DNA of 64,000 bases, taken from the NCBI GenBank assembly GCA_905479105.1, contig CAJQLE010000004.1, forward strand, positions 620,001 through 684,000. Direction: 5' to 3'. A program made the position numbers and the translations under genes. The notes under the pieces were generated by a model. The model was not told the DNA's origin. It saw only the letters and a list, made by a program, of their open reading frames with translations, and searched no databases. The DNA comes from an uncultured Flavobacteriales bacterium. GTDB lineage: Bacteria > Bacteroidota > Bacteroidia > Flavobacteriales_G > Salibacteraceae. This document shows, piece by piece, positions 1 through 64,000 of the stretch (the stretch's first letter is position 1; each line of letters begins with the position of its first letter).

Positions 1-1713
1 AATTGTGCTTTTGATAACAACCAATCCACCTAATTGACTTTTGGACCATAGTAGGAGGTTCTCAATAAATCCGTGATTTGCACCGACTGATTTGTTGAGC
101 TTCAGCAATAACATTTGAATTTCATCATGATTAAGATCTCCACTCGCTGTAAGGTCTAAGATCATTTTTAAAGAATTGAACGGGCCGCGCAGATCATGTG
201 AAACTATTGAGAAAAGCTTGTCCTTGTCGCTATTAGATCGTTTTAATGCCTCACGTTGCTCTTCAATATGCTGATTCGTTTTCCGAAGGCTTTCATTACG
301 CGCGATCTTTACTCTATATTCTCTCAGTATGAAAATCAGAATAATCAAAACGAGTAATAAAACAGAGACAAGCGCAATGATTTGTGCTTGCTGAGTTTTG
401 GCCTCTGAATTTTGTTTTAGAACAGTCAATTTCTGTTTTTCAATTTCTCGCTCTTGCTTTGCAGCTTGATATTGGTTATCCAACATCAAAAGAGCTTCTT
501 TTTGAGCCGATGAATTGAGGCTGTCGTTCAGATTTACCTTGAGGGCAAAGTATGCTAAGGCTTTTTCAGTATTCCCGAGTCCTTTGTAAGCATTGGAGAG
601 GTTGTCATAGAGACTAATTTTTGGTCTTACGTTATTCACGGATTCGGTGATAAGGATCGCTTCTTGAGAGAGCTTTATAGCATCTTCATAATTACCGAGT
701 TCAACATTTATCATCGATAAATTAGCCAAAGTCATCACGGTATGTGGCTTATGATTAATTGACCTGGCTTTTGCAAGAGCAGAAAGCATAAGGTCATAAG
801 CAAGTTTATATTGCTTGAGATCATAATATGTCAAGCCTAAGTTGTTCTTTGATAAAATCTCTACATCTTGATCACCGAGTCTTGTGCTAATTTCAATTGA
901 TTTATTAAAAAGTACACTTGCTGTATCTAGGTTTTTAAGTCTTCTATATGCTGAACCCAAATTATTATAGGCGCCAGCCCATTGAATTTCTGGCATATGC
1001 TCCATCTTTAGATCTATGGACAATTGAAAGTATTCTCTAGACTTTTCGTGATAATTTAGCTTCGCATACAGTGATCCAATATTGCCATATAACCTCCCTA
1101 GCTCAACATGATTCTGAAGCACTTCATTGATCTCTAGAGCTTTTTGGTAGGTGAGTATGGCATTTTCAATTTCATTGATTTGAGAATATACCAACCCTAG
1201 ATTATTGTAAGAACGTGCTAACCTTGATGAGTCATTAAGTTCTAAAAGAATACTTATAGCCTCTGTGTGAAGTTTAAAGGCTGCTGATTGCTCACCATTA
1301 AAACATTCGTAAATGCCTGCAGTAGTTAATACGTCAGCTAGCCTAGCTTGATTTCCTGATTCTTGAAATATGTGCTTAGCATTGTCAAGATTTTGAAGCA
1401 CATCATCTCTGGATCCTTGATGCCTCAGTTGATAAATCCCTATGCGCATGAATGCCATTCCTTGCAAATCGATCAGATTATAATCTTCACGATATTGCGT
1501 CAATAGCAGTGCACTTTGAAACCAACCTAACGCAGAGTCGTTTCCGGTTCGCTCATATTCAGAACCAACCTTAATCATGCAATATGCTTTCAAGGAATCG
1601 TCTGCAGTCGCCTCTATTAAACGAATCAAACTATCTGCAACAGCATTAGTTTGACTCTGAGTGCAAAGGGCAGAGGTGATTAAAAAGCAAGAGAGTAGAA
1701 AGGCCTCTTTCAA
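1..1713 (-). CDS. TPR sensor histidine kinase (C-terminus cut off by window edge)
   Basis: I translated this reading frame directly; it stays open from 1713 to the window edge. It begins with a signal-peptide-like stretch (KEAFLLSCFLITSALC). About ten tetratricopeptide units follow (e.g. NNLGLVYSQINEIENAILTY), then one transmembrane helix near 345-400 and a coiled coil. Near 195-215 lies a DHp box with the phospho-acceptor motif FSIVSHDLRGP. The ATPase domain would lie outside the window. This is the usual periplasmic-TPR plus kinase layout of Bacteroidota two-component sensors. The only usable start is TTG at 1713, because a stop lies four codons upstream; a misread ATG is possible. Its ligand and partner regulator are unknown. 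Confidence 0.85.
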   Translation of the reverse strand, partial: MKEAFLLSCFLITSALCTQSQTNAVADSLIRLIEATADDSLKAYCMIKVGSEYERTGNDSALGWFQSALLLTQYREDYNLIDLQGMAFMRIGIYQLRHQGSRDDVLQNLDNAKHIFQESGNQARLADVLTTAGIYECFNGEQSAAFKLHTEAISILLELNDSSRLARSYNNLGLVYSQINEIENAILTYQKALEINEVLQNHVELGRLYGNIGSLYAKLNYHEKSREYFQLSIDLKMEHMPEIQWAGAYNNLGSAYRRLKNLDTASVLFNKSIEISTRLGDQDVEILSKNNLGLTYYDLKQYKLAYDLMLSALAKARSINHKPHTVMTLANLSMINVELGNYEDAIKLSQEAILITESVNNVRPKISLYDNLSNAYKGLGNTEKALAYFALKVNLNDSLNSSAQKEALLMLDNQYQAAKQEREIEKQKLTVLKQNSEAKTQQAQIIALVSVLLLVLIILIFILREYRVKIARNESLRKTNQHIEEQREALKRSNSDKDKLFSIVSHDLRGPFNSLKMILDLTASGDLNHDEIQMLLLKLNKSVGANHGFIENLLLWSKSQLGGLVVIKSTI

Positions 1714-1813
1714 ATGTCTAGGTTAAAATACAAAACACGTATCGTCAATTAGCCATAGGCTTTGATTAGATATTATCAAATCTTCAGGAAAATCCAATGA
1801 GCTGGCTAATATT

Positions 1814-3037
1814 TTACAACTGAGCTTTTACCCAACGCAGTATTTGCTCATCACCATCTACAGTTCTGACCTGCGCCAAGTAAACTCCAGCAGGGAGCTG
1901 ACGAACTGAGATTGAACCATTAGGATTATTATGACTAGCAACAACTTGACCAGCAAGATTGATAATATGCACTGATTCTATTTCAACACTCGATTGAATA
2001 GCTAGAAAATCAGAAGCGGGGATAGGGAAGAGATTAACGTTGAAGTTGCTATTGGCTTCAGCCAATCCAGCAGGCTCTTCAGGTACAGGAGGAGTTGGTA
2101 ATTGAAATTTCCAAGCATCTGTTGGATATACTCCAGTTTGTCGATTCTGACCACCAAAAAAGTAAACGGTATCTTCAATAACAAACGAACCAGGAGCCCA
2201 AATGCTAATCCCAGGATGCGAAGGAAACTGAGTCCAACTATCATCTGTAAGATCGTATTGCCAAAATTCACCTTCGCTCATAAAAGAGTGATTGGCACCA
2301 TCACCACTCAAAACATATCCATAATCTCCATGGTCAAATTGTGTTCCTGCAACGCGCGCTTGACTTGGAAAATCATTCATCACTTCCCATGTAGACGTTT
2401 CTTGATCAAAATGATACCAATCATCATATATGGTGGGAGCTTGGCTTCCATGTCCCATGCCAGTATAGAGTTCACCTTTTACAGAGAACTGATAAGGATG
2501 ATGACGCTGAGGTCCTGGAATGTTTGGCATTTGATTCCAATCGTTTGCATTAATATCATATTCCCACCAATCATTTAAGTTACCATTGGCTCCGCTGCCA
2601 AGACCAACATAAATTTTGCCATCACTTATCAGAAATGCAGGGTGTTGACGCGCATCGCAAGGACAAGCAGTTAGATAATCCCAATCTTCAGCTACCGGGT
2701 CAAAAACCCAGATGTCTTTTAAATAAGCTGTTGCAGAAGAACCAAATCCTAAATATCCTTTACCCTCATAAGCGTAGCCAATTCCAAAGCTTCTCGGTGA
2801 ACCTGGAAACTGAGATAGGATGGTCCATTCATCAGCATTGGGATCATATTTATAAAAATCTCTTACCGGACCTTCTAAGGCATCTGAACCAGTGGCTGCA
2901 TAACCATAACCATCTAAGGTGAATGTTACTGGATGATGTCGTCCAAAGGGCATGTCCGCAAATGAAGACCAATCCTGTGCAACAGTAGTTTGAAGACAGA
3001 TAAACAAGAGAACAATAGAGTAAAGTATTTTTTTCAT
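1814..3037 (-). CDS. Secreted Kelch-repeat protein with T9SS sorting domain
   Basis: 407 residues from the ATG at 3037, where a signal peptide starts (MKKILYSIVLLFICLQTTVAQ). A longer frame to 3151 adds 38 residues without signal character. Five or six Kelch blades follow, each pairing a glycine-rich strand (YGYAATGSD, GYLGFGSSA, IYVGLGSG, LYTGMGHG, VYFFGGQ) with a Trp-containing turn such as DEWTILSQFP, so a beta-propeller is expected. The last 75 residues match a type A T9SS domain (NLFPIPASD, then LAGQVV, then LPAGVYLAQV). The protein is probably exported across the outer membrane and surface-attached or released. The ligand is unknown. A possible -7 element (CATATTTG) lies about 35 bases upstream. 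Confidence 0.85.
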   Translation of the reverse strand: MKKILYSIVLLFICLQTTVAQDWSSFADMPFGRHHPVTFTLDGYGYAATGSDALEGPVRDFYKYDPNADEWTILSQFPGSPRSFGIGYAYEGKGYLGFGSSATAYLKDIWVFDPVAEDWDYLTACPCDARQHPAFLISDGKIYVGLGSGANGNLNDWWEYDINANDWNQMPNIPGPQRHHPYQFSVKGELYTGMGHGSQAPTIYDDWYHFDQETSTWEVMNDFPSQARVAGTQFDHGDYGYVLSGDGANHSFMSEGEFWQYDLTDDSWTQFPSHPGISIWAPGSFVIEDTVYFFGGQNRQTGVYPTDAWKFQLPTPPVPEEPAGLAEANSNFNVNLFPIPASDFLAIQSSVEIESVHIINLAGQVVASHNNPNGSISVRQLPAGVYLAQVRTVDGDEQILRWVKAQL

Positions 3038-3254
3038 ATTCAGGGTTTTATTTTTGTCTGGATTGCAAATATGACAATTGTAGAGTACAATTGGTTCGAT
3101 TAGAATTGAATAATATGGTATTCCTATGATTGATATCGGTTTCATTGCCAAGAGACCTGTTGAGGTTTTCCTAACGCTATATTAAGGTTATAATATATAT
3201 TATGTTAAATAGGGTCATTCGCTAATCTAGACTAAGACTTAGTATTCTCTTATG

Positions 3255-3734
3255 CTACTTTTCTCCTGAGAAAGTGATTTGTTCCTCTGCTCCGCTCATT
3301 CTGACTGATTTTTGCGAGTATTCCAATCTGATCCAATCAGCATCATACCGTCCTATACCTTCAACAATCAAAGTATCCGATTCAGTATAAATCGTTTGAG
3401 CCGGAATAATCAAAGAACTGTCAGAAATAATGTCATAGTAGAAACGCTGGTCTACCATTAATCTATTTGGAATAGTTTGATCGGCATCAACAATAATACT
3501 ATCCTCAATTCTTCCAAATAAAGCTTCTTGTTGACGATAACTGCCTTTGTAAATTCCATCATAGTTTCTATTGAAAAGCAGTTCGCACTCATCACCCGAA
3601 TACCATTTTTCACATAGGCATTCGCCTTCGTAGCAACGACCGTTTTCATGACAATCCGTTTTTCTGCACTGCTTATTGCAGCTCACTGAAAACGTTGCCA
3701 GCGCAAAAAGCACTATAAAGAGTTGTTTAGTCAT
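3255..3734 (-). CDS. Lipoprotein with EGF-like cysteine cluster
   Basis: 159 residues starting at the ATG at 3734. The frame extends upstream to 3794, but the lipoprotein signal starts here (MTKQLFIVLFALATFSVSC, with Cys as the lipidated residue). Directly after it comes a cysteine-rich segment (CRKTDCHENGRCYEGECLCEK, broken into C-x4-C-x5-C-x4-C-x1-C spacing). This resembles an EGF/tenascin-like module with its typical GxC and W-Y-S-G-D-C endings. The remaining hundred residues are beta-rich and unrecognised. Similar lipoproteins are common in marine Bacteroidota, without known function. It lies downstream of a TPR gene but behind a terminator, so it is probably transcribed separately. Confidence 0.75.
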   Translation of the reverse strand: MTKQLFIVLFALATFSVSCNKQCRKTDCHENGRCYEGECLCEKWYSGDECELLFNRNYDGIYKGSYRQQEALFGRIEDSIIVDADQTIPNRLMVDQRFYYDIISDSSLIIPAQTIYTESDTLIVEGIGRYDADWIRLEYSQKSVRMSGAEEQITFSGEK

Positions 3735-3759
3735 TGGTTTCTCTATCAAATCTAAGCAT

Positions 3760-3790
3760 AAAAAAAGACCAACATTACTGTTGGCCTTTA
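3760..3790 (-). terminator. Rho-independent terminator after the TPR gene
   Basis: Read on the minus strand, AAGGCCAACA, a four-base loop, and TGTTGGTCTT form a near-perfect stem that runs into seven T residues. It lies just past the stop of the TPR protein gene (3812) and before the EGF-like lipoprotein gene. Confidence 0.8.
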
Positions 3791-3811
3791 TCAAATTCTA
3801 TTTAAGCTTTG

Positions 3812-4987
3812 TTAGTTTGAAAGCTTCTCACTCATTTCTTTGTACTTGTCCATTTGATTGGTACGCGCATAAAGCTCTTTCAATGAAGTCATTGTGCTAA
3901 GATCAGTCGGTTCTAAACCGTGAGCCTTTTCGAGGTATGGCAATGCATCTCTCAGCTGCTGATCCGCCTTTTCTTTTGCTACTTTGTATTTAGCGTCATC
4001 GCTTATCATGTTGGCATCATTAAGCATTTCCGCCCCTTTGTTGTAATACAATGCACCTAAACTGTATGCAGCATCGAAGTAATCATTTTTCACTTCCAGT
4101 GCCTTAGCATAGTCATTTTTTGCTTTCTCAAAGAATGGCACAGATTCTTCCTTCTTCCCATCGTTCAGCATGCTTGCTTGCTTTGTGTCATAGATATTGC
4201 CTCTAACAAAGTATAACAAGAAGTTATTAGGGTCGTTTTCGATAGCGAGATTCAAGTTTTCTAAAGCTTTATCAAACTCTTTTGACTCAAGATAAATGTT
4301 GATTTCTGCTGTGATGATCTCTTGGCTTTTTGGCAACACTTTTCTAGCCTCCGCTAAGGTCGCTTTATAGGCTTCCTTATCACCCCTTTCTTTGTAAAGG
4401 TTGGCTAAATTGATGTAGCTGTCTTCTAAGCTATACTTGATTTCAATTGCTTTTTTGAAATCTTTCTCTGCCTCTTCATACATTTTACCATTTAATGCTG
4501 CCACAGCTGCACTGTAAATAGCACCAGAATCAACCGCTCCAGCTTCAAGACGGACGGTATAACAGGTTTCAAAGAACTGCACCGCATCGGTGTAGTTTTT
4601 AGCGTTGAATTGCTCTACTCCTTCTTGGTAACAAAACGCTGCAAGTCTTTGGTAACGATCATTCACATCATTCATGTTGATTCGCTTACTTCCTAACTCA
4701 ATTGCATTTCCAAATGACTCAATGGCTTTCATTAAGCTCCCATCCTTCAAACTTGCAAAACGTTCCTCAGTAGAGAAATAAATTTGCTCATAGATTTGAC
4801 CTCTATAGTACCAAGTTTTTCCATCAAGCTTTGTTTTTTCATGCGTAATTGCAGGATCAATTTCAGTTTGAGCCTTCGATAACTCACCATCTTGCAGGTA
4901 GTTATAGGCATTCAACACTTTAGCTCCTTGTGCAAACATCATGTTCGCACTTACCATAAATAGCACAGCCGCTATTACTCTTCTCAT
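3812..4987 (-). CDS. Exported tetratricopeptide repeat protein
   Basis: 391 residues from the ATG at 4987, where a signal peptide begins (MRRVIAAVLFMVSANMMFAQ). The 24 residues encoded further upstream do not look like a natural start. Several TPR units follow: SAAVAALNGKMYEEAEKDF, SYINLANLYKERGDKEAY, ALENLNLAIENDPNN, AAYSLGALYYNKGAEM. The end (PYLEKAHGLEPTDLSTMTSL) is again TPR-like. It is probably a periplasmic scaffold; no partner can be named. It lies 55 bases downstream of gyrA on the same strand, so partial co-transcription is possible, and it is followed by a clear terminator. Confidence 0.8.
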   Translation of the reverse strand: MRRVIAAVLFMVSANMMFAQGAKVLNAYNYLQDGELSKAQTEIDPAITHEKTKLDGKTWYYRGQIYEQIYFSTEERFASLKDGSLMKAIESFGNAIELGSKRINMNDVNDRYQRLAAFCYQEGVEQFNAKNYTDAVQFFETCYTVRLEAGAVDSGAIYSAAVAALNGKMYEEAEKDFKKAIEIKYSLEDSYINLANLYKERGDKEAYKATLAEARKVLPKSQEIITAEINIYLESKEFDKALENLNLAIENDPNNFLLYFVRGNIYDTKQASMLNDGKKEESVPFFEKAKNDYAKALEVKNDYFDAAYSLGALYYNKGAEMLNDANMISDDAKYKVAKEKADQQLRDALPYLEKAHGLEPTDLSTMTSLKELYARTNQMDKYKEMSEKLSN

Positions 4988-5042
4988 AATTTGTAAATTT
5001 TGATTCAAAAATAGGTAATCAATAATAAGACCAAAGCGAAGT

Positions 5043-7607
5043 CTACTCCTCGGTCTCATTTTCTTCTAGCGCCTCATCTGGTGAATCATTTGTTGTTTCA
5101 TCAGAAGCTTCTGAAATAATTGGTTCTATTGGATTTCCTTCCTCATCCAGTAATATTTCATCTTCTTCTAAAGCGTCAACTTTTGCCACAGCAGCAATGG
5201 AGTCACTGCCGCGTAAGTTGATTAGACGAACACCTTGAGTAGCTCTTCCCATCACTCGCAATTCAGCCATTGACATTCTGATGGTGATTCCTGATTTATT
5301 AATAATCATCAAATCGTCATCATCAGAAACAATTTTGATCGAGATTAAATCACCTGTTTTGTCAGTGATATTGAGTGTTTTAACACCCTTGCCTCCTCTG
5401 TTTGTAATGCGGTAATCTTCCACTAGTGTGCGCTTCCCATATCCTTTTTCTGATACAACTAGAACACTTTCAGAAGGATCGTTTACGCAAATCATTCCTA
5501 TTACTTCATCTTTTGGTCCAGCAAGTGTCACTCCTTTTACTCCACTCGCTCCACGTCCCATTGAGCGAACCTTAGTTTCATCAAAGTGAATGGCTTTACC
5601 AGACTTAAGTGCCATTATGATGTGGTTTTTACCATTGGTCAATCGTGCCTCGAGTAAAGTGTCTCCTTCCCTCACTCCTATTGCAATGATTCCGTTCGCT
5701 CTAGGTCGACTATACTGCTCTAATGGCGTCTTTTTAATAATACCATTCTTGGTACACATCACGATATAGTGATTATTTAAGAATTCTGCATCGCTTAAAC
5801 TTTCTACGTTTATATAAGTCAAGACTTTGTCATCTGGCTCTATATTTAGTAAGTTTTGTATCGCTCTACCCTTCGAAGCTTTCGTTCCCTCTGGGATCTC
5901 AAATACACGCATCCAGAAGCACTTTCCTTTTTCTGTAAAAATCAGAAGGTAATTATGTGTGCTGGCTACAAATAGATGTTCTAAGAAATCTTCGTTTCGT
6001 GTACTCGTGCCCTTGCTTCCAACGCCACCTCTGGATTGTCTTCTATACTCGGTTAATACAGTGCGCTTGATATACCCTAAATGAGAAATCGTCACTACAA
6101 CTTCCTCATTAGGAATCATATCTTCAATGCGGAAATCTTCAGCACCATAAACAATCTCTGTCCTTCTCTCGTCACCATATTTTTCTTTGATGATCAGGAG
6201 TTCTTCTTTGATCAAGGCCATTCTAATCTCTTCAGTATTCAATAGGTTTTGAAGACCTGAAATGGTTTTCATCAACTCATCAAACTCACCTTTGATCTTA
6301 TCTCTTTCCAGTCCAGTTAAACGCTGTAAACGCATATCAAGGATGGCTCGTGCTTGTATCTCAGACAATTTGAAATTTGCCATTAATCCTTCACGCGCTT
6401 CATCAGGCGTTTTAGAGGCCCGAATCAGTTTGATAACTTGGTCTATATTGTCAAGAGCAATAAGTAAACCTTCCAATACGTGCGCTCTCTCCTCAGCTTT
6501 TCTTAACTCAAACTTCGCTCTTCTTACAACAACCTCATGACGATGCTCCACAAAATGAACAATCATGTCTTTCAAGTTCAAAGCCACTGGCCGACCTTTC
6601 ACAAGAGCGATGTTATTTACGCTAAAGCTTGTTTGTAATGAAGTGTACTTAAATAGGTGATTTTGAACAACATTAGGAATTGCATCATGCTTTAATTCAT
6701 AAACGATGCGCATACCTGTTCTATCCGATTCGTCACGGATATCTCTGATGCCTTCAATCTTCTTGTCGTTAACTAATTCAGCCGTGCGCTGGATCATATC
6801 AGCTTTATTCACTTGATATGGAATCTCCGTCACTATGATGGCCGCTCTATCGTCATCATCTACTTCAATATTGGTTCGAGCTCGCATGACAATGCGTCCT
6901 CTACCCCCTTCAAAGGCATCTTTTACGCCTTCATAACCATAAATGATTGCGCCTGTTGGGAAGTCTGGAGCTTTTATATGCTCCATTAATTGAGGTATTT
7001 CAATGTCGTTATTGTCAATATAGGCTATGATACCATCTATAACTTCAGTTAAATTATGAGGCGGCATATTTGTAGCCATACCAACGGCAATACCACTAGA
7101 TCCATTAATAAGAAGGTTTGGAATTCCAGCGGGCAATACTTTTGGCTCTTCAAGAGAGTCATCAAAGTTTAATTGGAAATCAACCGTCTCTTTGTCAATG
7201 TCTGCGAGTAATTCTTCCGCAATTTTTCTTAAACGCGCTTCTGTATAACGCATCGCAGCAGGACTATCACCATCAATCGACCCAAAGTTACCTTGCCCAT
7301 CAACCAATGGATAACGCAAACTCCAAGTTTGTGCCATTCTGACCATTGTGTCATATACAGAGGAATCACCGTGTGGGTGATATTTACCGAGAACTTCTCC
7401 AACAATACGAGCCGATTTTTTGTGAGCCCGATTTGAAAGAACGCCAAGATCTAACATGCCATAGAGCACTCTTCTATGCACAGGTTTTAGCCCATCTCTA
7501 ACGTCTGGTAATGCTCTAGAAACAATAACTGACATCGAATAATCGATGTAAGCTGTTTTCATTTCATCTTCGATATTGACGCTAATAATCTTTTCTCCTT
7601 CTGCCAT
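5043..7607 (-). CDS. gyrA: DNA gyrase subunit A
   Basis: 854 residues, normal for a Bacteroidota GyrA. It cleaves and rejoins DNA in the A2B2 gyrase that introduces negative supercoils. The catalytic tyrosine is Y121 in [10 protein letters not shown]. The quinolone-determining region reads [18 protein letters not shown]82 and D86 align with E. coli S83 and D87, the wild-type residues. The C-terminal pinwheel has repeated blades, including [10 protein letters not shown], which fits the GyrA-box, and [10 protein letters not shown]. It ends in an acidic tail after residue ~815. AGAAGGA, six bases before the ATG, is a plausible ribosome site. It is transcribed divergently from clpC. Confidence 0.97.
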
Positions 7608-7780
7608 GTTGTCCTTCTATTGGTTGATTCCTTTTTGAGTCTAGGCTGGTGTGCTAAGACAAGTGTCCGAAAGTAACATTCGACATCTCGATAACGCGTA
7701 AAAAATGGGGCTATTTTTAAACAAAATTCTGTTAGTATACTTAGTAAGTGTAAGGTTTTCAACAATGAGTTGACAATAGC

Positions 7781-7810
7781 TTTGGATAAGTTAAAAAATC
7801 TACTACTTTG
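7781..7810 (+). promoter_or_regulatory. Candidate promoter of clpC
   Basis: TTTG at 7781-7784 is followed 19 bases later by TACTTTG at 7804-7810, about 43 bases before the clpC start. This resembles the Bacteroidota primary-sigma promoter (TTTG, then TAnnTTTG), but one base is missing between TA and TTTG, so the call is tentative. Confidence 0.3.
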
Positions 7811-7853
7811 TCATGGCATTATCCTTGGTAAAGAGGATGCAGTTTAAAGAAAT

Positions 7854-10436
7854 ATGGATACAAATTTTTCACCGAGAGTTAAAGACGTTATTTCCTTTAG
7901 TCGCGAAGAGGCTTTAAGGTTAGGACATGATTATATAGGTACTGAACATTTCCTATTAGGAATGATTAGAGAAGGCGATGGAGTCGCAATAAAAATTTTA
8001 AAGAACTTAGAGGTTGACCTTTCTGAGTTAAGAAAGCTTATTGAGAATTCTGTTAAGAGTGTTGAGACCAGTGGGAAACCCTTAAATAGTTTAGGCAATA
8101 TTCCTTTGGTCAAGCAAGCCGAAAAGACCTTAAAGATCACCTATTTGGAGGCGAAGCTTTTCAAGAGCTCTGTTATCGGAACGGAGCATTTACTTCTCAG
8201 TATATTAAAAGATGAAAACAATGTGGCATCAAGGGCTCTATCAGCATTTAATGTAACCTACGATGTCGTAAAAGAAGAATTAGAATTAATGTTAAATCAA
8301 GAAACACCAAGATCGGAATTTCCGAATACTCCAAATGATGATGATGACGAGGATGGGCCATCTTTCGGATCAGGATCAGGTTCAGGAAGCATTGGAGCCG
8401 GATCGAGTTCTGGATCTTCAAGTCGAAAGCCTGGAGATTCAAAATCAAAAACTCCTGTGCTCGACAACTTCGGCAGGGACTTAACAAAATTGGCTGAAGA
8501 TGATAAGCTGGACCCAATCGTGGGACGTGAAAAAGAAATTGAGCGTGTCTCTCAAATCTTAAGTCGAAGAAAGAAAAACAACCCTATTCTTATAGGAGAG
8601 CCTGGTGTCGGTAAATCCGCAATTGCGGAAGGACTCGCCTTGAGGATTGTTCAAAGGAAAGTGTCGCGTGTCTTATTTAACATGCGCGTTGTAACGCTTG
8701 ACCTCGCTTCATTGGTTGCCGGTACAAAGTATCGAGGACAATTTGAAGAGCGAATGAAAGCAGTAATGAACGAGCTTGAAAAAAGCCGAGACATTATTCT
8801 TTTCATTGATGAGATTCATACGCTCGTTGGAGCTGGTGGTGCGTCCGGTTCATTAGACGCCTCAAATATGTTTAAGCCTGCCCTAGCAAGAGGTGAAATT
8901 CAATGCATAGGGGCAACAACTTTAGATGAATACAGACAGTATATCGAAAAAGACGGTGCTCTTGAAAGACGTTTTCAAAAGGTTTTAATAGAGCCAACTA
9001 CTGCTGATGAAACGATTCAGATTTTAATGAACATCAAAGAGAAGTATGAGTCACATCATAATGTGACTTACACTGATGAAGCTATCAAAGCGTGTGTTCA
9101 ATTAACAGATCGATACATTAGCGATCGTCACCTTCCGGATAAGGCTATAGATGCATTGGATGAAGCTGGATCTCGCGTTCATATTACAAACATCAGAGTT
9201 CCGAAAGCAATCATCGAGGTAGAAAAGAAAATTGAGGACATTAAAGAAGAAAAGAACCGTGTTGTTAGAAGCCAGCGTTACGAAGAGGCAGCTAAACTTA
9301 GAGATACGGAAAGACAGTTGATTGAAGAATTAGAGACCGAGAAGAAAAAATGGGAAGAGGAAACTAAAAATCATCGTGAGCCAGTAACAGAAGATAATGT
9401 TGCTGAAGTTGTAGCAATGATGACAGGTGTTCCTACTCAGAGAATTGCCCAGAATGAGGGGTCTCGTCTTGTAAATATGGATACAGAACTTCGAGGCTCC
9501 GTGGTTGGTCAGGATAATGCGATTGAGAAAGTTGTTAAATCAATTCGCAGAAATCGTGCAGGACTTAAAGATCCAGACAAGCCCATCGGAACATTTATTT
9601 TCTTAGGTCCTACTGGTGTTGGCAAAACTCAGTTGGCAAAAGTCTTAGCGCGTTATTTGTTTGATAAGGACGATGCGCTGATTCGTATAGATATGAGTGA
9701 ATACATGGAGAAGTTTGCTGTTTCTAGATTGATTGGAGCGCCTCCCGGATACGTTGGCTATGAAGAAGGTGGACAGTTGACTGAAAAAGTAAGAAGACGC
9801 CCCTACTCTGTTGTATTATTAGATGAAATAGAAAAGGCTCATCCTGATGTATTCAATTTACTACTGCAAGTATTAGATGATGGTCAAATAACAGATAGTC
9901 TTGGTCGTAAAATTGACTTTAGAAACTCTATTGTGATCATGACTTCTAACATTGGTTCGAGACAATTGAAAGACTTTGGCGCTGGGGTGGGTTTTGGAAC
10001 TAAGTCTCAACTTGATCAAGCTGATGATATTACTAAAGGTGTGATCGAAAAGGCATTGAAAAATGCATTTGCTCCTGAATTCTTAAACAGAATTGATGAT
10101 GTGGTATTATTCAATAACTTGAATCAAGATCACATTAAGGAGATCATTCACATTGAAATGAAATCGTTGCTTAAAAGGGTTGAAGAGATTGGATACAAAT
10201 TGGTTGTGTCTGATAAAGCTTTAAACTTTATAGCGGAAAAAGGTTTTGATGAGAAGTATGGTGCAAGACCTCTTAAGCGAGCGATTCAAAAATTCTTAGA
10301 AGATCCTATGGCTGAAGAGATCATCAAGACTAACATTGATGAAGGTGATGAATTGCATGCTGACTTGAATAAAGAAAAAGACAATATTGTAATTAAGGTT
10401 AAGAAAGTAAAGAAGAAAAAGGATTCAGAGTCCTAA
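7854..10436 (+). CDS. clpC: ClpC-type AAA+ unfoldase of the Clp protease
   Basis: 860 residues. Two Clp-N repeats occupy residues 1-145 ([17 protein letters not shown] and [17 protein letters not shown]). They are joined by an acidic and Gly/Ser-rich linker (about 162-195). The first AAA+ module has Walker A GEPGVGKS at 248-255 and Walker [14 protein letters not shown]-like coiled-coil segment follows ([18 protein letters not shown]). The second AAA+ module has GPTGVGKT near residue 585 and [16 protein letters not shown] in GAGVGFGTK matches the ClpP-contact loop of ClpC proteins. It unfolds substrates and feeds them to ClpP, which is not in this window. It is transcribed alone and ends in a strong terminator. 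Confidence 0.96.
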
Positions 10437-10440
10437 ATGA

Positions 10441-10468
10441 AAAAGCCCCGTTATCGGGGCTTTTTTTA
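10441..10468 (+). terminator. Bidirectional terminator between clpC and recQ
   Basis: AAAAAGCCCCG, a short loop and CGGGGCTTTTTTT form a GC-rich stem flanked by A and T runs. It follows the clpC stop by 5 bases and lies just past the recQ stop on the other strand, so it can serve both convergent genes. Confidence 0.9.
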
Positions 10469-10485
10469 TGGTATTAAATTTGGTT

Positions 10486-12696
10486 TTAATTCGCTACTTC
10501 AGACATAAATTTGATTCTAATTATTCGCAGTTCTTCTGATGTGTAGTCTTCGTCATCTAGTTCTTCCAACGCTGCATCAATATCTGGTGATTCAGCTTCC
10601 ATGAAATACTCGTAAACCTCCTCTAACCTATCTTCATCAACTACATCATTGATATAATAATCGATATTGACCTTGGTACCACTATCTATAATGTGCTCTA
10701 ATTCTTCAAGTAGTTCATCGAAGGACATACCTTTTGCTTTTGCAATATCTTCCAGTGGGATCTTTCTATCGATGGATTGAATGATGTAAACCTTTTTACC
10801 TGATTTATTAACTATGGACTTCACGACCATATCTTGTGGGCGCTCTATTCCTTTCTCTTCAACATAGTTTTGAATAAGCTCGATAAAGGGCTTTCCAAAT
10901 TTAAGAGCCTTGCCACTTCCAACACCTTGAATGTTCTTCAGTTCGTCCATTGTGATAGGATACTGATTAGCCATATCTTCTAAAGATGGTTCTTGAAAGA
11001 CAACGAAGGGTGGTACATTCTTTTCCTTGGAGATCTTTTTTGTGAGATCTTTAAGAAGTTTCATTAACTCTTCATCCATAACCGAACCACCGGTTTTACC
11101 GCTCATGACAAGATCATTTCCTTTTTCAATCTCTGAAGTATAGTCATGATCTTTGTAAATGCTGTATGATTCAGGCGGTTTGGACATAAACTCCCTTCCT
11201 CTCTCTGAAATCTTGACTAGACCATAGTTTTCAATATCCTTATAAAGTAAACCCTCTACTAGCGCCTGTCTAATAGCGGCCATCCAGAATTTGGCCTCTG
11301 TATCTTTACCGATTTCAAACACATCACTTTGGTTATGGCGATAGGTGCTGACTTCAGAAGTGTTATTACCAACAAGTACATTGACAATATGCTTTGACTT
11401 GAATCTTTGTTTTATGGTGTCAATCACTTTAAATAGAACGAGCATATTGTCTACAAACTCAATCTTTTCTTTGGGATTAACCGAGTTATCGTCCATATTG
11501 GCTCCCTCACCATTGACTTCATCCCATTCTTCGCCAAAGTAATTGAGAAGAAACTTTCTTCTTGAGACTGCAGTTTCTGCATAAGACACAACCTCTTCTA
11601 ACAATTGTTTCCCGACCTCTTGCTCTGCAACAGGCTTTCCATTCATGAACTTTTCAAGTTTCTCGATGTCTTTATGGTCATAGAGTGCTACGCAAACCCC
11701 TTCTCCACCATCTCTACCCGCTCTTCCGGTTTCTTGATAGTATCCTTCTAAGCTTTTTGGCATGTCATAATGAACCACAAATCTGACATCTGGCTTATCG
11801 ATTCCCATTCCGAAGGCAATGGTGGCCACGATAACATCAACATCTTCCATTAGGAATTGATCCTGATGAGAAGATCTTGTCTTTGCATCAAAACCAGCAT
11901 GGTAAGGAAGCGCTTTTATACCGTTTACTTGAAGTGAAGATGCTACCTCTTCCACTTTTTTCCGGCTTAAACAATATATAATTCCAGACTTCCCTTCTCT
12001 TTCTTTAACAAATCTGATAAGTTGCTTAATCGGGTCAATTTTGGGACGGACTTCGTAAAATAGATTTGGTCTATTGAATGAAGCTTTGAATACAGAAGCA
12101 TCATTCATTCCTAAGTTCTTTTGAATATCAGATTGAACTTTGGGAGTAGCCGTTGCGGTAAGTGCCATTAAAGGAATCTCTTGATCAATTCCTTTAATCA
12201 TTTCCTTGATGCGTCTATATTCTGGTCTGAAATCATGACCCCATTCAGAAATACAATGAGCCTCATCCACAGCTACGAATGAAATAGTAACGCTTTTCAA
12301 GAATTCAAGATTCTCTTCTTTATTTAATGACTCAGGGGCTAGATATAACATCTTGGTACTCCCATTAGTTACGTCTTCTTTAACCTGAGTGATTTCTGTT
12401 TTATTCAATGAACTATTAAGGAAATGAGCAATATTGTCCTCACTGCCATAGCTGCGAATAGAATCAACTTGATTCTTCATTAACGCTATAAGAGGTGAAA
12501 TGATGATCGCGGTTCCTTCCTTCATAAGAGCCGGAAGTTGATAACATAATGACTTACCTCCACCGGTAGGCATAATGGCGAAAGTGTCGTTGCCAGCCAT
12601 CAGACTTACAATGACTTCTCTCTGCATACCCTTAAAAGAGTCGAACCCAAAATGTTCTTTTAATGCCTCTTCTAAAGTTATTTCCTTCGTGTTCAT
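10486..12696 (-). CDS. recQ: ATP-dependent DNA helicase RecQ
   Basis: 736 residues. Superfamily 2 motifs are in order: motif 0/I (FKGMQREVIVSLMAG, then MPTGGGKSLCYQLPA), motif II VDEAHCISEWGHDFR, LTATAT, and motif VI YYQETGRAGRDG. A RecQ C-terminal winged-helix region and an HRDC-like segment follow (LEDMANQYPITMDELKNIQGVG). It unwinds forked and recombination intermediates 3' to 5'. The zinc-binding block, normally CRR...CGNCDNC, reads SRRKFLLNYFGEE then NGEGANMDDN, so all its cysteines are missing. I remember this form as a lineage-specific Bacteroidota RecQ. An acidic extension of ~120 residues closes the protein. Confidence 0.95.
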   Translation of the reverse strand: MNTKEITLEEALKEHFGFDSFKGMQREVIVSLMAGNDTFAIMPTGGGKSLCYQLPALMKEGTAIIISPLIALMKNQVDSIRSYGSEDNIAHFLNSSLNKTEITQVKEDVTNGSTKMLYLAPESLNKEENLEFLKSVTISFVAVDEAHCISEWGHDFRPEYRRIKEMIKGIDQEIPLMALTATATPKVQSDIQKNLGMNDASVFKASFNRPNLFYEVRPKIDPIKQLIRFVKEREGKSGIIYCLSRKKVEEVASSLQVNGIKALPYHAGFDAKTRSSHQDQFLMEDVDVIVATIAFGMGIDKPDVRFVVHYDMPKSLEGYYQETGRAGRDGGEGVCVALYDHKDIEKLEKFMNGKPVAEQEVGKQLLEEVVSYAETAVSRRKFLLNYFGEEWDEVNGEGANMDDNSVNPKEKIEFVDNMLVLFKVIDTIKQRFKSKHIVNVLVGNNTSEVSTYRHNQSDVFEIGKDTEAKFWMAAIRQALVEGLLYKDIENYGLVKISERGREFMSKPPESYSIYKDHDYTSEIEKGNDLVMSGKTGGSVMDEELMKLLKDLTKKISKEKNVPPFVVFQEPSLEDMANQYPITMDELKNIQGVGSGKALKFGKPFIELIQNYVEEKGIERPQDMVVKSIVNKSGKKVYIIQSIDRKIPLEDIAKAKGMSFDELLEELEHIIDSGTKVNIDYYINDVVDEDRLEEVYEYFMEAESPDIDAALEELDDEDYTSEELRIIRIKFMSEVAN

Positions 12697-12753
12697 AAAT
12701 ACAAATTGCTTTAGCTACTAAAAATACGACAATAGTTTGAAATATAGAACATT

Positions 12754-12981
12754 CTATCTAGGTGACGAATCCCTTCTATTATCATCACTTTTAAGAAAAT
12801 TAGAAAACACAAAGAGGATCACTACTGAAGAACAAAATATAACGACTAGAGTAAGTAAACTCTTTCTAAATACTTGCTCGACTTGAATGATATCCCAAAT
12901 GGAAAGAACGGCCAAAACCGAAAAGAATAAAACTGCCAGAATCAGCACAGACGCTGTAATCTTTTTGATGTTTTCTACCAT
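12754..12981 (-). CDS. Small two-helix membrane protein, unknown
   Basis: 75 residues from ATG at 12981; an in-frame TTG at 12987 abuts the stop of the upstream repeat protein and is an alternative start. Two hydrophobic helices are visible (ITASVLILAVLFFSVLAVLS and LLTLVVIFCSSVVILFVFS), with a charged C-terminus (SDDNRRDSSPR). No family is recognised. Its spacing, 6 bases after the 1015-residue protein and 57 bases before recQ, suggests co-transcription with the former. Confidence 0.55.
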   Translation of the reverse strand: MVENIKKITASVLILAVLFFSVLAVLSIWDIIQVEQVFRKSLLTLVVIFCSSVVILFVFSNFLKSDDNRRDSSPR

Positions 12982-12987
12982 TATCAA

Positions 12988-15900
12988 TTATTTAGCGGTT
13001 TCTCGACTCCACACTAGTTCGGTGATTGGTTGTTCATCTAAGAAGTAGTATTTACCACCCCACGAATGCACAACTCTTTTATAAACTTGTTCTCTACCAC
13101 CTATGCTTACTTTACGAATTGTCACTTTGGTTCTTCCCTCGTCAAAGGTTTCCTCTATCACCCGTCTCTTGTTATCTTCTTCTTCAGTAGCTGCGACTCT
13201 TGATAGCTCCGCTATCATTTCATTGCATTTCTTAATGCGCTCTTGCGCATGGCTTAAGCCTTGTGTAATATCCAGAGATTCAGTATACTTTGCCAAAGCT
13301 GCTTCATAGTCTTTTTCTAGGAAAAACTTGTCAGCTATAGCTATAATGCGATTGTATTCGGTTTTAATTCTTTCTTGCTCGGCCTTCTTCTCTAGTTCAT
13401 CAATCATTGAGATTTTTGACTTTGGAATTTCTTCATTTGGATAAATTGCTAATGCAGACGTATAACTCGCTCTTGCTAATTTGTAATCCTGAGAGACCAT
13501 TGCTTCATTTCCTTTCCTCATGAAATTATCATAGTCATTCTTTTTAGCCGCAATTCGAGCTTCCTCATTTTCCTTCGCTTCTGTTTCTGCAATTAATGCA
13601 TCAATTTTCTGGATCTGAAGTGCTGGAAATTGATCAGATGGGTTTTTCGTTTTGGCTTCCGCATATAATGAACGAGCTGCTCTATAATCCTCATCATCCA
13701 TTTCGGCTTGCGCTCGTTTCAAAAGGTCTTCATATTCAGCTTTGGCCTTTGCATCAGCTTCTGCCTTTGACTTTTCTGCCGCAAGGGAATTTACAATTCC
13801 GTCAATTTCAGAGATTTTATTTTTTGGATATGCTTCATTTGACTTGAATCCAGCGGCCATGTTATACGTTGCTCTGGCTTCATCGTAGTTTTTAGCGGCT
13901 AAAAGACCATCAGCCTTCAAAATTGCTTCATCGTATTTCTCTTTGATCTCAGCTTCTTTCGCAGCCAGCTCTTGTGCTTTTGCTTGTTCTGCTAATATGG
14001 ACTTTATTTCATCTATCCTATCAGAAGGATATGTGTCTGATTTAAGTTTTAGAGCTTCAGAGTATCTAGCAGTGGCGAGTGAGTAATCCTTTTGATTAAA
14101 AGCCAAATCAGCTGCTTTAATGATCAATGCATAATTCTCATCCACTTTTGCCTGGGCAGCTTTGTCTTGTGCTATGCGCTGTTGTTCAGCTATAATTGCT
14201 TCTGCTTCTTGTATTCTTGAAATGGGATAGCTTTCGTTTGCTTTAACACCCAATGCCGATTTGTACCCTATGATGGCCTTAGCATATTCTCCTCTATCAA
14301 AATCCCCGTCTGCTGCTGCTATATGACCGTTATAAGCACTATTAATCTCATCCAACTTCGAAGCCTTTTTAATCTCCGAATCAATAAGAGCTAGTTGATT
14401 TTTTGGATAGAGCTCATTTGACTTTAATTCTAAAGCGCTTTGATAATTTGCTTTAGCAGAAACCCAATCTTTCTTTTTAAAGTCACCATCACCCGAAGCA
14501 ATTAACTCAGTATAATTCTTTTCAAGCTTTAATTCTGCTTCTCTTTTCTCGTTTTCGGAGGCTAAGGCAGCTAATCGAGCCAATTCTTTGTCTATTTGAA
14601 CTAACTTCTCTGATGGATAAACTTCCTTGGGTTTTAATTCAAGCGCCTTCCTATAAGAGCTTTTTGCAGATTCATAGTCCTTGGACTCCAAAGCTTTGTC
14701 AGCACTAGCTATGGCATTTTGGTAGTCTTGGTCAAGCCCATTTTTCAGTGCTTTAAGTCTATTGGCTTCAGCGAGTTCTTGACGCTTGGCGGTAATCAAT
14801 TCAATTTGATCTTTAGGATAAGCTTCTTGTGGTTTGATTTGGATAGCCGCATTGTAGTGCTGCTCGGCTAAATCATAATTCTGGGAATTAAATGCAGCAT
14901 TCGCCTTGTCTAGTTTATCAGCGTATGAAGCATTTATTTTAGCAGCCGCAAGTTCTTTTTGCTCTGCTGAAGCTAACTCCGCCAACTTGATCTCTATCTC
15001 CTTTAACTTAGTTTTAGGGTAGTCGTCATCCTTATACTTCAGTGCATTTTGATAGGATGCTCGTGCATTCAGGAATTCTTTTTTGCCGTATGCCGCGTCT
15101 GCTTTTGCAATTTCATCATTGTACTGCTTGTCTTTTGCTGCAAGTGCGTCTGCCTTTTCCTTGTCAATTTTTTGCTGAGCGAAAAGGTCTTGACTTTCTT
15201 TTAATCTTTTCTTGGGATAATCTTCACTAGGCTTAAGGTCAAGCGCTTGTTGATAAGCAACTATAGCACTTTCAAAATTATTATTTCCAAATGCTTGATC
15301 AGCGGATGCTAACTTAGAAAGGTATTGCTGTTGTGCGGCTCCTTCGGAGTTTAATTTAGCCTCTACTTGAGAGAGCATTTGGCTCGCCACCTTCGATGAT
15401 GGACTCATTGATTGGGCAGCAAGAAGGTTGTCTTTGGCTAGCAGGTAATCGCCATCATCAATAGCAGCTTGTGCGTCTTTTATAGCCAATTGATAATCTG
15501 CCTCAAGGCGTTTTTCTCGCTCCTTATCAGCTTTTATCTTTTCTTTTTGAGCTTCCTCGAGGCGGTCTACTTCTGCTTTAATGCCTCTAGTATACAATTT
15601 GTCGTCCACAAAATTCTCCACGTTGGGTTCGTAGTATACTTTACCAATCGGCTTGTCTAATATTGAATAGTCCACTCCATCCATTCGCTTGAACATATCC
15701 ACTACAAAACCACCAAACTCGTACCCCCAAAGCTGCTCATCTACAGGGACATTGTTGGTGTTGAGATAGAGTTTTTTGGTCACGTATGAAGGCTTCGAAA
15801 TCTCAATTGTATACTCATGACCGAACTCTAGGTATAAATCAAAGCGGCCGTTATTTCCAGTGCTAACGCGCTTTAGCTCAGCGCCATCTTGGTAAAGTGC

Positions 15901-16035
15901 AATTTGCGCACCAGTGATTCTTCCACCATCCTCATCCTTGACCGTGCCATCCACAGCTAGATTGTTTGGATCTTGCGCGTGCACAGACTGTAGTAATGCG
16001 AAAAGGAATGAAAGAGTTAATGTGAAAGATTTCAT
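12988..16035 (-). CDS. Large exported protein with twelve TPR-like repeats
   Basis: 1015 residues. A signal peptide (MKSFTLTLSFLFALLQSVHAQ) precedes a carboxypeptidase-regulatory-like beta domain at about 25-100 (VDGTVKDEDGGRITGAQIAL, then GNNGRFDLYLEFG). From ~175 to ~950 there are about twelve units of 65-72 residues. Each has a Y-x2-A/I-x2-A-D core, a K/DY-x2-A-x3-Y-x2-A-L helix pair, a YP-x3-I turn (e.g. AYPKDQI, LYPKNQL, SYPISRI, TYPSDRI) and a charged linker helix. The end (VYKRVVHSWGGKYYFLDE) is unrelated. It is probably a long periplasmic or surface rod. Similar proteins occur in gliding Bacteroidota, but I cannot assign a function. Confidence 0.8.
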   Translation of the reverse strand: MKSFTLTLSFLFALLQSVHAQDPNNLAVDGTVKDEDGGRITGAQIALYQDGAELKRVSTGNNGRFDLYLEFGHEYTIEISKPSYVTKKLYLNTNNVPVDEQLWGYEFGGFVVDMFKRMDGVDYSILDKPIGKVYYEPNVENFVDDKLYTRGIKAEVDRLEEAQKEKIKADKEREKRLEADYQLAIKDAQAAIDDGDYLLAKDNLLAAQSMSPSSKVASQMLSQVEAKLNSEGAAQQQYLSKLASADQAFGNNNFESAIVAYQQALDLKPSEDYPKKRLKESQDLFAQQKIDKEKADALAAKDKQYNDEIAKADAAYGKKEFLNARASYQNALKYKDDDYPKTKLKEIEIKLAELASAEQKELAAAKINASYADKLDKANAAFNSQNYDLAEQHYNAAIQIKPQEAYPKDQIELITAKRQELAEANRLKALKNGLDQDYQNAIASADKALESKDYESAKSSYRKALELKPKEVYPSEKLVQIDKELARLAALASENEKREAELKLEKNYTELIASGDGDFKKKDWVSAKANYQSALELKSNELYPKNQLALIDSEIKKASKLDEINSAYNGHIAAADGDFDRGEYAKAIIGYKSALGVKANESYPISRIQEAEAIIAEQQRIAQDKAAQAKVDENYALIIKAADLAFNQKDYSLATARYSEALKLKSDTYPSDRIDEIKSILAEQAKAQELAAKEAEIKEKYDEAILKADGLLAAKNYDEARATYNMAAGFKSNEAYPKNKISEIDGIVNSLAAEKSKAEADAKAKAEYEDLLKRAQAEMDDEDYRAARSLYAEAKTKNPSDQFPALQIQKIDALIAETEAKENEEARIAAKKNDYDNFMRKGNEAMVSQDYKLARASYTSALAIYPNEEIPKSKISMIDELEKKAEQERIKTEYNRIIAIADKFFLEKDYEAALAKYTESLDITQGLSHAQERIKKCNEMIAELSRVAATEEEDNKRRVIEETFDEGRTKVTIRKVSIGGREQVYKRVVHSWGGKYYFLDEQPITELVWSRETAK

Positions 16036-16146
16036 TTATTGAGAAAGACTACTCGAAATTAAAGAATCTTAGGGAGCCAATCGAAACAGAAAACAATATT
16101 TAGCTCAACCAACACAAATGAGCAATCAACGTGTTAAATATAAAGT

Positions 16147-16992
16147 CTACTGAGGTTCAGGACCCAATTCAATATCCGAAATGATTCGAAGTTTGAATTT
16201 AGCGTTCTTCATATCCTTAGATTCCTTCTTGTCGTTATATAGTCTAACTGAGAAATCGCCAGTGATAAAGTTATAAGACTCGTAATCTTTAAGATTTGCT
16301 TCTACTTTAGAAATTCTGAAGTAACCAAAAGGTTGAAAAGTAGGCGGATTGTCTGACCTCCACTCTACACCGGCTGTATCGAGGTATGAGATAACCGCTC
16401 CTGGTTGAGCATCATTATTCCAAAGCGTATCTCCAATGGTGTTATTTCCAACTCGACCCCAACGGATAAAATCTTCACGAATAGATGGATTGTCAATGTA
16501 ATCTTGGATATCCCAAAATGCAAGAGTATCAGTTATGCTGAAAGGGAAATAAAGCGTTACAATATCCTCCTCAGCTTCGTCTATCTCAATCTGATCAACG
16601 GTAACGTTAGGATTAGCTTTATCAATAATTAGATCGCGGTATTTTTTGGTCACAAGTCTAGTGAAAGGAGCATAATGCCATCCAAATTTCGGAAAAGGAG
16701 GGAAAAGTTGAGCGGCAGATGAACCAGCCGTATCAAACACTTCTTCGTTTCGCACATCACCCACAAGATTCACATAATCGAAATCTTGCCACTGAGTGCT
16801 GTCATCCAACACTTCGTAAGTCATAGTGTCTGCTGCTTTCCCCCACGTGAACTGAAAATACAGGTCATTATCAATAATGTGTATTGATGGTTCTGGTGGC
16901 GGCACAGAAATATCTGGCAGGTTCGGAGTTTGATCTTTACAAGACCAAAACATCGATATACAGACAATAACTACAAACGTTTTTCTTAACAT
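16147..16992 (-). CDS. Lipoprotein, paralogue of the one at 22061
   Basis: 281 residues with a lipoprotein signal (MLRKTFVVIVCISMFWSC). No named domain is recognised. The C-terminal ~70 residues resemble the lipoprotein at 22061-22879: a Val-x-Trp strand, YFRI/YFRL, then GDFSVRLYND versus GEFAGRLYNG, and AKFKLRI versus AKFRARL. The two genes bracket the vitamin B12 operon. It lies 85 bases downstream of the propeller lipoprotein gene on the same strand, so it may be the last member of that operon. A role in corrinoid handling is only inferred from position. Confidence 0.7.
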   Translation of the reverse strand: MLRKTFVVIVCISMFWSCKDQTPNLPDISVPPPEPSIHIIDNDLYFQFTWGKAADTMTYEVLDDSTQWQDFDYVNLVGDVRNEEVFDTAGSSAAQLFPPFPKFGWHYAPFTRLVTKKYRDLIIDKANPNVTVDQIEIDEAEEDIVTLYFPFSITDTLAFWDIQDYIDNPSIREDFIRWGRVGNNTIGDTLWNNDAQPGAVISYLDTAGVEWRSDNPPTFQPFGYFRISKVEANLKDYESYNFITGDFSVRLYNDKKESKDMKNAKFKLRIISDIELGPEPQ

Positions 16993-17077
16993 AACTAAGG
17001 CTAAAGCGGTAGCGAATTTACAAAATAGACGTATTGAACGAACTCATCGTCAAATAATTGCAACAGTGAGGTGTTGA

Positions 17078-18073
17078 TTACCTCAAAATTACCTGGGGAA
17101 TAAGACCTGTTTCTAGCTCTTGAATAAGTTGGGATGAAGCATCGTATCTCAACACCTTACCCCTTGATAAATAGTCAATTACATCACTAATGTAGATGCC
17201 AGATTCATCGACATAGAGGCTGTATGGAGTTTGGGCCGTATGGCTAAATTGACCCTCGTTTTGACTCCTTAGATTTATCATTTTAACCGTGTTATTGAGT
17301 AAAAAGTAGCCTACTGAATCGTATAAAGCGCTGCCAGAAATACGATTGTTGAATTCAGCCAACGTTTCCAGAGCTCCTGATTTAACGAAAGAGATCAATT
17401 TCGCTCCCTTTTTAGCATTGCCTGCAATCACTAATTTATGGTCTAAGCTGAATAAGTAAGATGGCTCGATACTCAGCTGAATTTCATCAATTTTCTCAAA
17501 ACTTAATGCGTCAATAATCAAAATGGAAGAATCTTTCATATTGGAGATATAGATCATATCGTCTATCAATACCATACGTTCTGTCCATTCGGGCGCTTGA
17601 ATTTGATTGGTTATGGAGTTGCTAACCAAATCTACCACGCTGAGAGCGCCACCTCCAAAATCGCTTACCAAAGCTTTTTTATCATTTAGCATGAGCATAT
17701 GACGTGGTGAGTTAAATCCTTCAATTATGGCTAGTTCTTCGAACGTTGAATCATTCAAGATCCGAATTAGACCTGAGTTATTGATTACTAAAAACAAGCT
17801 ATCGCCATGGTGAATAATAGACTGCAATACGTCACCTAACTGCTTATTATTTGTGCGTTTGTAAATGTCATTCTGAATGGTTTCGTCCTCCAAATTAAAA
17901 ACACTCAGCGATGCATTGTTGAATTGAAAGTTTCCTTCACAACCGATATAGATCAAATTTCCAGGAGTTATAGAAACCTCATCGCTATTCGATGGATATA
18001 CTGGGCCGAAGTATTCGTCTTTCTGACATGAATTCAGACAAATGATTAATATGATCGCTACTACCCTTTCCAC
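17078..18073 (-). CDS. BtuG-like beta-propeller surface lipoprotein (corrinoid capture)
   Basis: 331 residues with a lipoprotein signal (MERVVAIILIICLNSC). YncE/DUF5074-style propeller blades follow, e.g. NNASLSVFNLEDETIQND, DDMIYISNMKDSSILIIDA and DESGIYISDV. In Bacteroides, BtuG is a seven-bladed propeller lipoprotein that sits on the TonB receptor BtuB and binds B12 extremely tightly. This gene has the same architecture and follows the receptor gene with a 13-base overlap, in a cobalamin-riboswitch operon. The family match is from memory. Binding of B12 is inferred from architecture and context. Confidence 0.75.
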   Translation of the reverse strand: MERVVAIILIICLNSCQKDEYFGPVYPSNSDEVSITPGNLIYIGCEGNFQFNNASLSVFNLEDETIQNDIYKRTNNKQLGDVLQSIIHHGDSLFLVINNSGLIRILNDSTFEELAIIEGFNSPRHMLMLNDKKALVSDFGGGALSVVDLVSNSITNQIQAPEWTERMVLIDDMIYISNMKDSSILIIDALSFEKIDEIQLSIEPSYLFSLDHKLVIAGNAKKGAKLISFVKSGALETLAEFNNRISGSALYDSVGYFLLNNTVKMINLRSQNEGQFSHTAQTPYSLYVDESGIYISDVIDYLSRGKVLRYDASSQLIQELETGLIPQVILR

Positions 18074-19935
18074 TTCAATGCTATTTTTAGACTATAAAAC
18101 CTTCCAGGCATAGGCCTCCAAGGCATGTTTTGATATTGCCAATCAAACAAATTGGAGACACTTGCAGTGAAGTTGAGTGAAAAAGCACTGCTTAAAGTGA
18201 CGGAATACTTACCCGCTAATGATGACAGTTGATATGCCGGCATGTATGAAGACTCATCGTTAGATATAAATCGTTTGTCAAAATAGGAGTAGGTATATCT
18301 AAGCCCCAATTGACGGTATTGATAGTCTAAACTAATATTTGCCGTGTAATTAGGTATGAAGGAAAGTGCTTGTGTTTGGGTTTTTGAATTGCCGCCTTGC
18401 GCATTTATGTATTGCCCATTTCCTCCAATGATAAATCTATGTGCTCCAATTTTAACTTTCTGCTGGAATAATAAATCTATGCCTTTCGATATGGAATAGT
18501 TGACGTTTGTTGGAACGAATACTCCCCCATCAGGCAACCATCTTATCCGATCTGAATACTCTCCATTGAAGAAAGCTACCTTCAATTCCTGATATGCTGT
18601 TTGATAATTCAATCCAAACTCCAGAAGCTGACCTCGCTCTGGCTGCAATGAATCATTTCCACCGGGTGACCAATACATTTCATTTAATGTAGGAAAGCGA
18701 GCACTCTGAGAGGCCGATACAAAGGCGGAGATCGGAATCTTAGATATGGGCTTGATGGACACCCCACCAAACGGTAGTAGTGCGTTCTTTTCGTTGAATG
18801 ACGTATACCGCGAACCCAGCTCAAACACCACGCTTTCTTTCAAAATTGAATATTCAGCTTTGAGCATTGAACCCAATGTGTAGTTTGTTTTCTTCTCACT
18901 GTAGTTTTTGGATACCGCTTGGGTATAAGAATGATTCACTTGGCCCTTAATTTCTAACACCTTTAGAGGTTTGATGTGCGCATCAACTTGATTTTGAACC
19001 GTTTGATAGTCGTTAGAGTTGTCAATACTCAGCGCAGTATCGGAATACGCATTGACATTGTCTTCATACATTGCTCGGTAGCTCAAGCCAAATGTGTTGC
19101 TTGGAGTATAATCTATAATCCCCATTGATCTGTGCACAACATCCTCTTGCTGAGCAATAGATGGACTTGTGTTTATGGCACTTGGAATTGATCTTGAGGT
19201 TTCATTGTACCAATAAATTGCCGTTACATTGATTGACTTCGAAATTGGAATACTCAACATCGGAGAAATATTTCTTCGAGTGAAGGATGCGTTATTCATC
19301 ACTTCACTGGAATAAGGAGTTTGACTTATATCCTGATATAGAAAACGATTAGAGAGCGTTTGAATATCTGACATCAATCCAAAAGCAAGAGACTTGTTGC
19401 GGAACTTGAAATTTTTATTGACTCGTGCCGTGGTGGAGTAGTTACCAAATGAAGACACCAGCTGGCCTATCTCTATGAAGTCACTTTTGTAATCCGGGCT
19501 TTGTTCAAGTAATACCCCTCCACCCAAGCCACCAGAGGAATACAAATTCATGGAATTACCTGTAATTATAGAAATATCGGAGAACTGTGAAACCGGAATG
19601 GTGGAGAAATCTATGGTTCCGAGCATCGGTGAATTAATCTTCAAACCATTCCAAAGCAATTGGGTGTGGTTTGCGTCTCCGCCTCTAAATGTTGGCGTTG
19701 ACAATAAGCCTGGACCTAAGGTTTTGAAATTTATACTAGACCTTGAGCTTAGAAATGCTAGTAAGTCTAGTTCATTTATCTGCTCTTGTGCGATTGAATC
19801 AAAATGGATGTTGAAAGATGACTGAAGTCCAACTTGATTGGAATCCAAAACGTCAACAGGTCTAAGTTCTAGTGTTTTCTGGGAAAATAGATGTCCTAGA
19901 CAGAAAGTAAAAAGGAAGGTCCATTTCCATTTCAT
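18061..19935 (-). CDS. btuB: TonB-dependent receptor, BtuB-like (vitamin B12 uptake)
   Basis: 624 residues, the compact size of BtuB rather than of SusC. After a signal peptide (ending GHLFSQ), a plug domain of ~110 residues shows typical motifs: STPTFRGGDANHTQLLWNGL, IPVSQFSDISIITG and GLGGGVLLEQ. The rest is a 22-strand barrel pattern ending in a strand terminated by aromatic/hydrophobic residues (RFYSLKIALKWKG). It would carry corrinoids across the outer membrane using TonB energy; TonB is not in the window. It starts one base after the preceding gene's stop and overlaps the BtuG-like gene by 13 bases. B12 specificity comes from the upstream riboswitch. Confidence 0.85.
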   Translation of the reverse strand: MKWKWTFLFTFCLGHLFSQKTLELRPVDVLDSNQVGLQSSFNIHFDSIAQEQINELDLLAFLSSRSSINFKTLGPGLLSTPTFRGGDANHTQLLWNGLKINSPMLGTIDFSTIPVSQFSDISIITGNSMNLYSSGGLGGGVLLEQSPDYKSDFIEIGQLVSSFGNYSTTARVNKNFKFRNKSLAFGLMSDIQTLSNRFLYQDISQTPYSSEVMNNASFTRRNISPMLSIPISKSINVTAIYWYNETSRSIPSAINTSPSIAQQEDVVHRSMGIIDYTPSNTFGLSYRAMYEDNVNAYSDTALSIDNSNDYQTVQNQVDAHIKPLKVLEIKGQVNHSYTQAVSKNYSEKKTNYTLGSMLKAEYSILKESVVFELGSRYTSFNEKNALLPFGGVSIKPISKIPISAFVSASQSARFPTLNEMYWSPGGNDSLQPERGQLLEFGLNYQTAYQELKVAFFNGEYSDRIRWLPDGGVFVPTNVNYSISKGIDLLFQQKVKIGAHRFIIGGNGQYINAQGGNSKTQTQALSFIPNYTANISLDYQYRQLGLRYTYSYFDKRFISNDESSYMPAYQLSSLAGKYSVTLSSAFSLNFTASVSNLFDWQYQNMPWRPMPGRFYSLKIALKWKG

Positions 19936-19936
19936 G

Positions 19937-20815
19937 CTATCTCAACTTCACTCCTTTTGAATCAGCGCTTATCCAAACACCTCGGTAAGAATCGATCCGA
20001 TCCGCAGATATGACTTTACCATTGAGGTCATACTTTACATGAGAAGTTAAATTTCGTTCGTTTATCTCATTCACATTCAACGGGATTCGACTATTGATGA
20101 CACCCACGGCATCAAGGTCAAAACCACCTTGAGGAAAATTACTGGGCCATGGATCATTAATGATTGTTCCATTAAAATCAACCGAAGCAAACGATGGATC
20201 TATATTTCCGATAACGTCAATTACTTTGATGTGTGTCACATTCTGCTTATCAAGCGCAGATGTATCTGGCAGATCAGCTAAATCGAAAGGTGTTCCGAAG
20301 TTTACAATATGCTTTCCCGCTAAATTATGGAAGAAGGTTGCGTCTGAATTATCGAAAGATTCCTTTTGAGATAGAGTTTGTTCTTCACTTATAGCTGGAA
20401 ATCGAAAGAAATTAACTCCATCAGAACTCACCTCAACAAAGGCAAGCTCAAGAAATGCATCACTCCCACTCCCAAATCCATTTTCAAACACAGCAAAATC
20501 ATAGCCAGGCCCATCGTAAAAAGGCGCAGCAAACGTGAGTGTAGCGCTTCCGCCATCCCCCAAACTTACTGTCAAAGGAGCGTCTGGCTTGCCTATCGCA
20601 TATAATGCTGAACCACTACTTGCATAACCAGAATCAGGTAGGTTTATTTGTCGTAATCCCCGTTCAACTTCACATGATATAGCCCAATTTCTAAAAGCCG
20701 CATAATCCTTAGGTATAGCGTTCGAACCAGGCTCTCCTGCTTGAGGACTAAAGCTGCCTTGGCCAGCACACTGCACTGAAATTAAGATTGATGCTATGAT
20801 GACTTGCGTTCTCAA
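19937..20815 (-). CDS. Secreted accessory protein of the B12 operon
   Basis: 292 residues with a signal peptide ending near QCAGQ. The central part has strands such as VSLGDGGSATLTFAAPFYDG and YDFAVFENGFGSGSDAFLELAF. I associate these with a family found beside TonB receptors for cobalamin in Bacteroidota, but I have no name for it. The last ~45 residues (KYDLNGKVIS, RGVWISADSKGVKLR) look like a short T9SS-type tail. It overlaps the upstream DUF4465 gene by 4 bases (ATGA) and is 1 base from the receptor gene. An extracellular, corrinoid-related role is inferred from the operon only. Confidence 0.7.
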   Translation of the reverse strand: MRTQVIIASILISVQCAGQGSFSPQAGEPGSNAIPKDYAAFRNWAISCEVERGLRQINLPDSGYASSGSALYAIGKPDAPLTVSLGDGGSATLTFAAPFYDGPGYDFAVFENGFGSGSDAFLELAFVEVSSDGVNFFRFPAISEEQTLSQKESFDNSDATFFHNLAGKHIVNFGTPFDLADLPDTSALDKQNVTHIKVIDVIGNIDPSFASVDFNGTIINDPWPSNFPQGGFDLDAVGVINSRIPLNVNEINERNLTSHVKYDLNGKVISADRIDSYRGVWISADSKGVKLR

Positions 20816-21756
20816 TGAACTAATTTTTTAACCGAAACGCCTTCTGCTGTTTCACGACTTACAATGAGCAATTGATTCTTAGGCTCAATATTCAAGCTAG
20901 ACCCAGAAAAATCTTGAAATGAATGAAGCAGTCTTCCTTGGATGTCATAAACGGAATAGGTGGCTTTTGAACGATCGTTTAGTTGAATGCTATTTCCGTC
21001 TGAATAGGCTTCAAACTCATTTCTGTCGACATCATTTAAACCACCTACCAGGCTGTATTCAATATTATCGAGAGAGAAAAATAACGGTGTGTTAATCCCG
21101 AAAGCTCCAGTATCACTGCTAAACAGCTTGAATGAAATCTCAGTGGAATTTTTAGGTAGAGCTGAGAGGTCTACTTCAGTCCAATCATTAATAATGTAGT
21201 CCTGCACGCTGTCTTCAAATCTATAGTCTGCTAGGTAGAAATCGATGCTGTCTATTTCCAAATTAGATGTACCATAGATTCTCACGAAGAAATAATCGGG
21301 GTCATCACCTGTTGAACCACCAAATTTTTTCGCAAAAGCATCTCCATTGAGAATGCTCTTGTAAGCATAGGTTGTGTTAGTAATCTCCAAATTGTGCCAA
21401 ACTAAATCTCGATCGAATACTGTGAGCGTACTCATAGTAATGAGTCCAGACCCAAGATTGCCTGTCGTATAAATATTTTCGCTGTTAACATCTGAAGAAT
21501 ACGCGCTGTATAGATTCATAAAGCTTCCATCTGAAGTGTCACGCATGGTACTCATGGCAAAGCCCGATGCCCAATAATTAAAAGAAGTATCGTACAGCAC
21601 AGGGAATTCAAAATCACCCGATGTGAATATCAAAGTACTATCACGTCCATCGCTAAAGGTGTCTTGCGCGATGGAGATATTTTCGAAGTCTATGGATTGA
21701 GAAAAAGACAAGGTAGCGCTCGTTAAGGCTGCTGCAAGAAGTAAAATATGTTTCAT
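20812..21756 (-). CDS. DUF4465 secreted protein with T9SS tail, first gene of B12 operon
   Basis: 314 residues with a signal peptide (MKHILLLAAALTSATLSFSQ). The DUF4465 domain is recognised by features such as FNYWASGFAMSTMRDTSDGS, NLYSAYSSD and DPDYFFVRIYG, a jelly-roll-like pattern. A C-terminal segment (STYSVYDIQGRLLHSF, then LIVSRETAEGVSVKKLV) fits a T9SS sorting tail. DUF4465 genes recur in Bacteroidota corrinoid loci, from memory. It is the first gene after the cobalamin riboswitch, with a leader of about 120 bases between them. A direct role in B12 binding is possible but not shown by the sequence. Confidence 0.75.
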   Translation of the reverse strand: MKHILLLAAALTSATLSFSQSIDFENISIAQDTFSDGRDSTLIFTSGDFEFPVLYDTSFNYWASGFAMSTMRDTSDGSFMNLYSAYSSDVNSENIYTTGNLGSGLITMSTLTVFDRDLVWHNLEITNTTYAYKSILNGDAFAKKFGGSTGDDPDYFFVRIYGTSNLEIDSIDFYLADYRFEDSVQDYIINDWTEVDLSALPKNSTEISFKLFSSDTGAFGINTPLFFSLDNIEYSLVGGLNDVDRNEFEAYSDGNSIQLNDRSKATYSVYDIQGRLLHSFQDFSGSSLNIEPKNQLLIVSRETAEGVSVKKLVH

Positions 21757-21875
21757 ATGTGTTTTAATTCATTACGATTAAACACGAGAAACGATCAGTA
21801 AAAAATTGATGGAAGTGACGCACGAAGCATAACTCCGATCAGCTCTTATTCCCGAAAGCTTTTCGTTATGTACTT

Positions 21876-22031
21876 CTGGCAGGTCTTCTGACTTGTTTCA
21901 GTTTTCGCGCCTTCCCATCTTTCGACAGTGGCTTTGTTAAGCGAAAACCCTTAGCGAAACTTACAGCTGCGGGGACAGTTCCGGATTTACACCGGATTCC
22001 CTTTTAATCTTGACAGGGTCAAGAACCAAAA
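21876..22031 (-). promoter_or_regulatory. Cobalamin (adenosylcobalamin) riboswitch
   Basis: Read on the minus strand, all hallmark blocks occur in order: AAAAGGGAATCCGGTG, AAATCCGGAACTGTCCCCGC, AGCTGTAAG, the B12-box element GCCACTG, GGGAAGGCG, and the closing GTCAGAAGACCTGCC. It lies about 120 bases before the first gene of the receptor operon, so bound corrinoid should repress that operon. The segment between riboswitch and gene holds a small CGAAAAGCTTTCG hairpin. No classical terminator is evident, so translational control or a missed attenuator is possible. Confidence 0.95.
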
Positions 22032-22060
22032 GTGGGTCGAAATTAGAAAAAGAAATTGGT

Positions 22061-22879
22061 TTAGAAATTCGATCTTGGCACTAATCGTGCTCGGAATTTA
22101 GCTTCTGTAATTGGAAGCTCTCTAGAGCCATTGTAAAGTCTACCAGCAAACTCGCCTTCTATGATGTGCATAGCTAGCGTGTCTAGAGTATCTTGAGAAA
22201 CAATTCGAGGATAGAATTCATTCAGTCTGAAATATGAATCTACCAATTGACCGCTTCCAGTTTTGGTAGTCCAAACATCTCTGTTTTCATCAACGTACTT
22301 CAATTGGACTCCCCTTCTGCCATACTCTGTGTTGGTGAATGGGATGGCAGTGCCATAATCAGCAATTCCTAAATAGGTAACAATGTTATCATTAAAAGGA
22401 AGATTAGCTGGAATAGTATCGTATTCCTCAATGCAATCAAAAAATGAAATCTCAATCCTTTCATTAGGAATTTCAGGACGTAAGAATCGTGTGGTGTGAT
22501 CAAACCAAATATTATCTGAGTCATTGATGCATGGAAGCATCTCTGCTAGATTAGTTCTTGGAATGTTTCGATAGATATTCTCACTGTAAGCTGGCCATAG
22601 TGACCAAGTAGTTGCGTTTGGATCGTTTATATCTAAGCGTGTAATTGTATCCCATTTTGACCTTTTTCCATCTTCCCAAACCCTGAATTGTCCTTCAAAT
22701 TTACCGTAGAAGAAGAAGTCGGCTGTTGGAACATTGAAGGTGTCAAATGAAAGTGGATCATTAGGGTCAGGATAACCCACAGCGCCCAAAGTAGTGCCTC
22801 TTTCACAAGAAGTTGAGAACATGCCAGCAATAAAAAATGCAGCAACGATAAATGAAATTCTATTATTCATACGATTCAT
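22061..22879 (-). CDS. Lipoprotein, paralogue of the one at 16147
   Basis: 272 residues; the alternative ATG at 22870 shortens it by three. It has a lipoprotein signal (ISFIVAAFFIAGMFSTSC). No named domain is recognised. The C-terminus shares spaced residues with the lipoprotein at 16147-16992: DVW, DSYFRLNEF, IIEGEFAGRLYNG, ITEAKFRARLV. It lies upstream of the cobalamin riboswitch on the same strand, so it is not under its control. Its stop is about 30 bases before the riboswitch. Confidence 0.7.
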   Translation of the reverse strand: MNRMNNRISFIVAAFFIAGMFSTSCERGTTLGAVGYPDPNDPLSFDTFNVPTADFFFYGKFEGQFRVWEDGKRSKWDTITRLDINDPNATTWSLWPAYSENIYRNIPRTNLAEMLPCINDSDNIWFDHTTRFLRPEIPNERIEISFFDCIEEYDTIPANLPFNDNIVTYLGIADYGTAIPFTNTEYGRRGVQLKYVDENRDVWTTKTGSGQLVDSYFRLNEFYPRIVSQDTLDTLAMHIIEGEFAGRLYNGSRELPITEAKFRARLVPRSNF

Positions 22880-22942
22880 ATGGTGGCCAAATTTACGTAA
22901 AATGACTTTGCTTTAAGACGTTCTTTAAATATTGGGGTTGGT

Positions 22943-23797
22943 TTACGAAGGAAACGTTGATCCTGCGAGCATCATTGCCTCTATAAATTGTTTTTCATCA
23001 ATCGATAGTTGATCAACGCCACTCAAAGCATCAATCAAGAGTTCTGTGGCCATGTTTCCAACTAAATCATCTTCTGCCATGGGGCATCCGCCATACCCTT
23101 TAAGCGCTGCATCAAAGCGCCTGCAACCACTGTCATAGGCCAGTTTGGCTTTTGTCTTAGCATCTTCAGGTAGAGTGTGTAGGTGCGCTCCTATCTCCAC
23201 CTTTGGGAAAGCCGGAATCAAGGTAGAGAATAATTCTGTGATGTTATCGCCATTGCTTACTCCCACCGTGTCAGCCAATGCAATGATTTCAATACCCAAG
23301 TCTTTTGTCAATTTCTCCGTCCACTCTGCTGCCAATTGACCGCTCCAAGGATCACCATAAGGATTGCCGAAGGCCATTGAAATGTACACTACCATTTTCT
23401 TCTTATTCTGCACACAAAGGCTCTGCATCTCTTCTACCCTGCTCAACGATTGATCAATGGTGGCATTGGTATTTCTCAATTGAAAAGTCTCTGATATGCT
23501 GAACGGATAACCCAAATAGTCGATCTCCTCAAAATTGCATGCGTCTTGCGCGCCTCTGGTATTCGCTACAATGGCGAGAAGTTTAGACTTGGCGTTCTCT
23601 AAATTGAGCATGGAAAGAACTTCAGCTGTATCCCTCAATTGAGGAATAGCCTTTGGTGAAACGAAACTTCCGAAATCAATAGTATCAAAACCAACTTTTA
23701 ATAACTGATTAATGTAGGCAGCCTTTTTCTCTGCAGGAATGAATGGATCCATTCCTTGCATAGCGTCTCTTGGGCATTCAATAATCTTTACACTCAT
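22943..23797 (-). CDS. Hydroxymethylglutaryl-CoA lyase
   Basis: 284 residues with the HMGL TIM-barrel. The N-terminus reads [17 protein letters not shown], the Bacteroidota variant of the metal-binding PRDGLQ motif. ADTVGVSNG and [11 protein letters not shown] supply the metal-ligand strand (His-x-His). [14 protein letters not shown] is the HMG-CoA lyase signature loop with its cysteine. It cleaves HMG-CoA to acetoacetate and acetyl-CoA, the last step of leucine catabolism. It overlaps pyrD by 4 bases (ATGA), so the two are translationally coupled although metabolically unrelated. Confidence 0.88.
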
Positions 23798-24816
23798 TGC
23801 AGTAATCTTTTATTGATGTTTTTAATCAGCCAAGGACCTTCATAAATAAAGCCCGTATACAACTGGACCAATGAAGCACCTGCATCCAATTTCTCTAAAG
23901 CATCTTCTGGATTATGAATTCCGCCCACGCCAATGATTGGAATACTGCCATTGGACTCTCGGTGAATGAATTTAATCACATCCGTACTCTTTGTTAGCAC
24001 AGGAACACCGCTTAACCCACCTGCTTGCTCAGCTAAACTTTTGGGCGACTTTAAATTACTTCTGTCCAATGTAGTGTTGGTAGCAATCAATCCATCAATA
24101 TTGATCTCGCCAACCAGAGATACGATATCAGACAGTTGATCTTCAGAAAGATCCGGAGCTATTTTTAGTAATACTGATTTAGACTTTGATTGTTTTGATC
24201 GGTATTCAAAGAGGGTTTCAAATATCCGTTTCAGCACATCTTTTCCTTGTAACTCTCTCAAACCAGGCGTGTTTGGCGAACTCACGTTTACAGCGAAATA
24301 ATCAACATGATCATAGAGCTTTTCAAAAGTAATGCGGTAATCATCCAAGGCTTTATCATTCGGAGTGACTTTATTCTTGCCTATGTTTCCTCCAATTGGC
24401 ACCCTGTGATTTGACTTTTTGATGCGTTCTACAGCAGCATCTACCCCATCGTTATTAAAGCCCATTCTATTAATCAGCGCTTCATCTTCAACCAAACGAA
24501 AAAGTCGTGGCTTTGGATTTCCAGGCTGACCCACAGGAGTCACCGTGCCAATTTCTATAAACCCAAAACCTAGCTCAGCCAAAGAATCAATCCATTTGGC
24601 GTCTTTATCAAATCCTGCAGCCAATCCCACAGGATTTGGAAAGGTCAATCCAAAGAGCTTTCTCTCCAGTTTTTTGTCCTCTACTTTAAAAGATGGAGCA
24701 AGAGGACTGTTTAGTAGTCCGAGGTTATGAAACCGCTCCAACCAAGTGGTCGCAAAATAATGCGCCTTTTCAGGATCCATAGTGTAAAGAAGCGGGCGAA
24801 TGATTGACTTATACAT
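23794..24816 (-). CDS. pyrD: Dihydroorotate dehydrogenase (quinone), class 2
   Basis: 340 residues, typical of the membrane-associated class 2 enzyme. The N-terminal helical extension ([20 protein letters not shown]) is the quinone-access region. FMN-binding strands include [25 protein letters not shown] and IIGVGGI. The catalytic serine lies in [15 protein letters not shown]. It oxidises dihydroorotate to orotate in pyrimidine synthesis and passes electrons to the quinone pool at the inner membrane. It is the first gene of a two-gene unit with HMG-CoA lyase. Confidence 0.95.
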
Positions 24817-24881
24817 CGCTGCGAAAGTAGGTTTATCTCATTTCTTTTGTCGTCCTTTGAGTACAATTAAATGAAGAAATT

Positions 24882-25556
24882 ATGAAAACTCTATTCATGG
24901 CAATTTTCTCTGCTTTACTTATGTTTTCTTACGCTGGTGAGTTCAAAGTGAAGTTTGAAATTCAGACGGTTGATCATTCAGCTATTGAAGTTACAAGTCT
25001 TGTAATTACTGAACACGGAGAAGAAATATTACGGCAAAAGGTTCCCGCTGATGGTGATGTGAAATTGAAATTAGAGGAAGGCAAGCTTTATGAGGTATGG
25101 ATTATGAAGGAAGGCTATACTGCTCACGTGATTCATAATATCCACAGCGAAGGTGACGGTAAATTTAAGGTGACATTGTACAAAACTTCAGAGTCTCTTC
25201 CAGCCATCACTTCCACTTACCTCGCGGTTAATCGTGAGTTTGATAACGTAAAAGAAATGACGATTCCCGCAGAGTTGTTGGGAGATTCAATACACGTTGT
25301 AAAGGAAGGTACTATGAGCAAGGACGAGCAAAAGTCATTGAGCAATATTCAATCCATTGCAAAAAGTCAAACGAAGGCTCAAAAGAAGATAGATAAGTTG
25401 ATAAAAAAGCGTGCGAAATTAGACGAGGATATAAGCGAACTAAGCGCTGAACTGGCAACGGGTGAAACAGAGCGCGCTGGCGGTGAAGAAGATAAATTGA
25501 AGTTGCAAGAGAAGATTGTGAAGATTCAAGGTAAGCTGGAGAAACTTGCCTATTGA
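24882..25556 (+). CDS. Exported protein with C-terminal coiled coil, unknown
   Basis: 224 residues with a signal peptide (MKTLFMAIFSALLMFSYAG). Residues 22-105 form a beta-rich region (VKLKLEEGKLYEVWIMKEGY) resembling a peptidase-regulatory-like fold. From ~150 to the end a lysine/glutamate coiled coil runs (KSQTKAQKKIDKLIKKRAK, KLQEKIVKIQGKLEKL). No family is recognised. It converges on the membrane protein gene at 25550, and the two share 7 bases at their 3' ends. Confidence 0.65.
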   Translation: MKTLFMAIFSALLMFSYAGEFKVKFEIQTVDHSAIEVTSLVITEHGEEILRQKVPADGDVKLKLEEGKLYEVWIMKEGYTAHVIHNIHSEGDGKFKVTLYKTSESLPAITSTYLAVNREFDNVKEMTIPAELLGDSIHVVKEGTMSKDEQKSLSNIQSIAKSQTKAQKKIDKLIKKRAKLDEDISELSAELATGETERAGGEEDKLKLQEKIVKIQGKLEKLAY

Positions 25557-27328
25557 TCTTCTGAGTAGGTAACTTCTATAAGTTTCAACTCTATCAACTT
25601 TAAGTTGGCCTCTCCTTTTCCTGTAAACCATAGGTAGGTGCTTAATTCGGCATCGTCTGGAACTTCTCGGGGTTTGGTAAAGAAGAGATTTGAAGTGTTC
25701 ACTTGACCATCTATTGGATTGGTATAGATGATGTCTGCGGCTCGATAGTCATACGTTACATCATTCTTGCTGAAAGAGATTACTCCTAGAAGTTTGGCAG
25801 CATCATAGTCATCACAATACGTCTCAAACGTCACCTTGATCATCTGGTTTTTATTTGTGATCACTTCTTTTGCCAGAACTTTAAGGTTTGGACTAAAGTC
25901 TGAAGATTTGGAAAGCACAATCATTTCCTGGTCACCGTCAAGCTTTATGCTTGCAATAGAATCTATCAATATCGTATCAAAGTCAGTGCGTTCTGGCAAT
26001 CCTTTTCGCAATCTATCAGTGTCTGCGTCTCTATAAGCATCTCCGATTAAACTGAGGTCTGACGGCACCTTTGGATTCATAAAGAATGCATAATATGCCT
26101 TCTTGGTCATAGTGCTGTCCGTGATGGCACCCTTATAAAAGAAGTTGGTTTGCAGGTAGTTGTTCCAAACCAAAACTGCAATCAGCGCTGTAACCGCCAT
26201 TCCGAGCCATCTTGACTTTTTGAATGTAAATGTGATAAAGCCAGCCAGGCCAAAAGCACACAGCGCATACATATCAATCATTGGTCTGATGGATAAGCTT
26301 CCACCGTAATACCAGCACCACCAGCTGAAGGTGATGTAAATGTGCAAGGCAATCACAGTAATACTCGCCCAATAAAGGCCTTTATCCAATCGTTTGTTAA
26401 AGAACAAGCCTTTCAAGGCTAAGATCATGATTGGCGTGTAAAGGAGCCAGCCGTTTCTGTAGCTGAACAATCCTTTAACGGCATTACCTGTGAGCCAATA
26501 AAACGCTTCATTCTCATACGAGTAATTAACCCAATCACCTGTGGTGAATTTCCAAAACACCAATTGTGGCAAGATGGGGAGAAACGCCACAAATGCAGCC
26601 AGCGCCAACTTTGGTTGAATCAGTTCCTTTAAACTCCCCGTATTCGCATAGAGCATAATTGGAGTAACCAAGCCAATGGTAATGTTGGTTGGGCGAATCA
26701 AGACAATCCAACCAAGGATGAGTGACATCCAAAGCAAACTATTTGTTTTGTAGTGGTTTAACCACTTATCATTCAATAAAAGATATAATGCAATTAAACC
26801 AAAACTATACACGTGAGACATGCCACTATCTGACGTGCTGTAGTGCAACAAGTTGGTGCCGTAAAACACAACGAACACCGTCAGCGAGGCGATCCATCCT
26901 GAAAAGCGCTGGTATAGAACATGCCACAATGCCCAGCATCCTAAAAGCAGAAATAGAATTGCTGTGAAAGCCACAGCCAACTGATAAGGTGTGGTCCACC
27001 CGTTGCGCTTGTAGTCAAAGATTTCTGCGAGAGCGTCCGCGATGTAAAATCCAGGAACCCACGCATACGCCAAACCCATGGTCATCTTAGGAAGGTGCTT
27101 TCCGGGAAGTCCTTCATGCATCCAAGATCTATAACCTTCTCGACCAGGAATTTCACCATGCAATGTATTCAACGGATCTCCGTGAACCAGCGCACCTTCT
27201 ATGTAACCATAGTAACCATAACCATCACTTCTAATGGCGCTTTCATTGCTCCAATGCCCGAAGTCGAGCATATGAAACACCGCTAAAGCACAGATGAGGA
27301 TTAGAATGGGTAAAGGCGATTTAAACAT
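25550..27328 (-). CDS. Polytopic membrane protein, glycosyltransferase-like
   Basis: 592 residues with about ten to twelve transmembrane helices (e.g. LPILILICALAVFHML, LAVAFTAILFLLLGCWAL, LALAAFVAFLPILPQLVF). A long soluble C-terminal tail begins near residue 420 and is beta-rich. The layout resembles Bacteroidota dolichyl-phosphate-sugar (GT39/GT83-like) transferases: early loop charges (SDGYGYYGYIEGALVHGD), and W-x-R-rich loops such as FSYRNGWLLYTP. The catalytic Asp-containing first loop cannot be confirmed by eye. It stands alone between convergent and divergent neighbours. Confidence 0.6.
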   Translation of the reverse strand: MFKSPLPILILICALAVFHMLDFGHWSNESAIRSDGYGYYGYIEGALVHGDPLNTLHGEIPGREGYRSWMHEGLPGKHLPKMTMGLAYAWVPGFYIADALAEIFDYKRNGWTTPYQLAVAFTAILFLLLGCWALWHVLYQRFSGWIASLTVFVVFYGTNLLHYSTSDSGMSHVYSFGLIALYLLLNDKWLNHYKTNSLLWMSLILGWIVLIRPTNITIGLVTPIMLYANTGSLKELIQPKLALAAFVAFLPILPQLVFWKFTTGDWVNYSYENEAFYWLTGNAVKGLFSYRNGWLLYTPIMILALKGLFFNKRLDKGLYWASITVIALHIYITFSWWCWYYGGSLSIRPMIDMYALCAFGLAGFITFTFKKSRWLGMAVTALIAVLVWNNYLQTNFFYKGAITDSTMTKKAYYAFFMNPKVPSDLSLIGDAYRDADTDRLRKGLPERTDFDTILIDSIASIKLDGDQEMIVLSKSSDFSPNLKVLAKEVITNKNQMIKVTFETYCDDYDAAKLLGVISFSKNDVTYDYRAADIIYTNPIDGQVNTSNLFFTKPREVPDDAELSTYLWFTGKGEANLKLIELKLIEVTYSEDQ

Positions 27329-27389
27329 GCAGCGTCAAAAGTAATCGGTAAATAAAACAAAGCAGAACCGCATATCGTACATTCGCCCC

Positions 27390-28043
27390 ATGGCAATCAT
27401 TCAGGCAAATAATGTCTTCAAGAGTTACGGTGAACTAGCCGTGTTGAAAGGAATCAGCCTCAGTATTGAAGCGAAAGAAATAGTAAGTATAGTGGGCGCA
27501 TCCGGTGCAGGAAAGACCACTTTACTGCAAATATTGGGTACTTTGGATCGGCCAGACCAAGGGCAAGTATTGATTGACGACACCGATGTGTTTGCGCTCA
27601 AAGACAAGCAGATTTCCACTTTTCGAAATCAAAAGATTGGGTTCATATTTCAATTCCATCAATTATTACCCGAGTTTTCAGCCATAGAAAATGTTTGCCT
27701 TCCAGCATTCATAGCTGGTAAATCAAAAAAGGAAGCGGAAGATCAAGCCAAGGAATTACTTTCATTCTTGAAAGTTGACCATCGAATGAATCATAAGCCC
27801 AATGAGCTAAGTGGTGGTGAGCAGCAGCGTGTGGCAGTAGCACGATCATTAATCAATAATCCAGCTGTAGTCTTTGCAGATGAACCTTCGGGTAACCTAG
27901 ATTCTAAAAATGCTGACGACCTTCACAAGCTCTTCTTTGATCTACGTGATCAATTTGGGCAAACCTTTGTAATTGTTACGCACAACAAGCAATTGGCCGA
28001 TATGGCGGATCGAAAACTCGAAATTGTGGATGGCGTGTTATAA
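27390..28043 (+). CDS. ABC transporter ATPase, LolD/MacB type
   Basis: 217 residues, a single nucleotide-binding domain. Walker A is GASGAGKT, Q-loop region [12 protein letters not shown], signature [15 protein letters not shown], Walker [14 protein letters not shown]-loop VTHN. The LLPEF and SGNLD context is typical of the LolD/FtsE/MacB group, which powers lipoprotein release or efflux with a partner permease. No permease gene adjoins it, so its partner is encoded elsewhere. In Bacteroidota the LolD ATPase often stands alone like this. Confidence 0.88.
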
Positions 28044-28083
28044 GTGCGTAATGTTTGGTCTCGTTTTTGGTTAATATCCAACC

Positions 28084-29022
28084 ATGTTTAAAACCTCTGC
28101 CCTTTTCCTTGTTCTCACTCTTTCAACTTTTCAATTGCGTAGCCAGTGGTTTTACCAACTGCCCACTTATGATCTGCTTAAAGATTCTTGTGTTGCCGAA
28201 ATCATCGTAGAAAAGTTTGAGTTAAACTCGGCAGAAGGTTGGATTTCCGACACAGACCGTAAACCAAACGAAAAGATAAAACCAACAAAACAAATAGCTC
28301 ATTTCTATATCAACGATTTCGGCAAAGTAGATTCATTGATCTATCACCATGAAGGGAAACGATTCGGAGGGTTCATCTTGAACTACGATTCTGTTGGAAA
28401 CCTCATACAAACGCATGAGTTTAGGCCAGAACGAGAATTCATGACCATGAATCGAATTGAGAAAATTGAAGAAGGCTTTCGGATAAAGTATTATTCAGAC
28501 CAAAAGTTGTGGAAGCAGAGTATCGTGGATCATGACAGTATATTCATTGAAGATCGACACAATCGTGCGAAAGATTCTATCCATTTTCGCTATAATCCTG
28601 AAACAGACGAACGTTTTGATAATACGTATATCGGAGATACATTGGCTGCAACTGGCTATATCCATTGGAAAGTAAAGGATGGAGTGCCAGATAGTTTGAT
28701 CATTATCAGTGAGTTTTTTGATGATCGCGTAGTGAGGCATTACGACTTGCGCGGATCAGGTAGATATGAAGGGCGATTCAAACTGCTTTCTGACGGCTCG
28801 GCAGTAATACCAACAAGTTCGGTGTTTCATCGAAGTGCAGCGCATTACAACTACTTTAACCACTATGATAAATTTCGTGGTTTATCATGGGAGCCTGCCC
28901 GCCATTTTACCGAAGATTCATTTCCTCGAGAGTCACCTGTTCATTTAGATCCACGATTTGATGGAACAACCCTTCGGGAGTTTCGCACCATTGCTTACAT
29001 TTTTAAGAAATGCCCTGAGTAA
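28084..29022 (+). CDS. Exported protein, unknown
   Basis: 312 residues with a signal peptide (LFLVLTLSTFQLRSQ). The rest is rich in charged and aromatic residues with YD/HE-type repeats (SLIYHHEGKRFGG, FILNYDSVGNLIQTHEF) reminiscent of RHS/YD-like or MORN-like strands. No family is recognised. The stop codon overlaps the start of the next gene (TAATG at 29020-29024), so the two are coupled. Confidence 0.6.
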   Translation: MFKTSALFLVLTLSTFQLRSQWFYQLPTYDLLKDSCVAEIIVEKFELNSAEGWISDTDRKPNEKIKPTKQIAHFYINDFGKVDSLIYHHEGKRFGGFILNYDSVGNLIQTHEFRPEREFMTMNRIEKIEEGFRIKYYSDQKLWKQSIVDHDSIFIEDRHNRAKDSIHFRYNPETDERFDNTYIGDTLAATGYIHWKVKDGVPDSLIIISEFFDDRVVRHYDLRGSGRYEGRFKLLSDGSAVIPTSSVFHRSAAHYNYFNHYDKFRGLSWEPARHFTEDSFPRESPVHLDPRFDGTTLREFRTIAYIFKKCPE

Positions 29023-29720
29023 TGAAGCGTGGAGCATCTCTAGGCATATTGATTGTATTCTACATCATAAGTGTGCTGTGGGCGTTTTACATTGGCCGCT
29101 GGGAGACAGTATATGGAGCTGGAGCCGGAGTGGTAATATTCATGCAAGGCTCCATTCTTGTGCTTTCAGTAGTACTAATATTGCTCAAATGGGGTGTTGA
29201 TTCTTCGCTCAAAGCCTCATTCATTCTTGGCACTGTGTTGAACCTCATTCTTATTCTCGGGCATGAAATAAGCGAATACCAGCCTACAAGATCTATTGTT
29301 ATTCCGGATCATTACGATGGGTGTGTTCATCTTTTTGTGGTGAATGGTCCGCGAGACAATGTTTATGTAGACGATCGCGGTTTTGGATATATAGGATCAG
29401 AAGGAAAGGTGAATTGGGAAATCAGGCGAGGCGGAAAGAACATCACAAATGCTTGGAATACAAGCCCTGGCAATGAGATCTGCTATGACGATGGTCCTCA
29501 ATTGATATGCTACGATGTATTGTGTTTAGAGATCGGCCCTGAAGATCATTATCCTGAGGAACATATTGACCCTTATGGCATGGTGAAATGCATGAATCAT
29601 TATGAATTTTTAGATCTGGTGAGATTGGGATGGATTGATGAAAGCCAACTTCGCAAAAGGGTTTGGGATGCTGACCGAAGTCGTTTGAATCAAGCAGAAT
29701 CGAGGTTGGGGGATTTGTGA
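29022..29720 (+). CDS. Membrane protein with soluble C-terminus, unknown
   Basis: 232 residues. Three N-terminal hydrophobic helices (LGILIVFYIISVLWAFYIG, VVIFMQGSILVLSVVLILL, ASFILGTVLNLILIL) precede a soluble domain of ~145 residues with four cysteines (YDGCVHLF, GNEICYDDG, LICYDVLCLE). No family is recognised. It is translationally coupled to the exported protein before it. Its stop codon abuts the left arm of an 18-base inverted repeat. Confidence 0.6.
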   Translation: MKRGASLGILIVFYIISVLWAFYIGRWETVYGAGAGVVIFMQGSILVLSVVLILLKWGVDSSLKASFILGTVLNLILILGHEISEYQPTRSIVIPDHYDGCVHLFVVNGPRDNVYVDDRGFGYIGSEGKVNWEIRRGGKNITNAWNTSPGNEICYDDGPQLICYDVLCLEIGPEDHYPEEHIDPYGMVKCMNHYEFLDLVRLGWIDESQLRKRVWDADRSRLNQAESRLGDL

Positions 29721-29807
29721 TTTATAATTCATGATTTTGGGAAAAGGTTCGTGGTTCATAGTTCAAGGTTAATTGATTCTTCAATGATCAATCATGAATT
29801 ATAAATC
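29719..29807. repeat. 18-bp perfect inverted repeat with heptamer spacer
   Basis: GATTTATAATTCATGATT at 29719-29736 recurs as its exact reverse complement at 29790-29807. The spacer of 53 bases holds heptamers (GTTCGTG, GTTCATA, GTTCAAG). The arms abut the stop codons of the converging genes. Near-copies of the arm lie at 34428, 36383 and 36766, so it is a dispersed family. It could act as a bidirectional transcription stop. Confidence 0.8.
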
Positions 29808-30680
29808 GCGCTCTGCGCTCAACTCTTTCACATCAATCTTCAGCTCTTTATATTCAAACAGGTTAAATACCTCATCCGAATTATCTACTCTTCCATCTGC
29901 ATTCTTGGCTACGGTGATGTATTCCAACGCTCTAGTGCTAGGTAATGCCATCAGCTTATTCAGCGCTTCAACCTTCGCATAATCCGTTTTATCAATTGGT
30001 TCTAACCATGCGTTAAAGTGCTCTGGGTTTAATACGATGGGCATGGTATGTGGCTTTGTGCCTCCATTGTTAATCTGATGCATGGGTTCGTTTGCCTCTT
30101 TAGTGAGTATGGCACACGTGAGGTATTCTTTACCATCAATGGTAGCAACATCCCACAATCCGGCTACAGGCATGCAGTCGTAGTCTTTTGGCGCGATGAA
30201 GAAAGGATATGTTTGATCGTCTTGTTCGTGAAAGGTGAAGAATCCATCCAGCACGATCACGCAACGCCTGTCATGAGCAGAATCTCGCCATGTAGGCTTT
30301 TCGTCATCAAACATGGTTTCGCTTGCTGCGTTCCAGGTTTTGCGTCCAATGTCCAACGCCTTTTTTAGTCTATCCACTGCCTTCAATGGATCACCATGAG
30401 GCTTGTCGCTGCGCCAATTGGGAATAAAACCCCACGTAAATTGCGCCAACCGATGTCCTCCAGCTCCACGAACCAAGCAAGGTAAAATAGCGTTTTCTTT
30501 TCCGGGGCTGAAATAGCGTTGCACTGCTGAATCATCTAGTTTTTGAAGGTGGCGGCCGGGTTCACCATCTTTCCAAAGGGAATATTGCTCGTGCAAATCC
30601 CGCATATTATCAGCGTTGGAGGCGTTTTTAATGAGGTATCTAAACGCTTTATGGGTGTCAAAGGCTACATGATTACACAT
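29799..30680 (-). CDS. SRAP (YedK/HMCES-type) abasic-site protein
   Basis: 293 residues. SRAP proteins crosslink to abasic sites in single-stranded DNA through Cys2 after Met removal; here the protein starts MCNHVAF, so Cys2 is kept. The conserved asparagine sits in TWNAASETM (normally NARAET) and the histidine in KPHTMPIVL. The third conserved motif, usually GW/FYEW with the active-site Glu, reads LDGFFTFHEQ: the Glu is Thr (codon ACC at about 30234). The protein is longer than E. coli YedK (~222), with an N-terminal extension of ~45 residues after the first motif. It stands alone, and no SOS box was identified. Confidence 0.85.
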   Translation of the reverse strand: MCNHVAFDTHKAFRYLIKNASNADNMRDLHEQYSLWKDGEPGRHLQKLDDSAVQRYFSPGKENAILPCLVRGAGGHRLAQFTWGFIPNWRSDKPHGDPLKAVDRLKKALDIGRKTWNAASETMFDDEKPTWRDSAHDRRCVIVLDGFFTFHEQDDQTYPFFIAPKDYDCMPVAGLWDVATIDGKEYLTCAILTKEANEPMHQINNGGTKPHTMPIVLNPEHFNAWLEPIDKTDYAKVEALNKLMALPSTRALEYITVAKNADGRVDNSDEVFNLFEYKELKIDVKELSAERDL

Positions 30681-30777
30681 GGGCCAAAGGAAGGGTTTTA
30701 GAAATAATTATTGACTTCAATTTTAACTGTATAATGTCATTTCGATCGATCTCCCAAAAGAACAAAACAAAATAATG

Positions 30778-30791
30778 AATGAACGTTCATT
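30778..30791. promoter_or_regulatory. Candidate TetR-family operator
   Basis: AATGAACGTTCATT is a perfect 14-base palindrome, 32 bases before the preferred start of the TetR gene. Palindromes of the TGAAC-GTTCA kind are typical TetR-family operators. It would sit inside coding sequence if the upstream ATG at 30775 were used, which favours the later start. Autorepression is inferred. Confidence 0.6.
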
Positions 30792-30822
30792 TTTGAACAT
30801 TCGCGCCTTCAATCGAAAGCAT

Positions 30823-31401
30823 ATGAGCATCATTTCGAAAAGTCAAATCAAACGGAGCGCTTTAGTAAAAGCAACCATCAACCTTGTGAACAACAATGGT
30901 TTTCATGCAGCGCCAATGTCTAAAATAGCCAAGACAGCGGGCATTTCTCCAGGTACAATCCACCTCTATTTCGAGAACAAGCAAGACATGATCAATCAGG
31001 TTTACATCGAGGTGAAGGCCGCTTACACCCGATTTGCTTTCAAAGACTACAAAGCATCTTTTTCAGTAGCCGAGGGTTTTGAAAACATTTGGAAAAACAT
31101 TGCAGAGTTCAAACTCAAAGAAGTGGAAGAAGCGATGTTTCTATCGCAATGTGACAACACACCCATGGTAGATGAGGCCAGCAGACAAGAAGGATTGAAA
31201 CACTTGAGACCACTGTTGGATTTATGGGAACGTGGCCAAAAGGAAGGGATCATAAAACCAGTTTCGCCTTACTTGCTCTATGCGTTCAGCATCTACCCCA
31301 TCGCCTTCATGATGAATACGCAACAGCAACAACACCTTAAACTAACACCCGAACAAATAAACGAGGCTTATAACATGGCCTGGAACAGCATAAAAAATTG
31401 A
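30823..31401 (+). CDS. TetR-family transcriptional regulator
   Basis: 192 residues from ATG at 30823; the frame also has an ATG at 30775 (208 residues). The later start is preferred because the extra 16 residues overlie a palindrome and the HTH domain then begins at the normal distance. The helix-turn-helix reads MSKIAKTAGISPGTIHLYFENKQDMI. The C-terminal ligand-binding part is unassigned. It lies 13 bases upstream of the frameshifted alcohol dehydrogenase and probably regulates it along with itself. Confidence 0.88.
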   Translation: MSIISKSQIKRSALVKATINLVNNNGFHAAPMSKIAKTAGISPGTIHLYFENKQDMINQVYIEVKAAYTRFAFKDYKASFSVAEGFENIWKNIAEFKLKEVEEAMFLSQCDNTPMVDEASRQEGLKHLRPLLDLWERGQKEGIIKPVSPYLLYAFSIYPIAFMMNTQQQQHLKLTPEQINEAYNMAWNSIKN

Positions 31402-31414
31402 TTAAAAGAGAGCA

Positions 31415-32573
31415 ATGAGAAACTTTGAATTTAAAAATCCAACCAAAATTCTGTTTGGAAAAAACCAAATAGAAAACATTAAAAATGAAATCCCAAAAGA
31501 CGCCAAGGTGTTGGTTTTATATGGGGGAGGAAGTATTAAGAAGAATGGCATTTACGACCAAGTAATGGCGGCCCTTGCTGGCTATGAAGTGTCAGCGTTT
31601 GGTGGAATTCCCGCGAATCCAGAATACACCGTGTTGTTGGAAGCACTGAAAGTGATAAAGGAAAAAAGATCACGTATCTATTGGCCGTAGGTGGTGGATC
31701 TGTCATTGATGGAACCAAGTTCTTGTCGTCTGCGGCACTCTTTGATGCGATGAACCTTGGGATATTTTAGCCAATAAAGTTCCAACCCTCAAAGGCATGC
31801 CATTTGGCACTGTGCTCACACTTCCGGCTACAGGGTCTGAGATGAATTCTGGAGCGGTAATCACACGAAAAGAAACCAAAGAAAAACTAGGAATGGACGG
31901 CCCAGGATTGTTTCCACAGTTCTCGGTGTTGGATCCTCAAGTGGTGCATTCTATTCCTCAACGCCAATTAGCCAATGGACTTACGGATGCTTTCACCCAT
32001 GTATTGGAGCAATACCTCACCTTCCCAGACGGAGCATACCTCCAGGACAGGTTTTCTGAAAGTATTCTGCAAACGCTGATAGAAGTAGCGCCTAGAGTGA
32101 TGAAAGATCCAAGTGATTTTAACGCAGCTTCTAATTTTATGTGGTGCTGCACTATGGCGCTCAACGGTTTGATTCAAAAAGGTGTTCCCACAGATTGGGC
32201 AATTCACGGAATGGGTCATGAACTCACCGCGCTTTATGGAATTGACCATGCAAGAACGTTAGCCATTATTGCTCCTAGTCATTACACCTTCAATTTTGAA
32301 ACGAAAAAGGAAAAACTAGTTCAATATGCCGAGCGCGTTTGGAACATAACAGAAGGCTCAACTGAGGAAAAGGCAAAGGCAGCGATAAGCAGAACCGAAG
32401 CTTTCTTTCATGAATTGGGAATTGACACCAAGCTATCACAATACATCGATGCATTTGAAGGCACTGCTGAAGAGGTTTCTAAACGATTCAGAGCCCGCGG
32501 ATGGGAAGGAATTGGCGAGCACAAAAACCTCACTCCAGCAGATGTGGAGGTGATTGTGAAAATGGCGTATTAA
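31415..32573 (+). pseudogene. Iron-type alcohol dehydrogenase (YqhD/BdhA-like), two frameshifts
   Basis: Restoring one base in the A6 run at 31662-31667 and one near 31747-31748 gives one frame of about 386 residues, the normal length. The middle piece then reads KITYLLAVGGGSVIDGTKF, and the join reads DEPWDILANKVPTLKG. Family features are intact: GGGSVIDGTK for NADP binding, LPATGSEMN, and the metal ligands in LTDAFTH, HGMGHELTALYG and DHARTLA. It would be an NADPH-dependent aldehyde reductase. As given, the frame stops at 31690. Both lesions are single-base deletions, one in a homopolymer, so sequencing error is a real alternative to decay. Confidence 0.85.
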
Positions 32574-32593
32574 ACATCAACAATCTTAAACTA

Positions 32594-33589
32594 ATGGAGC
32601 ATCAGATGTGTTTGATGCTCTGCAATAGCGATGGGGATTCTACGATTCGCTTGACTGATATTGGTCAAGTGCACAAAGGCAGTATAGACGGTATAGATTA
32701 CGCCATTAAACTCCAATATCCTGGAGTGGCAGACAGCTTGAAGAGCGATATAAGCATGGTGGCTCCGCTGGCCATTAAGATGTTTGGTCTCAAGAAAAGT
32801 GAGATCGCTCCGTACATGGAAGAAGTGGAATCCAAACTGATGGAGGAAACCAACTACGAGCAGGAGATGCGCAATGCCCATCATATTATTAGCCAATGTG
32901 ATAATCTGAAGAATATTGTATTTCCTGAGTTTATGCCCAAGCTATCAGGAAAGCGTGTGATTACCATGACATGGATTGATGGCGATGGTTTGGCGGATTG
33001 GATAAAGACCGATCCCAGCCAGAAACAACGCAATAAGATCGGTCAGGCATTGTGGGATTTTTATCAATATCAAATTCATGAGCTCCGCTTCATGCACGCT
33101 GATCCTCATCCGGGCAATTTTATCATCACCCCACAAGGTGACCTTGGAGTGATAGATTTTGGCTGCATCAAGGAGATTCCTATGGATTTTCACAAGAGCT
33201 ATATCAAGCTTCTGCAGTATGGCAATGAAATGGATTCTGAGGAATTTCGTTCTGCCTTGATAGAACTTGGTTTGTACAATCCTTCTGCTCCGCTGAAGGA
33301 ACGACAGTTGATTCTCTCCACCTTTCCTGAGATGTTTGAATTGGTAGGTCGACCGCTTCTTCAAGAATCGTTTGATTTCTCCAATGACAAGTACTTCAAA
33401 GAGATTTACGAAAAAGGCGAAGCGTTAAGCAGAAACTCCGATATGCGAGGACTTTCCGCACAAGGTTCAAAGCACTTCATCTATTTTAACCGAACGTATT
33501 TTGGTCTGTATCAATTGCTGAATCAACTCAAAGCGAACATCAACACGAGTAATGTGATGATGAAACGACCACTAAAAAAGAGCGCTTAA
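32594..33589 (+). pseudogene. ABC1/AarF (UbiB-like) kinase family, 5'-truncated
   Basis: From 32660 the protein matches the Bacteroidota ABC1 family: IGQVHKGSIDGIDYAIKLQYPG, EEVESKLMEETNYEQEMRNA, RFMHADPHPGNFI, GVIDFGCIKEIP, and an end (YFNRTYFGLYQLLNQLKA) typical of the family. The usual ~110 N-terminal residues, with the KxGQ motif and the start of the ATP loop, are missing. Only about 86 bases separate the dehydrogenase stop from the homology, and they hold a hairpin, not domain sequence. The open frame starts at ATG 32594 (331 residues). The kinase/ATPase core without KxGQ is unlikely to work normally. Confidence 0.75.
32596..32621 (+). terminator. Hairpin after alcohol dehydrogenase, T-tract missing
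   Basis: GAGCATCA (32597-32604) pairs with TGATGCTC (32613-32620) across an 8-base loop, 24 bases after the dehydrogenase stop. It is placed like a terminator, but the expected T run is absent and sequence continues straight toward the ABC1 remnant. It may be the left boundary of a deletion. Confidence 0.5.
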
Positions 33590-33649
33590 ACTGAAGGCTA
33601 AAAGCTGACAGCCGATAGCTAACCATAGAACTCGTAGTTTGCGCCCTCA

Positions 33650-34420
33650 ATGGCGAAATTGAAGAAAGAAGAACTGCTCCTGCGTTTGGAGGATGCTTAT
33701 TCAAGGCATTCTAAGCCCGATTTTATTCCTCATGATCCTATACAGATTCCGCACCGCTTTTCTAAGAAAGAAGACATTGAAATCGCAGGTTTCTTAGCAG
33801 CAACCATCGCTTGGGGACAGCGCAAAACTATCATCAATAATGCCCACCGAATGATAGAGTCGATGGATAATGCTCCTTATGATTTTATAGTGAATCATAA
33901 AGCTTCAGACAGAAAGCGCTTCGAAGGATTTGTGCACCGTACGTTCAATGAAATCGATGCCATGTACTTCATGGAAGCATTACAGCATTTGTATGTGAAT
34001 GAGCAAGGATTAGAAGGTGCGTTTATCGCAAAGCATGGAGTGGCTGCGAAAGAGCGGATATCACATTTCCATCAGCAGTTTTTCAGCATCGAGCATTTGC
34101 CGCGCACCAAAAAGCATGTGAGCAACCCTATGAAAGGATCATCCGCCAAGCGCTTGAACATGTATTTGCGTTGGATGGTTCGCCCCAATGTTGAAGGCAT
34201 CGACTTCGGCATATGGAAACACATGAAACCGTCTGAATTGATGATGCCGCTTGATGTTCATACCTCTACTGTAGGACGTAAGCTTGGCCTGCTTCAGCGC
34301 AAGCAAGACGACTGGAAAGCTGTTGAAGAGCTTACCTCTGCCCTGCGTGCTTTTGATTCTGAGGATCCGGTGAAGTACGATTTTGCGTTGTTTGGGTTGG
34401 GGGTTTCACGAGAGGCCTGA
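33650..34420 (+). CDS. TIGR02757 (DUF2400) family protein
   Basis: 256 residues, the full length of the family. Recognisable blocks are IEIAGFLAATIAWGQRKTIINNAHRM, HRTFNEIDAMYF, GSSAKRLNMYLRWMVR, DFGIWKHMKPSELMMPLDVHT and KYDFALFGLGVSRE. The family is widespread in Bacteroidota. Its helix-hairpin-like core with RLNMYLRWMVR and LDVHT resembles DNA glycosylase/endonuclease III folds, but no activity has been established to my knowledge. It stands between a damaged gene and a repeat-rich spacer and looks intact. Confidence 0.85.
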   Translation: MAKLKKEELLLRLEDAYSRHSKPDFIPHDPIQIPHRFSKKEDIEIAGFLAATIAWGQRKTIINNAHRMIESMDNAPYDFIVNHKASDRKRFEGFVHRTFNEIDAMYFMEALQHLYVNEQGLEGAFIAKHGVAAKERISHFHQQFFSIEHLPRTKKHVSNPMKGSSAKRLNMYLRWMVRPNVEGIDFGIWKHMKPSELMMPLDVHTSTVGRKLGLLQRKQDDWKAVEELTSALRAFDSEDPVKYDFALFGLGVSREA

Positions 34421-35141
34421 GATTCATGATTTATAATTGATGATTCATAATTGGGGAAGATGTTCGTGGTTCATGGTTCATGGTTGTCGCAGCCTGTCAT
34501 GCTGAGCGCGCAGCTGGTCGAAGTGCGTCAGGCGGAGTTAGGGGATTTTTAATTTATGGTTAATCATTGTCTGTCACTTCGAGTGATCCCGCTATAGGCG
34601 GGATTGTATCGAGAAGGACAAGACATTACATGATGTTCTTTCTAGCTGTCTTAGTTCTCGATACATTTCTTCGTTCCTCAGAAACACTCGAACTGACAGC
34701 ATATTGGTTCATGATACTTAAATGAGCTTCGATCTAACCGTAATTATGAATCTTAGGGTGAAGCTTTCACAGCGTTACTGGTTCGTTATGCGGAAGTGCG
34801 TTTTGTTAACGATGATTATTTCGATAACCTTTTGATCATTAAAAACATAATAACATCTAGTTAGATTGCTGTAAATGACGAAACATGCATGCAGCATAAA
34901 ACGAAGCCAGGGTTTAAATGGAGCTGCGCGGAATTTAAAAACGCCTTGAAAGCTTCTTGATCTTTTGGTTCGTTTTGCATCAAGGCAAAATGAACGAGAA
35001 AAAAGCCCTGAAAGCTTCAAGGCTTTTCTTTGCTTCGTTTCTTTTGGCCATAAAAGAAATGAAGGAGATTTGAAGGCCTCTCAAAGCTATGAACTGGCTG
35101 TGTGTGTGTGCTTATGCTAATCGGAGCCTGTGATTCCTAGT
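34421..35141. repeat. Repeat-rich gene-free spacer (REP-like and heptamer repeats)
   Basis: No convincing gene lies in these 721 bases; the open frame at 34775-35020 has no domain character. Contents: a near-copy of the 18-base arm at 34428-34445; heptamers GTTCGTG, GTTCATG, GTTCATG near 34463; a REP-like unit at 34490-34530 (TCGCAG..CTGTC, CTGAGC, GGTCGAAGTGC). An inverted pair follows at about 34571-34615 and 34653-34709, with outer parts CTGTCA-TTCGAGTG and GTATCGAGAA. Nested inside is an ATCCCGC-GCGGGAT hairpin. At 34985-35060 there are further palindromes (TTTCTTTT..AAAAGAAA). One copy of a direct repeat that flanks the MFS gene lies at 35068-35116. Confidence 0.75.
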
Positions 35142-36350
35142 TTACTTCATTTTAGAGAGAACCCTCCAACTCAAGAAAAGTCCAATCAGTACTAAAGCCG
35201 CACCAAGCATCATGGGCGCGCCAGGTAATTCGATGGGTGCTTCAGGGCCAGTAAAAAAAGCAAACAAACCAGTCATAACCGGTGGACCTATGATGGATGT
35301 TAAACTCATCATACTGGTAAGCGCACCTTGCAACTCTCCTTGCTCATTGGAAGGAACCTGGTTAGACATAATTCCCTGAAGCGCTGGTCCTGCAATTCCA
35401 CCTAAGCAATACACCACCATGTATGGATAAACCATCCAGCCTTCTCCGGCCATAGAGAACAGAACCAAACCAAATGCATACAATATCATTCCGATATATA
35501 CGGCAGCGTTCTGCCCTATTTTAGGGATAAGCCATCGAATGAGGAGTCCTTGCACTAAAGCGCTCAACACACCAACAAAACCTAGTGAATATCCTACTTC
35601 AGCTTCTCCCCAATCAAAACGATACATGGTAAAGTAAGCCCATGTGCTCTGCACTGCGTGGGAGGCAATGTATACAAAGAACATGGCGAAGATCAATCCT
35701 GCTAATACTGGATAGCGCTTTAGATTCACCAAACTCCCAATTGGGTTTGCCCTTTTCCAACTAAACTCCCTACGTTTATCTAAAGGCAAAGATTCTGGAA
35801 GGATCAGAAAGCCATACAGCCAATTTAAAAGGCTTAATACTGCAGCAGCATAAAATGGAACACGCGGACCAAATTCCCCCAGCAAACCTCCTATCACCGG
35901 TCCTACAATGAATCCCAGACCAAATGCGGCTCCTATCAATCCGAAATTAGCGGCTCTTTTCTCTGGAGGACTAACATCAGCAATATATGCTGCACCTGTG
36001 GTGAAGCTTGCTCCCATGATTCCTGAAATCACACGACCAACGAATAACCACCACAGGTCAGGCGCCAGGGCTAATAGAATATAATCTAAACCAAAGCCAA
36101 AAAGAGAAACTAAGAGGACAGGTCTTCTGCCAAACTTATCGCTCAAGGCGCCCACAATTGGGGAGAATATGAATTGAAAAAAGGCGTAGGCAAAAATCAA
36201 CCAACCACCATACTTAGATGCTGCACTTAAGCCTTCGCCCGTAAGCTCCATGATCAAGCTAGGCATCACAGGAATTATAATACCAATGCCCGTTACGTCA
36301 AGAAGTAACGTAATGAAAATGAATCCAACAGCAGCTTTTTTGTTTCGCAT
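35142..36350 (-). CDS. MFS drug-efflux transporter, TetA-like
   Basis: 402 residues from ATG at 36350; the six codons upstream begin with TTG and are probably untranslated. It has twelve hydrophobic helices. The MFS motif A is [14 protein letters not shown] between helices 2 and 3. Motif C-like [23 protein letters not shown] in helix 5 marks drug/proton antiporters, and the N-terminus [16 protein letters not shown] is characteristic of the TetA/TCR subgroup. Substrates are unknown, and the similarity does not by itself imply tetracycline resistance. Repeat-laden spacers and a direct repeat flank the gene. Confidence 0.9.
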
Positions 36351-36830
36351 GATTTTTAAGCGCTGCAAATGTGGGGTTTCGGAATTTATAATTCATCATT
36401 AATAATTCATGATTTATTATTGGGTTGAAGCCAGCGTCAGTCTGATCGCTTACGCCCTAGTTTCAGCGATGGCGCAGGTTGCTGACGTAGGAAGCGAGTC
36501 TCGAAGACAAGCGGATAAACAGAAGTTGATTATTCATTGTTATCGCAGTCTGTCGCACTGAGCAGCGAAGCGCGGTCGAAGTGCAGACATGGGTTGAAGT
36601 TATCGGTATTCCGATGCGCACCCTTCGACCGTTCTCGCTATCGCGAAAAGCTCAGGATGACATCTGCAATTTGGTTACTCTAAAAAATTTCAAGGCCTTT
36701 TCAAAGCTCTTAATTGGCGGTGTGAGTTAGCTTACAACTGACAGCTAACAGCCATTGGTTTTCCAATCATGAATTATGATTCGCGATTCGCTCAAAACCT
36801 CGCTCCTCGTTCCTCGTAATTCGCAACTAC
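36351..36830. repeat. Repeat-rich gene-free spacer upstream of the MFS gene
   Basis: 480 bases without a convincing gene. A 2-mismatch copy of the 18-base arm lies at 36383-36400. A REP-like unit at 36543-36586 (TCGCAG, CTGTC, CTGAGC, GGTCGAAGTGCAG) resembles the one at 34490. An inverted partner at 36617-36668 carries TTCGACCG and CTCAGGATGACA. The second copy of the direct repeat lies at 36687-36735, and another degenerate 18-base arm is near 36766. The MFS promoter must lie here, but I cannot place it. Confidence 0.75.
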
Positions 36831-37784
36831 CTAAGAAACAGCCCTGCGCAAACGATCATTTATCGCCCTTCCCAATCCAAAATCAGGCATGCGCTGCACA
36901 ATGAGTGATTGAATCGAATCTTTGTCATCCCAAGCTCTGAGAGCATTGTAGAAGTTTTGAGCCGCTTCATCATGAGAGCTGGCCTTAGAGAGGTAAATAA
37001 TGTCGTCTTCTGGCACATCGTCAACATTCAAATCAAATAGAATAAATGCGCACCCTTTTTTATCAATGGCATTCAACTCCTCCTGACTTTCAATAGCCGT
37101 AACCTTTTTAGCCGGTGCGTAATGCTTCATCAACATGCCTGGAGCCTCTGGCTTGGAAGAAGACGTTTGAATCACTACTTCACCCACCTCCATCTCTATC
37201 TCCTCAATCGCTATTCCACCTAAACGATAAACGACCACTTCCCCATTCTCTACACCAACAATGGTGGATTCAATACCTATTTGACAAGGGCCTCCATCTA
37301 AGATCATACTGATCTTACCATCAAAATGCTTCTTCACATGATCTGCGGTAGTTGGACTTACATACCCAAATGGATTCGCACTTGGTGCAGCAATGGGGAA
37401 ATCACATAAGGAAAGCATTTCAAGCGTGAGCGCGTGATTTGGAATGCGCACGGCAACACGCGGAAGGCCAGCAGTAACAACATCTGAAATCATCCAAGAC
37501 TTTTCCATTAACACCGTCAATGGACCTGGCCAAAACTTCTGAGTCAAAGGCTTTAATATTTCTGGAATGAACATTCCCCATTGATCAATTTTATCCATCG
37601 AATCAGTATGGATGATCAACGGATCGTAGAAAGGTCTATTCTTAACTGCAAAGATTGATTTGACAGCATCTGGATTAAAGGCATTCGCACCCATTCCATA
37701 CACCGTTTCGGTAGGAATCGCCACTAGCTCACCATTTTTTAGAAATGAAGCTGCTGATCTTATATCGTTGTTTATTAGCGTCAT
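36831..37784 (-). CDS. tsaC: L-threonylcarbamoyladenylate synthase (Sua5/TsaC type)
   Basis: 317 residues, the two-domain Sua5 form. The YrdC domain has GELVAIPTETVYGMGANAF (substrate pocket), KNRPFYDPLIIH and PIAAPSANPFGYVSPT. The C-terminal Sua5 domain begins near EAPGMLMKHYAPAKKV. It makes threonylcarbamoyl-AMP from threonine, bicarbonate and ATP for the t6A37 modification of ANN-decoding tRNAs. It overlaps pnuC by 4 bases (ATGA), as the downstream gene of the pair. Confidence 0.93.
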   Translation of the reverse strand: MTLINNDIRSAASFLKNGELVAIPTETVYGMGANAFNPDAVKSIFAVKNRPFYDPLIIHTDSMDKIDQWGMFIPEILKPLTQKFWPGPLTVLMEKSWMISDVVTAGLPRVAVRIPNHALTLEMLSLCDFPIAAPSANPFGYVSPTTADHVKKHFDGKISMILDGGPCQIGIESTIVGVENGEVVVYRLGGIAIEEIEMEVGEVVIQTSSSKPEAPGMLMKHYAPAKKVTAIESQEELNAIDKKGCAFILFDLNVDDVPEDDIIYLSKASSHDEAAQNFYNALRAWDDKDSIQSLIVQRMPDFGLGRAINDRLRRAVS

Positions 37785-38353
37785 ATGACTTGCGACTTAA
37801 ATTGTTTGTTCCAACGGTATAATCCTAAAACACTGAGTGCAGCATACGCCAACATCAGCAAACTGTAAATCCGTAATCCTCTTGATTGGTATAACCAAAT
37901 GGAGGTTGCATTGATAGCAATCCAATACATCCAAGCGCTCAATACTTTATGCGCCTCCATGTAGGTAGCAAGAAAGCTGAATGAGGTAGTTGTAGCGTCA
38001 ATGAACGGACTTTCGGCATCTGAATAATTCTTAAAGTAAACACCAAGCCCTGCAGCTATTCCCAATCCAGCGCCAAAGGCAATCAATGATTTCTTAATAG
38101 GCCACTTTTTAACGGGCATTACCCCTCCTTTTTGTTGATTCCAAACCCACCAACCATAGACTCCCATTACAGCATAGAAAAGATAGAGGATAGATTCGGA
38201 ATACAGTTTTGCTTCAATAAAAAGGTAAATACTCAGTAAAGATGAAACGATGCCAAAGCTCCAACACCATATGTTTTCGCGCATCAAAAGGATGAGGAAA
38301 GCAAGGCTCAAGACCACCGATATTATTTCTATGACGAGATTTAAATCCAACAT
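37781..38353 (-). CDS. pnuC: Nicotinamide riboside transporter PnuC
   Basis: 190 residues, seven predicted helices. PnuC motifs include NIWCWSFGIVSSLLSIYLF, LYSESILYLFYAVMGVYGWW, FSFLATYMEAHKVLSAWMYW and IYSLLMLAYAALSVLG. The W-x3-Q/N ligand pocket residues (YGWWVWNQQ) are visible. It facilitates uptake of nicotinamide riboside for NAD synthesis. It is first in a two-gene unit with tsaC. No NAD- or thiamine-type regulatory element was noticed upstream. Confidence 0.92.
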   Translation of the reverse strand: MLDLNLVIEIISVVLSLAFLILLMRENIWCWSFGIVSSLLSIYLFIEAKLYSESILYLFYAVMGVYGWWVWNQQKGGVMPVKKWPIKKSLIAFGAGLGIAAGLGVYFKNYSDAESPFIDATTTSFSFLATYMEAHKVLSAWMYWIAINATSIWLYQSRGLRIYSLLMLAYAALSVLGLYRWNKQFKSQVI

Positions 38354-38457
38354 TTTTATTTCAGCGCAAAGATGATGTTTGAAGATTGAAATTTTAAGGT
38401 TAATAAATCAAAAGCTGACGCAGCCATTTTCATTAATTATTCAGATATATTCATCGC

Positions 38458-39339
38458 ATGAAATTTATATTAGCCAGACTTTCCTTTCCCATCTCGTTAA
38501 TCTGCCTTTGTTTGCTGACATATTCCTCCTTTGCGCAAAAAGAAACTGTGAAAGCCAGTGCTTTTTTTGAAGTGGATGAGCGAGTTGTTTTTAATGCGAA
38601 TGACATCGATCGTGCTTACAGTATAATTCCGAAGAACTCGAGCGCTCGGGTAATTGGATATGCTGATTACGCAGGAGATGAAGCATACAATATCTCATTG
38701 TCTGAAGATCGTGCTCAGGCTGTTGTTGATTTTCTGATGGAGCGAAGTGATGGCCGTGTTAATATCATTTCTATGGAAGGAATGGGTGAACTACCTCAGG
38801 GAAATACAACAGATGCCGATGCTAAAGCAAGAAGAGTTGATATCATCTTTGAGTTTGAGAAAGTGGAAAAAGTGAGCAAGGAAAAGCCAAGTAAAGTTAT
38901 TCCACCACCACCAGCTCCTCCGAAAGCTCCTGGAGTTTCTGAAGAGTCTTTTGAGATTGACACTATCGTAAAAGAAAACATAGTTCTAAAAGGGCTTTCG
39001 TTTATTGGTGGAAGACACTTCCCTACTCGTGAATCAATGCCCGAGTTATACAAGTTGGTGGAAACGATGAAGAAATACCCCAAACTCGAAATTGAGATTC
39101 AAGGACATATTTGCTGTGACTATTCTCAGCCTGATGGGATTGATAATGACACTGGAGAACCTATCCTTTCTAAGAATCGAGCTCAATATGTATATGAATT
39201 CTTATCCAGAAATGGCATCGATGAAAGTCGCATAACCTACGTTGGATTAGGAAGCACTCAACCTAAAGTATTTCCTGAAGTCTCAGAAGAAGATCAACAA
39301 ACCAATCGAAGGGTTGAGATCAAAATTGTGAACCTCTAG
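38458..39339 (+). CDS. OmpA-family protein with two OmpA-like domains
   Basis: 293 residues with a signal peptide (ISLICLCLLTYSSFAQ). A degenerate OmpA-like domain lies at about 35-125 (ARVIGYADYAGDEAYNISLS, then DRAQAVVDFLMER). A proline-rich hinge (PPPPAPPKAPG) follows, then a canonical C-terminal domain (LEIEIQGHICCDYSQ, SKNRAQYVYEFLSRNGID, YVGLGSTQPKV, TNRRVEIKI). The canonical NRR motif contacts peptidoglycan. An insertion in the second domain (PDGIDNDTGEPI) is unusual. It is probably a periplasmic or outer-membrane peptidoglycan anchor. Confidence 0.85.
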   Translation: MKFILARLSFPISLICLCLLTYSSFAQKETVKASAFFEVDERVVFNANDIDRAYSIIPKNSSARVIGYADYAGDEAYNISLSEDRAQAVVDFLMERSDGRVNIISMEGMGELPQGNTTDADAKARRVDIIFEFEKVEKVSKEKPSKVIPPPPAPPKAPGVSEESFEIDTIVKENIVLKGLSFIGGRHFPTRESMPELYKLVETMKKYPKLEIEIQGHICCDYSQPDGIDNDTGEPILSKNRAQYVYEFLSRNGIDESRITYVGLGSTQPKVFPEVSEEDQQTNRRVEIKIVNL

Positions 39340-39372
39340 CAGCTTCATTTTCAATGAGGTGACGTAGGTCAC

Positions 39373-39402
39373 TTGCCTGCCCCTTTAAGGTTGTTACTTT
39401 TG
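39373..39402 (+). promoter_or_regulatory. Promoter of the hydroxyacyl-CoA dehydrogenase gene
   Basis: TTG at 39373-39375 and TACTTTTG at 39395-39402 are separated by 19 bases and fit the Bacteroidota primary promoter consensus (TTTG, TAnnTTTG). They lie 31 bases before the start codon. Confidence 0.55.
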
Positions 39403-39433
39403 TGCCGATTTTAAACAAACTCACAAGCACACA

Positions 39434-40324
39434 ATGAAGAAAATCGCAGTAATTGGAGCGGGTACAATGGGCAATGGAATTGCACATGTGTTTGCTCAAA
39501 GCGGATACGATGTAAACCTCATCGATCTTTCTCAAGACAATCTAGATAGAGCCATCGCTACCATCACCAAGAACTTGGATCGTATGGTAAGCAAAGAGAA
39601 AATCACAGAAAACGAGAAATCAGAAACCCTAGGAAGAATCACGAGAGTTACTCAAATGACCGAAGGTGTTAAAGATCGCGATTTAGTAGTTGAAGCAGCG
39701 ACTGAAAATGTGGATTTGAAATTGAAGATCTTCAAGCAATTAGACGAGAATACACCTGAAGGATGCATCCTTGCTACAAATACTTCATCCATCTCTATTA
39801 CAAAGATTGCCGCGATTACAAATCGTCCTGATAAGGTTATTGGAATGCATTTCATGAATCCAGTTCCAGTGATGAAATTAGTTGAGATCATCCGTGGTTA
39901 CGCCACTTCTGATGAGGTTACAAAAACCATCATGGATGCGAGTAAAAGCTTGAAGAAGATACCCGTTGAGGTAAACGACTATCCAGGGTTTGTAGCAAAC
40001 AGAATCCTCATGCCAATGATCAACGAGGCCATCATCACGTTGCACGAAGGTGTGGCTGGTGTAGAAGAAATTGACACCGTAATGAAACTCGGAATGGCAC
40101 ACCCAATGGGTCCACTTCAATTGGCCGACTTCATTGGACTAGACGTTTGTCTTTCCATCATGAATGTGTTGCACGATGGATTTGGAAATGGAAAATATGC
40201 CCCATGCCCTCTTCTAGTAAACATGGTAACTGCTGGGAAGCTCGGTGTTAAGTCAGGTGAAGGCTTCTACAGCTGGACACATGGCACTAAGGAGTTGGTG
40301 GTAGCGGGGAATTTTGCCAAGTAG
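39434..40324 (+). CDS. hbd: 3-hydroxybutyryl-CoA dehydrogenase
   Basis: 296 residues, the short single-function form. The NAD-binding fold opens IAVIGAGTMGNGIAHVFAQ. LVVEAATENVDLK, TNTSSISITKIA and GMHFMNPVPVMKLVEII surround the catalytic His in HFMNP. DYPGFVANRILMPMINEA and AHPMGPLQLADFIGLD complete the C-terminal domain with the KSGEGFYSW end. It oxidises (S)-3-hydroxyacyl-CoA, as in butyrate or fatty acid metabolism. The TAG stop overlaps the first G of a heptamer tandem repeat. Confidence 0.93.
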   Translation: MKKIAVIGAGTMGNGIAHVFAQSGYDVNLIDLSQDNLDRAIATITKNLDRMVSKEKITENEKSETLGRITRVTQMTEGVKDRDLVVEAATENVDLKLKIFKQLDENTPEGCILATNTSSISITKIAAITNRPDKVIGMHFMNPVPVMKLVEIIRGYATSDEVTKTIMDASKSLKKIPVEVNDYPGFVANRILMPMINEAIITLHEGVAGVEEIDTVMKLGMAHPMGPLQLADFIGLDVCLSIMNVLHDGFGNGKYAPCPLLVNMVTAGKLGVKSGEGFYSWTHGTKELVVAGNFAK

Positions 40325-40365
40325 TTCGTGGTTCGTGGTTCGTGGTTCGTGGTTCGTGGTTCAAG
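40324..40365. repeat. Tandem heptamer repeat GTTCGTG
   Basis: Five perfect copies of GTTCGTG occupy 40324-40358, and a sixth degenerate copy (GTTCAAG) ends at 40365. It starts at the last base of the hbd stop codon and ends about 20 bases before the S23-type gene. The same heptamer occurs in shorter runs near 29747 and 34463. Confidence 0.9.
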
Positions 40366-40386
40366 ATTAGTTAGAAAAGAAAAGTA

Positions 40387-40815
40387 ATGGCTTCAATAAA
40401 GAAATTTGAGGATTTAGAAATTTGGCAAGCAGCTCGAGAGCAGTCTCAAGAATGCTACCGTCTTTCTCAAATTTCAAGATCAGAGGGCGATTATGACCTA
40501 CAAAACGCATTGCCAAAAACCAGCGGATCAGTCATGGATAATATAGCAGAAGGCTTTAGCAGAGGCGGCAACAAAGAGTTTGTTCAATTTCTTTCTATTG
40601 CTGCAGCTTCTTGTGCAGAAGTCAAATCTCAGCTCTATCGATTCTCAGATCGACCCTATTGTAAAGTCGAAACCACATTATACATTGAAAAATGTGAAAC
40701 GCTGAAAAACAGAATAAGCGCATTCATTTATTATTTAAAAAACTCGGAAAAGAAAGGTTACAAATTCATGGAAGACCAAACTAATTATGGAACCAACCAT
40801 GGACCATTAACCTAA
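40387..40815 (+). CDS. Four-helix bundle protein (S23/IVP family)
   Basis: 142 residues. Family motifs are FEDLEIWQAAREQSQECYRL, LPKTSGSVMDNIAEGFSRGG, EFVQFLSIAAASCAEVKSQLY and a final helix (LKNRISAFIYYLKNS). The family was first seen in 23S rRNA intervening sequences, but free-standing copies are scattered in Bacteroidota genomes; no function is proven. Here it lies between hbd and pruA, with heptamer repeats upstream. Its last ~10 residues (NYGTNHGPLT) come from repeat-like DNA (ACCAACCATGGACCATTAACC words), suggesting it arrived with the repeat. Confidence 0.85.
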   Translation: MASIKKFEDLEIWQAAREQSQECYRLSQISRSEGDYDLQNALPKTSGSVMDNIAEGFSRGGNKEFVQFLSIAAASCAEVKSQLYRFSDRPYCKVETTLYIEKCETLKNRISAFIYYLKNSEKKGYKFMEDQTNYGTNHGPLT

Positions 40816-40839
40816 TTAACCCATAAACAATTCAAAAAT

Positions 40840-42468
40840 ATGCCCAAAGGAATTTATCAAACAGCCTATCCAGAAAATGAACCAGTAATGAGCTATGAGC
40901 CGGGTTCTGATGAGCTAATTTCATTACTAGCTAAGTACAATGAAATGTACAATCAATCACCGATTGATGTGCCAATGTATATCGGTGGTGAAGAAGTTCG
41001 TACAAACAATAAAATGCCCATGTCACCTCCGCATGATCATGCCAAGGTTTTAGGTCATTTCAATTATGGTGATGCTTCGCACGTTAAAGCTGCTATTGAT
41101 GCCGCTTTGAAGGCGAAGAAAGACTGGTCTGATTTACCATGGGAGCATCGCGCTAGTATTTTCATTAAAGCTGCAGAGCTCTTGGCAGGGCCTTTCCGTG
41201 CTAAAATGAATGCTGCTACTATGCTTGCTCAATCAAAGAACGTATACCAAGCAGAGATTGATGCATCATGTGAATTGATTGACTTTTTGAAGTTCAATGT
41301 GCATTACATGCAAGAGATTTACGCTACCCAACCAGATTCTCAAGGAGGTGTTTGGAATAGATTGGAATATCGTCCATTGGAAGGATTTGTATTCGCAATA
41401 TCTCCATTCAATTTCACGGCTATTGCTGCCAACCTCCCTGCTTCAGCAGCTATGATGGGTAACACAGTAGTCTGGAAGCCTGCTGAAAGTCAAATGTATT
41501 CAGCACAAGTAATCATGGAGCTTTTCAAAGAAGCTGGTTTACCTGATGGAGTAATAAACATGATCACTGTAGATGGTCCAGTAGCGGGCGATGTTATCTT
41601 CAAGCATAAAGATTTTGCTGGATTGCATTTCACAGGTTCTACAGGAGTATTCCAACATTTATGGAAAGAGATTGGAAACAACATCGGCAACTATAGGTCT
41701 TATCCACGCATTGTAGGAGAAACCGGTGGAAAGGATTTCATCATGGTTCATCCCAGTGCTCGACCTAAGCAAGTTAGCACAGCTATTTCGCGAGGTGCAT
41801 TTGAGTTTCAAGGGCAAAAATGTTCTGCAGCATCACGCGCATACATTCCAGCTAGCATGTGGGAAGAAGTAAAAGGATATGTGATTGAAGATGTGAAGTC
41901 ATTCAAAATGGGATCTCCTGGAGATCCGAGTAACTTCATCAATGCTGTGATTGATAAAAGAGCTTTTGACAAAATCTCTGGATATATCGATTACATCAAA
42001 GAACAAAAAGATGCTGAAATTATTGTTGGTGGAAACTATGACGGTAGCAAAGGCTACTTTATTGAGCCAACAGTGGTCGTTACAAGCAACCCTCACTTCC
42101 GCACTATGGAAGAAGAAATCTTCGGTCCAGTGATGACTATATATGTTTATGAAGATGATATGTTTCTTGAGACAATGCAAATATTGAACGAGACATCACC
42201 ATATGCTCTTACAGGAAGTATAATTTCTCAAGACAGGTATGCAATTGATTTAGCGTGTAAAACGCTTCAGGATGCAGCTGGTAACTTCTACATTAATGAT
42301 AAGCCGACAGGCGCTGTTGTGAACCAACAGCCATTTGGTGGAGCTAGAGGTTCAGGAACGAATGATAAAGCAGGATCACAATGGAACATGATTCGTTGGG
42401 TAAGTCCGCGAACGATCAAGGAGACATTTGTAACTCCAACTGATTATCGTTATCCTTTCTTAGGATAA
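40840..42468 (+). CDS. pruA: L-glutamate gamma-semialdehyde (P5C) dehydrogenase
   Basis: 542 residues, matching the P5C dehydrogenase subgroup of the aldehyde dehydrogenases. NAD-binding parts include FAISPFNFTAIAANLPASAA and VVWKPAESQMYSA. The catalytic residues sit in VGETGGKDFIMV (Glu) and FEFQGQKCSAASRAY (Cys). TMEEEIFGPVMTIYVY and the end FGGARGSGTNDKAG are typical. It oxidises glutamate semialdehyde to glutamate, the second step of proline breakdown. Proline dehydrogenase is not adjacent. A clear terminator follows. Confidence 0.95.
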   Translation: MPKGIYQTAYPENEPVMSYEPGSDELISLLAKYNEMYNQSPIDVPMYIGGEEVRTNNKMPMSPPHDHAKVLGHFNYGDASHVKAAIDAALKAKKDWSDLPWEHRASIFIKAAELLAGPFRAKMNAATMLAQSKNVYQAEIDASCELIDFLKFNVHYMQEIYATQPDSQGGVWNRLEYRPLEGFVFAISPFNFTAIAANLPASAAMMGNTVVWKPAESQMYSAQVIMELFKEAGLPDGVINMITVDGPVAGDVIFKHKDFAGLHFTGSTGVFQHLWKEIGNNIGNYRSYPRIVGETGGKDFIMVHPSARPKQVSTAISRGAFEFQGQKCSAASRAYIPASMWEEVKGYVIEDVKSFKMGSPGDPSNFINAVIDKRAFDKISGYIDYIKEQKDAEIIVGGNYDGSKGYFIEPTVVVTSNPHFRTMEEEIFGPVMTIYVYEDDMFLETMQILNETSPYALTGSIISQDRYAIDLACKTLQDAAGNFYINDKPTGAVVNQQPFGGARGSGTNDKAGSQWNMIRWVSPRTIKETFVTPTDYRYPFLG

Positions 42469-42490
42469 GTATTGCTTCAGATGATAAATT

Positions 42491-42523
42491 AATCCGCTTG
42501 CTCTTTGGGTAAGCGGATTTTTT
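42491..42523 (+). terminator. Terminator of pruA
   Basis: AATCCGCTT, an 11-base loop and AAGCGGATT form a stem followed by a T run. It begins 22 bases after the pruA stop and overlaps the stop of the convergent DM13 gene. Confidence 0.85.
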
Positions 42524-43010
42524 ATGCCTTATATCCCAAGAACTTCTTTGATAAGTTGATAACCCGATTTACTGACTTGCAGTTTATCTCCAGAGCTACT
42601 AATTCTGCTGAGCCAAATAAAACTGAGAAGCTTTTGCACCAAATCAAAACATTGTCATATTCACTAAAATCAATGGAAGGGTCTACTTCATAATAAAATG
42701 AACCTTCTGTTGATTTTAATTCACCTAGATCAATGAACTTACTATCGTTTTTATCATCACTAAGATAAACGAGGAGTTTTGGCCCATTATCTGTTTTGAA
42801 GTCAGTGAAACTTAGTATCGTCTTGTTTTCATCCATTTGAATGGTTGCCGTTCCTGTGGTTGGGTGCTTTGCTGAAGTAAATTCTGCTTCATACAACACC
42901 ATGGCATTGTCTAGTTCGGCACTCTCCATCAACGGTTCTTTCTTTGAGCAAGAAATGAATAATGGAATAATTAAGAACATTGAAATTGACTTGAAACCTA
43001 TACTATTCAT
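42522..43010 (-). CDS. DM13-domain lipoprotein
   Basis: 162 residues with a lipoprotein signal (SISMFLIIPLFISC). The DM13 domain follows: YEAEFTSAKHPTTGTATIQM, LSFTDFKTDNGPKLLVYLSDD, and the diagnostic YDNVLIWCKSFSVLFGSAEL with its conserved cysteine. DM13 domains are thought to take part in redox or electron transfer. It follows the imelysin lipoprotein gene by 42 bases on the same strand, so the two probably form one transcript related to iron or metal handling. Confidence 0.82.
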   Translation of the reverse strand: MNSIGFKSISMFLIIPLFISCSKKEPLMESAELDNAMVLYEAEFTSAKHPTTGTATIQMDENKTILSFTDFKTDNGPKLLVYLSDDKNDSKFIDLGELKSTEGSFYYEVDPSIDFSEYDNVLIWCKSFSVLFGSAELVALEINCKSVNRVINLSKKFLGYKA

Positions 43011-43052
43011 ATTGTCGCTTTTTGAAAGAGACGATTAAAAGATCCTAAAGGT

Positions 43053-44324
43053 CTAATTCAAAAGATCAGCTTTAATGCCAATTCCCATTTCAACAGAGAT
43101 CTCTGTAAGTAAGTCACCGTAGTCTCTTAAAGCCTGAATCATTTCGTTCACTGGCCCTGTTGAACCTTCAACCTCTATGCTTTGATAATAGTCAAGTGGA
43201 GCGGGAACTAATACTGCTTTCTCTACAATATTGTCAGATAAGGACTTTGCCCGTGATGAATATGCTGGCTGAAGACGAACTATAAGATCATTCAGTGAGA
43301 AGCCTTCAACATAGGTGCTGTCTGCCCTACCATATCTGCCGTTAAACACACTTCTTAATCCGATAACATTGAAATAGAGGTCTCTATGTGAGTTATCGCT
43401 AAATCGAGATTCTTCCTTTCCTACCAATGAAGAAAGGGAGTTTTCTAGCCGATTCTTTGCTAACTCAAATTGACTGAAATTAACCAGGCCAGTAAAGGCA
43501 TATCGAGTAGCCTTTTTTGGGGACAAATTTAGGAATTCAGACCTGTAATTATTCTGTGATGAAGAAGCCCATTCATTCGCAAGTTGATTGAGATCAACCA
43601 CCAATCGATCAACGCACACTTTTAAAAACTCACCTCTTCGTTTAGCGCTTGTAACGTTTGTGTCACCAATTACATAATCACTGAATGTTCTTTGACCAGG
43701 CAATTGATCTTCTAAACCTGTTTTATCCTCTCCCCAAAGTAAAAATTCAATCACATGATATCCTAAGGTTATTTGTCTTCCTCCTTGAGCGTTGTTCAAT
43801 TCGAGCAATAGAGTTGAATTAATTGTGGGATAAGTCACGGAATCATTGATAACACCCGCATTTGGTGATCCTTTGACATAATCAATGCGAGAGGCATCAA
43901 AGTCCCATGCATTAAGTCTGACCTCAAAGTTGTTATTGGGGTCGTCAATAGCGCCATAAGCGAACCTAAAACCTTCACTTTGACTATAAGGAATATGAGC
44001 AAGAACCCATTTTTCCTTGCAAGCTTCCAAACCCGGTATTGTTGGGTTTGCTAAAAACAGATCAATAGTTTCTTGCAGATTTAGCGCTTCAGTGTATGCG
44101 TCCTCATACATAGCATGAACTATATCCGCATAAGTTTCTACAAAATCTTGATTAGCCTCATTGGTTATCGCATCATATACGCAAGACTCATCGTTCCGCT
44201 CTGCGTCAGGATTGTAGTTACTTGCATTTGGATCGGTACATCCTCTTTCTACACAACCTGATAAGAATAAAACGGTTGTTGCTAATAAGCAAGTTTTTAG
44301 TATGAAATATGTTTTGAATCTGAT
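43053..44324 (-). CDS. Imelysin-family (M75-like) lipoprotein, no standard start codon
   Basis: Imelysins are iron-regulated outer-surface proteins. Their GxHxxE motif is present in LGYHVIEFLLWGED. The first ATG is at 44111 (352 residues), but the same frame continues upstream without a stop. There it encodes a convincing lipoprotein signal (RFKTYFILKTCLLATTVLFLSGC) and a GCTDPNASNYNPDA motif. No ATG, GTG or TTG occurs in frame upstream of 44111. The most suitable codon is ATC at 44324, preceded by AAGAAG, giving 423 residues. Either ATC is used, or the true start was misread or mutated. Confidence 0.8.
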   Translation of the reverse strand: MRFKTYFILKTCLLATTVLFLSGCVERGCTDPNASNYNPDAERNDESCVYDAITNEANQDFVETYADIVHAMYEDAYTEALNLQETIDLFLANPTIPGLEACKEKWVLAHIPYSQSEGFRFAYGAIDDPNNNFEVRLNAWDFDASRIDYVKGSPNAGVINDSVTYPTINSTLLLELNNAQGGRQITLGYHVIEFLLWGEDKTGLEDQLPGQRTFSDYVIGDTNVTSAKRRGEFLKVCVDRLVVDLNQLANEWASSSQNNYRSEFLNLSPKKATRYAFTGLVNFSQFELAKNRLENSLSSLVGKEESRFSDNSHRDLYFNVIGLRSVFNGRYGRADSTYVEGFSLNDLIVRLQPAYSSRAKSLSDNIVEKAVLVPAPLDYYQSIEVEGSTGPVNEMIQALRDYGDLLTEISVEMGIGIKADLLN

Positions 44325-44395
44325 CTTCTTTCTTGTTTAATAATTCCCTCTGCAAGTGCGAAGATATCGTATGATAAAACGAAATAGCTCAATCA

Positions 44396-44905
44396 TTAAT
44401 TATAAAATTCTTCAAATATTGAAGTCATATGGGAATGACAATTCCACGGCATCGGCTCACAGCGCTCAATTATCAATAAACATTCATCGCGAAATTGTTC
44501 CAAAATCATGCTTTGCTGCATGTGTTTGATAGCGGCTTCAAAACTATTCTCAATTCGAAGGTAAAACGCCTCTGTTTTCAACTTGTTTTCGTGGGCATAA
44601 AGTGTTGAAATCTGGGTGAAATATATAAGTAACGCAGCAATTTTTTCAGCGGAATAAGCTAATTTCTTGAAGTCGTTGATGGCTTTTCGTGCTTTATAAA
44701 CCTTTAGCTTCTTTCCTGATTTAGGATAAAAGCCTCCGTGAATACGGCCTTTAAATTCTTCAAGTAGTTCATCCTCATCGGGATTTGCGAAAAAATCGAA
44801 GTACTCTTTTACTGGCTTATGTTTCTTATAGAGTTCAGAAATGTGATGGATTAATTCTTCCTGATCTAATTTTTCTAACTCTTTCTTGACATCTCTAAGT
44901 CCCAT
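44396..44905 (-). CDS. DUF6155-family protein
   Basis: 169 residues from ATG at 44905; an in-frame ATG at 44920 adds five. It has no signal peptide or membrane segment. The sequence is helical and charged (LRDVKKELEKLDQEELIHHIS, AEKIAALLIYFTQISTLYA, RDECLLIIERCEPMPWNCH). I match it to DUF6155 from memory; no function is known. A structured element with a T run ends 24 bases before the start codon, so transcription may be attenuated. Confidence 0.65.
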   Translation of the reverse strand: MGLRDVKKELEKLDQEELIHHISELYKKHKPVKEYFDFFANPDEDELLEEFKGRIHGGFYPKSGKKLKVYKARKAINDFKKLAYSAEKIAALLIYFTQISTLYAHENKLKTEAFYLRIENSFEAAIKHMQQSMILEQFRDECLLIIERCEPMPWNCHSHMTSIFEEFYN

Positions 44906-44928
44906 GGCGGGAAGGTACAAGAAGAAAT

Positions 44929-45000
44929 AAAAAAAGAGGAGGCGCGAAACGATTTAAATTCTAACCCTATCGAACCTCTCGAGTGCCCCTCCTCAAAGTA
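44929..45000 (-). ncRNA. Structured terminator-like element ahead of DUF6155 gene
   Basis: Read on the minus strand, GAGGAGGGGC (44994-44985) pairs with GCGCCTCCTC (44945-44936), with one mismatch, and seven T residues follow (44935-44929). The enclosed 39 bases can fold only weakly. It could be the terminator of the ABC-F gene, a leader attenuator of the DUF6155 gene, or a short RNA. TTG-N19-TACTTTG lies just upstream, but initiation there would fall inside the 5' arm, which argues against a stand-alone RNA. Confidence 0.4.
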
Positions 45001-45122
45001 AAAGTTTCTAGAAACAATTCAAGGAATCTAAACTTTCAAACTTCAAATTAATAAGGCTCAAAAATATAACAATATTGGACAGACGCAATAGCGTACTGAT
45101 TATCTTATAAAAACCGGGGAAT

Positions 45123-47009
45123 TTAGCTCATGAGCTCGTCAAGCTCCATCCAGCGCATTGATTTTTCATCAAGGTTATCAGTTATTTCACCCAACTCACT
45201 AGCCAATTTTTGCAATTCATCAAACGGCAAGCTGGTGTTTTGAAGCTTTTCTTCTAGTGACTTCTTGTTCAACTCTAATTGTGGGATTTCTTTTTCTAAT
45301 TTCTCGAACTCATACTTCTCTTTAAAGCTCAGCTTCTTTTTAGGAGTAGATTTTTTAGTTTCCAAAGTTGGCTTAGGTGCTGGCTTTTCTGGTGATTTCT
45401 TTTTATCCGAGGCTTCTTTTAAAACAACCTGTTTGTATTCTGAATAAGGACCCCAGAAATCTTTAATCTCGGCATTTCCTTTAAACACAAAAAGGTGATC
45501 TACCAATTTGTCAAGGAAATAACGGTCGTGAGAAACCACAATCAAACAACCAGCAAAATTTTCAAGAAACTCTTCTAACTTCTGGAGTGTGAGCAAATCT
45601 AAATCATTGGTCGGCTCATCCAGGATAAGGAAGTTAGGATTCTTCATCAAAACGGTCATCAGGTGCAAGCGTCTTCGTTCTCCACCACTAAGTTTTGACA
45701 CATAAGTGTACTGCATTTCAGGTGGGAAGAGAAAGTGCTGTAAGAATGCAGAGGCCGTTAGTTTTGATCCATCGCTTAGCGTAATAACTTCAGCAATATC
45801 TTTTAAAACTTCAATCACACGTTTATCCTCGCTTAGTTTAATACCTTCTTGAGAATAATAGCCATAAACTATAGTGTCTCCAACATTCACTTTGCCAGAG
45901 TCAGCTTGTTCTTTTCCCGTGATAATATTTAGGAAGGTGCTCTTCCCTATTCCATTCTTTCCGATAATCCCAATTCGTTCCCCACCCTTGAAGGTGTAAT
46001 CAAACCCTTTGAGAATATGATTTTCACCGTAGCTTTTGTATACCTTTTTCAGCTCAAGAATCTTGCCTCCGACACGTGACATTTTCACATCAAGCTTCAA
46101 CTCATCTTGTCGTTTCCCACTTTTAGCTTTGGCTTCAATTTCATAATAGGCATCAATCCTAGACTTGCTTTTAGTAGTGCGCGCTTTGGGTTGACGTCTC
46201 ATCCACTCAAGCTCTTTTTTCATCAGCTTGCCAGCCTTACCAATTTCAACTTGAAAAGCCTCTTCTCTTTCAGATCGCTTGAGTAAGAAATAGCTGTAAT
46301 TACCTTGATGACGATACATAGTTCCATCGTTCATCTCAAGAATAACGTTGCAAACCCTGTCCAAAAAGTATCTATCATGCGTCACCATCAGCAGCGTAAC
46401 TGACGATTGAGTCAAGTAATCTTCCAGCCACTCAACCATTTCAATATCCAAATGATTGGTTGGTTCATCTAATATTAAGAAGTCGGGTTCATCAAGCAAT
46501 ACTAAAGCAAGTGCGAGCCTTTTCTTTTGCCCACCACTTAGCGTGCTTATAAGTTGCGTCAAATCTTTTATGCCAAAGCGAGTAAGCATTGCCTCTAATC
46601 TTCGATCAAAATCCCAAGCTTCTAGTGAATCCATTAAGGCTTGAGCATCTTCTAACGCTTTATAAGCAGCATCAGATCCAGAGCTCGAGGCTTCCAATTT
46701 CAGGTTGTAATCCTCAATAACTTCAAGTATTCTAGCGCTTGCCGTTGTCACAAATGCCTCAATGATTTGATTTTCATTCAGATCAGGCTCCTGTTCTAGG
46801 TAAGCTACTCTAACGCCCTGACGATAGGTAAATGTGCCGGTATCTTGAACATCTTTTGAAGACAAAATCCGGAGCAAGGTGCTTTTACCAGTGCCGTTAT
46901 TTGCGATTAGAGCTACTTTATCTCCCTTGGCTAATCCAAAGTTGATATTCTGAAATAAGGGCTTTATTCCAAAGGATTTTGAAAAGTTTTCTACAGATAG
47001 ATAATTCAT
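45123..47009 (-). CDS. ABC-F family ATPase (Uup-like)
   Basis: 628 residues from ATG at 47009; the frame extends 20 codons upstream without family similarity. Two ABC domains follow each other. The first has ANNGTGKST, LSGGQKKRLALA and FLILDEPTNHLD. The second has GKNGIGKST, LSGGERRRLHLM and FLILDEPTNDLD. Between them lies the ABC-F linker (MKKELEWMRRQPKARTTKSK). The C-terminus (from about 550) is a lysine-rich coiled coil like that of Uup. ABC-F proteins act on ribosomes or, for Uup, in DNA/ribosome quality control. No membrane domain is present. Confidence 0.92.
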   Translation of the reverse strand: MNYLSVENFSKSFGIKPLFQNINFGLAKGDKVALIANNGTGKSTLLRILSSKDVQDTGTFTYRQGVRVAYLEQEPDLNENQIIEAFVTTASARILEVIEDYNLKLEASSSGSDAAYKALEDAQALMDSLEAWDFDRRLEAMLTRFGIKDLTQLISTLSGGQKKRLALALVLLDEPDFLILDEPTNHLDIEMVEWLEDYLTQSSVTLLMVTHDRYFLDRVCNVILEMNDGTMYRHQGNYSYFLLKRSEREEAFQVEIGKAGKLMKKELEWMRRQPKARTTKSKSRIDAYYEIEAKAKSGKRQDELKLDVKMSRVGGKILELKKVYKSYGENHILKGFDYTFKGGERIGIIGKNGIGKSTFLNIITGKEQADSGKVNVGDTIVYGYYSQEGIKLSEDKRVIEVLKDIAEVITLSDGSKLTASAFLQHFLFPPEMQYTYVSKLSGGERRRLHLMTVLMKNPNFLILDEPTNDLDLLTLQKLEEFLENFAGCLIVVSHDRYFLDKLVDHLFVFKGNAEIKDFWGPYSEYKQVVLKEASDKKKSPEKPAPKPTLETKKSTPKKKLSFKEKYEFEKLEKEIPQLELNKKSLEEKLQNTSLPFDELQKLASELGEITDNLDEKSMRWMELDELMS

Positions 47010-47130
47010 TGCTGCGAAGATGCGATGAGTAGATGATAGTTTGAAGAATATATTTAGGCAGCTTTCCACTTAAAATTCGTCTCAACTAAAAGTCTTAGCA
47101 AACCAGAAACTATATTTGAAACGTAATTAA

Positions 47131-47664
47131 ATGATCATGAAACACTTGCTGTCACTTTTTCTTTTAATTTCATTCAGTTATGCCGCTATGGCTCAATTGG
47201 ATCCAAATAGACCAAATCCAATTTTCGATTTTGACGAAGTAACTCACATCACAATTGATATTTCAGAAGAGGACTATAATGCACTGAGAGCTGAAGATCC
47301 TAGCGCAATGTATAACTGGACGAATGTTTTAAAAAAGCATGTAAAATCTAAGTCTGATTACGAAGATTTTTGGAGTAAACTAGAACTAGTAGAATATTCA
47401 GAATCAATTGTAGATGCAAAGTACTATACCTTTTTTAGCGATACGATCTTCAAAGAGAAGTTTTGCACGTTTGTAAAAATGACCAAGGGAGACGCATTCT
47501 ATAAAGATATCTTGGTTTTTAAGAAAGAAGGTGTAATTCAAGGAATTGCCAAGCTATGCATGAGTTGCGATAAAGCAAGCTTCGCTCCTCCAACTGTTTT
47601 TACCGATTGCTTTGGTGAATATGATGAGTTCGATAGGATAAGAGAAAAAGGATTGTTCGAATAG
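47131..47664 (+). CDS. Small exported protein, unknown
   Basis: 177 residues; ATG at 47137 is an equally good start. Signal peptide: MKHLLSLFLLISFSYAAMAQ. The mature part contains ISEEDYNALRAEDPSAMYNW and a cysteine pair (LCMSCDKASF). No family is recognised. A candidate -7 box (TATATTTG at 47111-47118) lies 13 bases before the ATG, without a clear upstream element, so the transcript could have a very short leader. Confidence 0.6.
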   Translation: MIMKHLLSLFLLISFSYAAMAQLDPNRPNPIFDFDEVTHITIDISEEDYNALRAEDPSAMYNWTNVLKKHVKSKSDYEDFWSKLELVEYSESIVDAKYYTFFSDTIFKEKFCTFVKMTKGDAFYKDILVFKKEGVIQGIAKLCMSCDKASFAPPTVFTDCFGEYDEFDRIREKGLFE

Positions 47665-47772
47665 TTTCAATTCAGATTTTTTTTAACCGTTCACAAATTA
47701 AATCCGACCGTTTATTCATTGGTGTTTTAGAATATGGGCTAAACTTTTTAGAATTGAGTAAAATCAATCACC

Positions 47773-49557
47773 ATGAAAAACGTTACCCTTTCTTTTATCG
47801 GAATGCTAATGTCCGGAATAGTATCAGCACAATGCCCACCACCGAGTGCTTTCAGCACATTAGACATTAATAATGTAAGTGCCACCAACAGCGGTGACCT
47901 CTGGTGGGACATGATGAACGCAGGCTATGAAGCCCCAAAAGGGTCTGGCATTAACGCTATTTTCTCTGGTTCCATTTGGATCGGAGGACTTGATACGGGG
48001 AATTTCACTTACACTGCTGGTCAATTGTATCGCCAAAGCGGTGTTGACTTCTTCCCGGGTCCCATTTCTTCAGATGGAACTACTAATGCGGCAGTCTGCA
48101 GCGAGTTTGATCGTTTGTGGAAGCTTGATGCTAGTGATATATCCGATTTCATTTCGGGGCAATCGCCAGTTGAAGCCATTCTCTCATGGCCTGCAAAAGG
48201 AAATTCATATTTCATCAATGCAATTACGAATGACCTAGCCCCATTCTATGATTCAAACGGAGATGGATTGTATAATCATGAAGATGGCGACTATCCTCTA
48301 ATTAAAGGTGATCAGGCGGTTTTCTGGGTTTTTAACGATATTGGAAACCTACACACGGAAACTATGGGAGGCTAGTTTGGACTCGAAATTCACACTATGG
48401 CCTATTCTTATACTCAACCTGGACATGTCAATAATGCTACATATTATGATTACACATTGATCAACCGCAGCGATCGCGAATATCACGATACATATATAGG
48501 TCTATTCACAGATATCGACTTAGGAAATTTTTCAGATGATTATGTCGGTTTTGATGTAGATAGAAAAATGGCTTATGGTTACAACGGAGATCCTTTTGAT
48601 GATGGCGCCAGTGGTTACGGAACTGATCTCGCAATGGTTGGAATGCAAATGAATAAAGCTCCATATTTAGACATTGGTGCGGAAAGTGAAATGCATAACT
48701 CAACGCATTTAACAGGTGGTGGCGATCCATACGGCTCACCAACAATATCTTTCGAATACTATAATTTCCTTAAAGGATTGAGAAAAGATGGAACCGACAG
48801 AACAGACAGCCAAGGAAATACAGTTTTGCACACCTACCCTGACGCTCCTGATCAAAATGGCGAATCAATGTGTAATACCAACGTTATTCCTGGTGATTAT
48901 AAAATCCTGATGTCATTTGGGCCTCTTACTCTTTCTCCAGGCGATTTGAATGGGTTTAGTTATTCTGTAATTTGGGTCAGAGATAGCTCTTTGAACGGAT
49001 CAAATTGTCCAGACATAACAGTCTTCGAAAATGCTGCAGATTCTGTTGATCAGTTTTACACCGACAACAAATGCTCAACATTTGATGTGACAATCTCTGG
49101 TGATGTTATTAATTCAGAAATAGGACAAAACAATGGATCTATCAATGTTACAATTAGTGGCTCTAACGGAAATTACAATTATGCTTGGTCTGATGGCCAA
49201 ATGGGAGATTCAATAGGAAGTCTTGCTTCTGGAAACTACACCGTTACTGTTTCTGATGTGTTCGGATGTTCCGCTGAAAAATCCTTCAACATCTCAGAAG
49301 TACTTGGTATCAATGATTTTGACATAGGCAAATTGTCAATTTACCCTAACCCAAGCACAGATGGACTTTATTACTTCGATAAAGCAACGGACGAAAATGT
49401 TACTGTTGATGTTTTTGATGCTTTGGGGCAACATATCAAAACGCAAAGGACATCTCTGCAAATAGATATGCAGGACTTTGCACCTGGGTACTACATCATC
49501 AAAGTAAAAATGAAATCAGGAGAAACTTCATTGCACAAGGTGTTGAGAACCGAATAA
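47773..49557 (+). pseudogene. T9SS surface protein with SprB repeat, split by in-frame TAG
   Basis: The frame from 47773 (signal peptide KNVTLSFIGMLMSGIVSAQ) reaches TAG at 48373-48375 and continues in the same frame with FGLEIHTMAYSY to 49557. The sequence on both sides belongs to one family: WWDMMNAGYEAPKG, IFSGSIWIGGLD and VFWVFNDIGN before; YYDYTLINRSDREYHDTYIGL after. A SprB-type repeat then follows (GSINVTISGSNGNYNYAWSDG, SGNYTVTVSDVFGCS) and a type A T9SS tail (SIYPNPSTDG, FAPGYYIIKV). Joined length is about 594 residues. A single substitution (for example CAG to TAG) explains the break. SprB-like adhesins act in gliding or surface attachment. Confidence 0.85.
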
Positions 49558-49580
49558 GAGTTTTTCAATTAGATATAAGG

Positions 49581-49614
49581 TGCCTCAACTACAAATTAGT
49601 TGGGGCATTTTTTT
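49581..49614 (+). terminator. Terminator after the SprB-repeat gene
   Basis: TGCCTCAACT, a short loop and AGTTGGGGCA pair over ten positions (one G-T), followed by a run of seven T. Confidence 0.85.
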
Positions 49615-49689
49615 GGTCGACCAAACACTTATTTTCGCCATCATATAATTTATTAGTTGCGGATTCCTTACATAAAAAACTAAACCTTT

Positions 49690-51447
49690 ATGCTTAAACC
49701 TATTGCTCTTGCGATAGCCTTTTTGTCTATTTCAATAATCATTATGGCCCAAGGCTATGATGTTACCTTTTCCGAGGAAATTAAACTCAAAGGAAAGGAC
49801 AAAGCATATACTCAAGAAATCATAGGTGAAGATGAAGATTACTTATTCCTGCTGCTAACTGACAAGCCAGATGGTAGTTATTCGAGCAACCAAATCTTCA
49901 TCCAAAAAATAGATAAGAACACACTGAAAATAAAACAGCAAAAAGGTATCTATTCGTCTAAATCTGAAAAACGGCAATTCCCATACAGAAGCTTATTTAA
50001 GACCAAGGATGGATTCGTTATATTCTTAGAAACGAGCAAGAAAAATGTGAATGAAGTCTATGCAATGCGCTTAGATAATGACCTGAATCTAGCTCTTGAG
50101 AGGAAAAAGATATACACCTATAACTCGAAGGAAGAAGATACCCGATTATTGAGTAATACTAAAGCGAATGATTTTGTTCTTCTCAGTCAAAAGTATGTTG
50201 AAGAAGGTCAGAGGATTGATGTTGTTTACACTGCCTTTGATGAAGAATTTTTTCAAACCCACACCGGTCAAATACCGCTGGAAGTAGTTTCGAAAGTGAG
50301 TCAGAAACGAGCACGGAAACGCTCTCTTAGTGTACTTGATGATTTTGATTTTACTGCTCAAAGTGAGCTAATCTCATTGATAAGAATAAGCATTGACAAT
50401 GCGCCAGATCGCTTTGAGCTTTCGTTTGTAAACACCAATACCGGTGACAATGAACGACTCCCTGTTGTCTTATCAAACAATGCCTACTTTGATGATTACA
50501 GGTTGATCATAAGTGGCGATGAGTTGATACTCTCTGGATTTTATTCAGATGAAGTAGAAAGAAATAGAATACTCTCTTCTAAGACTTATAAAGCAGCAAA
50601 TTCAGATCTCAACGGGACTTTCTTTCAGAGATATCGAATCTCAGATAGAATGATGCTCTCAAACACTCAAACTCCATTTGATGTTGAATTTTTGAATTAT
50701 ATATCCGATAATAATCCCGCATTAAAACCAGGTTTATTCAGTATAAATCTGTTTGGGAATAAGGACAAAAACGAAGATGAAGAGGATCTGTCGGACAATT
50801 ATAGGATTAGAAATGTAGTTTATAATACGGAGAATCAATATGCTACTTTCTATTGTGAATATGTTAGCAATACGGTCCATACAAGTACCAGCACAAATGC
50901 CAACGGAGTTACAACTACTTCAACAACTTATAGAAGTATTAGAGGCAATCTCTTTTATTACAGAATTTCTCTGAAAGATGGAAAAATGCAATGGTTTAAC
51001 ACAGTGCGTAAATATGAAAACTACTCCAGCAGCGGTAGTTATGTGTGGTACATTAAATCATTGGATGTGCTTCCTAAGGAATCTGGTGACTTGATTTTTT
51101 ACAAAACTTCAAGAGTATTTAATGAGAATGATCCTTCTGATTTGAAAGGTGAGAAAATTAAGACGAAAAAACTTGAGCAAAATTTCTTCACATCTATCGT
51201 AAATCCAAGAGATGGCAGCTATGAGAATTACTTACCATCCTTGTCTTCTAGGAATCTTAAAGGACACATGAAAGTTCAATTGGATGAGAAGTTTAGGAGT
51301 GCATATGGTCAATCCGTTTTCACCATTAATATCAAATACAGTTTAAAACCTCAGTACTATCCTTTATACCTAATTCTATCTTATATCAGGCTATTCGGAG
51401 CTGAAGTATACAGTGAAAAATATACCCTAGCTCGCATTGATTATTAG
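49690..51447 (+). CDS. Large exported protein, unknown
   Basis: 585 residues with a signal peptide (MLKPIALAIAFLSISIIIMAQ). The mature part is strand-rich and charged, with segments such as DRFELSFVNTNTGDNERLPV, YATFYCEYVSNTVHTSTST and ALKPGLFSINLFGNKDKNEDE. I recognise no domain and see no T9SS tail. Similar proteins of this kind are frequent in Flavobacteriia. It is flanked by its own spacers and looks monocistronic. Confidence 0.65.
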   Translation: MLKPIALAIAFLSISIIIMAQGYDVTFSEEIKLKGKDKAYTQEIIGEDEDYLFLLLTDKPDGSYSSNQIFIQKIDKNTLKIKQQKGIYSSKSEKRQFPYRSLFKTKDGFVIFLETSKKNVNEVYAMRLDNDLNLALERKKIYTYNSKEEDTRLLSNTKANDFVLLSQKYVEEGQRIDVVYTAFDEEFFQTHTGQIPLEVVSKVSQKRARKRSLSVLDDFDFTAQSELISLIRISIDNAPDRFELSFVNTNTGDNERLPVVLSNNAYFDDYRLIISGDELILSGFYSDEVERNRILSSKTYKAANSDLNGTFFQRYRISDRMMLSNTQTPFDVEFLNYISDNNPALKPGLFSINLFGNKDKNEDEEDLSDNYRIRNVVYNTENQYATFYCEYVSNTVHTSTSTNANGVTTTSTTYRSIRGNLFYYRISLKDGKMQWFNTVRKYENYSSSGSYVWYIKSLDVLPKESGDLIFYKTSRVFNENDPSDLKGEKIKTKKLEQNFFTSIVNPRDGSYENYLPSLSSRNLKGHMKVQLDEKFRSAYGQSVFTINIKYSLKPQYYPLYLILSYIRLFGAEVYSEKYTLARIDY

Positions 51448-51658
51448 GTCTAATCACTAGCCTTTTATTCGGTTAAAACATCATATGCAAGGTGCTCATT
51501 GATCGTCTTGTTTTATTTCTGACTAATCCACTTGATTAGCAGATAGTTATGAATTTAAAAGATCTTTGACGATTTAACCTGAAATCAACCTTCAATCAAA
51601 CGTCTATTTATAATTTCGTTCAGTAATATTTAATGAATAAAGTCCGCATAACTGGTAA

Positions 51659-53080
51659 ATGAAAAATACCTATTTCAACCTTATTGACCAAACCTTTTAT
51701 TTTCCTCAAGAAGGCTTTGACCTGAGAGATGGATACCTCACTTTTCATGGTATATCTCTCAAGCATTTAATTGAGAAATACGGTACTCCATTCCGATTCA
51801 TTTACCTTCCTAAAATAGGTGATCAGATAAAGAAAGCGCGCAACTTGTTTAATCGCGCTATCAAGAAACACGGCTACAAAGGAGAATACCACTATTGCTA
51901 TTGCACTAAATGCAATCACTTTTCGCATGTTATCTCAGCTGCATTGAAGCATGACGTGCATTTAGAAACATCATCTGCATTCGATATAGACTTGATCCAA
52001 AACCTATATAAAGAGGAGAAAATTGACAAGAAAAGGATCATCGTCAATAATGGATACAAGACGGATGATTATCTCAAAAAGATCATTTCACTGCACGAAA
52101 TGGACTTTACCAATATTATCGTTGTTTTAGATAGCAAGTCTGAATTGGCTCGACTAACTGCTGTTGCAAAAACGGTAGGCATCAAAAAGCCAATTAAAAT
52201 TGGAATAAGAATGGCCATTAATGAGGAAGCTCAATCTGCCTATTACACTTCCAGACTAGGAATACGTCATGCTGAAATCAATGATTTTTTCAATGCTGAA
52301 ATCAAAGACAATGAGTTGGTTGAGTTCAAAATGCTTCACTTCTTTGTAGATTCAGGTATAAAGGACAGCCTTTACTATTGGGGAGAATTTCAAAAAGCAC
52401 TCAAACTTTATATTGATCTTAAGAAACAATCAAAGACCTTAGATTCTTTCAATTTAGGCGGTGGCTTTCCGATCAAAAATAACTTGGGTTTCGAATATGA
52501 CTTTAACTATGTCATCAATGAAATAGTGAAAGGTATCAAGGAGGCTTGCGATAATGACAATGTGCCAGAACCGCACATATTTACTGAGTTTGGCAAGTAT
52601 ACAGTTGGCGAAAGTGGGGCCATCATCTTCAAAGTATTGGAGCAGAAGCAACAAAACGACAACGAATCGTGGTATTTGATTGATAATAGCCTGATGAATA
52701 CCATTCCTGATGCATGGTCAATTCATGAAAAGTTCATTTTGCTTCCAATTAACAAATGGAACAATGAATACCGAAGGGCCAATATTGGTGGAATAAGTTG
52801 CGATCATTCTGATTATTACAACTCCGAAGATTTTAATCAGGAGGTGTTACTTCCCACCTACCCTGAAACAGACAAAGAACCTTTGTATTTGGGTTTCTTT
52901 CACACAGGTGCTTATCAGGATGCCATTAGTGGATATGGAGGAATAAAGCATTGCCTTATCCCCTCGCCCAAGCACGTGATCATTGATCGAGACGATAAAG
53001 GAAATATTATAGACTACGTTTATCGAAACGAGCAGTCAGCGGAAGATATGTTTAGACTATTAGGATACAATCAAGAATGA
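51659..53080 (+). CDS. speA: Arginine decarboxylase, fold type III PLP enzyme (short form)
   Basis: 473 residues, much shorter than E. coli SpeA (~660). The N-terminus (LIDQTFYFPQEGFDL) and EYHYCYCTKCNHFSHVI, with the PLP lysine before CN, are typical of the Bacteroidota enzyme. VHLETSSAFDIDLIQ, FHTGAYQDAISGYGG, SFNLGGGFPIKN and GGISCDHSDYY fill the barrel and dimer site (Cys-Asp motif). It converts arginine to agmatine. Substrate assignment is strengthened by the agmatinase gene that overlaps it by 4 bases. Confidence 0.88.
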   Translation: MKNTYFNLIDQTFYFPQEGFDLRDGYLTFHGISLKHLIEKYGTPFRFIYLPKIGDQIKKARNLFNRAIKKHGYKGEYHYCYCTKCNHFSHVISAALKHDVHLETSSAFDIDLIQNLYKEEKIDKKRIIVNNGYKTDDYLKKIISLHEMDFTNIIVVLDSKSELARLTAVAKTVGIKKPIKIGIRMAINEEAQSAYYTSRLGIRHAEINDFFNAEIKDNELVEFKMLHFFVDSGIKDSLYYWGEFQKALKLYIDLKKQSKTLDSFNLGGGFPIKNNLGFEYDFNYVINEIVKGIKEACDNDNVPEPHIFTEFGKYTVGESGAIIFKVLEQKQQNDNESWYLIDNSLMNTIPDAWSIHEKFILLPINKWNNEYRRANIGGISCDHSDYYNSEDFNQEVLLPTYPETDKEPLYLGFFHTGAYQDAISGYGGIKHCLIPSPKHVIIDRDDKGNIIDYVYRNEQSAEDMFRLLGYNQE

Positions 53081-53931
53081 CAAATTTTGCAGGAGTAGCA
53101 GACGAGTTCTGCTCATTTGACTATGCAGCTGTTTTGCTGCAATCTGTTCCTTATGATGGAACCAGCACATGGATAAAAGGCGCTGATAGAGGTTTTTCAG
53201 CCTTTCTTGACGCATTAGAGAACATGGAGCTCTATGACATAGAAACAGGAACTGAGGTTTACCGAAAAGGTGTACATATACTTCCTCAACTGAAAGAAGA
53301 TGCATCTCCCGAAGCCATGTTCAATGAGGTTTATTTCAAGACTAAGGAATTATTGGAAACAGGAAAATACCTTACATTTTTTGGAGGAGAGCACTCCATT
53401 AGTGTTGGAGTAATAAAAGCATTCTACGAGAAGTATGACAACCTTACCGTGCTTCAGCTTGATGCTCATGCTGATTTACGTCCAAGTTATCACGGATCTT
53501 CTTACAATCACGCTTGTGCATTGTATGATGCCAGTGTCAACACGAATCTGATTCAAGTTGGAATTCGCAGCATGGACATTGAAGAAGTGGAGCATATGGA
53601 TAAAAGCAAGACTTTTTTTGCAGAGAACATGTATGGCACTTCTGATTGGATGGATCAATCAATAGCCCTAATGACTGACGATGTTTACCTGACGATTGAC
53701 TTGGATGCTTTTGATCCAGGAATATTACCAGCCACGGGAACTCCAGAACCAGGAGGAATAGATTGGAATACGATGATTCGCTACTTGCGAAAGGTATTCG
53801 AACAAAAAAATGTGGTTGGGTTTGACATCGTTGAACTAGCGCCAATTGAAGGCAACAAAGCTTCTGAGTTTTTAGTGGCTAAACTTTATTACAAATTATT
53901 GAGCTATAAATTTTTGAATCATGGCAAGTAA
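53077..53931 (+). CDS. speB: Agmatinase (ureohydrolase family)
   Basis: 284 residues. The binuclear manganese-site motifs are in place: FFGGEHSIS, QLDAHADLR, and LTIDLDAFDPGILPATGTPEPGG. VGFDIVELAPIEG closes the site. It hydrolyses agmatine to putrescine and urea. The start overlaps the arginine decarboxylase stop by 4 bases, and its end overlaps the next gene by 11 bases, so all three are co-translated. Confidence 0.9.
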   Translation: MTNFAGVADEFCSFDYAAVLLQSVPYDGTSTWIKGADRGFSAFLDALENMELYDIETGTEVYRKGVHILPQLKEDASPEAMFNEVYFKTKELLETGKYLTFFGGEHSISVGVIKAFYEKYDNLTVLQLDAHADLRPSYHGSSYNHACALYDASVNTNLIQVGIRSMDIEEVEHMDKSKTFFAENMYGTSDWMDQSIALMTDDVYLTIDLDAFDPGILPATGTPEPGGIDWNTMIRYLRKVFEQKNVVGFDIVELAPIEGNKASEFLVAKLYYKLLSYKFLNHGK

Positions 53932-54898
53932 AGGACCTATTAGCAATTTCATTCTTGAGCATTATAAGCACTTCAATTCTGCAGCATTGGTAGATGCAGC
54001 TCAAGGCTATGAGAAGCATTTGAATGACGGTAAGAAAATGATGGTGACATTAGCTGGAGCAATGAGTACAGCTGAGTTAGGCAGATCATTTTCCGAAATG
54101 ATTCGTCAAGACAAAGTGCAAATCATTTCTTGCACCGGAGCAAATTTGGAAGAAGATATCATGAACTTAGTGGCTCACAGCCATTATGAGCGGGTTCCAA
54201 ACTATAGAGACTTAACGCCCAAAGAAGAGTATGCTTTGCTCGAGCGCGGACTAAACCGTGTCACAGATACTTGTATTCCTGAAGAGGAAGCATTTAGAAG
54301 ACTTCAGCAGCATATATTCAAGATTTGGAAAGACGCTGAAGATAATGGTGAGAGATACTTCCCTCATGAGTTTATGTACAAGATGCTGCTATCTGGTGTA
54401 CTTGAAGAGCACTATGAAATAGACCCAAAGAACAGTTGGATGCTTGCTGCTGCAAAAAAGAATATGCCAATCATTGTTCCTGGATGGGAAGATTCTACCA
54501 TGGGTAACATTTTCGCTTCATATGTGATGAAAGGAGAGCTAAAAGCTTCTACCATGAAATCAGGAATTGAATACATGACTTACCTAGCAGATTATTACAC
54601 CAAGAATGCCGGTACAGAAGGAATTGGTTTCTTTCAAATTGGTGGAGGCATTGCTGGTGACTTCCCTATTTGCGTGGTTCCAATGCTTTATCAGGATATG
54701 GAAATGCATGATATTCCATTCTGGAGCTACTTTTGTCAAATAAGCGATTCTACAACGAGTTATGGATCATATTCGGGGGCAGTACCTAATGAGAAAATAA
54801 CCTGGGGGAAATTGGACATTGACACGCCTAAATTTATCATTGAATCTGATGCAACCATAGTTGCACCGCTGATTTTCGCCTATTTGTTGGGCTGGTAA
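53921..54898 (+). CDS. Deoxyhypusine-synthase-like enzyme (polyamine transfer)
   Basis: 325 residues of the DHS family. MVTLAGAMSTAELGRSFSEMI and IISCTGANLEEDI form the NAD site. PIIVPGWEDSTMGN, FFQIGGGIAGDFPICVVPML and YGSYSGAVPNEKITWGKL carry the conserved region. The lysine equivalent to the catalytic Lys of eukaryotic DHS is kept (WGK). Bacteria lack eIF5A, the DHS substrate, so the enzyme must transfer the aminobutyl group elsewhere. Bacterial homologues are reported to make homospermidine. Its place after arginine decarboxylase and agmatinase supports a polyamine product. Confidence 0.85.
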   Translation: MASKGPISNFILEHYKHFNSAALVDAAQGYEKHLNDGKKMMVTLAGAMSTAELGRSFSEMIRQDKVQIISCTGANLEEDIMNLVAHSHYERVPNYRDLTPKEEYALLERGLNRVTDTCIPEEEAFRRLQQHIFKIWKDAEDNGERYFPHEFMYKMLLSGVLEEHYEIDPKNSWMLAAAKKNMPIIVPGWEDSTMGNIFASYVMKGELKASTMKSGIEYMTYLADYYTKNAGTEGIGFFQIGGGIAGDFPICVVPMLYQDMEMHDIPFWSYFCQISDSTTSYGSYSGAVPNEKITWGKLDIDTPKFIIESDATIVAPLIFAYLLGW

Positions 54899-54910
54899 AA
54901 AGTCAGACTC

Positions 54911-55957
54911 CTACTTTTCTTCGTTATAGAAAACTTTGTAAAATTTCAAACCTCGCTCAGCATCGTAGCCTTGTTCAATTTTGTCAGGACTTCCATGAAC
55001 GTAAATGTGAAAGTTTTTGTCCAACTTGAGTATGCTCTTGAAAAACTTCTTGCCACTTTTTACAGCTTGCTTTGAAGACTCGAAATGATCTTCAATTTCA
55101 ACATTTTGTTCTTCTTTATAACGATCCTTATACGCGTTAAATGTTTCGATAACTGCAGGTTTTTCAAGCACAGATTCTGCAAAGTCCTCAGAATCAATTT
55201 CATCACGCTCAGTAAAATACCCACTTGATTTATTAAGCATTTGAATCTGTGATGCTCTATCAATGTCAAAAGCTTGCGGCATTTCCTCCATCACAAATGA
55301 CTTGCACATGGTCATATACTCTTTAGTCATAGTGTACTCGGTGCTGATTGGTTGGACACCTAAAAAATCTTCCTTCCAATATTGGGCCTCCTCCCCTTTG
55401 CTTAGTTGATCATGGATCAGCACTTTGTATCCATCATCGGCAGCTGAGTTAAATATTATGCAGCCTTTATCAAGCTTTCTTATATCGATTCCGTTTTCAA
55501 ATTGAAGCTCAAATCTCTCATCGGCATCCAGCACATTCATGAAAACATTCTTCTGCTCACTTTTGAATAAACCAACAGCTTCTACCGATTCTCCATTTAA
55601 TACCACTTCACTAAAATGAACAACATAAAATTCACCGCCTTTAATTCGCGGGTGAATAGAATGGGCATAAAGATGCTTTCCCAGTTTTTGAGACGCCTCA
55701 ATGAAGTTGACTGACGTGAGAAGTAACTCATTTATGTAATTGAACGTTTCATTCAACTCCAGATCAGTATGGTGACTGAATGACATATATTCCTCACTTT
55801 GAAATGGCTTTAGAAAATACCTAAGCAGCAATTCTTCCTCCTCGATAGCAAAGCTTCTAACGTGTTGATCACTCAACGTCAATCTCTCCTCATTGGCCTT
55901 ATTGCCTACATAGTGGATGACTATTTTCTTTATATGAGCAGCGGAAAAATCGTGCAT
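54911..55957 (-). CDS. Nucleoid-associated protein (YejK/NdpA family)
   Basis: 348 residues. Family features include the N-terminal IKKIVIHYVGNKANEERLTLSDQ, SLHIYAH-type segment LGKHLYAHSIHPRIKGGEFYVVHF, IFNSAADDGYKVLIHD and LGVQPISTEYTMTKEYM. The E. coli homologue YejK binds the nucleoid and topoisomerase IV. Residues 245-330 form a charged helical tail. It converges with the polyamine operon, with 12 bases between stops and no clear terminator. Confidence 0.8.
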   Translation of the reverse strand: MHDFSAAHIKKIVIHYVGNKANEERLTLSDQHVRSFAIEEEELLLRYFLKPFQSEEYMSFSHHTDLELNETFNYINELLLTSVNFIEASQKLGKHLYAHSIHPRIKGGEFYVVHFSEVVLNGESVEAVGLFKSEQKNVFMNVLDADERFELQFENGIDIRKLDKGCIIFNSAADDGYKVLIHDQLSKGEEAQYWKEDFLGVQPISTEYTMTKEYMTMCKSFVMEEMPQAFDIDRASQIQMLNKSSGYFTERDEIDSEDFAESVLEKPAVIETFNAYKDRYKEEQNVEIEDHFESSKQAVKSGKKFFKSILKLDKNFHIYVHGSPDKIEQGYDAERGLKFYKVFYNEEK

Positions 55958-56043
55958 TATTCAGTACTGTTGATGAATTGCGAAACTAACTATTGAAGCC
56001 TCATTTCTAGTACTAAAAATATAATTGTTTAGAGGTCAACCGC

Positions 56044-56511
56044 CTATCGGACGGAACGTTTTAGTCTGTAGGACAAACTTGTCTCTTTAGCCTTATCATT
56101 GGGTAATAGATCAATTCCCAAGGCGGTATCTCCCAATACCGTATAGCGAATCAATGAAGGAAAATCATGATCAGTATTCACGAATTCACACTCTAATGGA
56201 TTTTCCTTAGTAAGAGAAAAAGTAAAAGGACCTTGGTCGTTCACAACTACCGTATATCCCGCTCTACTTCCGAAGTTTTGAAGGAATAATAACTCACTAT
56301 CCACAGTATCTCCATTGGCTATACTGTATGAATGACCCTCAAATCGAAATTTATTCCATTTCCATTGTTCCACAATTGTTGTCTCGCCTAATTTGCCTTC
56401 CCATTTCCCTGAAATCCATCTAAAGCGGTCTCTAAATGAATTGTCTGTGATGTTACAGGAGGAATTGATTATCAAGAGAATAACATAAGAAATTAAGGCC
56501 AATTTGCGCAT
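56044..56511 (-). CDS. DUF6265-like lipoprotein
   Basis: 155 residues with a lipoprotein signal (LISYVILLIINSSC). WISGKWEGKLGETTIVEQW, GHSYSIANGDTVDSELLFLQ and CEFVNTDHDFPSLIRY match a small lipocalin-like barrel that I place in DUF6265 from memory. Its ligand is unknown. It stands divergent from fmt, 69 bases apart. Confidence 0.7.
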   Translation of the reverse strand: MRKLALISYVILLIINSSCNITDNSFRDRFRWISGKWEGKLGETTIVEQWKWNKFRFEGHSYSIANGDTVDSELLFLQNFGSRAGYTVVVNDQGPFTFSLTKENPLECEFVNTDHDFPSLIRYTVLGDTALGIDLLPNDKAKETSLSYRLKRSVR

Positions 56512-56535
56512 CTTGTTTCAAATCTAATAGAAAGA

Positions 56536-56564
56536 TTTGAATGATGAACAGCAAAGTATCTTTG
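56536..56564 (+). promoter_or_regulatory. Promoter of fmt
   Basis: TTTG at 56536-56539 and TATCTTTG at 56557-56564 are separated by 17 bases, matching the Bacteroidota consensus. They end 16 bases before the fmt start codon. Confidence 0.5.
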
Positions 56565-56580
56565 TAATCAAGTAAAAAGT

Positions 56581-57543
56581 ATGAGAATCGTTTTTTTTGG
56601 AACTCCAGATTTTGCCGTTGCTAGCTTAAATGCTTTGGTTGAAAACAGCTACGATGTCGTAGGTGTAATTACCGCCCCTGACAAACCCGCAGGCCGAGGT
56701 CATAAGCTGCAACCATCAGCTGTTAAAAGCTATGCGCTAGAGCAGCGCTTGAATGTTTTACAACCTACCAATTTAAAGGCTGAAGACTTCATTACAGAGT
56801 TAGAATCACTGAGAGCTGATATCCAAATCGTTGTTGCATTCAGAATGCTTCCTGAAATCGTATGGAATATGCCAAAATTAGGAACGTTCAATGTTCATGG
56901 CTCGCTCCTACCCGATTACAGAGGTGCAGCCCCCATCAATTGGGCCATCATAAATGGAGAAAAATCGACTGGCGTTACCTTCTTTAAATTGAAACATGAA
57001 ATAGATACTGGAAGTATCCTCAATAGCAAAAGCACGCCAATTGGTGAAGACGAAACAGCAGGTGAAGTATATGCCCGCCTTATGCATGAAGGTGCGTCTT
57101 TGTTGGTTGATTCATTGAAAATGATTGAGTCGGGATCTTATACTCTCAAAGAACAAGTTCTCTCATCCGAGCCAAAGCATGCTCCTAAAATATTCAAAGA
57201 CGATTGCGAAATCAACTGGAATCAAAGCGCACAGAATGTCCACAATTTCATTCGAGGAATGTCACCATTTCCATGCGCTTTCACCAAAGTTAGAATCGAA
57301 GAGCGTGAAGAGGTTTGGAAAATATCAAGAAGTAAAAAGACCGATCGACCCTCTGCGTCTAGAATTTGTTTCATACAAGATGGAAATCAACTTTTTGCGG
57401 CTTGCGATGATTTCTGGCTAGAGATTCTTGAAATTCAAACTCCCGGAAAACGCAGGCTTAAAGCGATCGAGTTTTTAAATGGATTCAAGGGTGATATTAC
57501 TAATGTTCAGATACTAAAAAAGCCCTCCGAAGAAGGCTTTTAA
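56581..57543 (+). CDS. fmt: Methionyl-tRNA formyltransferase
   Basis: 320 residues. The N-terminal formyltransferase domain has RIVFFGTPDFAVASL, the folate/catalytic block GTFNVHGSLLPDYRGAAPINWAI (Asn and His of the active site) and HEIDTGSIL (catalytic Asp). The C-terminal tRNA-binding domain contains NFIRGMSPFPCAFT. It formylates initiator Met-tRNA. The last codons form part of a terminator stem. Confidence 0.95.
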   Translation: MRIVFFGTPDFAVASLNALVENSYDVVGVITAPDKPAGRGHKLQPSAVKSYALEQRLNVLQPTNLKAEDFITELESLRADIQIVVAFRMLPEIVWNMPKLGTFNVHGSLLPDYRGAAPINWAIINGEKSTGVTFFKLKHEIDTGSILNSKSTPIGEDETAGEVYARLMHEGASLLVDSLKMIESGSYTLKEQVLSSEPKHAPKIFKDDCEINWNQSAQNVHNFIRGMSPFPCAFTKVRIEEREEVWKISRSKKTDRPSASRICFIQDGNQLFAACDDFWLEILEIQTPGKRRLKAIEFLNGFKGDITNVQILKKPSEEGF

Positions 57544-57545
57544 GA
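57516..57545 (+). terminator. Terminator at the 3' end of fmt, possibly bidirectional
   Basis: AAAAAAGCC and GGCTTTT pair around an inner CTTC-GAAG segment, with A and T runs on each side. It overlaps the fmt stop and lies 15 bases before the convergent PDZ gene stop. Confidence 0.65.
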
Positions 57546-57558
57546 TTTCTAAAGCTAT

Positions 57559-58290
57559 TTACTGCTTCACAACTCTACTTATTTTTCCTTTACCGTTTTG
57601 CTTAACTGAGATGTAATACATCCCTGATTCTTGATCGGATATTTCTATTCGCTCCAAAACGATATCTCCATCACCTTCGATTTCATTTTCATAAACCGAT
57701 CTCCCGCTGGCATCAAACACTCGTATAGATTCTGCAACGTCACTGAAACCACTCACTTCTTTACCATCCAACACCGTAATTATATCACCCTCTTTTAATC
57801 CAGCCTTTTCAGCTGCCGAACCTTTAACTACTTTATTAATTCTAGCTCCTTTCTCTAGATCTAAATCTTCACCTTCGATTTTAGTTGCCACAACTCCCAA
57901 AAATGCACGAGGCTCAGATTCTTCATTCCAAGCTAAAGGAGCATCAGGAATAACCATCATGTGCTTTCTGAACCTTGGTTCCTCCGTATTTCCATTTCTT
58001 CGAATGATAATTTCTAAATCAGTTTCATCCATGTCATTGACAGCCTCCTCTAAAATGATTTCAATCTCTTGAACCATCTCATCGAGTTCTCGGTCAACTC
58101 CTTCTTGATCCATCTGTTTCTCCGTTACAGTTGTGCTTTTACTTCCATTTTCAGTTACCTCTACTTCAATTTTTACCTTTTTAGAAAAATTAGAAGGTTG
58201 ATCTTGGGCTTTAGCAATTGCATAGCCACCTAATAAAAGCAATGCCAAAAAGGATAACTCTTGTAAGGTTTTTCGAGTATTTAGTTTCAT
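57559..58290 (-). CDS. PDZ-domain protein with a T9SS tail, possibly internally deleted
   Basis: 243 residues. A signal/anchor segment (ELSFLALLLLGGYAIAKAQ) precedes acidic helices. A PDZ domain starts near 128 (AFLGVVATKIEG), with ARINKVVKGSAAEKAGLKEGDIITVLDGKEVSGFSDV split here for reading: the KGSAAEKAGLKEGD loop is typical. After SDVAESIR the PDZ stops early. The second half of a T9SS tail follows directly (VFDASGRSVYENEI, QESGMYYISVKQ, ISRVVKQ). The later PDZ strands and the YPNP start of the tail are missing. It could be an in-frame deletion product. The role is unknown. Confidence 0.7.
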   Translation of the reverse strand: MKLNTRKTLQELSFLALLLLGGYAIAKAQDQPSNFSKKVKIEVEVTENGSKSTTVTEKQMDQEGVDRELDEMVQEIEIILEEAVNDMDETDLEIIIRRNGNTEEPRFRKHMMVIPDAPLAWNEESEPRAFLGVVATKIEGEDLDLEKGARINKVVKGSAAEKAGLKEGDIITVLDGKEVSGFSDVAESIRVFDASGRSVYENEIEGDGDIVLERIEISDQESGMYYISVKQNGKGKISRVVKQ

Positions 58291-58397
58291 AATTCAAAGT
58301 GGTTATTGGTTGATTCAAAACTAGACCACCCTAGCCAACAGAAAAGTTAAAAGGCGTTGGGAAGTGTTAACTGGTGTGAAATGTTAAGTTTGAAACT

Positions 58398-59306
58398 ATG
58401 TTTCTAAGAATAATTCTAGTCAGCATAATTACAGTGATAAGCCATTTGGCAAGCAGTCAAGAGGTGTTAGTGCTTGGAGTTGCTCAAGATGCTGGACATC
58501 CTCAAATAAATTGTGAGAAGTATTGCTGTAAGGAAGCTTTTCAAAATAAAGATAAAGCTCACATGGTGAGTTCTCTGGCTGTTTCAGATGGAAAGAACTT
58601 CTATATACTTGACGCTACGCCCGACTTTACGGCTCAGTTAGAAACAGCTAAAAAAGTGTTTAATGGTCAAGGGTTTGGTGGCATCATCTTAACTCATGCA
58701 CATGTAGGTCACTACACAGGATTAATGTATTTAGGAAAGGAGGCAATGAATGCGCAATCCGTCCCCGTTTATGTAATGCCTGAAATGAAAGCTTTTTTGG
58801 AGGCGAATGGCCCTTGGAATCAGCTGGTGAAATTAAAAAACATTGCACTCATCACACTAAAAGAAGATCAAGAACTAGAATTATCTCCAACAATATCTCT
58901 TAAACCTATGCTAGTTCCTCATCGGGATGAGTTCTCAGAAACTGCTGGATATTCCATTAATATTAATGGGAAAATCATCCTATTTATTCCAGATATTGAT
59001 AAATGGAAAAGATGGAACAGGGATATTCTTGAACTCATCAAAAATTGCGACTACGCCTTTCTAGATGCCACATTCTATGATGAGCATGAATTACCAGGTA
59101 GAGACATGTCGCAGATACCACATCCCTTTGTTTCGGAGTCAATCACTCTATTCGACTCATTAAATACAGAGAATAAAAGTAAAATTCACTTCATTCATTT
59201 TAATCACACAAATCCCCTTCTAAATACTGAAAGTCAAGAATTTGCAGAAACGATTGTAAGAGGATATATAATATCTCAAGAAGGCGTGCTGCTGCATATG
59301 GATTAA
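58398..59306 (+). CDS. Exported metallo-beta-lactamase-fold hydrolase, PqqB-like
   Basis: 302 residues with a signal peptide (ILVSIITVISHLASS). VLGVAQDAGHPQINCEKYCC is the PqqB-like N-terminal signature. The metal motif reads LTHAHVGHYTGLMYLG: Gly stands where most MBL enzymes have Asp, which is normal for this subgroup as I remember it. LVPHRDEFSETAGYSI, FIPDIDKW and IHFIHFNHTNP provide further ligands. No PQQ synthesis genes are nearby, so it is likely a general hydrolase and not a PQQ enzyme. Confidence 0.82.
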   Translation: MFLRIILVSIITVISHLASSQEVLVLGVAQDAGHPQINCEKYCCKEAFQNKDKAHMVSSLAVSDGKNFYILDATPDFTAQLETAKKVFNGQGFGGIILTHAHVGHYTGLMYLGKEAMNAQSVPVYVMPEMKAFLEANGPWNQLVKLKNIALITLKEDQELELSPTISLKPMLVPHRDEFSETAGYSININGKIILFIPDIDKWKRWNRDILELIKNCDYAFLDATFYDEHELPGRDMSQIPHPFVSESITLFDSLNTENKSKIHFIHFNHTNPLLNTESQEFAETIVRGYIISQEGVLLHMD

Positions 59307-59373
59307 ATCATATTATAAAGCTTCAACAAATTTCTATACTTTAACAACCACTAAACCGACCTTTCCCTCAACA

Positions 59374-61593
59374 ATGCTTAGCGATATCAAAAAATATTGG
59401 CGCAATGACCTTATTGCCGCAATGAGTGTTTCACTTGTGGCTCTTCCGTTAGGCCTTGGTATAGCTATTGCCTCTGACGCTCCTCCCATTTCGGGTTTGA
59501 TATCAGCCATTGTTGGAGGGCTCGTAACAACCTTTATACGAGGCAGTCGAATAGCTATTAATGGACCTGGAGCTGGTGCGATCGTTGTGATTCTCACTGG
59601 AAATCAACTTTTAGCTGATGGCGATGCAAGTGGATTCCCATATGTTTTAGCTGCTATTTGCTTCGCTGGATTACTTCAAGTAATAATGGGTTTTGCTAAA
59701 CTTGGCCGATTAGGAGAGGTTGTTCCAAGTGCTGTTGTTCATGGGATGTTGGCTGCAATTGGAGTTATCATCTTGGTAAAACAATTACATGTCGGTCTAG
59801 GGCATCACAACTATGCTCAATCAGCAATGGATAGCATATTTGACCTTCCGGGAAGTCTGTTTAACCTGCATCCATTGATCACTCTCGTTACCGTAACTGG
59901 TTTAATTATAGCCATTTATCATCCGCGTATCAAAAACAAACTAATCCATTTTATACCTTCTTCGGTGTGGGTTTTAGTCATAACTATTCCCCTTGTTTTC
60001 ATCTACCGCAATTGGATCACTAGTTTTCTTGGAATAACATCTGATGCCTTTATTTATCCTTCAAACCAACTCATTACATTCCCAGCAGACTTATGGTCAG
60101 GACTTATGTTTCCAGACTTTGGTAAAATTGGGACCTTGAATTTTTGGCTGGTAGTATTCTCAATTACAATCATCACAACCATTGAAAGTTTGATAAGTAC
60201 AAAGGCAGTGGATAAGATTGATCCAGAGCAACACCGAACAAACCTTAATAAAGATTTAGTGGCAGTTGGTGTGAGTAGCATGATCTCAGGGGCAATTGGT
60301 GGTCTTCCTGTAATTACTGCCATTGTTAGGAGTTCGGTGAATATCAGTAACAACGGGAAAACCAAGTACTCGAATTTCTTTCACGGTATTATCGTATTGC
60401 TTTTTATCATCGTTTTTAGACCCGTATTAGAAGAAGTTCCTATGGCCGCCCTAGCTGCCATATTAGTATATACGGGTTATCGATTGGCCTCACCTAGAGA
60501 ATTTGCAGATGCCTATGACCGAGGAGAAGAACAATTGCTCGTAATGGTGTCTACTTTACTCTCCGTTCTAATCTATGGATTGCTTTGGGGAATTGCGTTT
60601 GGTTTGGGAGTCGCTTTCCTTGTACAATGGATAAAGTCTCGAACTACAATGAAATCCTTTGTGCAAGCTATATTCCAGCCAAAAATCACGCCCCACCAAC
60701 TACCAGAGCATTTTGAAATAAGACTTGGCGGTGTTTTTAACTTCTTAAACCTTCTAAAGGTTAAACAAGCGTTGAAGGACGCGCCAAAGGATGAGAAAAT
60801 GTTGATCAACCTAGAAGGTGCTATCCTGGCCGACTTTTCAGTCATGGAATACCTGCATGAATACGGTAACCGAATTCGAGATAGAGGTGGTTTTTATGAA
60901 ATAAATGGAACTGAACTTCATGAAACAACATCCGACCACCCCTATAGTATGCGCATTTTAACTCCTCAGAATCAGCATAGCGCACGATGGATGAATCAGC
61001 ACCAAAGGGAGATTATGAAAACAGCTGCATTCTTTGGCTGGCAATTCGTAATCGGTAAGGAATATGGCTTTGAGGAGTTGAAGAAATTCGAGTTTTTTAA
61101 AAGTCACCCAATTGAATACATCCACAATGTTTCATCCGGCTTATTGAAAGAGTATAACCTCTTCTTTAGAATAATGGATGTTGTGTTTGATGAAGGCGCT
61201 CTTCAAGCCAAAACGCTTTACGATACAACATTAATGGTTGTTGATCTTAGACATCCTATACCCGAATTCTCATTAGAAAAAGAAGAACTATACGATAGGA
61301 TTTTCAGCACTGGAGGATTTAACGACATCAACTTTAAAGAAGATTCTGACTTCTCTAAAAGAATCTTACTTCGAGGGACTATTGTCAAAAGCGTTCGAAA
61401 GCTTTTCAATGAAGAAATGCGCGGATATATTACGCAAAATCAAATCTACCATATCGAATCCACTTCTGATCAATTGCTGATTTTCAGTGAGATGAAACCG
61501 TTAAACGCTGAGGAAGTGAAGGCATTGAATTCCTTCGTTCATGGACTTACTAAATTCCTTGGACAAGAAGCTAACCCTTCGGATCAACCTTAA
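59374..61593 (+). CDS. SulP-family anion transporter with STAS domain and long tail
   Basis: 739 residues. The SulP core spans residues ~1-420 with DLIAAMSVSLVALPLGLGIA, INGPGAGAIVVIL, ESLISTKAVDKIDPEQHRTNLNK (split for reading), GGLPVITAIVRSSVNI and AALAAILVYTGYRLA. A STAS domain lies at about 440-530 (HFEIRLGGVFNFLNLLKV, LINLEGAILADFSVMEYL). About 200 further residues follow (e.g. GFEELKKFEFFKSHPIEYIH) without recognised family. It probably moves bicarbonate or sulfate. It converges with the helicase gene, and their 3' ends overlap by 23 bases. Confidence 0.88.
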   Translation: MLSDIKKYWRNDLIAAMSVSLVALPLGLGIAIASDAPPISGLISAIVGGLVTTFIRGSRIAINGPGAGAIVVILTGNQLLADGDASGFPYVLAAICFAGLLQVIMGFAKLGRLGEVVPSAVVHGMLAAIGVIILVKQLHVGLGHHNYAQSAMDSIFDLPGSLFNLHPLITLVTVTGLIIAIYHPRIKNKLIHFIPSSVWVLVITIPLVFIYRNWITSFLGITSDAFIYPSNQLITFPADLWSGLMFPDFGKIGTLNFWLVVFSITIITTIESLISTKAVDKIDPEQHRTNLNKDLVAVGVSSMISGAIGGLPVITAIVRSSVNISNNGKTKYSNFFHGIIVLLFIIVFRPVLEEVPMAALAAILVYTGYRLASPREFADAYDRGEEQLLVMVSTLLSVLIYGLLWGIAFGLGVAFLVQWIKSRTTMKSFVQAIFQPKITPHQLPEHFEIRLGGVFNFLNLLKVKQALKDAPKDEKMLINLEGAILADFSVMEYLHEYGNRIRDRGGFYEINGTELHETTSDHPYSMRILTPQNQHSARWMNQHQREIMKTAAFFGWQFVIGKEYGFEELKKFEFFKSHPIEYIHNVSSGLLKEYNLFFRIMDVVFDEGALQAKTLYDTTLMVVDLRHPIPEFSLEKEELYDRIFSTGGFNDINFKEDSDFSKRILLRGTIVKSVRKLFNEEMRGYITQNQIYHIESTSDQLLIFSEMKPLNAEEVKALNSFVHGLTKFLGQEANPSDQP

Positions 61594-63295
61594 TAGCACG
61601 TCCTTTAAAACGCAAGCCTTTAAAAGCAGGTTGAACCCCATCAGCTTTGGCAACTTCAATGTCGAACTTTGCATTATCACCAAACATGTCTATTCTACCT
61701 ATGTACTGACTTCTAACGCCTGTAGTATCACAAATAATTTTCAATAAATCGCCTTTGTTCAGTTCATCACCTTTACCAAGATTGATTTCAAAGGTTTTCA
61801 TATTCTCCTCTTTTCCGCCAACTCTTTTATTGAAAGTTCTATCTCCATCACCACTTCGATCTTCTCTTCTTCCTCTTACATTCGGCCTACCTCTATCACC
61901 ACTTCGATCATCTCTTCCACGATCATTTCTTCCACCTCGATCTCCTCCTCTATCATCTCTAGAACCTCCAGCAGTGGCGTTTAAGTCACCACCTTTCTCA
62001 ACTCTAACTCTTTCCATAACACCAGTGATATACTTGGCGATAATATCCTCTTTTGACAAGAATTCAAGCTGTTCTATGAACGCATGAACCCAAGTCTTAG
62101 CCTCATCCGTTTCTTCAACAGATAATAACTCATCCAATTTCGATTGAACTGATTTCAATTTCACTTCATCAGCTGAAGGAATCATGATCTTCTCAAACTT
62201 TGCTTTTAATTGACGCTCAATAGCAAAGAGCTTGCGCTGCTCAGCTGGAGAAACAAGAGAAATAGCAATACCTGTTTTACCTGCACGGCCTGTTCTTCCG
62301 CTTCTATGCGTATAGAACGCTAACTCATCTGGTAAGTCATAATGAATAACATGTGTCAAATCATTAACGTCAATTCCACGAGCAGCTACATCCGTTGCGG
62401 CTAATATTTTTACCTGCTTTGATTTGAACTTACGCATGACACTATTTCGCTGCTGTTGCGAAAGGTCTCCGTGAATAGCTTCTACTGCATAACCAGATTC
62501 GCCCATGCTTGTGGACAACCTTTGTGTTTCAGCCTTTGTTCTGCAAAAAATCAAGCAATACATGTCACCACCTTCCGCGTCAATGATGCGTTGGATAGCA
62601 GCCTCTTTGTCATATCTTTTCACCAAAGCAAATTGATGCTTGATGTTTGCGTTCAGTTTGTTTTCAGTCAGAATACTCACTTCTAGAGGATCCTTCATGT
62701 ACTTGTGAACGATTTTTCTAATATCTGGAGGCATAGTTGCAGAAAACAACCATGTGTTCTTATCATGTTGAGTAAAAGATAATATCGTATCAATATCCTC
62801 TTTAAAACCCATATTTAGCATCTCATCCGCCTCATCCAACACCGCAAAGCGCACATTACTGAGGTTTAACACCTTACGATCAATAAGATCAATCATACGT
62901 CCAGGTGTAGCGACCAAGATTTGAGGACGCAGACGTTTCAAATCTTTTATTTGATTCGTTATTGGAGCACCTCCATAAACGACACCAACTTCAATCTTCG
63001 GTAAATACTTTGAGAAATGAGTTAGCTGCTGAGCTATTTGCTGAGCTAATTCTCTGGTTGGCGATAAGATAACAGCCTGAACAGCATGTATATCAATATC
63101 AATATGTTCAATTAGCGGAATACCGAAAGCGGCTGTTTTACCAGTTCCAGTTTGTGCTAATCCAAGAAAATCTGTTGCCTCATTGAGCAACATTGGAATC
63201 GCCTGCTCTTGAATAGCTGTAGGCGTAGTAATATTAAGGTCTGCGAGGGCTTTAACGATGTTTTCATTCAGCCCGAGTGATTCGAAAGTTTGCAA
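61571..63295 (-). CDS. deaD: DEAD-box RNA helicase with DbpA-type C-terminal domain
   Basis: 574 residues. Motifs in order: Q motif TPTAIQEQAIPML, I AQTGTGKT, Ia PTRELAQQI, TPGR, II VLDEADEML, III SAT, V ATDVAARGID, VI HRSGRTGRAG. A Gly/Arg/Asp-rich linker (about 450-500) precedes a DbpA-like RNA-binding domain (EINLGKGDELNKGDLLKIIC). The combination matches CsdA/DeaD, a ribosome-assembly and cold-shock helicase. The last 23 bases overlap the SulP gene on the opposite strand. Confidence 0.93.
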   Translation of the reverse strand: MQTFESLGLNENIVKALADLNITTPTAIQEQAIPMLLNEATDFLGLAQTGTGKTAAFGIPLIEHIDIDIHAVQAVILSPTRELAQQIAQQLTHFSKYLPKIEVGVVYGGAPITNQIKDLKRLRPQILVATPGRMIDLIDRKVLNLSNVRFAVLDEADEMLNMGFKEDIDTILSFTQHDKNTWLFSATMPPDIRKIVHKYMKDPLEVSILTENKLNANIKHQFALVKRYDKEAAIQRIIDAEGGDMYCLIFCRTKAETQRLSTSMGESGYAVEAIHGDLSQQQRNSVMRKFKSKQVKILAATDVAARGIDVNDLTHVIHYDLPDELAFYTHRSGRTGRAGKTGIAISLVSPAEQRKLFAIERQLKAKFEKIMIPSADEVKLKSVQSKLDELLSVEETDEAKTWVHAFIEQLEFLSKEDIIAKYITGVMERVRVEKGGDLNATAGGSRDDRGGDRGGRNDRGRDDRSGDRGRPNVRGRREDRSGDGDRTFNKRVGGKEENMKTFEINLGKGDELNKGDLLKIICDTTGVRSQYIGRIDMFGDNAKFDIEVAKADGVQPAFKGLRFKGRAIKVDPKG

Positions 63296-63421
63296 TATAT
63301 CTGTAATTCAGCTGCAAAGGTAGTCTGATTATACGACTAACGCACCCATCTTAATAAGTTTCTTTAGGCTAGCCCGTTGTTTTGCAAGGTATTCCCTTCT
63401 TCGTAATGCAAAAAAAAGGCT

Positions 63422-63910
63422 ATGTATCAACATATTGTAGACACACCGATAGGATGGTTCAGAATAGTTGGAAATGACACGCATATCGTGACCTCCGGAT
63501 GGATAAACGAAGAAGACGCCCTTGTTGGTGGACCAGGCGCTCATATTCAATGGAAGCGTGAAGCAGAAATGCAAATACAGGAATATTTCAAAGGAGCCAG
63601 AAAGAGCTTCAACCTGCCTCTATTCATTGAAGGAACTGATTTTCAGTCTCAGATTTGGACTGTTTTGAAAAAAATTCCATTCGGACTAACCCGATCTTAC
63701 AGTGAACTTGCTGAAGAATTAGGTGATTCCAAAAAAGCGCGGGCTGTTGGCTCGGCAGTTGGTGAAAATCCTTTTTTACTGCTGGTACCTTGTCACCGTA
63801 TTATTGGTAGTGATGGATCTTTGACGGGCTTTGCAGGTGGGTTAGAAAGAAAAGAATGGTTATTAAAACATGAAGGCGCTTTTGGCAGCGAGCAACTCGA
63901 GCTTTTTTAA
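63422..63910 (+). CDS. ogt: Methylated-DNA-[protein]-cysteine methyltransferase
   Basis: 162 residues. FQSQIWTVLKKIPFGLTRSYSE (read in two parts) and the recognition helix ARAVGSAVGENPFLLLVPCHRI (also in two parts) are standard. The methyl-accepting cysteine is in LVPCHRIIG, followed by SLTGFAGGLERKEWLL. It directly reverses O6-alkylguanine damage; no AdaA-type regulator domain is fused. It lies divergent from the helicase gene. Confidence 0.93.
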   Translation: MYQHIVDTPIGWFRIVGNDTHIVTSGWINEEDALVGGPGAHIQWKREAEMQIQEYFKGARKSFNLPLFIEGTDFQSQIWTVLKKIPFGLTRSYSELAEELGDSKKARAVGSAVGENPFLLLVPCHRIIGSDGSLTGFAGGLERKEWLLKHEGAFGSEQLELF

Positions 63911-63913
63911 AGC

Positions 63914-64000
63914 TTAACTGAACCCTAAATCTTTGAGTTCTGGTAATTCGTCAAAACTTATCCAAAACATATTCTTCAGCCGATCGCAAAATTTGCGCTC
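63914..64000 (-). CDS. C-terminal end of an unidentified protein (partial)
   Basis: 29 codons of an open frame enter from the window's right edge and end in TAA at 63914-63916. The residues read ERKFCDRLKNMFWISFDE, then LPELKDLGFS. The DELPELKDLGFS ending looks like a natural C-terminus. It is too short to identify. Confidence 0.4.
   Translation of the reverse strand, partial: ERKFCDRLKNMFWISFDELPELKDLGFS

Follow-up and report, generated by a model that had tools for sequence, protein, structure and literature searches.

A single cobalamin riboswitch in the genome of an uncultured member of the Salibacteraceae precedes four tightly packed genes that encode two secreted proteins (J and protein B), a TonB-dependent receptor and a propeller lipoprotein. 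We read this locus, with a probability of about 80%, as a B12-repressed operon for the capture of corrinoids at the outer membrane. The B12 capture locus, from a free-living, non-gut relative of gut Bacteroides, is real and of a familiar type; what makes it interesting is protein B and the gap at the inner membrane rather than the occurrence of BtuG outside the gut. Protein B is the new part of the operon and belongs to a widespread family that has neither a name nor an annotation and that may be a secreted counterpart of BtuH, a B12-binding protein of gut bacteria; the other three genes are known territory.

A compact operon behind a complete riboswitch

The operon lies in a stretch of 64,000 nucleotides (the window), and its features are given in Table 1. 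The aptamer passes the gathering score of RF00174 (31.5 bits) over its full length and is the only cobalamin riboswitch in the genome (2.79 Mb, 99.85% complete). The genes for J and protein B overlap by 4 bases (TTGA), protein B and the receptor are separated by 1 base, and the receptor and propeller genes overlap by 13 bases. A first-pass annotation of this DNA had described a complete cobalamin riboswitch upstream of four genes with this spacing, and we found both the riboswitch and the spacing exactly as described. The interval that it gave, 17078–22031, is right for the four open reading frames, but its upper bound cuts 14 bases from the riboswitch. This arrangement is not a chance one: throughout the genus, and in numerous further genera of the order, riboswitch, J, protein B, receptor and propeller follow one another in the same sequence. 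We found no clear or strong expression platform downstream of the riboswitch (downstream fold z −0.9). Two lipoprotein genes (window positions 16147–16992 and 22061–22879) border the operon in most genomes of the genus, and their products have a C-terminal stretch in common (26% identity over 82 aa).

Table 1. Features of the corrinoid capture operon, listed from the riboswitch downstream (window positions).
Feature	Position	Strand	Description
Cobalamin riboswitch aptamer (RF00174)	22045–21861	minus	124.3 bits, E 9e-31; model positions 1–189, full-length
J	20812..21756	minus	DUF4465 / BtuJ-type protein, 314 aa; signal peptide, degenerate C-terminal tail
Protein B	19937..20815	minus	292 aa, TTG start; secreted; predicted BtuH-type (discoidin-like) B12-binding domain
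Protein B, conserved core	20081..20758	minus	residues 20–245, from alignments of 62 and 45 relatives
BtuB-like TonB-dependent receptor	18061..19935	minus	624 aa; plug and barrel (PF07715, PF00593)
BtuG-like propeller lipoprotein	17078..18073	minus	331 aa, GTG start; seven-bladed; DUF5074 E 1.9e-9

Receptor and propeller are homologous to BtuB and BtuG

The best PDB sequence matches of the propeller are BtuG proteins (8p97_B, E 2.8e-29), and those of the receptor are the Bacteroides thetaiotaomicron BtuB proteins that pair with BtuG (8p97_A, E 4.9e-43; 8bmx_C, E 2.5e-40). The BtuB–BtuG pairing proposed in the first-pass annotation is thus borne out. The receptor also matched the B12 receptor model TonB-B12 (TIGR01779, PRK10641) at E 7.8e-21; its 74.3 bits fall below the equivalog cut-off of 599.7 bits. 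We built a structure model of the propeller from 32 relatives (pLDDT 92) and compared it with BtuG2, a comparison that the annotation had proposed for 17078–18073 and named among those that could refute its reading. The model superposes on BtuG2 (8bn0) with a Z score of 39.4 at 2.0 Å over 306 residues, whereas the best propeller outside the BtuG group reached Z 29.5, ten Z units lower.

The N terminus of the propeller, LNSC-QKDEY, combines a lipobox with a surface export signal, and its Cys16 is invariant in the 32 relatives. The residues C-Q-K-D-E-Y fit the rule C-X-K-(D/E)2-X for surface export in Bacteroidota (PMC5080379), marking the propeller as a predicted surface lipoprotein; together with the RF00174 match, this agrees with the earlier proposal of a B12-controlled operon with a propeller at the cell surface. 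The propeller gene adjoins the BtuB-like gene, and this neighbourhood is kept in relatives. A tblastn impression that the propeller was absent from the two closest relatives was rejected when inspection and an HMM search found it in them.

In this operon, as in the BtuB2–BtuG2 and BtuB3–BtuG3 systems of B. thetaiotaomicron (PMC10404256, PMC6143338), a cobalamin riboswitch precedes neighbouring genes for a TonB receptor and a propeller lipoprotein of the cell surface. The propeller fold is alike, although the propeller identity is only 27%. The operon differs from these systems in its shorter receptor, in being a single locus in a genome with no BtuC anywhere, and in its partner proteins, which in most relatives are of the type IX secretion system (T9SS) type and not lipid-anchored. 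The propeller would bind corrinoid, as BtuG proteins do at femto- to picomolar concentrations.

J belongs to a B12-binding family

J is a member of PF14717 (DUF4465; E 5.9e-37, 128.2 bits against a gathering score of 25), and its PDB matches include a DUF4465 structure in complex with B12 (9hmu, E 9e-15) and BtuJ1 (9fct, E 8.5e-9). What the first-pass annotation missed is that DUF4465 is itself a B12-binding family (BtuJ). Papers of 2025–2026 report B12 binding by this family, non-gut members included, and by eight divergent members. Across the FCB group, DUF4465 genes have been described together with those for TonB receptors and PF16819 propellers, and a Fluviicola member binds B12 (PMC13398666). 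Because non-gut members, TonB receptors and PF16819 propellers are already covered by this work, the novelty that the annotation saw in a BtuG system outside the gut lineage does not hold.

As in BtuJ1 and BtuJ2 (PMC12751083, PMC13398666), the DUF4465 domain comes first in a riboswitch operon. J differs from these proteins in its HI loop and in not being a lipoprotein. It keeps the DE-helix motif NTTYAY, but its HI loop, NTPLFF, has Phe in place of the B12-binding Tyr of the published NTPxY motif. We dropped the interpretation of this change as a loss of function, since it is common in relatives: among 47 loops from 44 J relatives, 22 have Phe and 25 have Tyr. Because of the Tyr-to-Phe change, we place J in DUF4465, noting its altered motif, and do not count it as a proven BtuJ; the aromatic character is kept and Phe is common in the group. 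Its family membership suggests that J may bind B12.

Loci that lack DUF4465 often have another T9SS-tailed protein in its position behind the riboswitch: in 15 loci this protein is propeller-like, and in 9 it is a repeat protein with a W-GEG-NEV motif. Such replacements were seen at L043, L059, L095, L100, L103, L104, L126 and others, and at L087, L094, L114, L120, L134 and L136.

Possible type IX secretion of J and protein B

The genome encodes a T9SS translocon (SprA, TIGR04189, 2511 bits) and contains 105 matches to type A tails. Among the other genera, most have versions of J and protein B that end in a complete T9SS type A domain, and across the DUF4465 family the T9SS domain IPR026444 was reported in 229 of 824 proteins (PMC12751083). 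Within the genus, the J of one relative (L034) passes TIGR04183 at 24.6 bits. The tails in the window were checked against TIGR04183 and PF18962: J scored 13.3 bits, below the TIGR04183 cut-off of 23, and protein B gave no match. The annotation had called both tails T9SS-like, which agrees with the complete tails of relatives, SprA and the 105 tails of the genome, but the window's own tails fall below curated cut-offs. As the tails of relatives pass and those of the window's J and protein B fail, T9SS export has support at the level of the family but is no more than plausible in this species.

It is accordingly a serious possibility, if not the one we favour, that in this species the tails are relics and that J and protein B are periplasmic or released otherwise. 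The low score of J and the lack of a match for protein B speak for it, and the tail of protein B is short and of low confidence in its model. Against this stand the passing tail of the genus-mate J, the complete tails in most relatives of other genera, the translocon with its 105 type A tails, and YDxxGxxx-like remnants that sequence inspection revealed in both window tails. J and protein B of this species may still be T9SS cargo.

Protein B is linked to B12 genes across Bacteroidia

The core of protein B had no Pfam or NCBIfam match over cut-off and no PDB match in sequence and profile searches. Searched alone or as a profile against these three collections, protein B returned only T9SS tails or sub-threshold matches to LIC_13355, which we rejected. 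The protein is present in 34 of the 42 genomes of the order, nearly always as a single copy, and a GTDB scan yielded at least 494 confirmed relatives, among them proteins from Flavobacterium, Aequorivita, Mariniflexile, Chitinophagales and Bacteroidales.

From these relatives we took 80 loci, picked by similarity, and read their neighbourhoods. A cobalamin B12-box motif lies near 56 of them and Rfam identified a riboswitch in nine more, giving 65 of 80; all seven motif matches that were checked by Rfam were confirmed. Since similarity had guided the choice of this set, we counted again in 197 Bacteroidia genomes sampled evenly across the class, about a third of which (66) encode a full-length protein B. 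We read 62 of these loci with their flanks and found a cobalamin riboswitch at 42, and either a riboswitch or a btuB-, btuG- or btuJ-like gene at 49, leaving 13 without any B12 feature. By chance, about 1% of random 16 kb stretches would contain a cobalamin riboswitch (one per 2.8 Mb here). Protein B is therefore linked throughout Bacteroidia to cobalamin riboswitches and btu genes. In five loci (L068, L071, L076, L089 and L144) the riboswitch lies directly upstream of protein B with no other btu gene, and in two (L044 and L124) sequence inspection showed CobT- and CobS-like genes next to it.

Two further associations were noted. At L289, the riboswitch and protein B are closely preceded by a gene that, as judged by sequence inspection, encodes a PduO-like cob(I)alamin adenosyltransferase. 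A DUF71/Diphthami_syn_2 (PF01902) gene lies in or beside the protein B operon at L052, L056, L075, L093, L108, L118 and L132; this placement agrees with the literature, in which some members of the family have been predicted to act in B12 salvage.

The modelled fold of protein B resembles the B12-binding domain of BtuH

A model of protein B built from 62 sequences (pLDDT 90) found its best fold match, first of 988 chains, in the B12-binding domain of BtuH2 (7biz, residues 318–592; Z 12.3, 3.3 Å, 158 residues), spanning protein B residues 42–241. The H domain of BtuG1 came second (Z 11.3), followed by sugar-binding CBM32 domains (Z 9.9), which leaves BtuH2 a margin of 2.4 Z over CBM32. The core of the family carries a PxAGQ-type loop and the motifs SLGDGG, DFAVFENGF and GGFDLDAVGV. 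Aligned by hhalign with BtuH (E 0.005, at a probability of only 7%), SLGDGG...DFAVFENGF falls on SLGGFGG...DFSIQGNAF; among the BtuH homologues used for comparison, one was confirmed against 7biz at E 1.3e-206. In BtuH2, Asn399 and Phe401 (phosphate and lower-ligand contacts) and Gln333 contact B12 (PMC8941943). In the hhalign register and the 7biz alignment, Asn399 corresponds to N112 of protein B, invariant in 62 of 62 sequences, and Phe401 to F114, conserved in 54 of 62. By eye, Gln333 (PAPGQ) falls in the PxAGQ-type column, which holds Q in 25 and E in 10 of the 62. Additionally, a BtuH profile found one bona fide protein B (E 1.3e-3, in two colinear segments), and the BtuH and protein B profiles both match the same repeat proteins in family f5. 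Homology of protein B to BtuH is thus probable, resting on the fold and a weak profile match.

Protein B and the BtuH2 C-terminal domain (PMC8941943) are also alike in operon context and share an SLG.GG ... DF.I..N.F motif with an invariant Asn. They differ in that protein B has a plain signal peptide, no lipid anchor and no PKD domains, is shorter than the BtuH domain of about 275 residues, ends in a T9SS tail in most relatives, and occurs outside Bacteroidaceae, with a sequence similarity near the detection limit. Since its domain stands alone behind an ordinary signal peptide, with neither PKD domains nor a lipid anchor, we call protein B BtuH-type and not BtuH. The papers naming BtuH that a literature search returned concern gut strains.

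Genomes of family f5 carry at least 14 copies of a domain related to both protein B and BtuH, many of them in large proteins that occur in multiple copies and show no obvious connection to B12 (L198, L210, L213, L246 and L247; genomes G043 and G121, and also G087, G149, G176 and G199).

The fold ranking would also allow protein B to be a CBM32- or discoidin-like surface or adhesion domain that is co-regulated with B12 genes, which we think less likely than corrinoid binding. CBM32 domains do follow BtuH in the ranking, at Z 9.9 and below, but the first and second of the 988 chains aligned are both B12-binding H domains. The multi-copy f5 proteins, with no known B12 link, would suit an adhesion role, as would a modest similarity to AlyQ, an alginate lyase with a CBM32 domain, that the BtuH authors reported (PMC8941943). 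Against this reading, protein B is in several loci the sole gene recognised after a cobalamin riboswitch, and it adjoins CobT- and CobS-like or PduO-like genes in others. Nor do protein B and BtuH co-occur: strong BtuH matches are found in 4 of the 197 genomes, all from one family, and none of the four has protein B. The most likely role of protein B is that of a compact corrinoid binder of the BtuH type, a reading we hold with fair but limited confidence.

B12 use and the inner-membrane step

Three predicted consumers of B12 are encoded in the genome: methylmalonyl-CoA mutase (PF01642) and, as judged by sequence inspection, an IcmF-like mutase and a MerR-type regulator with a B12-binding domain. 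The gene for this regulator (L147; G000:C1:304476-304709) lies beside a phytoene-desaturase-like (carotenoid) gene, an arrangement that recalls the CarH/LitR-type B12 light sensors.

We found no FecCD/BtuC permease in this genome and no strong match in 35 of the 42 genomes of the order, though most of these keep the B12 outer-membrane operon. The lone PF01497 protein of the genome is BtuF-like, but it has no signal peptide and no adjacent permease. A candidate for the inner-membrane importer is DUF6580 (PF20221), a membrane protein of about 185 aa encoded at G000:C5:146443-146955 (L328:1459-2127) and present as a single copy here and in 36 of the 42 genomes of the order. B12 operons of several other Bacteroidota include its gene, which immediately follows btuG, separates btuB from btuJ, or neighbours protein B (L111, L142, L178, L181, L274, L286, L290, L291 and L300). 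DUF6580 had no sequence match to BtuM or to any solved structure, and a literature search on it found nothing.

A broader proposal joins two claims: that protein B founds a Bacteroidia-wide class of secreted corrinoid binders, sharing an ancestor with BtuH and replacing it in non-gut lineages, and that DUF6580 is the inner-membrane B12 importer of many Bacteroidota without BtuCD. We offer this proposal only tentatively and think it less likely than not.

Discussion

The following working of the operon is proposed. When cobalamin is scarce, repression by the riboswitch would be lifted and the operon expressed. J and protein B would then capture corrinoid outside the cell, widening the catch, and BtuG, as a surface lipoprotein, would act as a lid on BtuB and pass the corrinoid on for TonB-driven import. 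The last steps are modelled on B. thetaiotaomicron, in which the BtuG lid and BtuB import corrinoid (PMC10404256). J and protein B would be sent out by the T9SS in most lineages, as against the lipid tether of gut Bacteroides, and the imported B12 would serve the two mutases and the MerR-type regulator. It is very improbable that the operon instead imports another tetrapyrrole or a cobalamin precursor and not B12 itself: heme-receptor models match the receptor barrel weakly and both cobalamin and cobinamide are ligands of BtuG (PMC10404256), but the control is by a cobalamin riboswitch and the best structural relatives of BtuB, BtuG and J are B12-specific.

The absence of BtuC from most of the order, with DUF6580 as a candidate in its place, touches a recognised gap, namely that many BtuB-bearing Gram-negative bacteria lack BtuCDF (PMC6072759). 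The surface machinery for B12 has been studied mainly in gut Bacteroides. Yet for most Bacteroidota of water and soil, B12 has to be scavenged. The protein B family, which is riboswitch-linked, present in about a third of the sampled Bacteroidia and without a name or Pfam model, is a candidate for a missing part of B12 handling, and the operon offers a testable case in which the same capture job may be done by type IX secreted proteins in place of lipoproteins.
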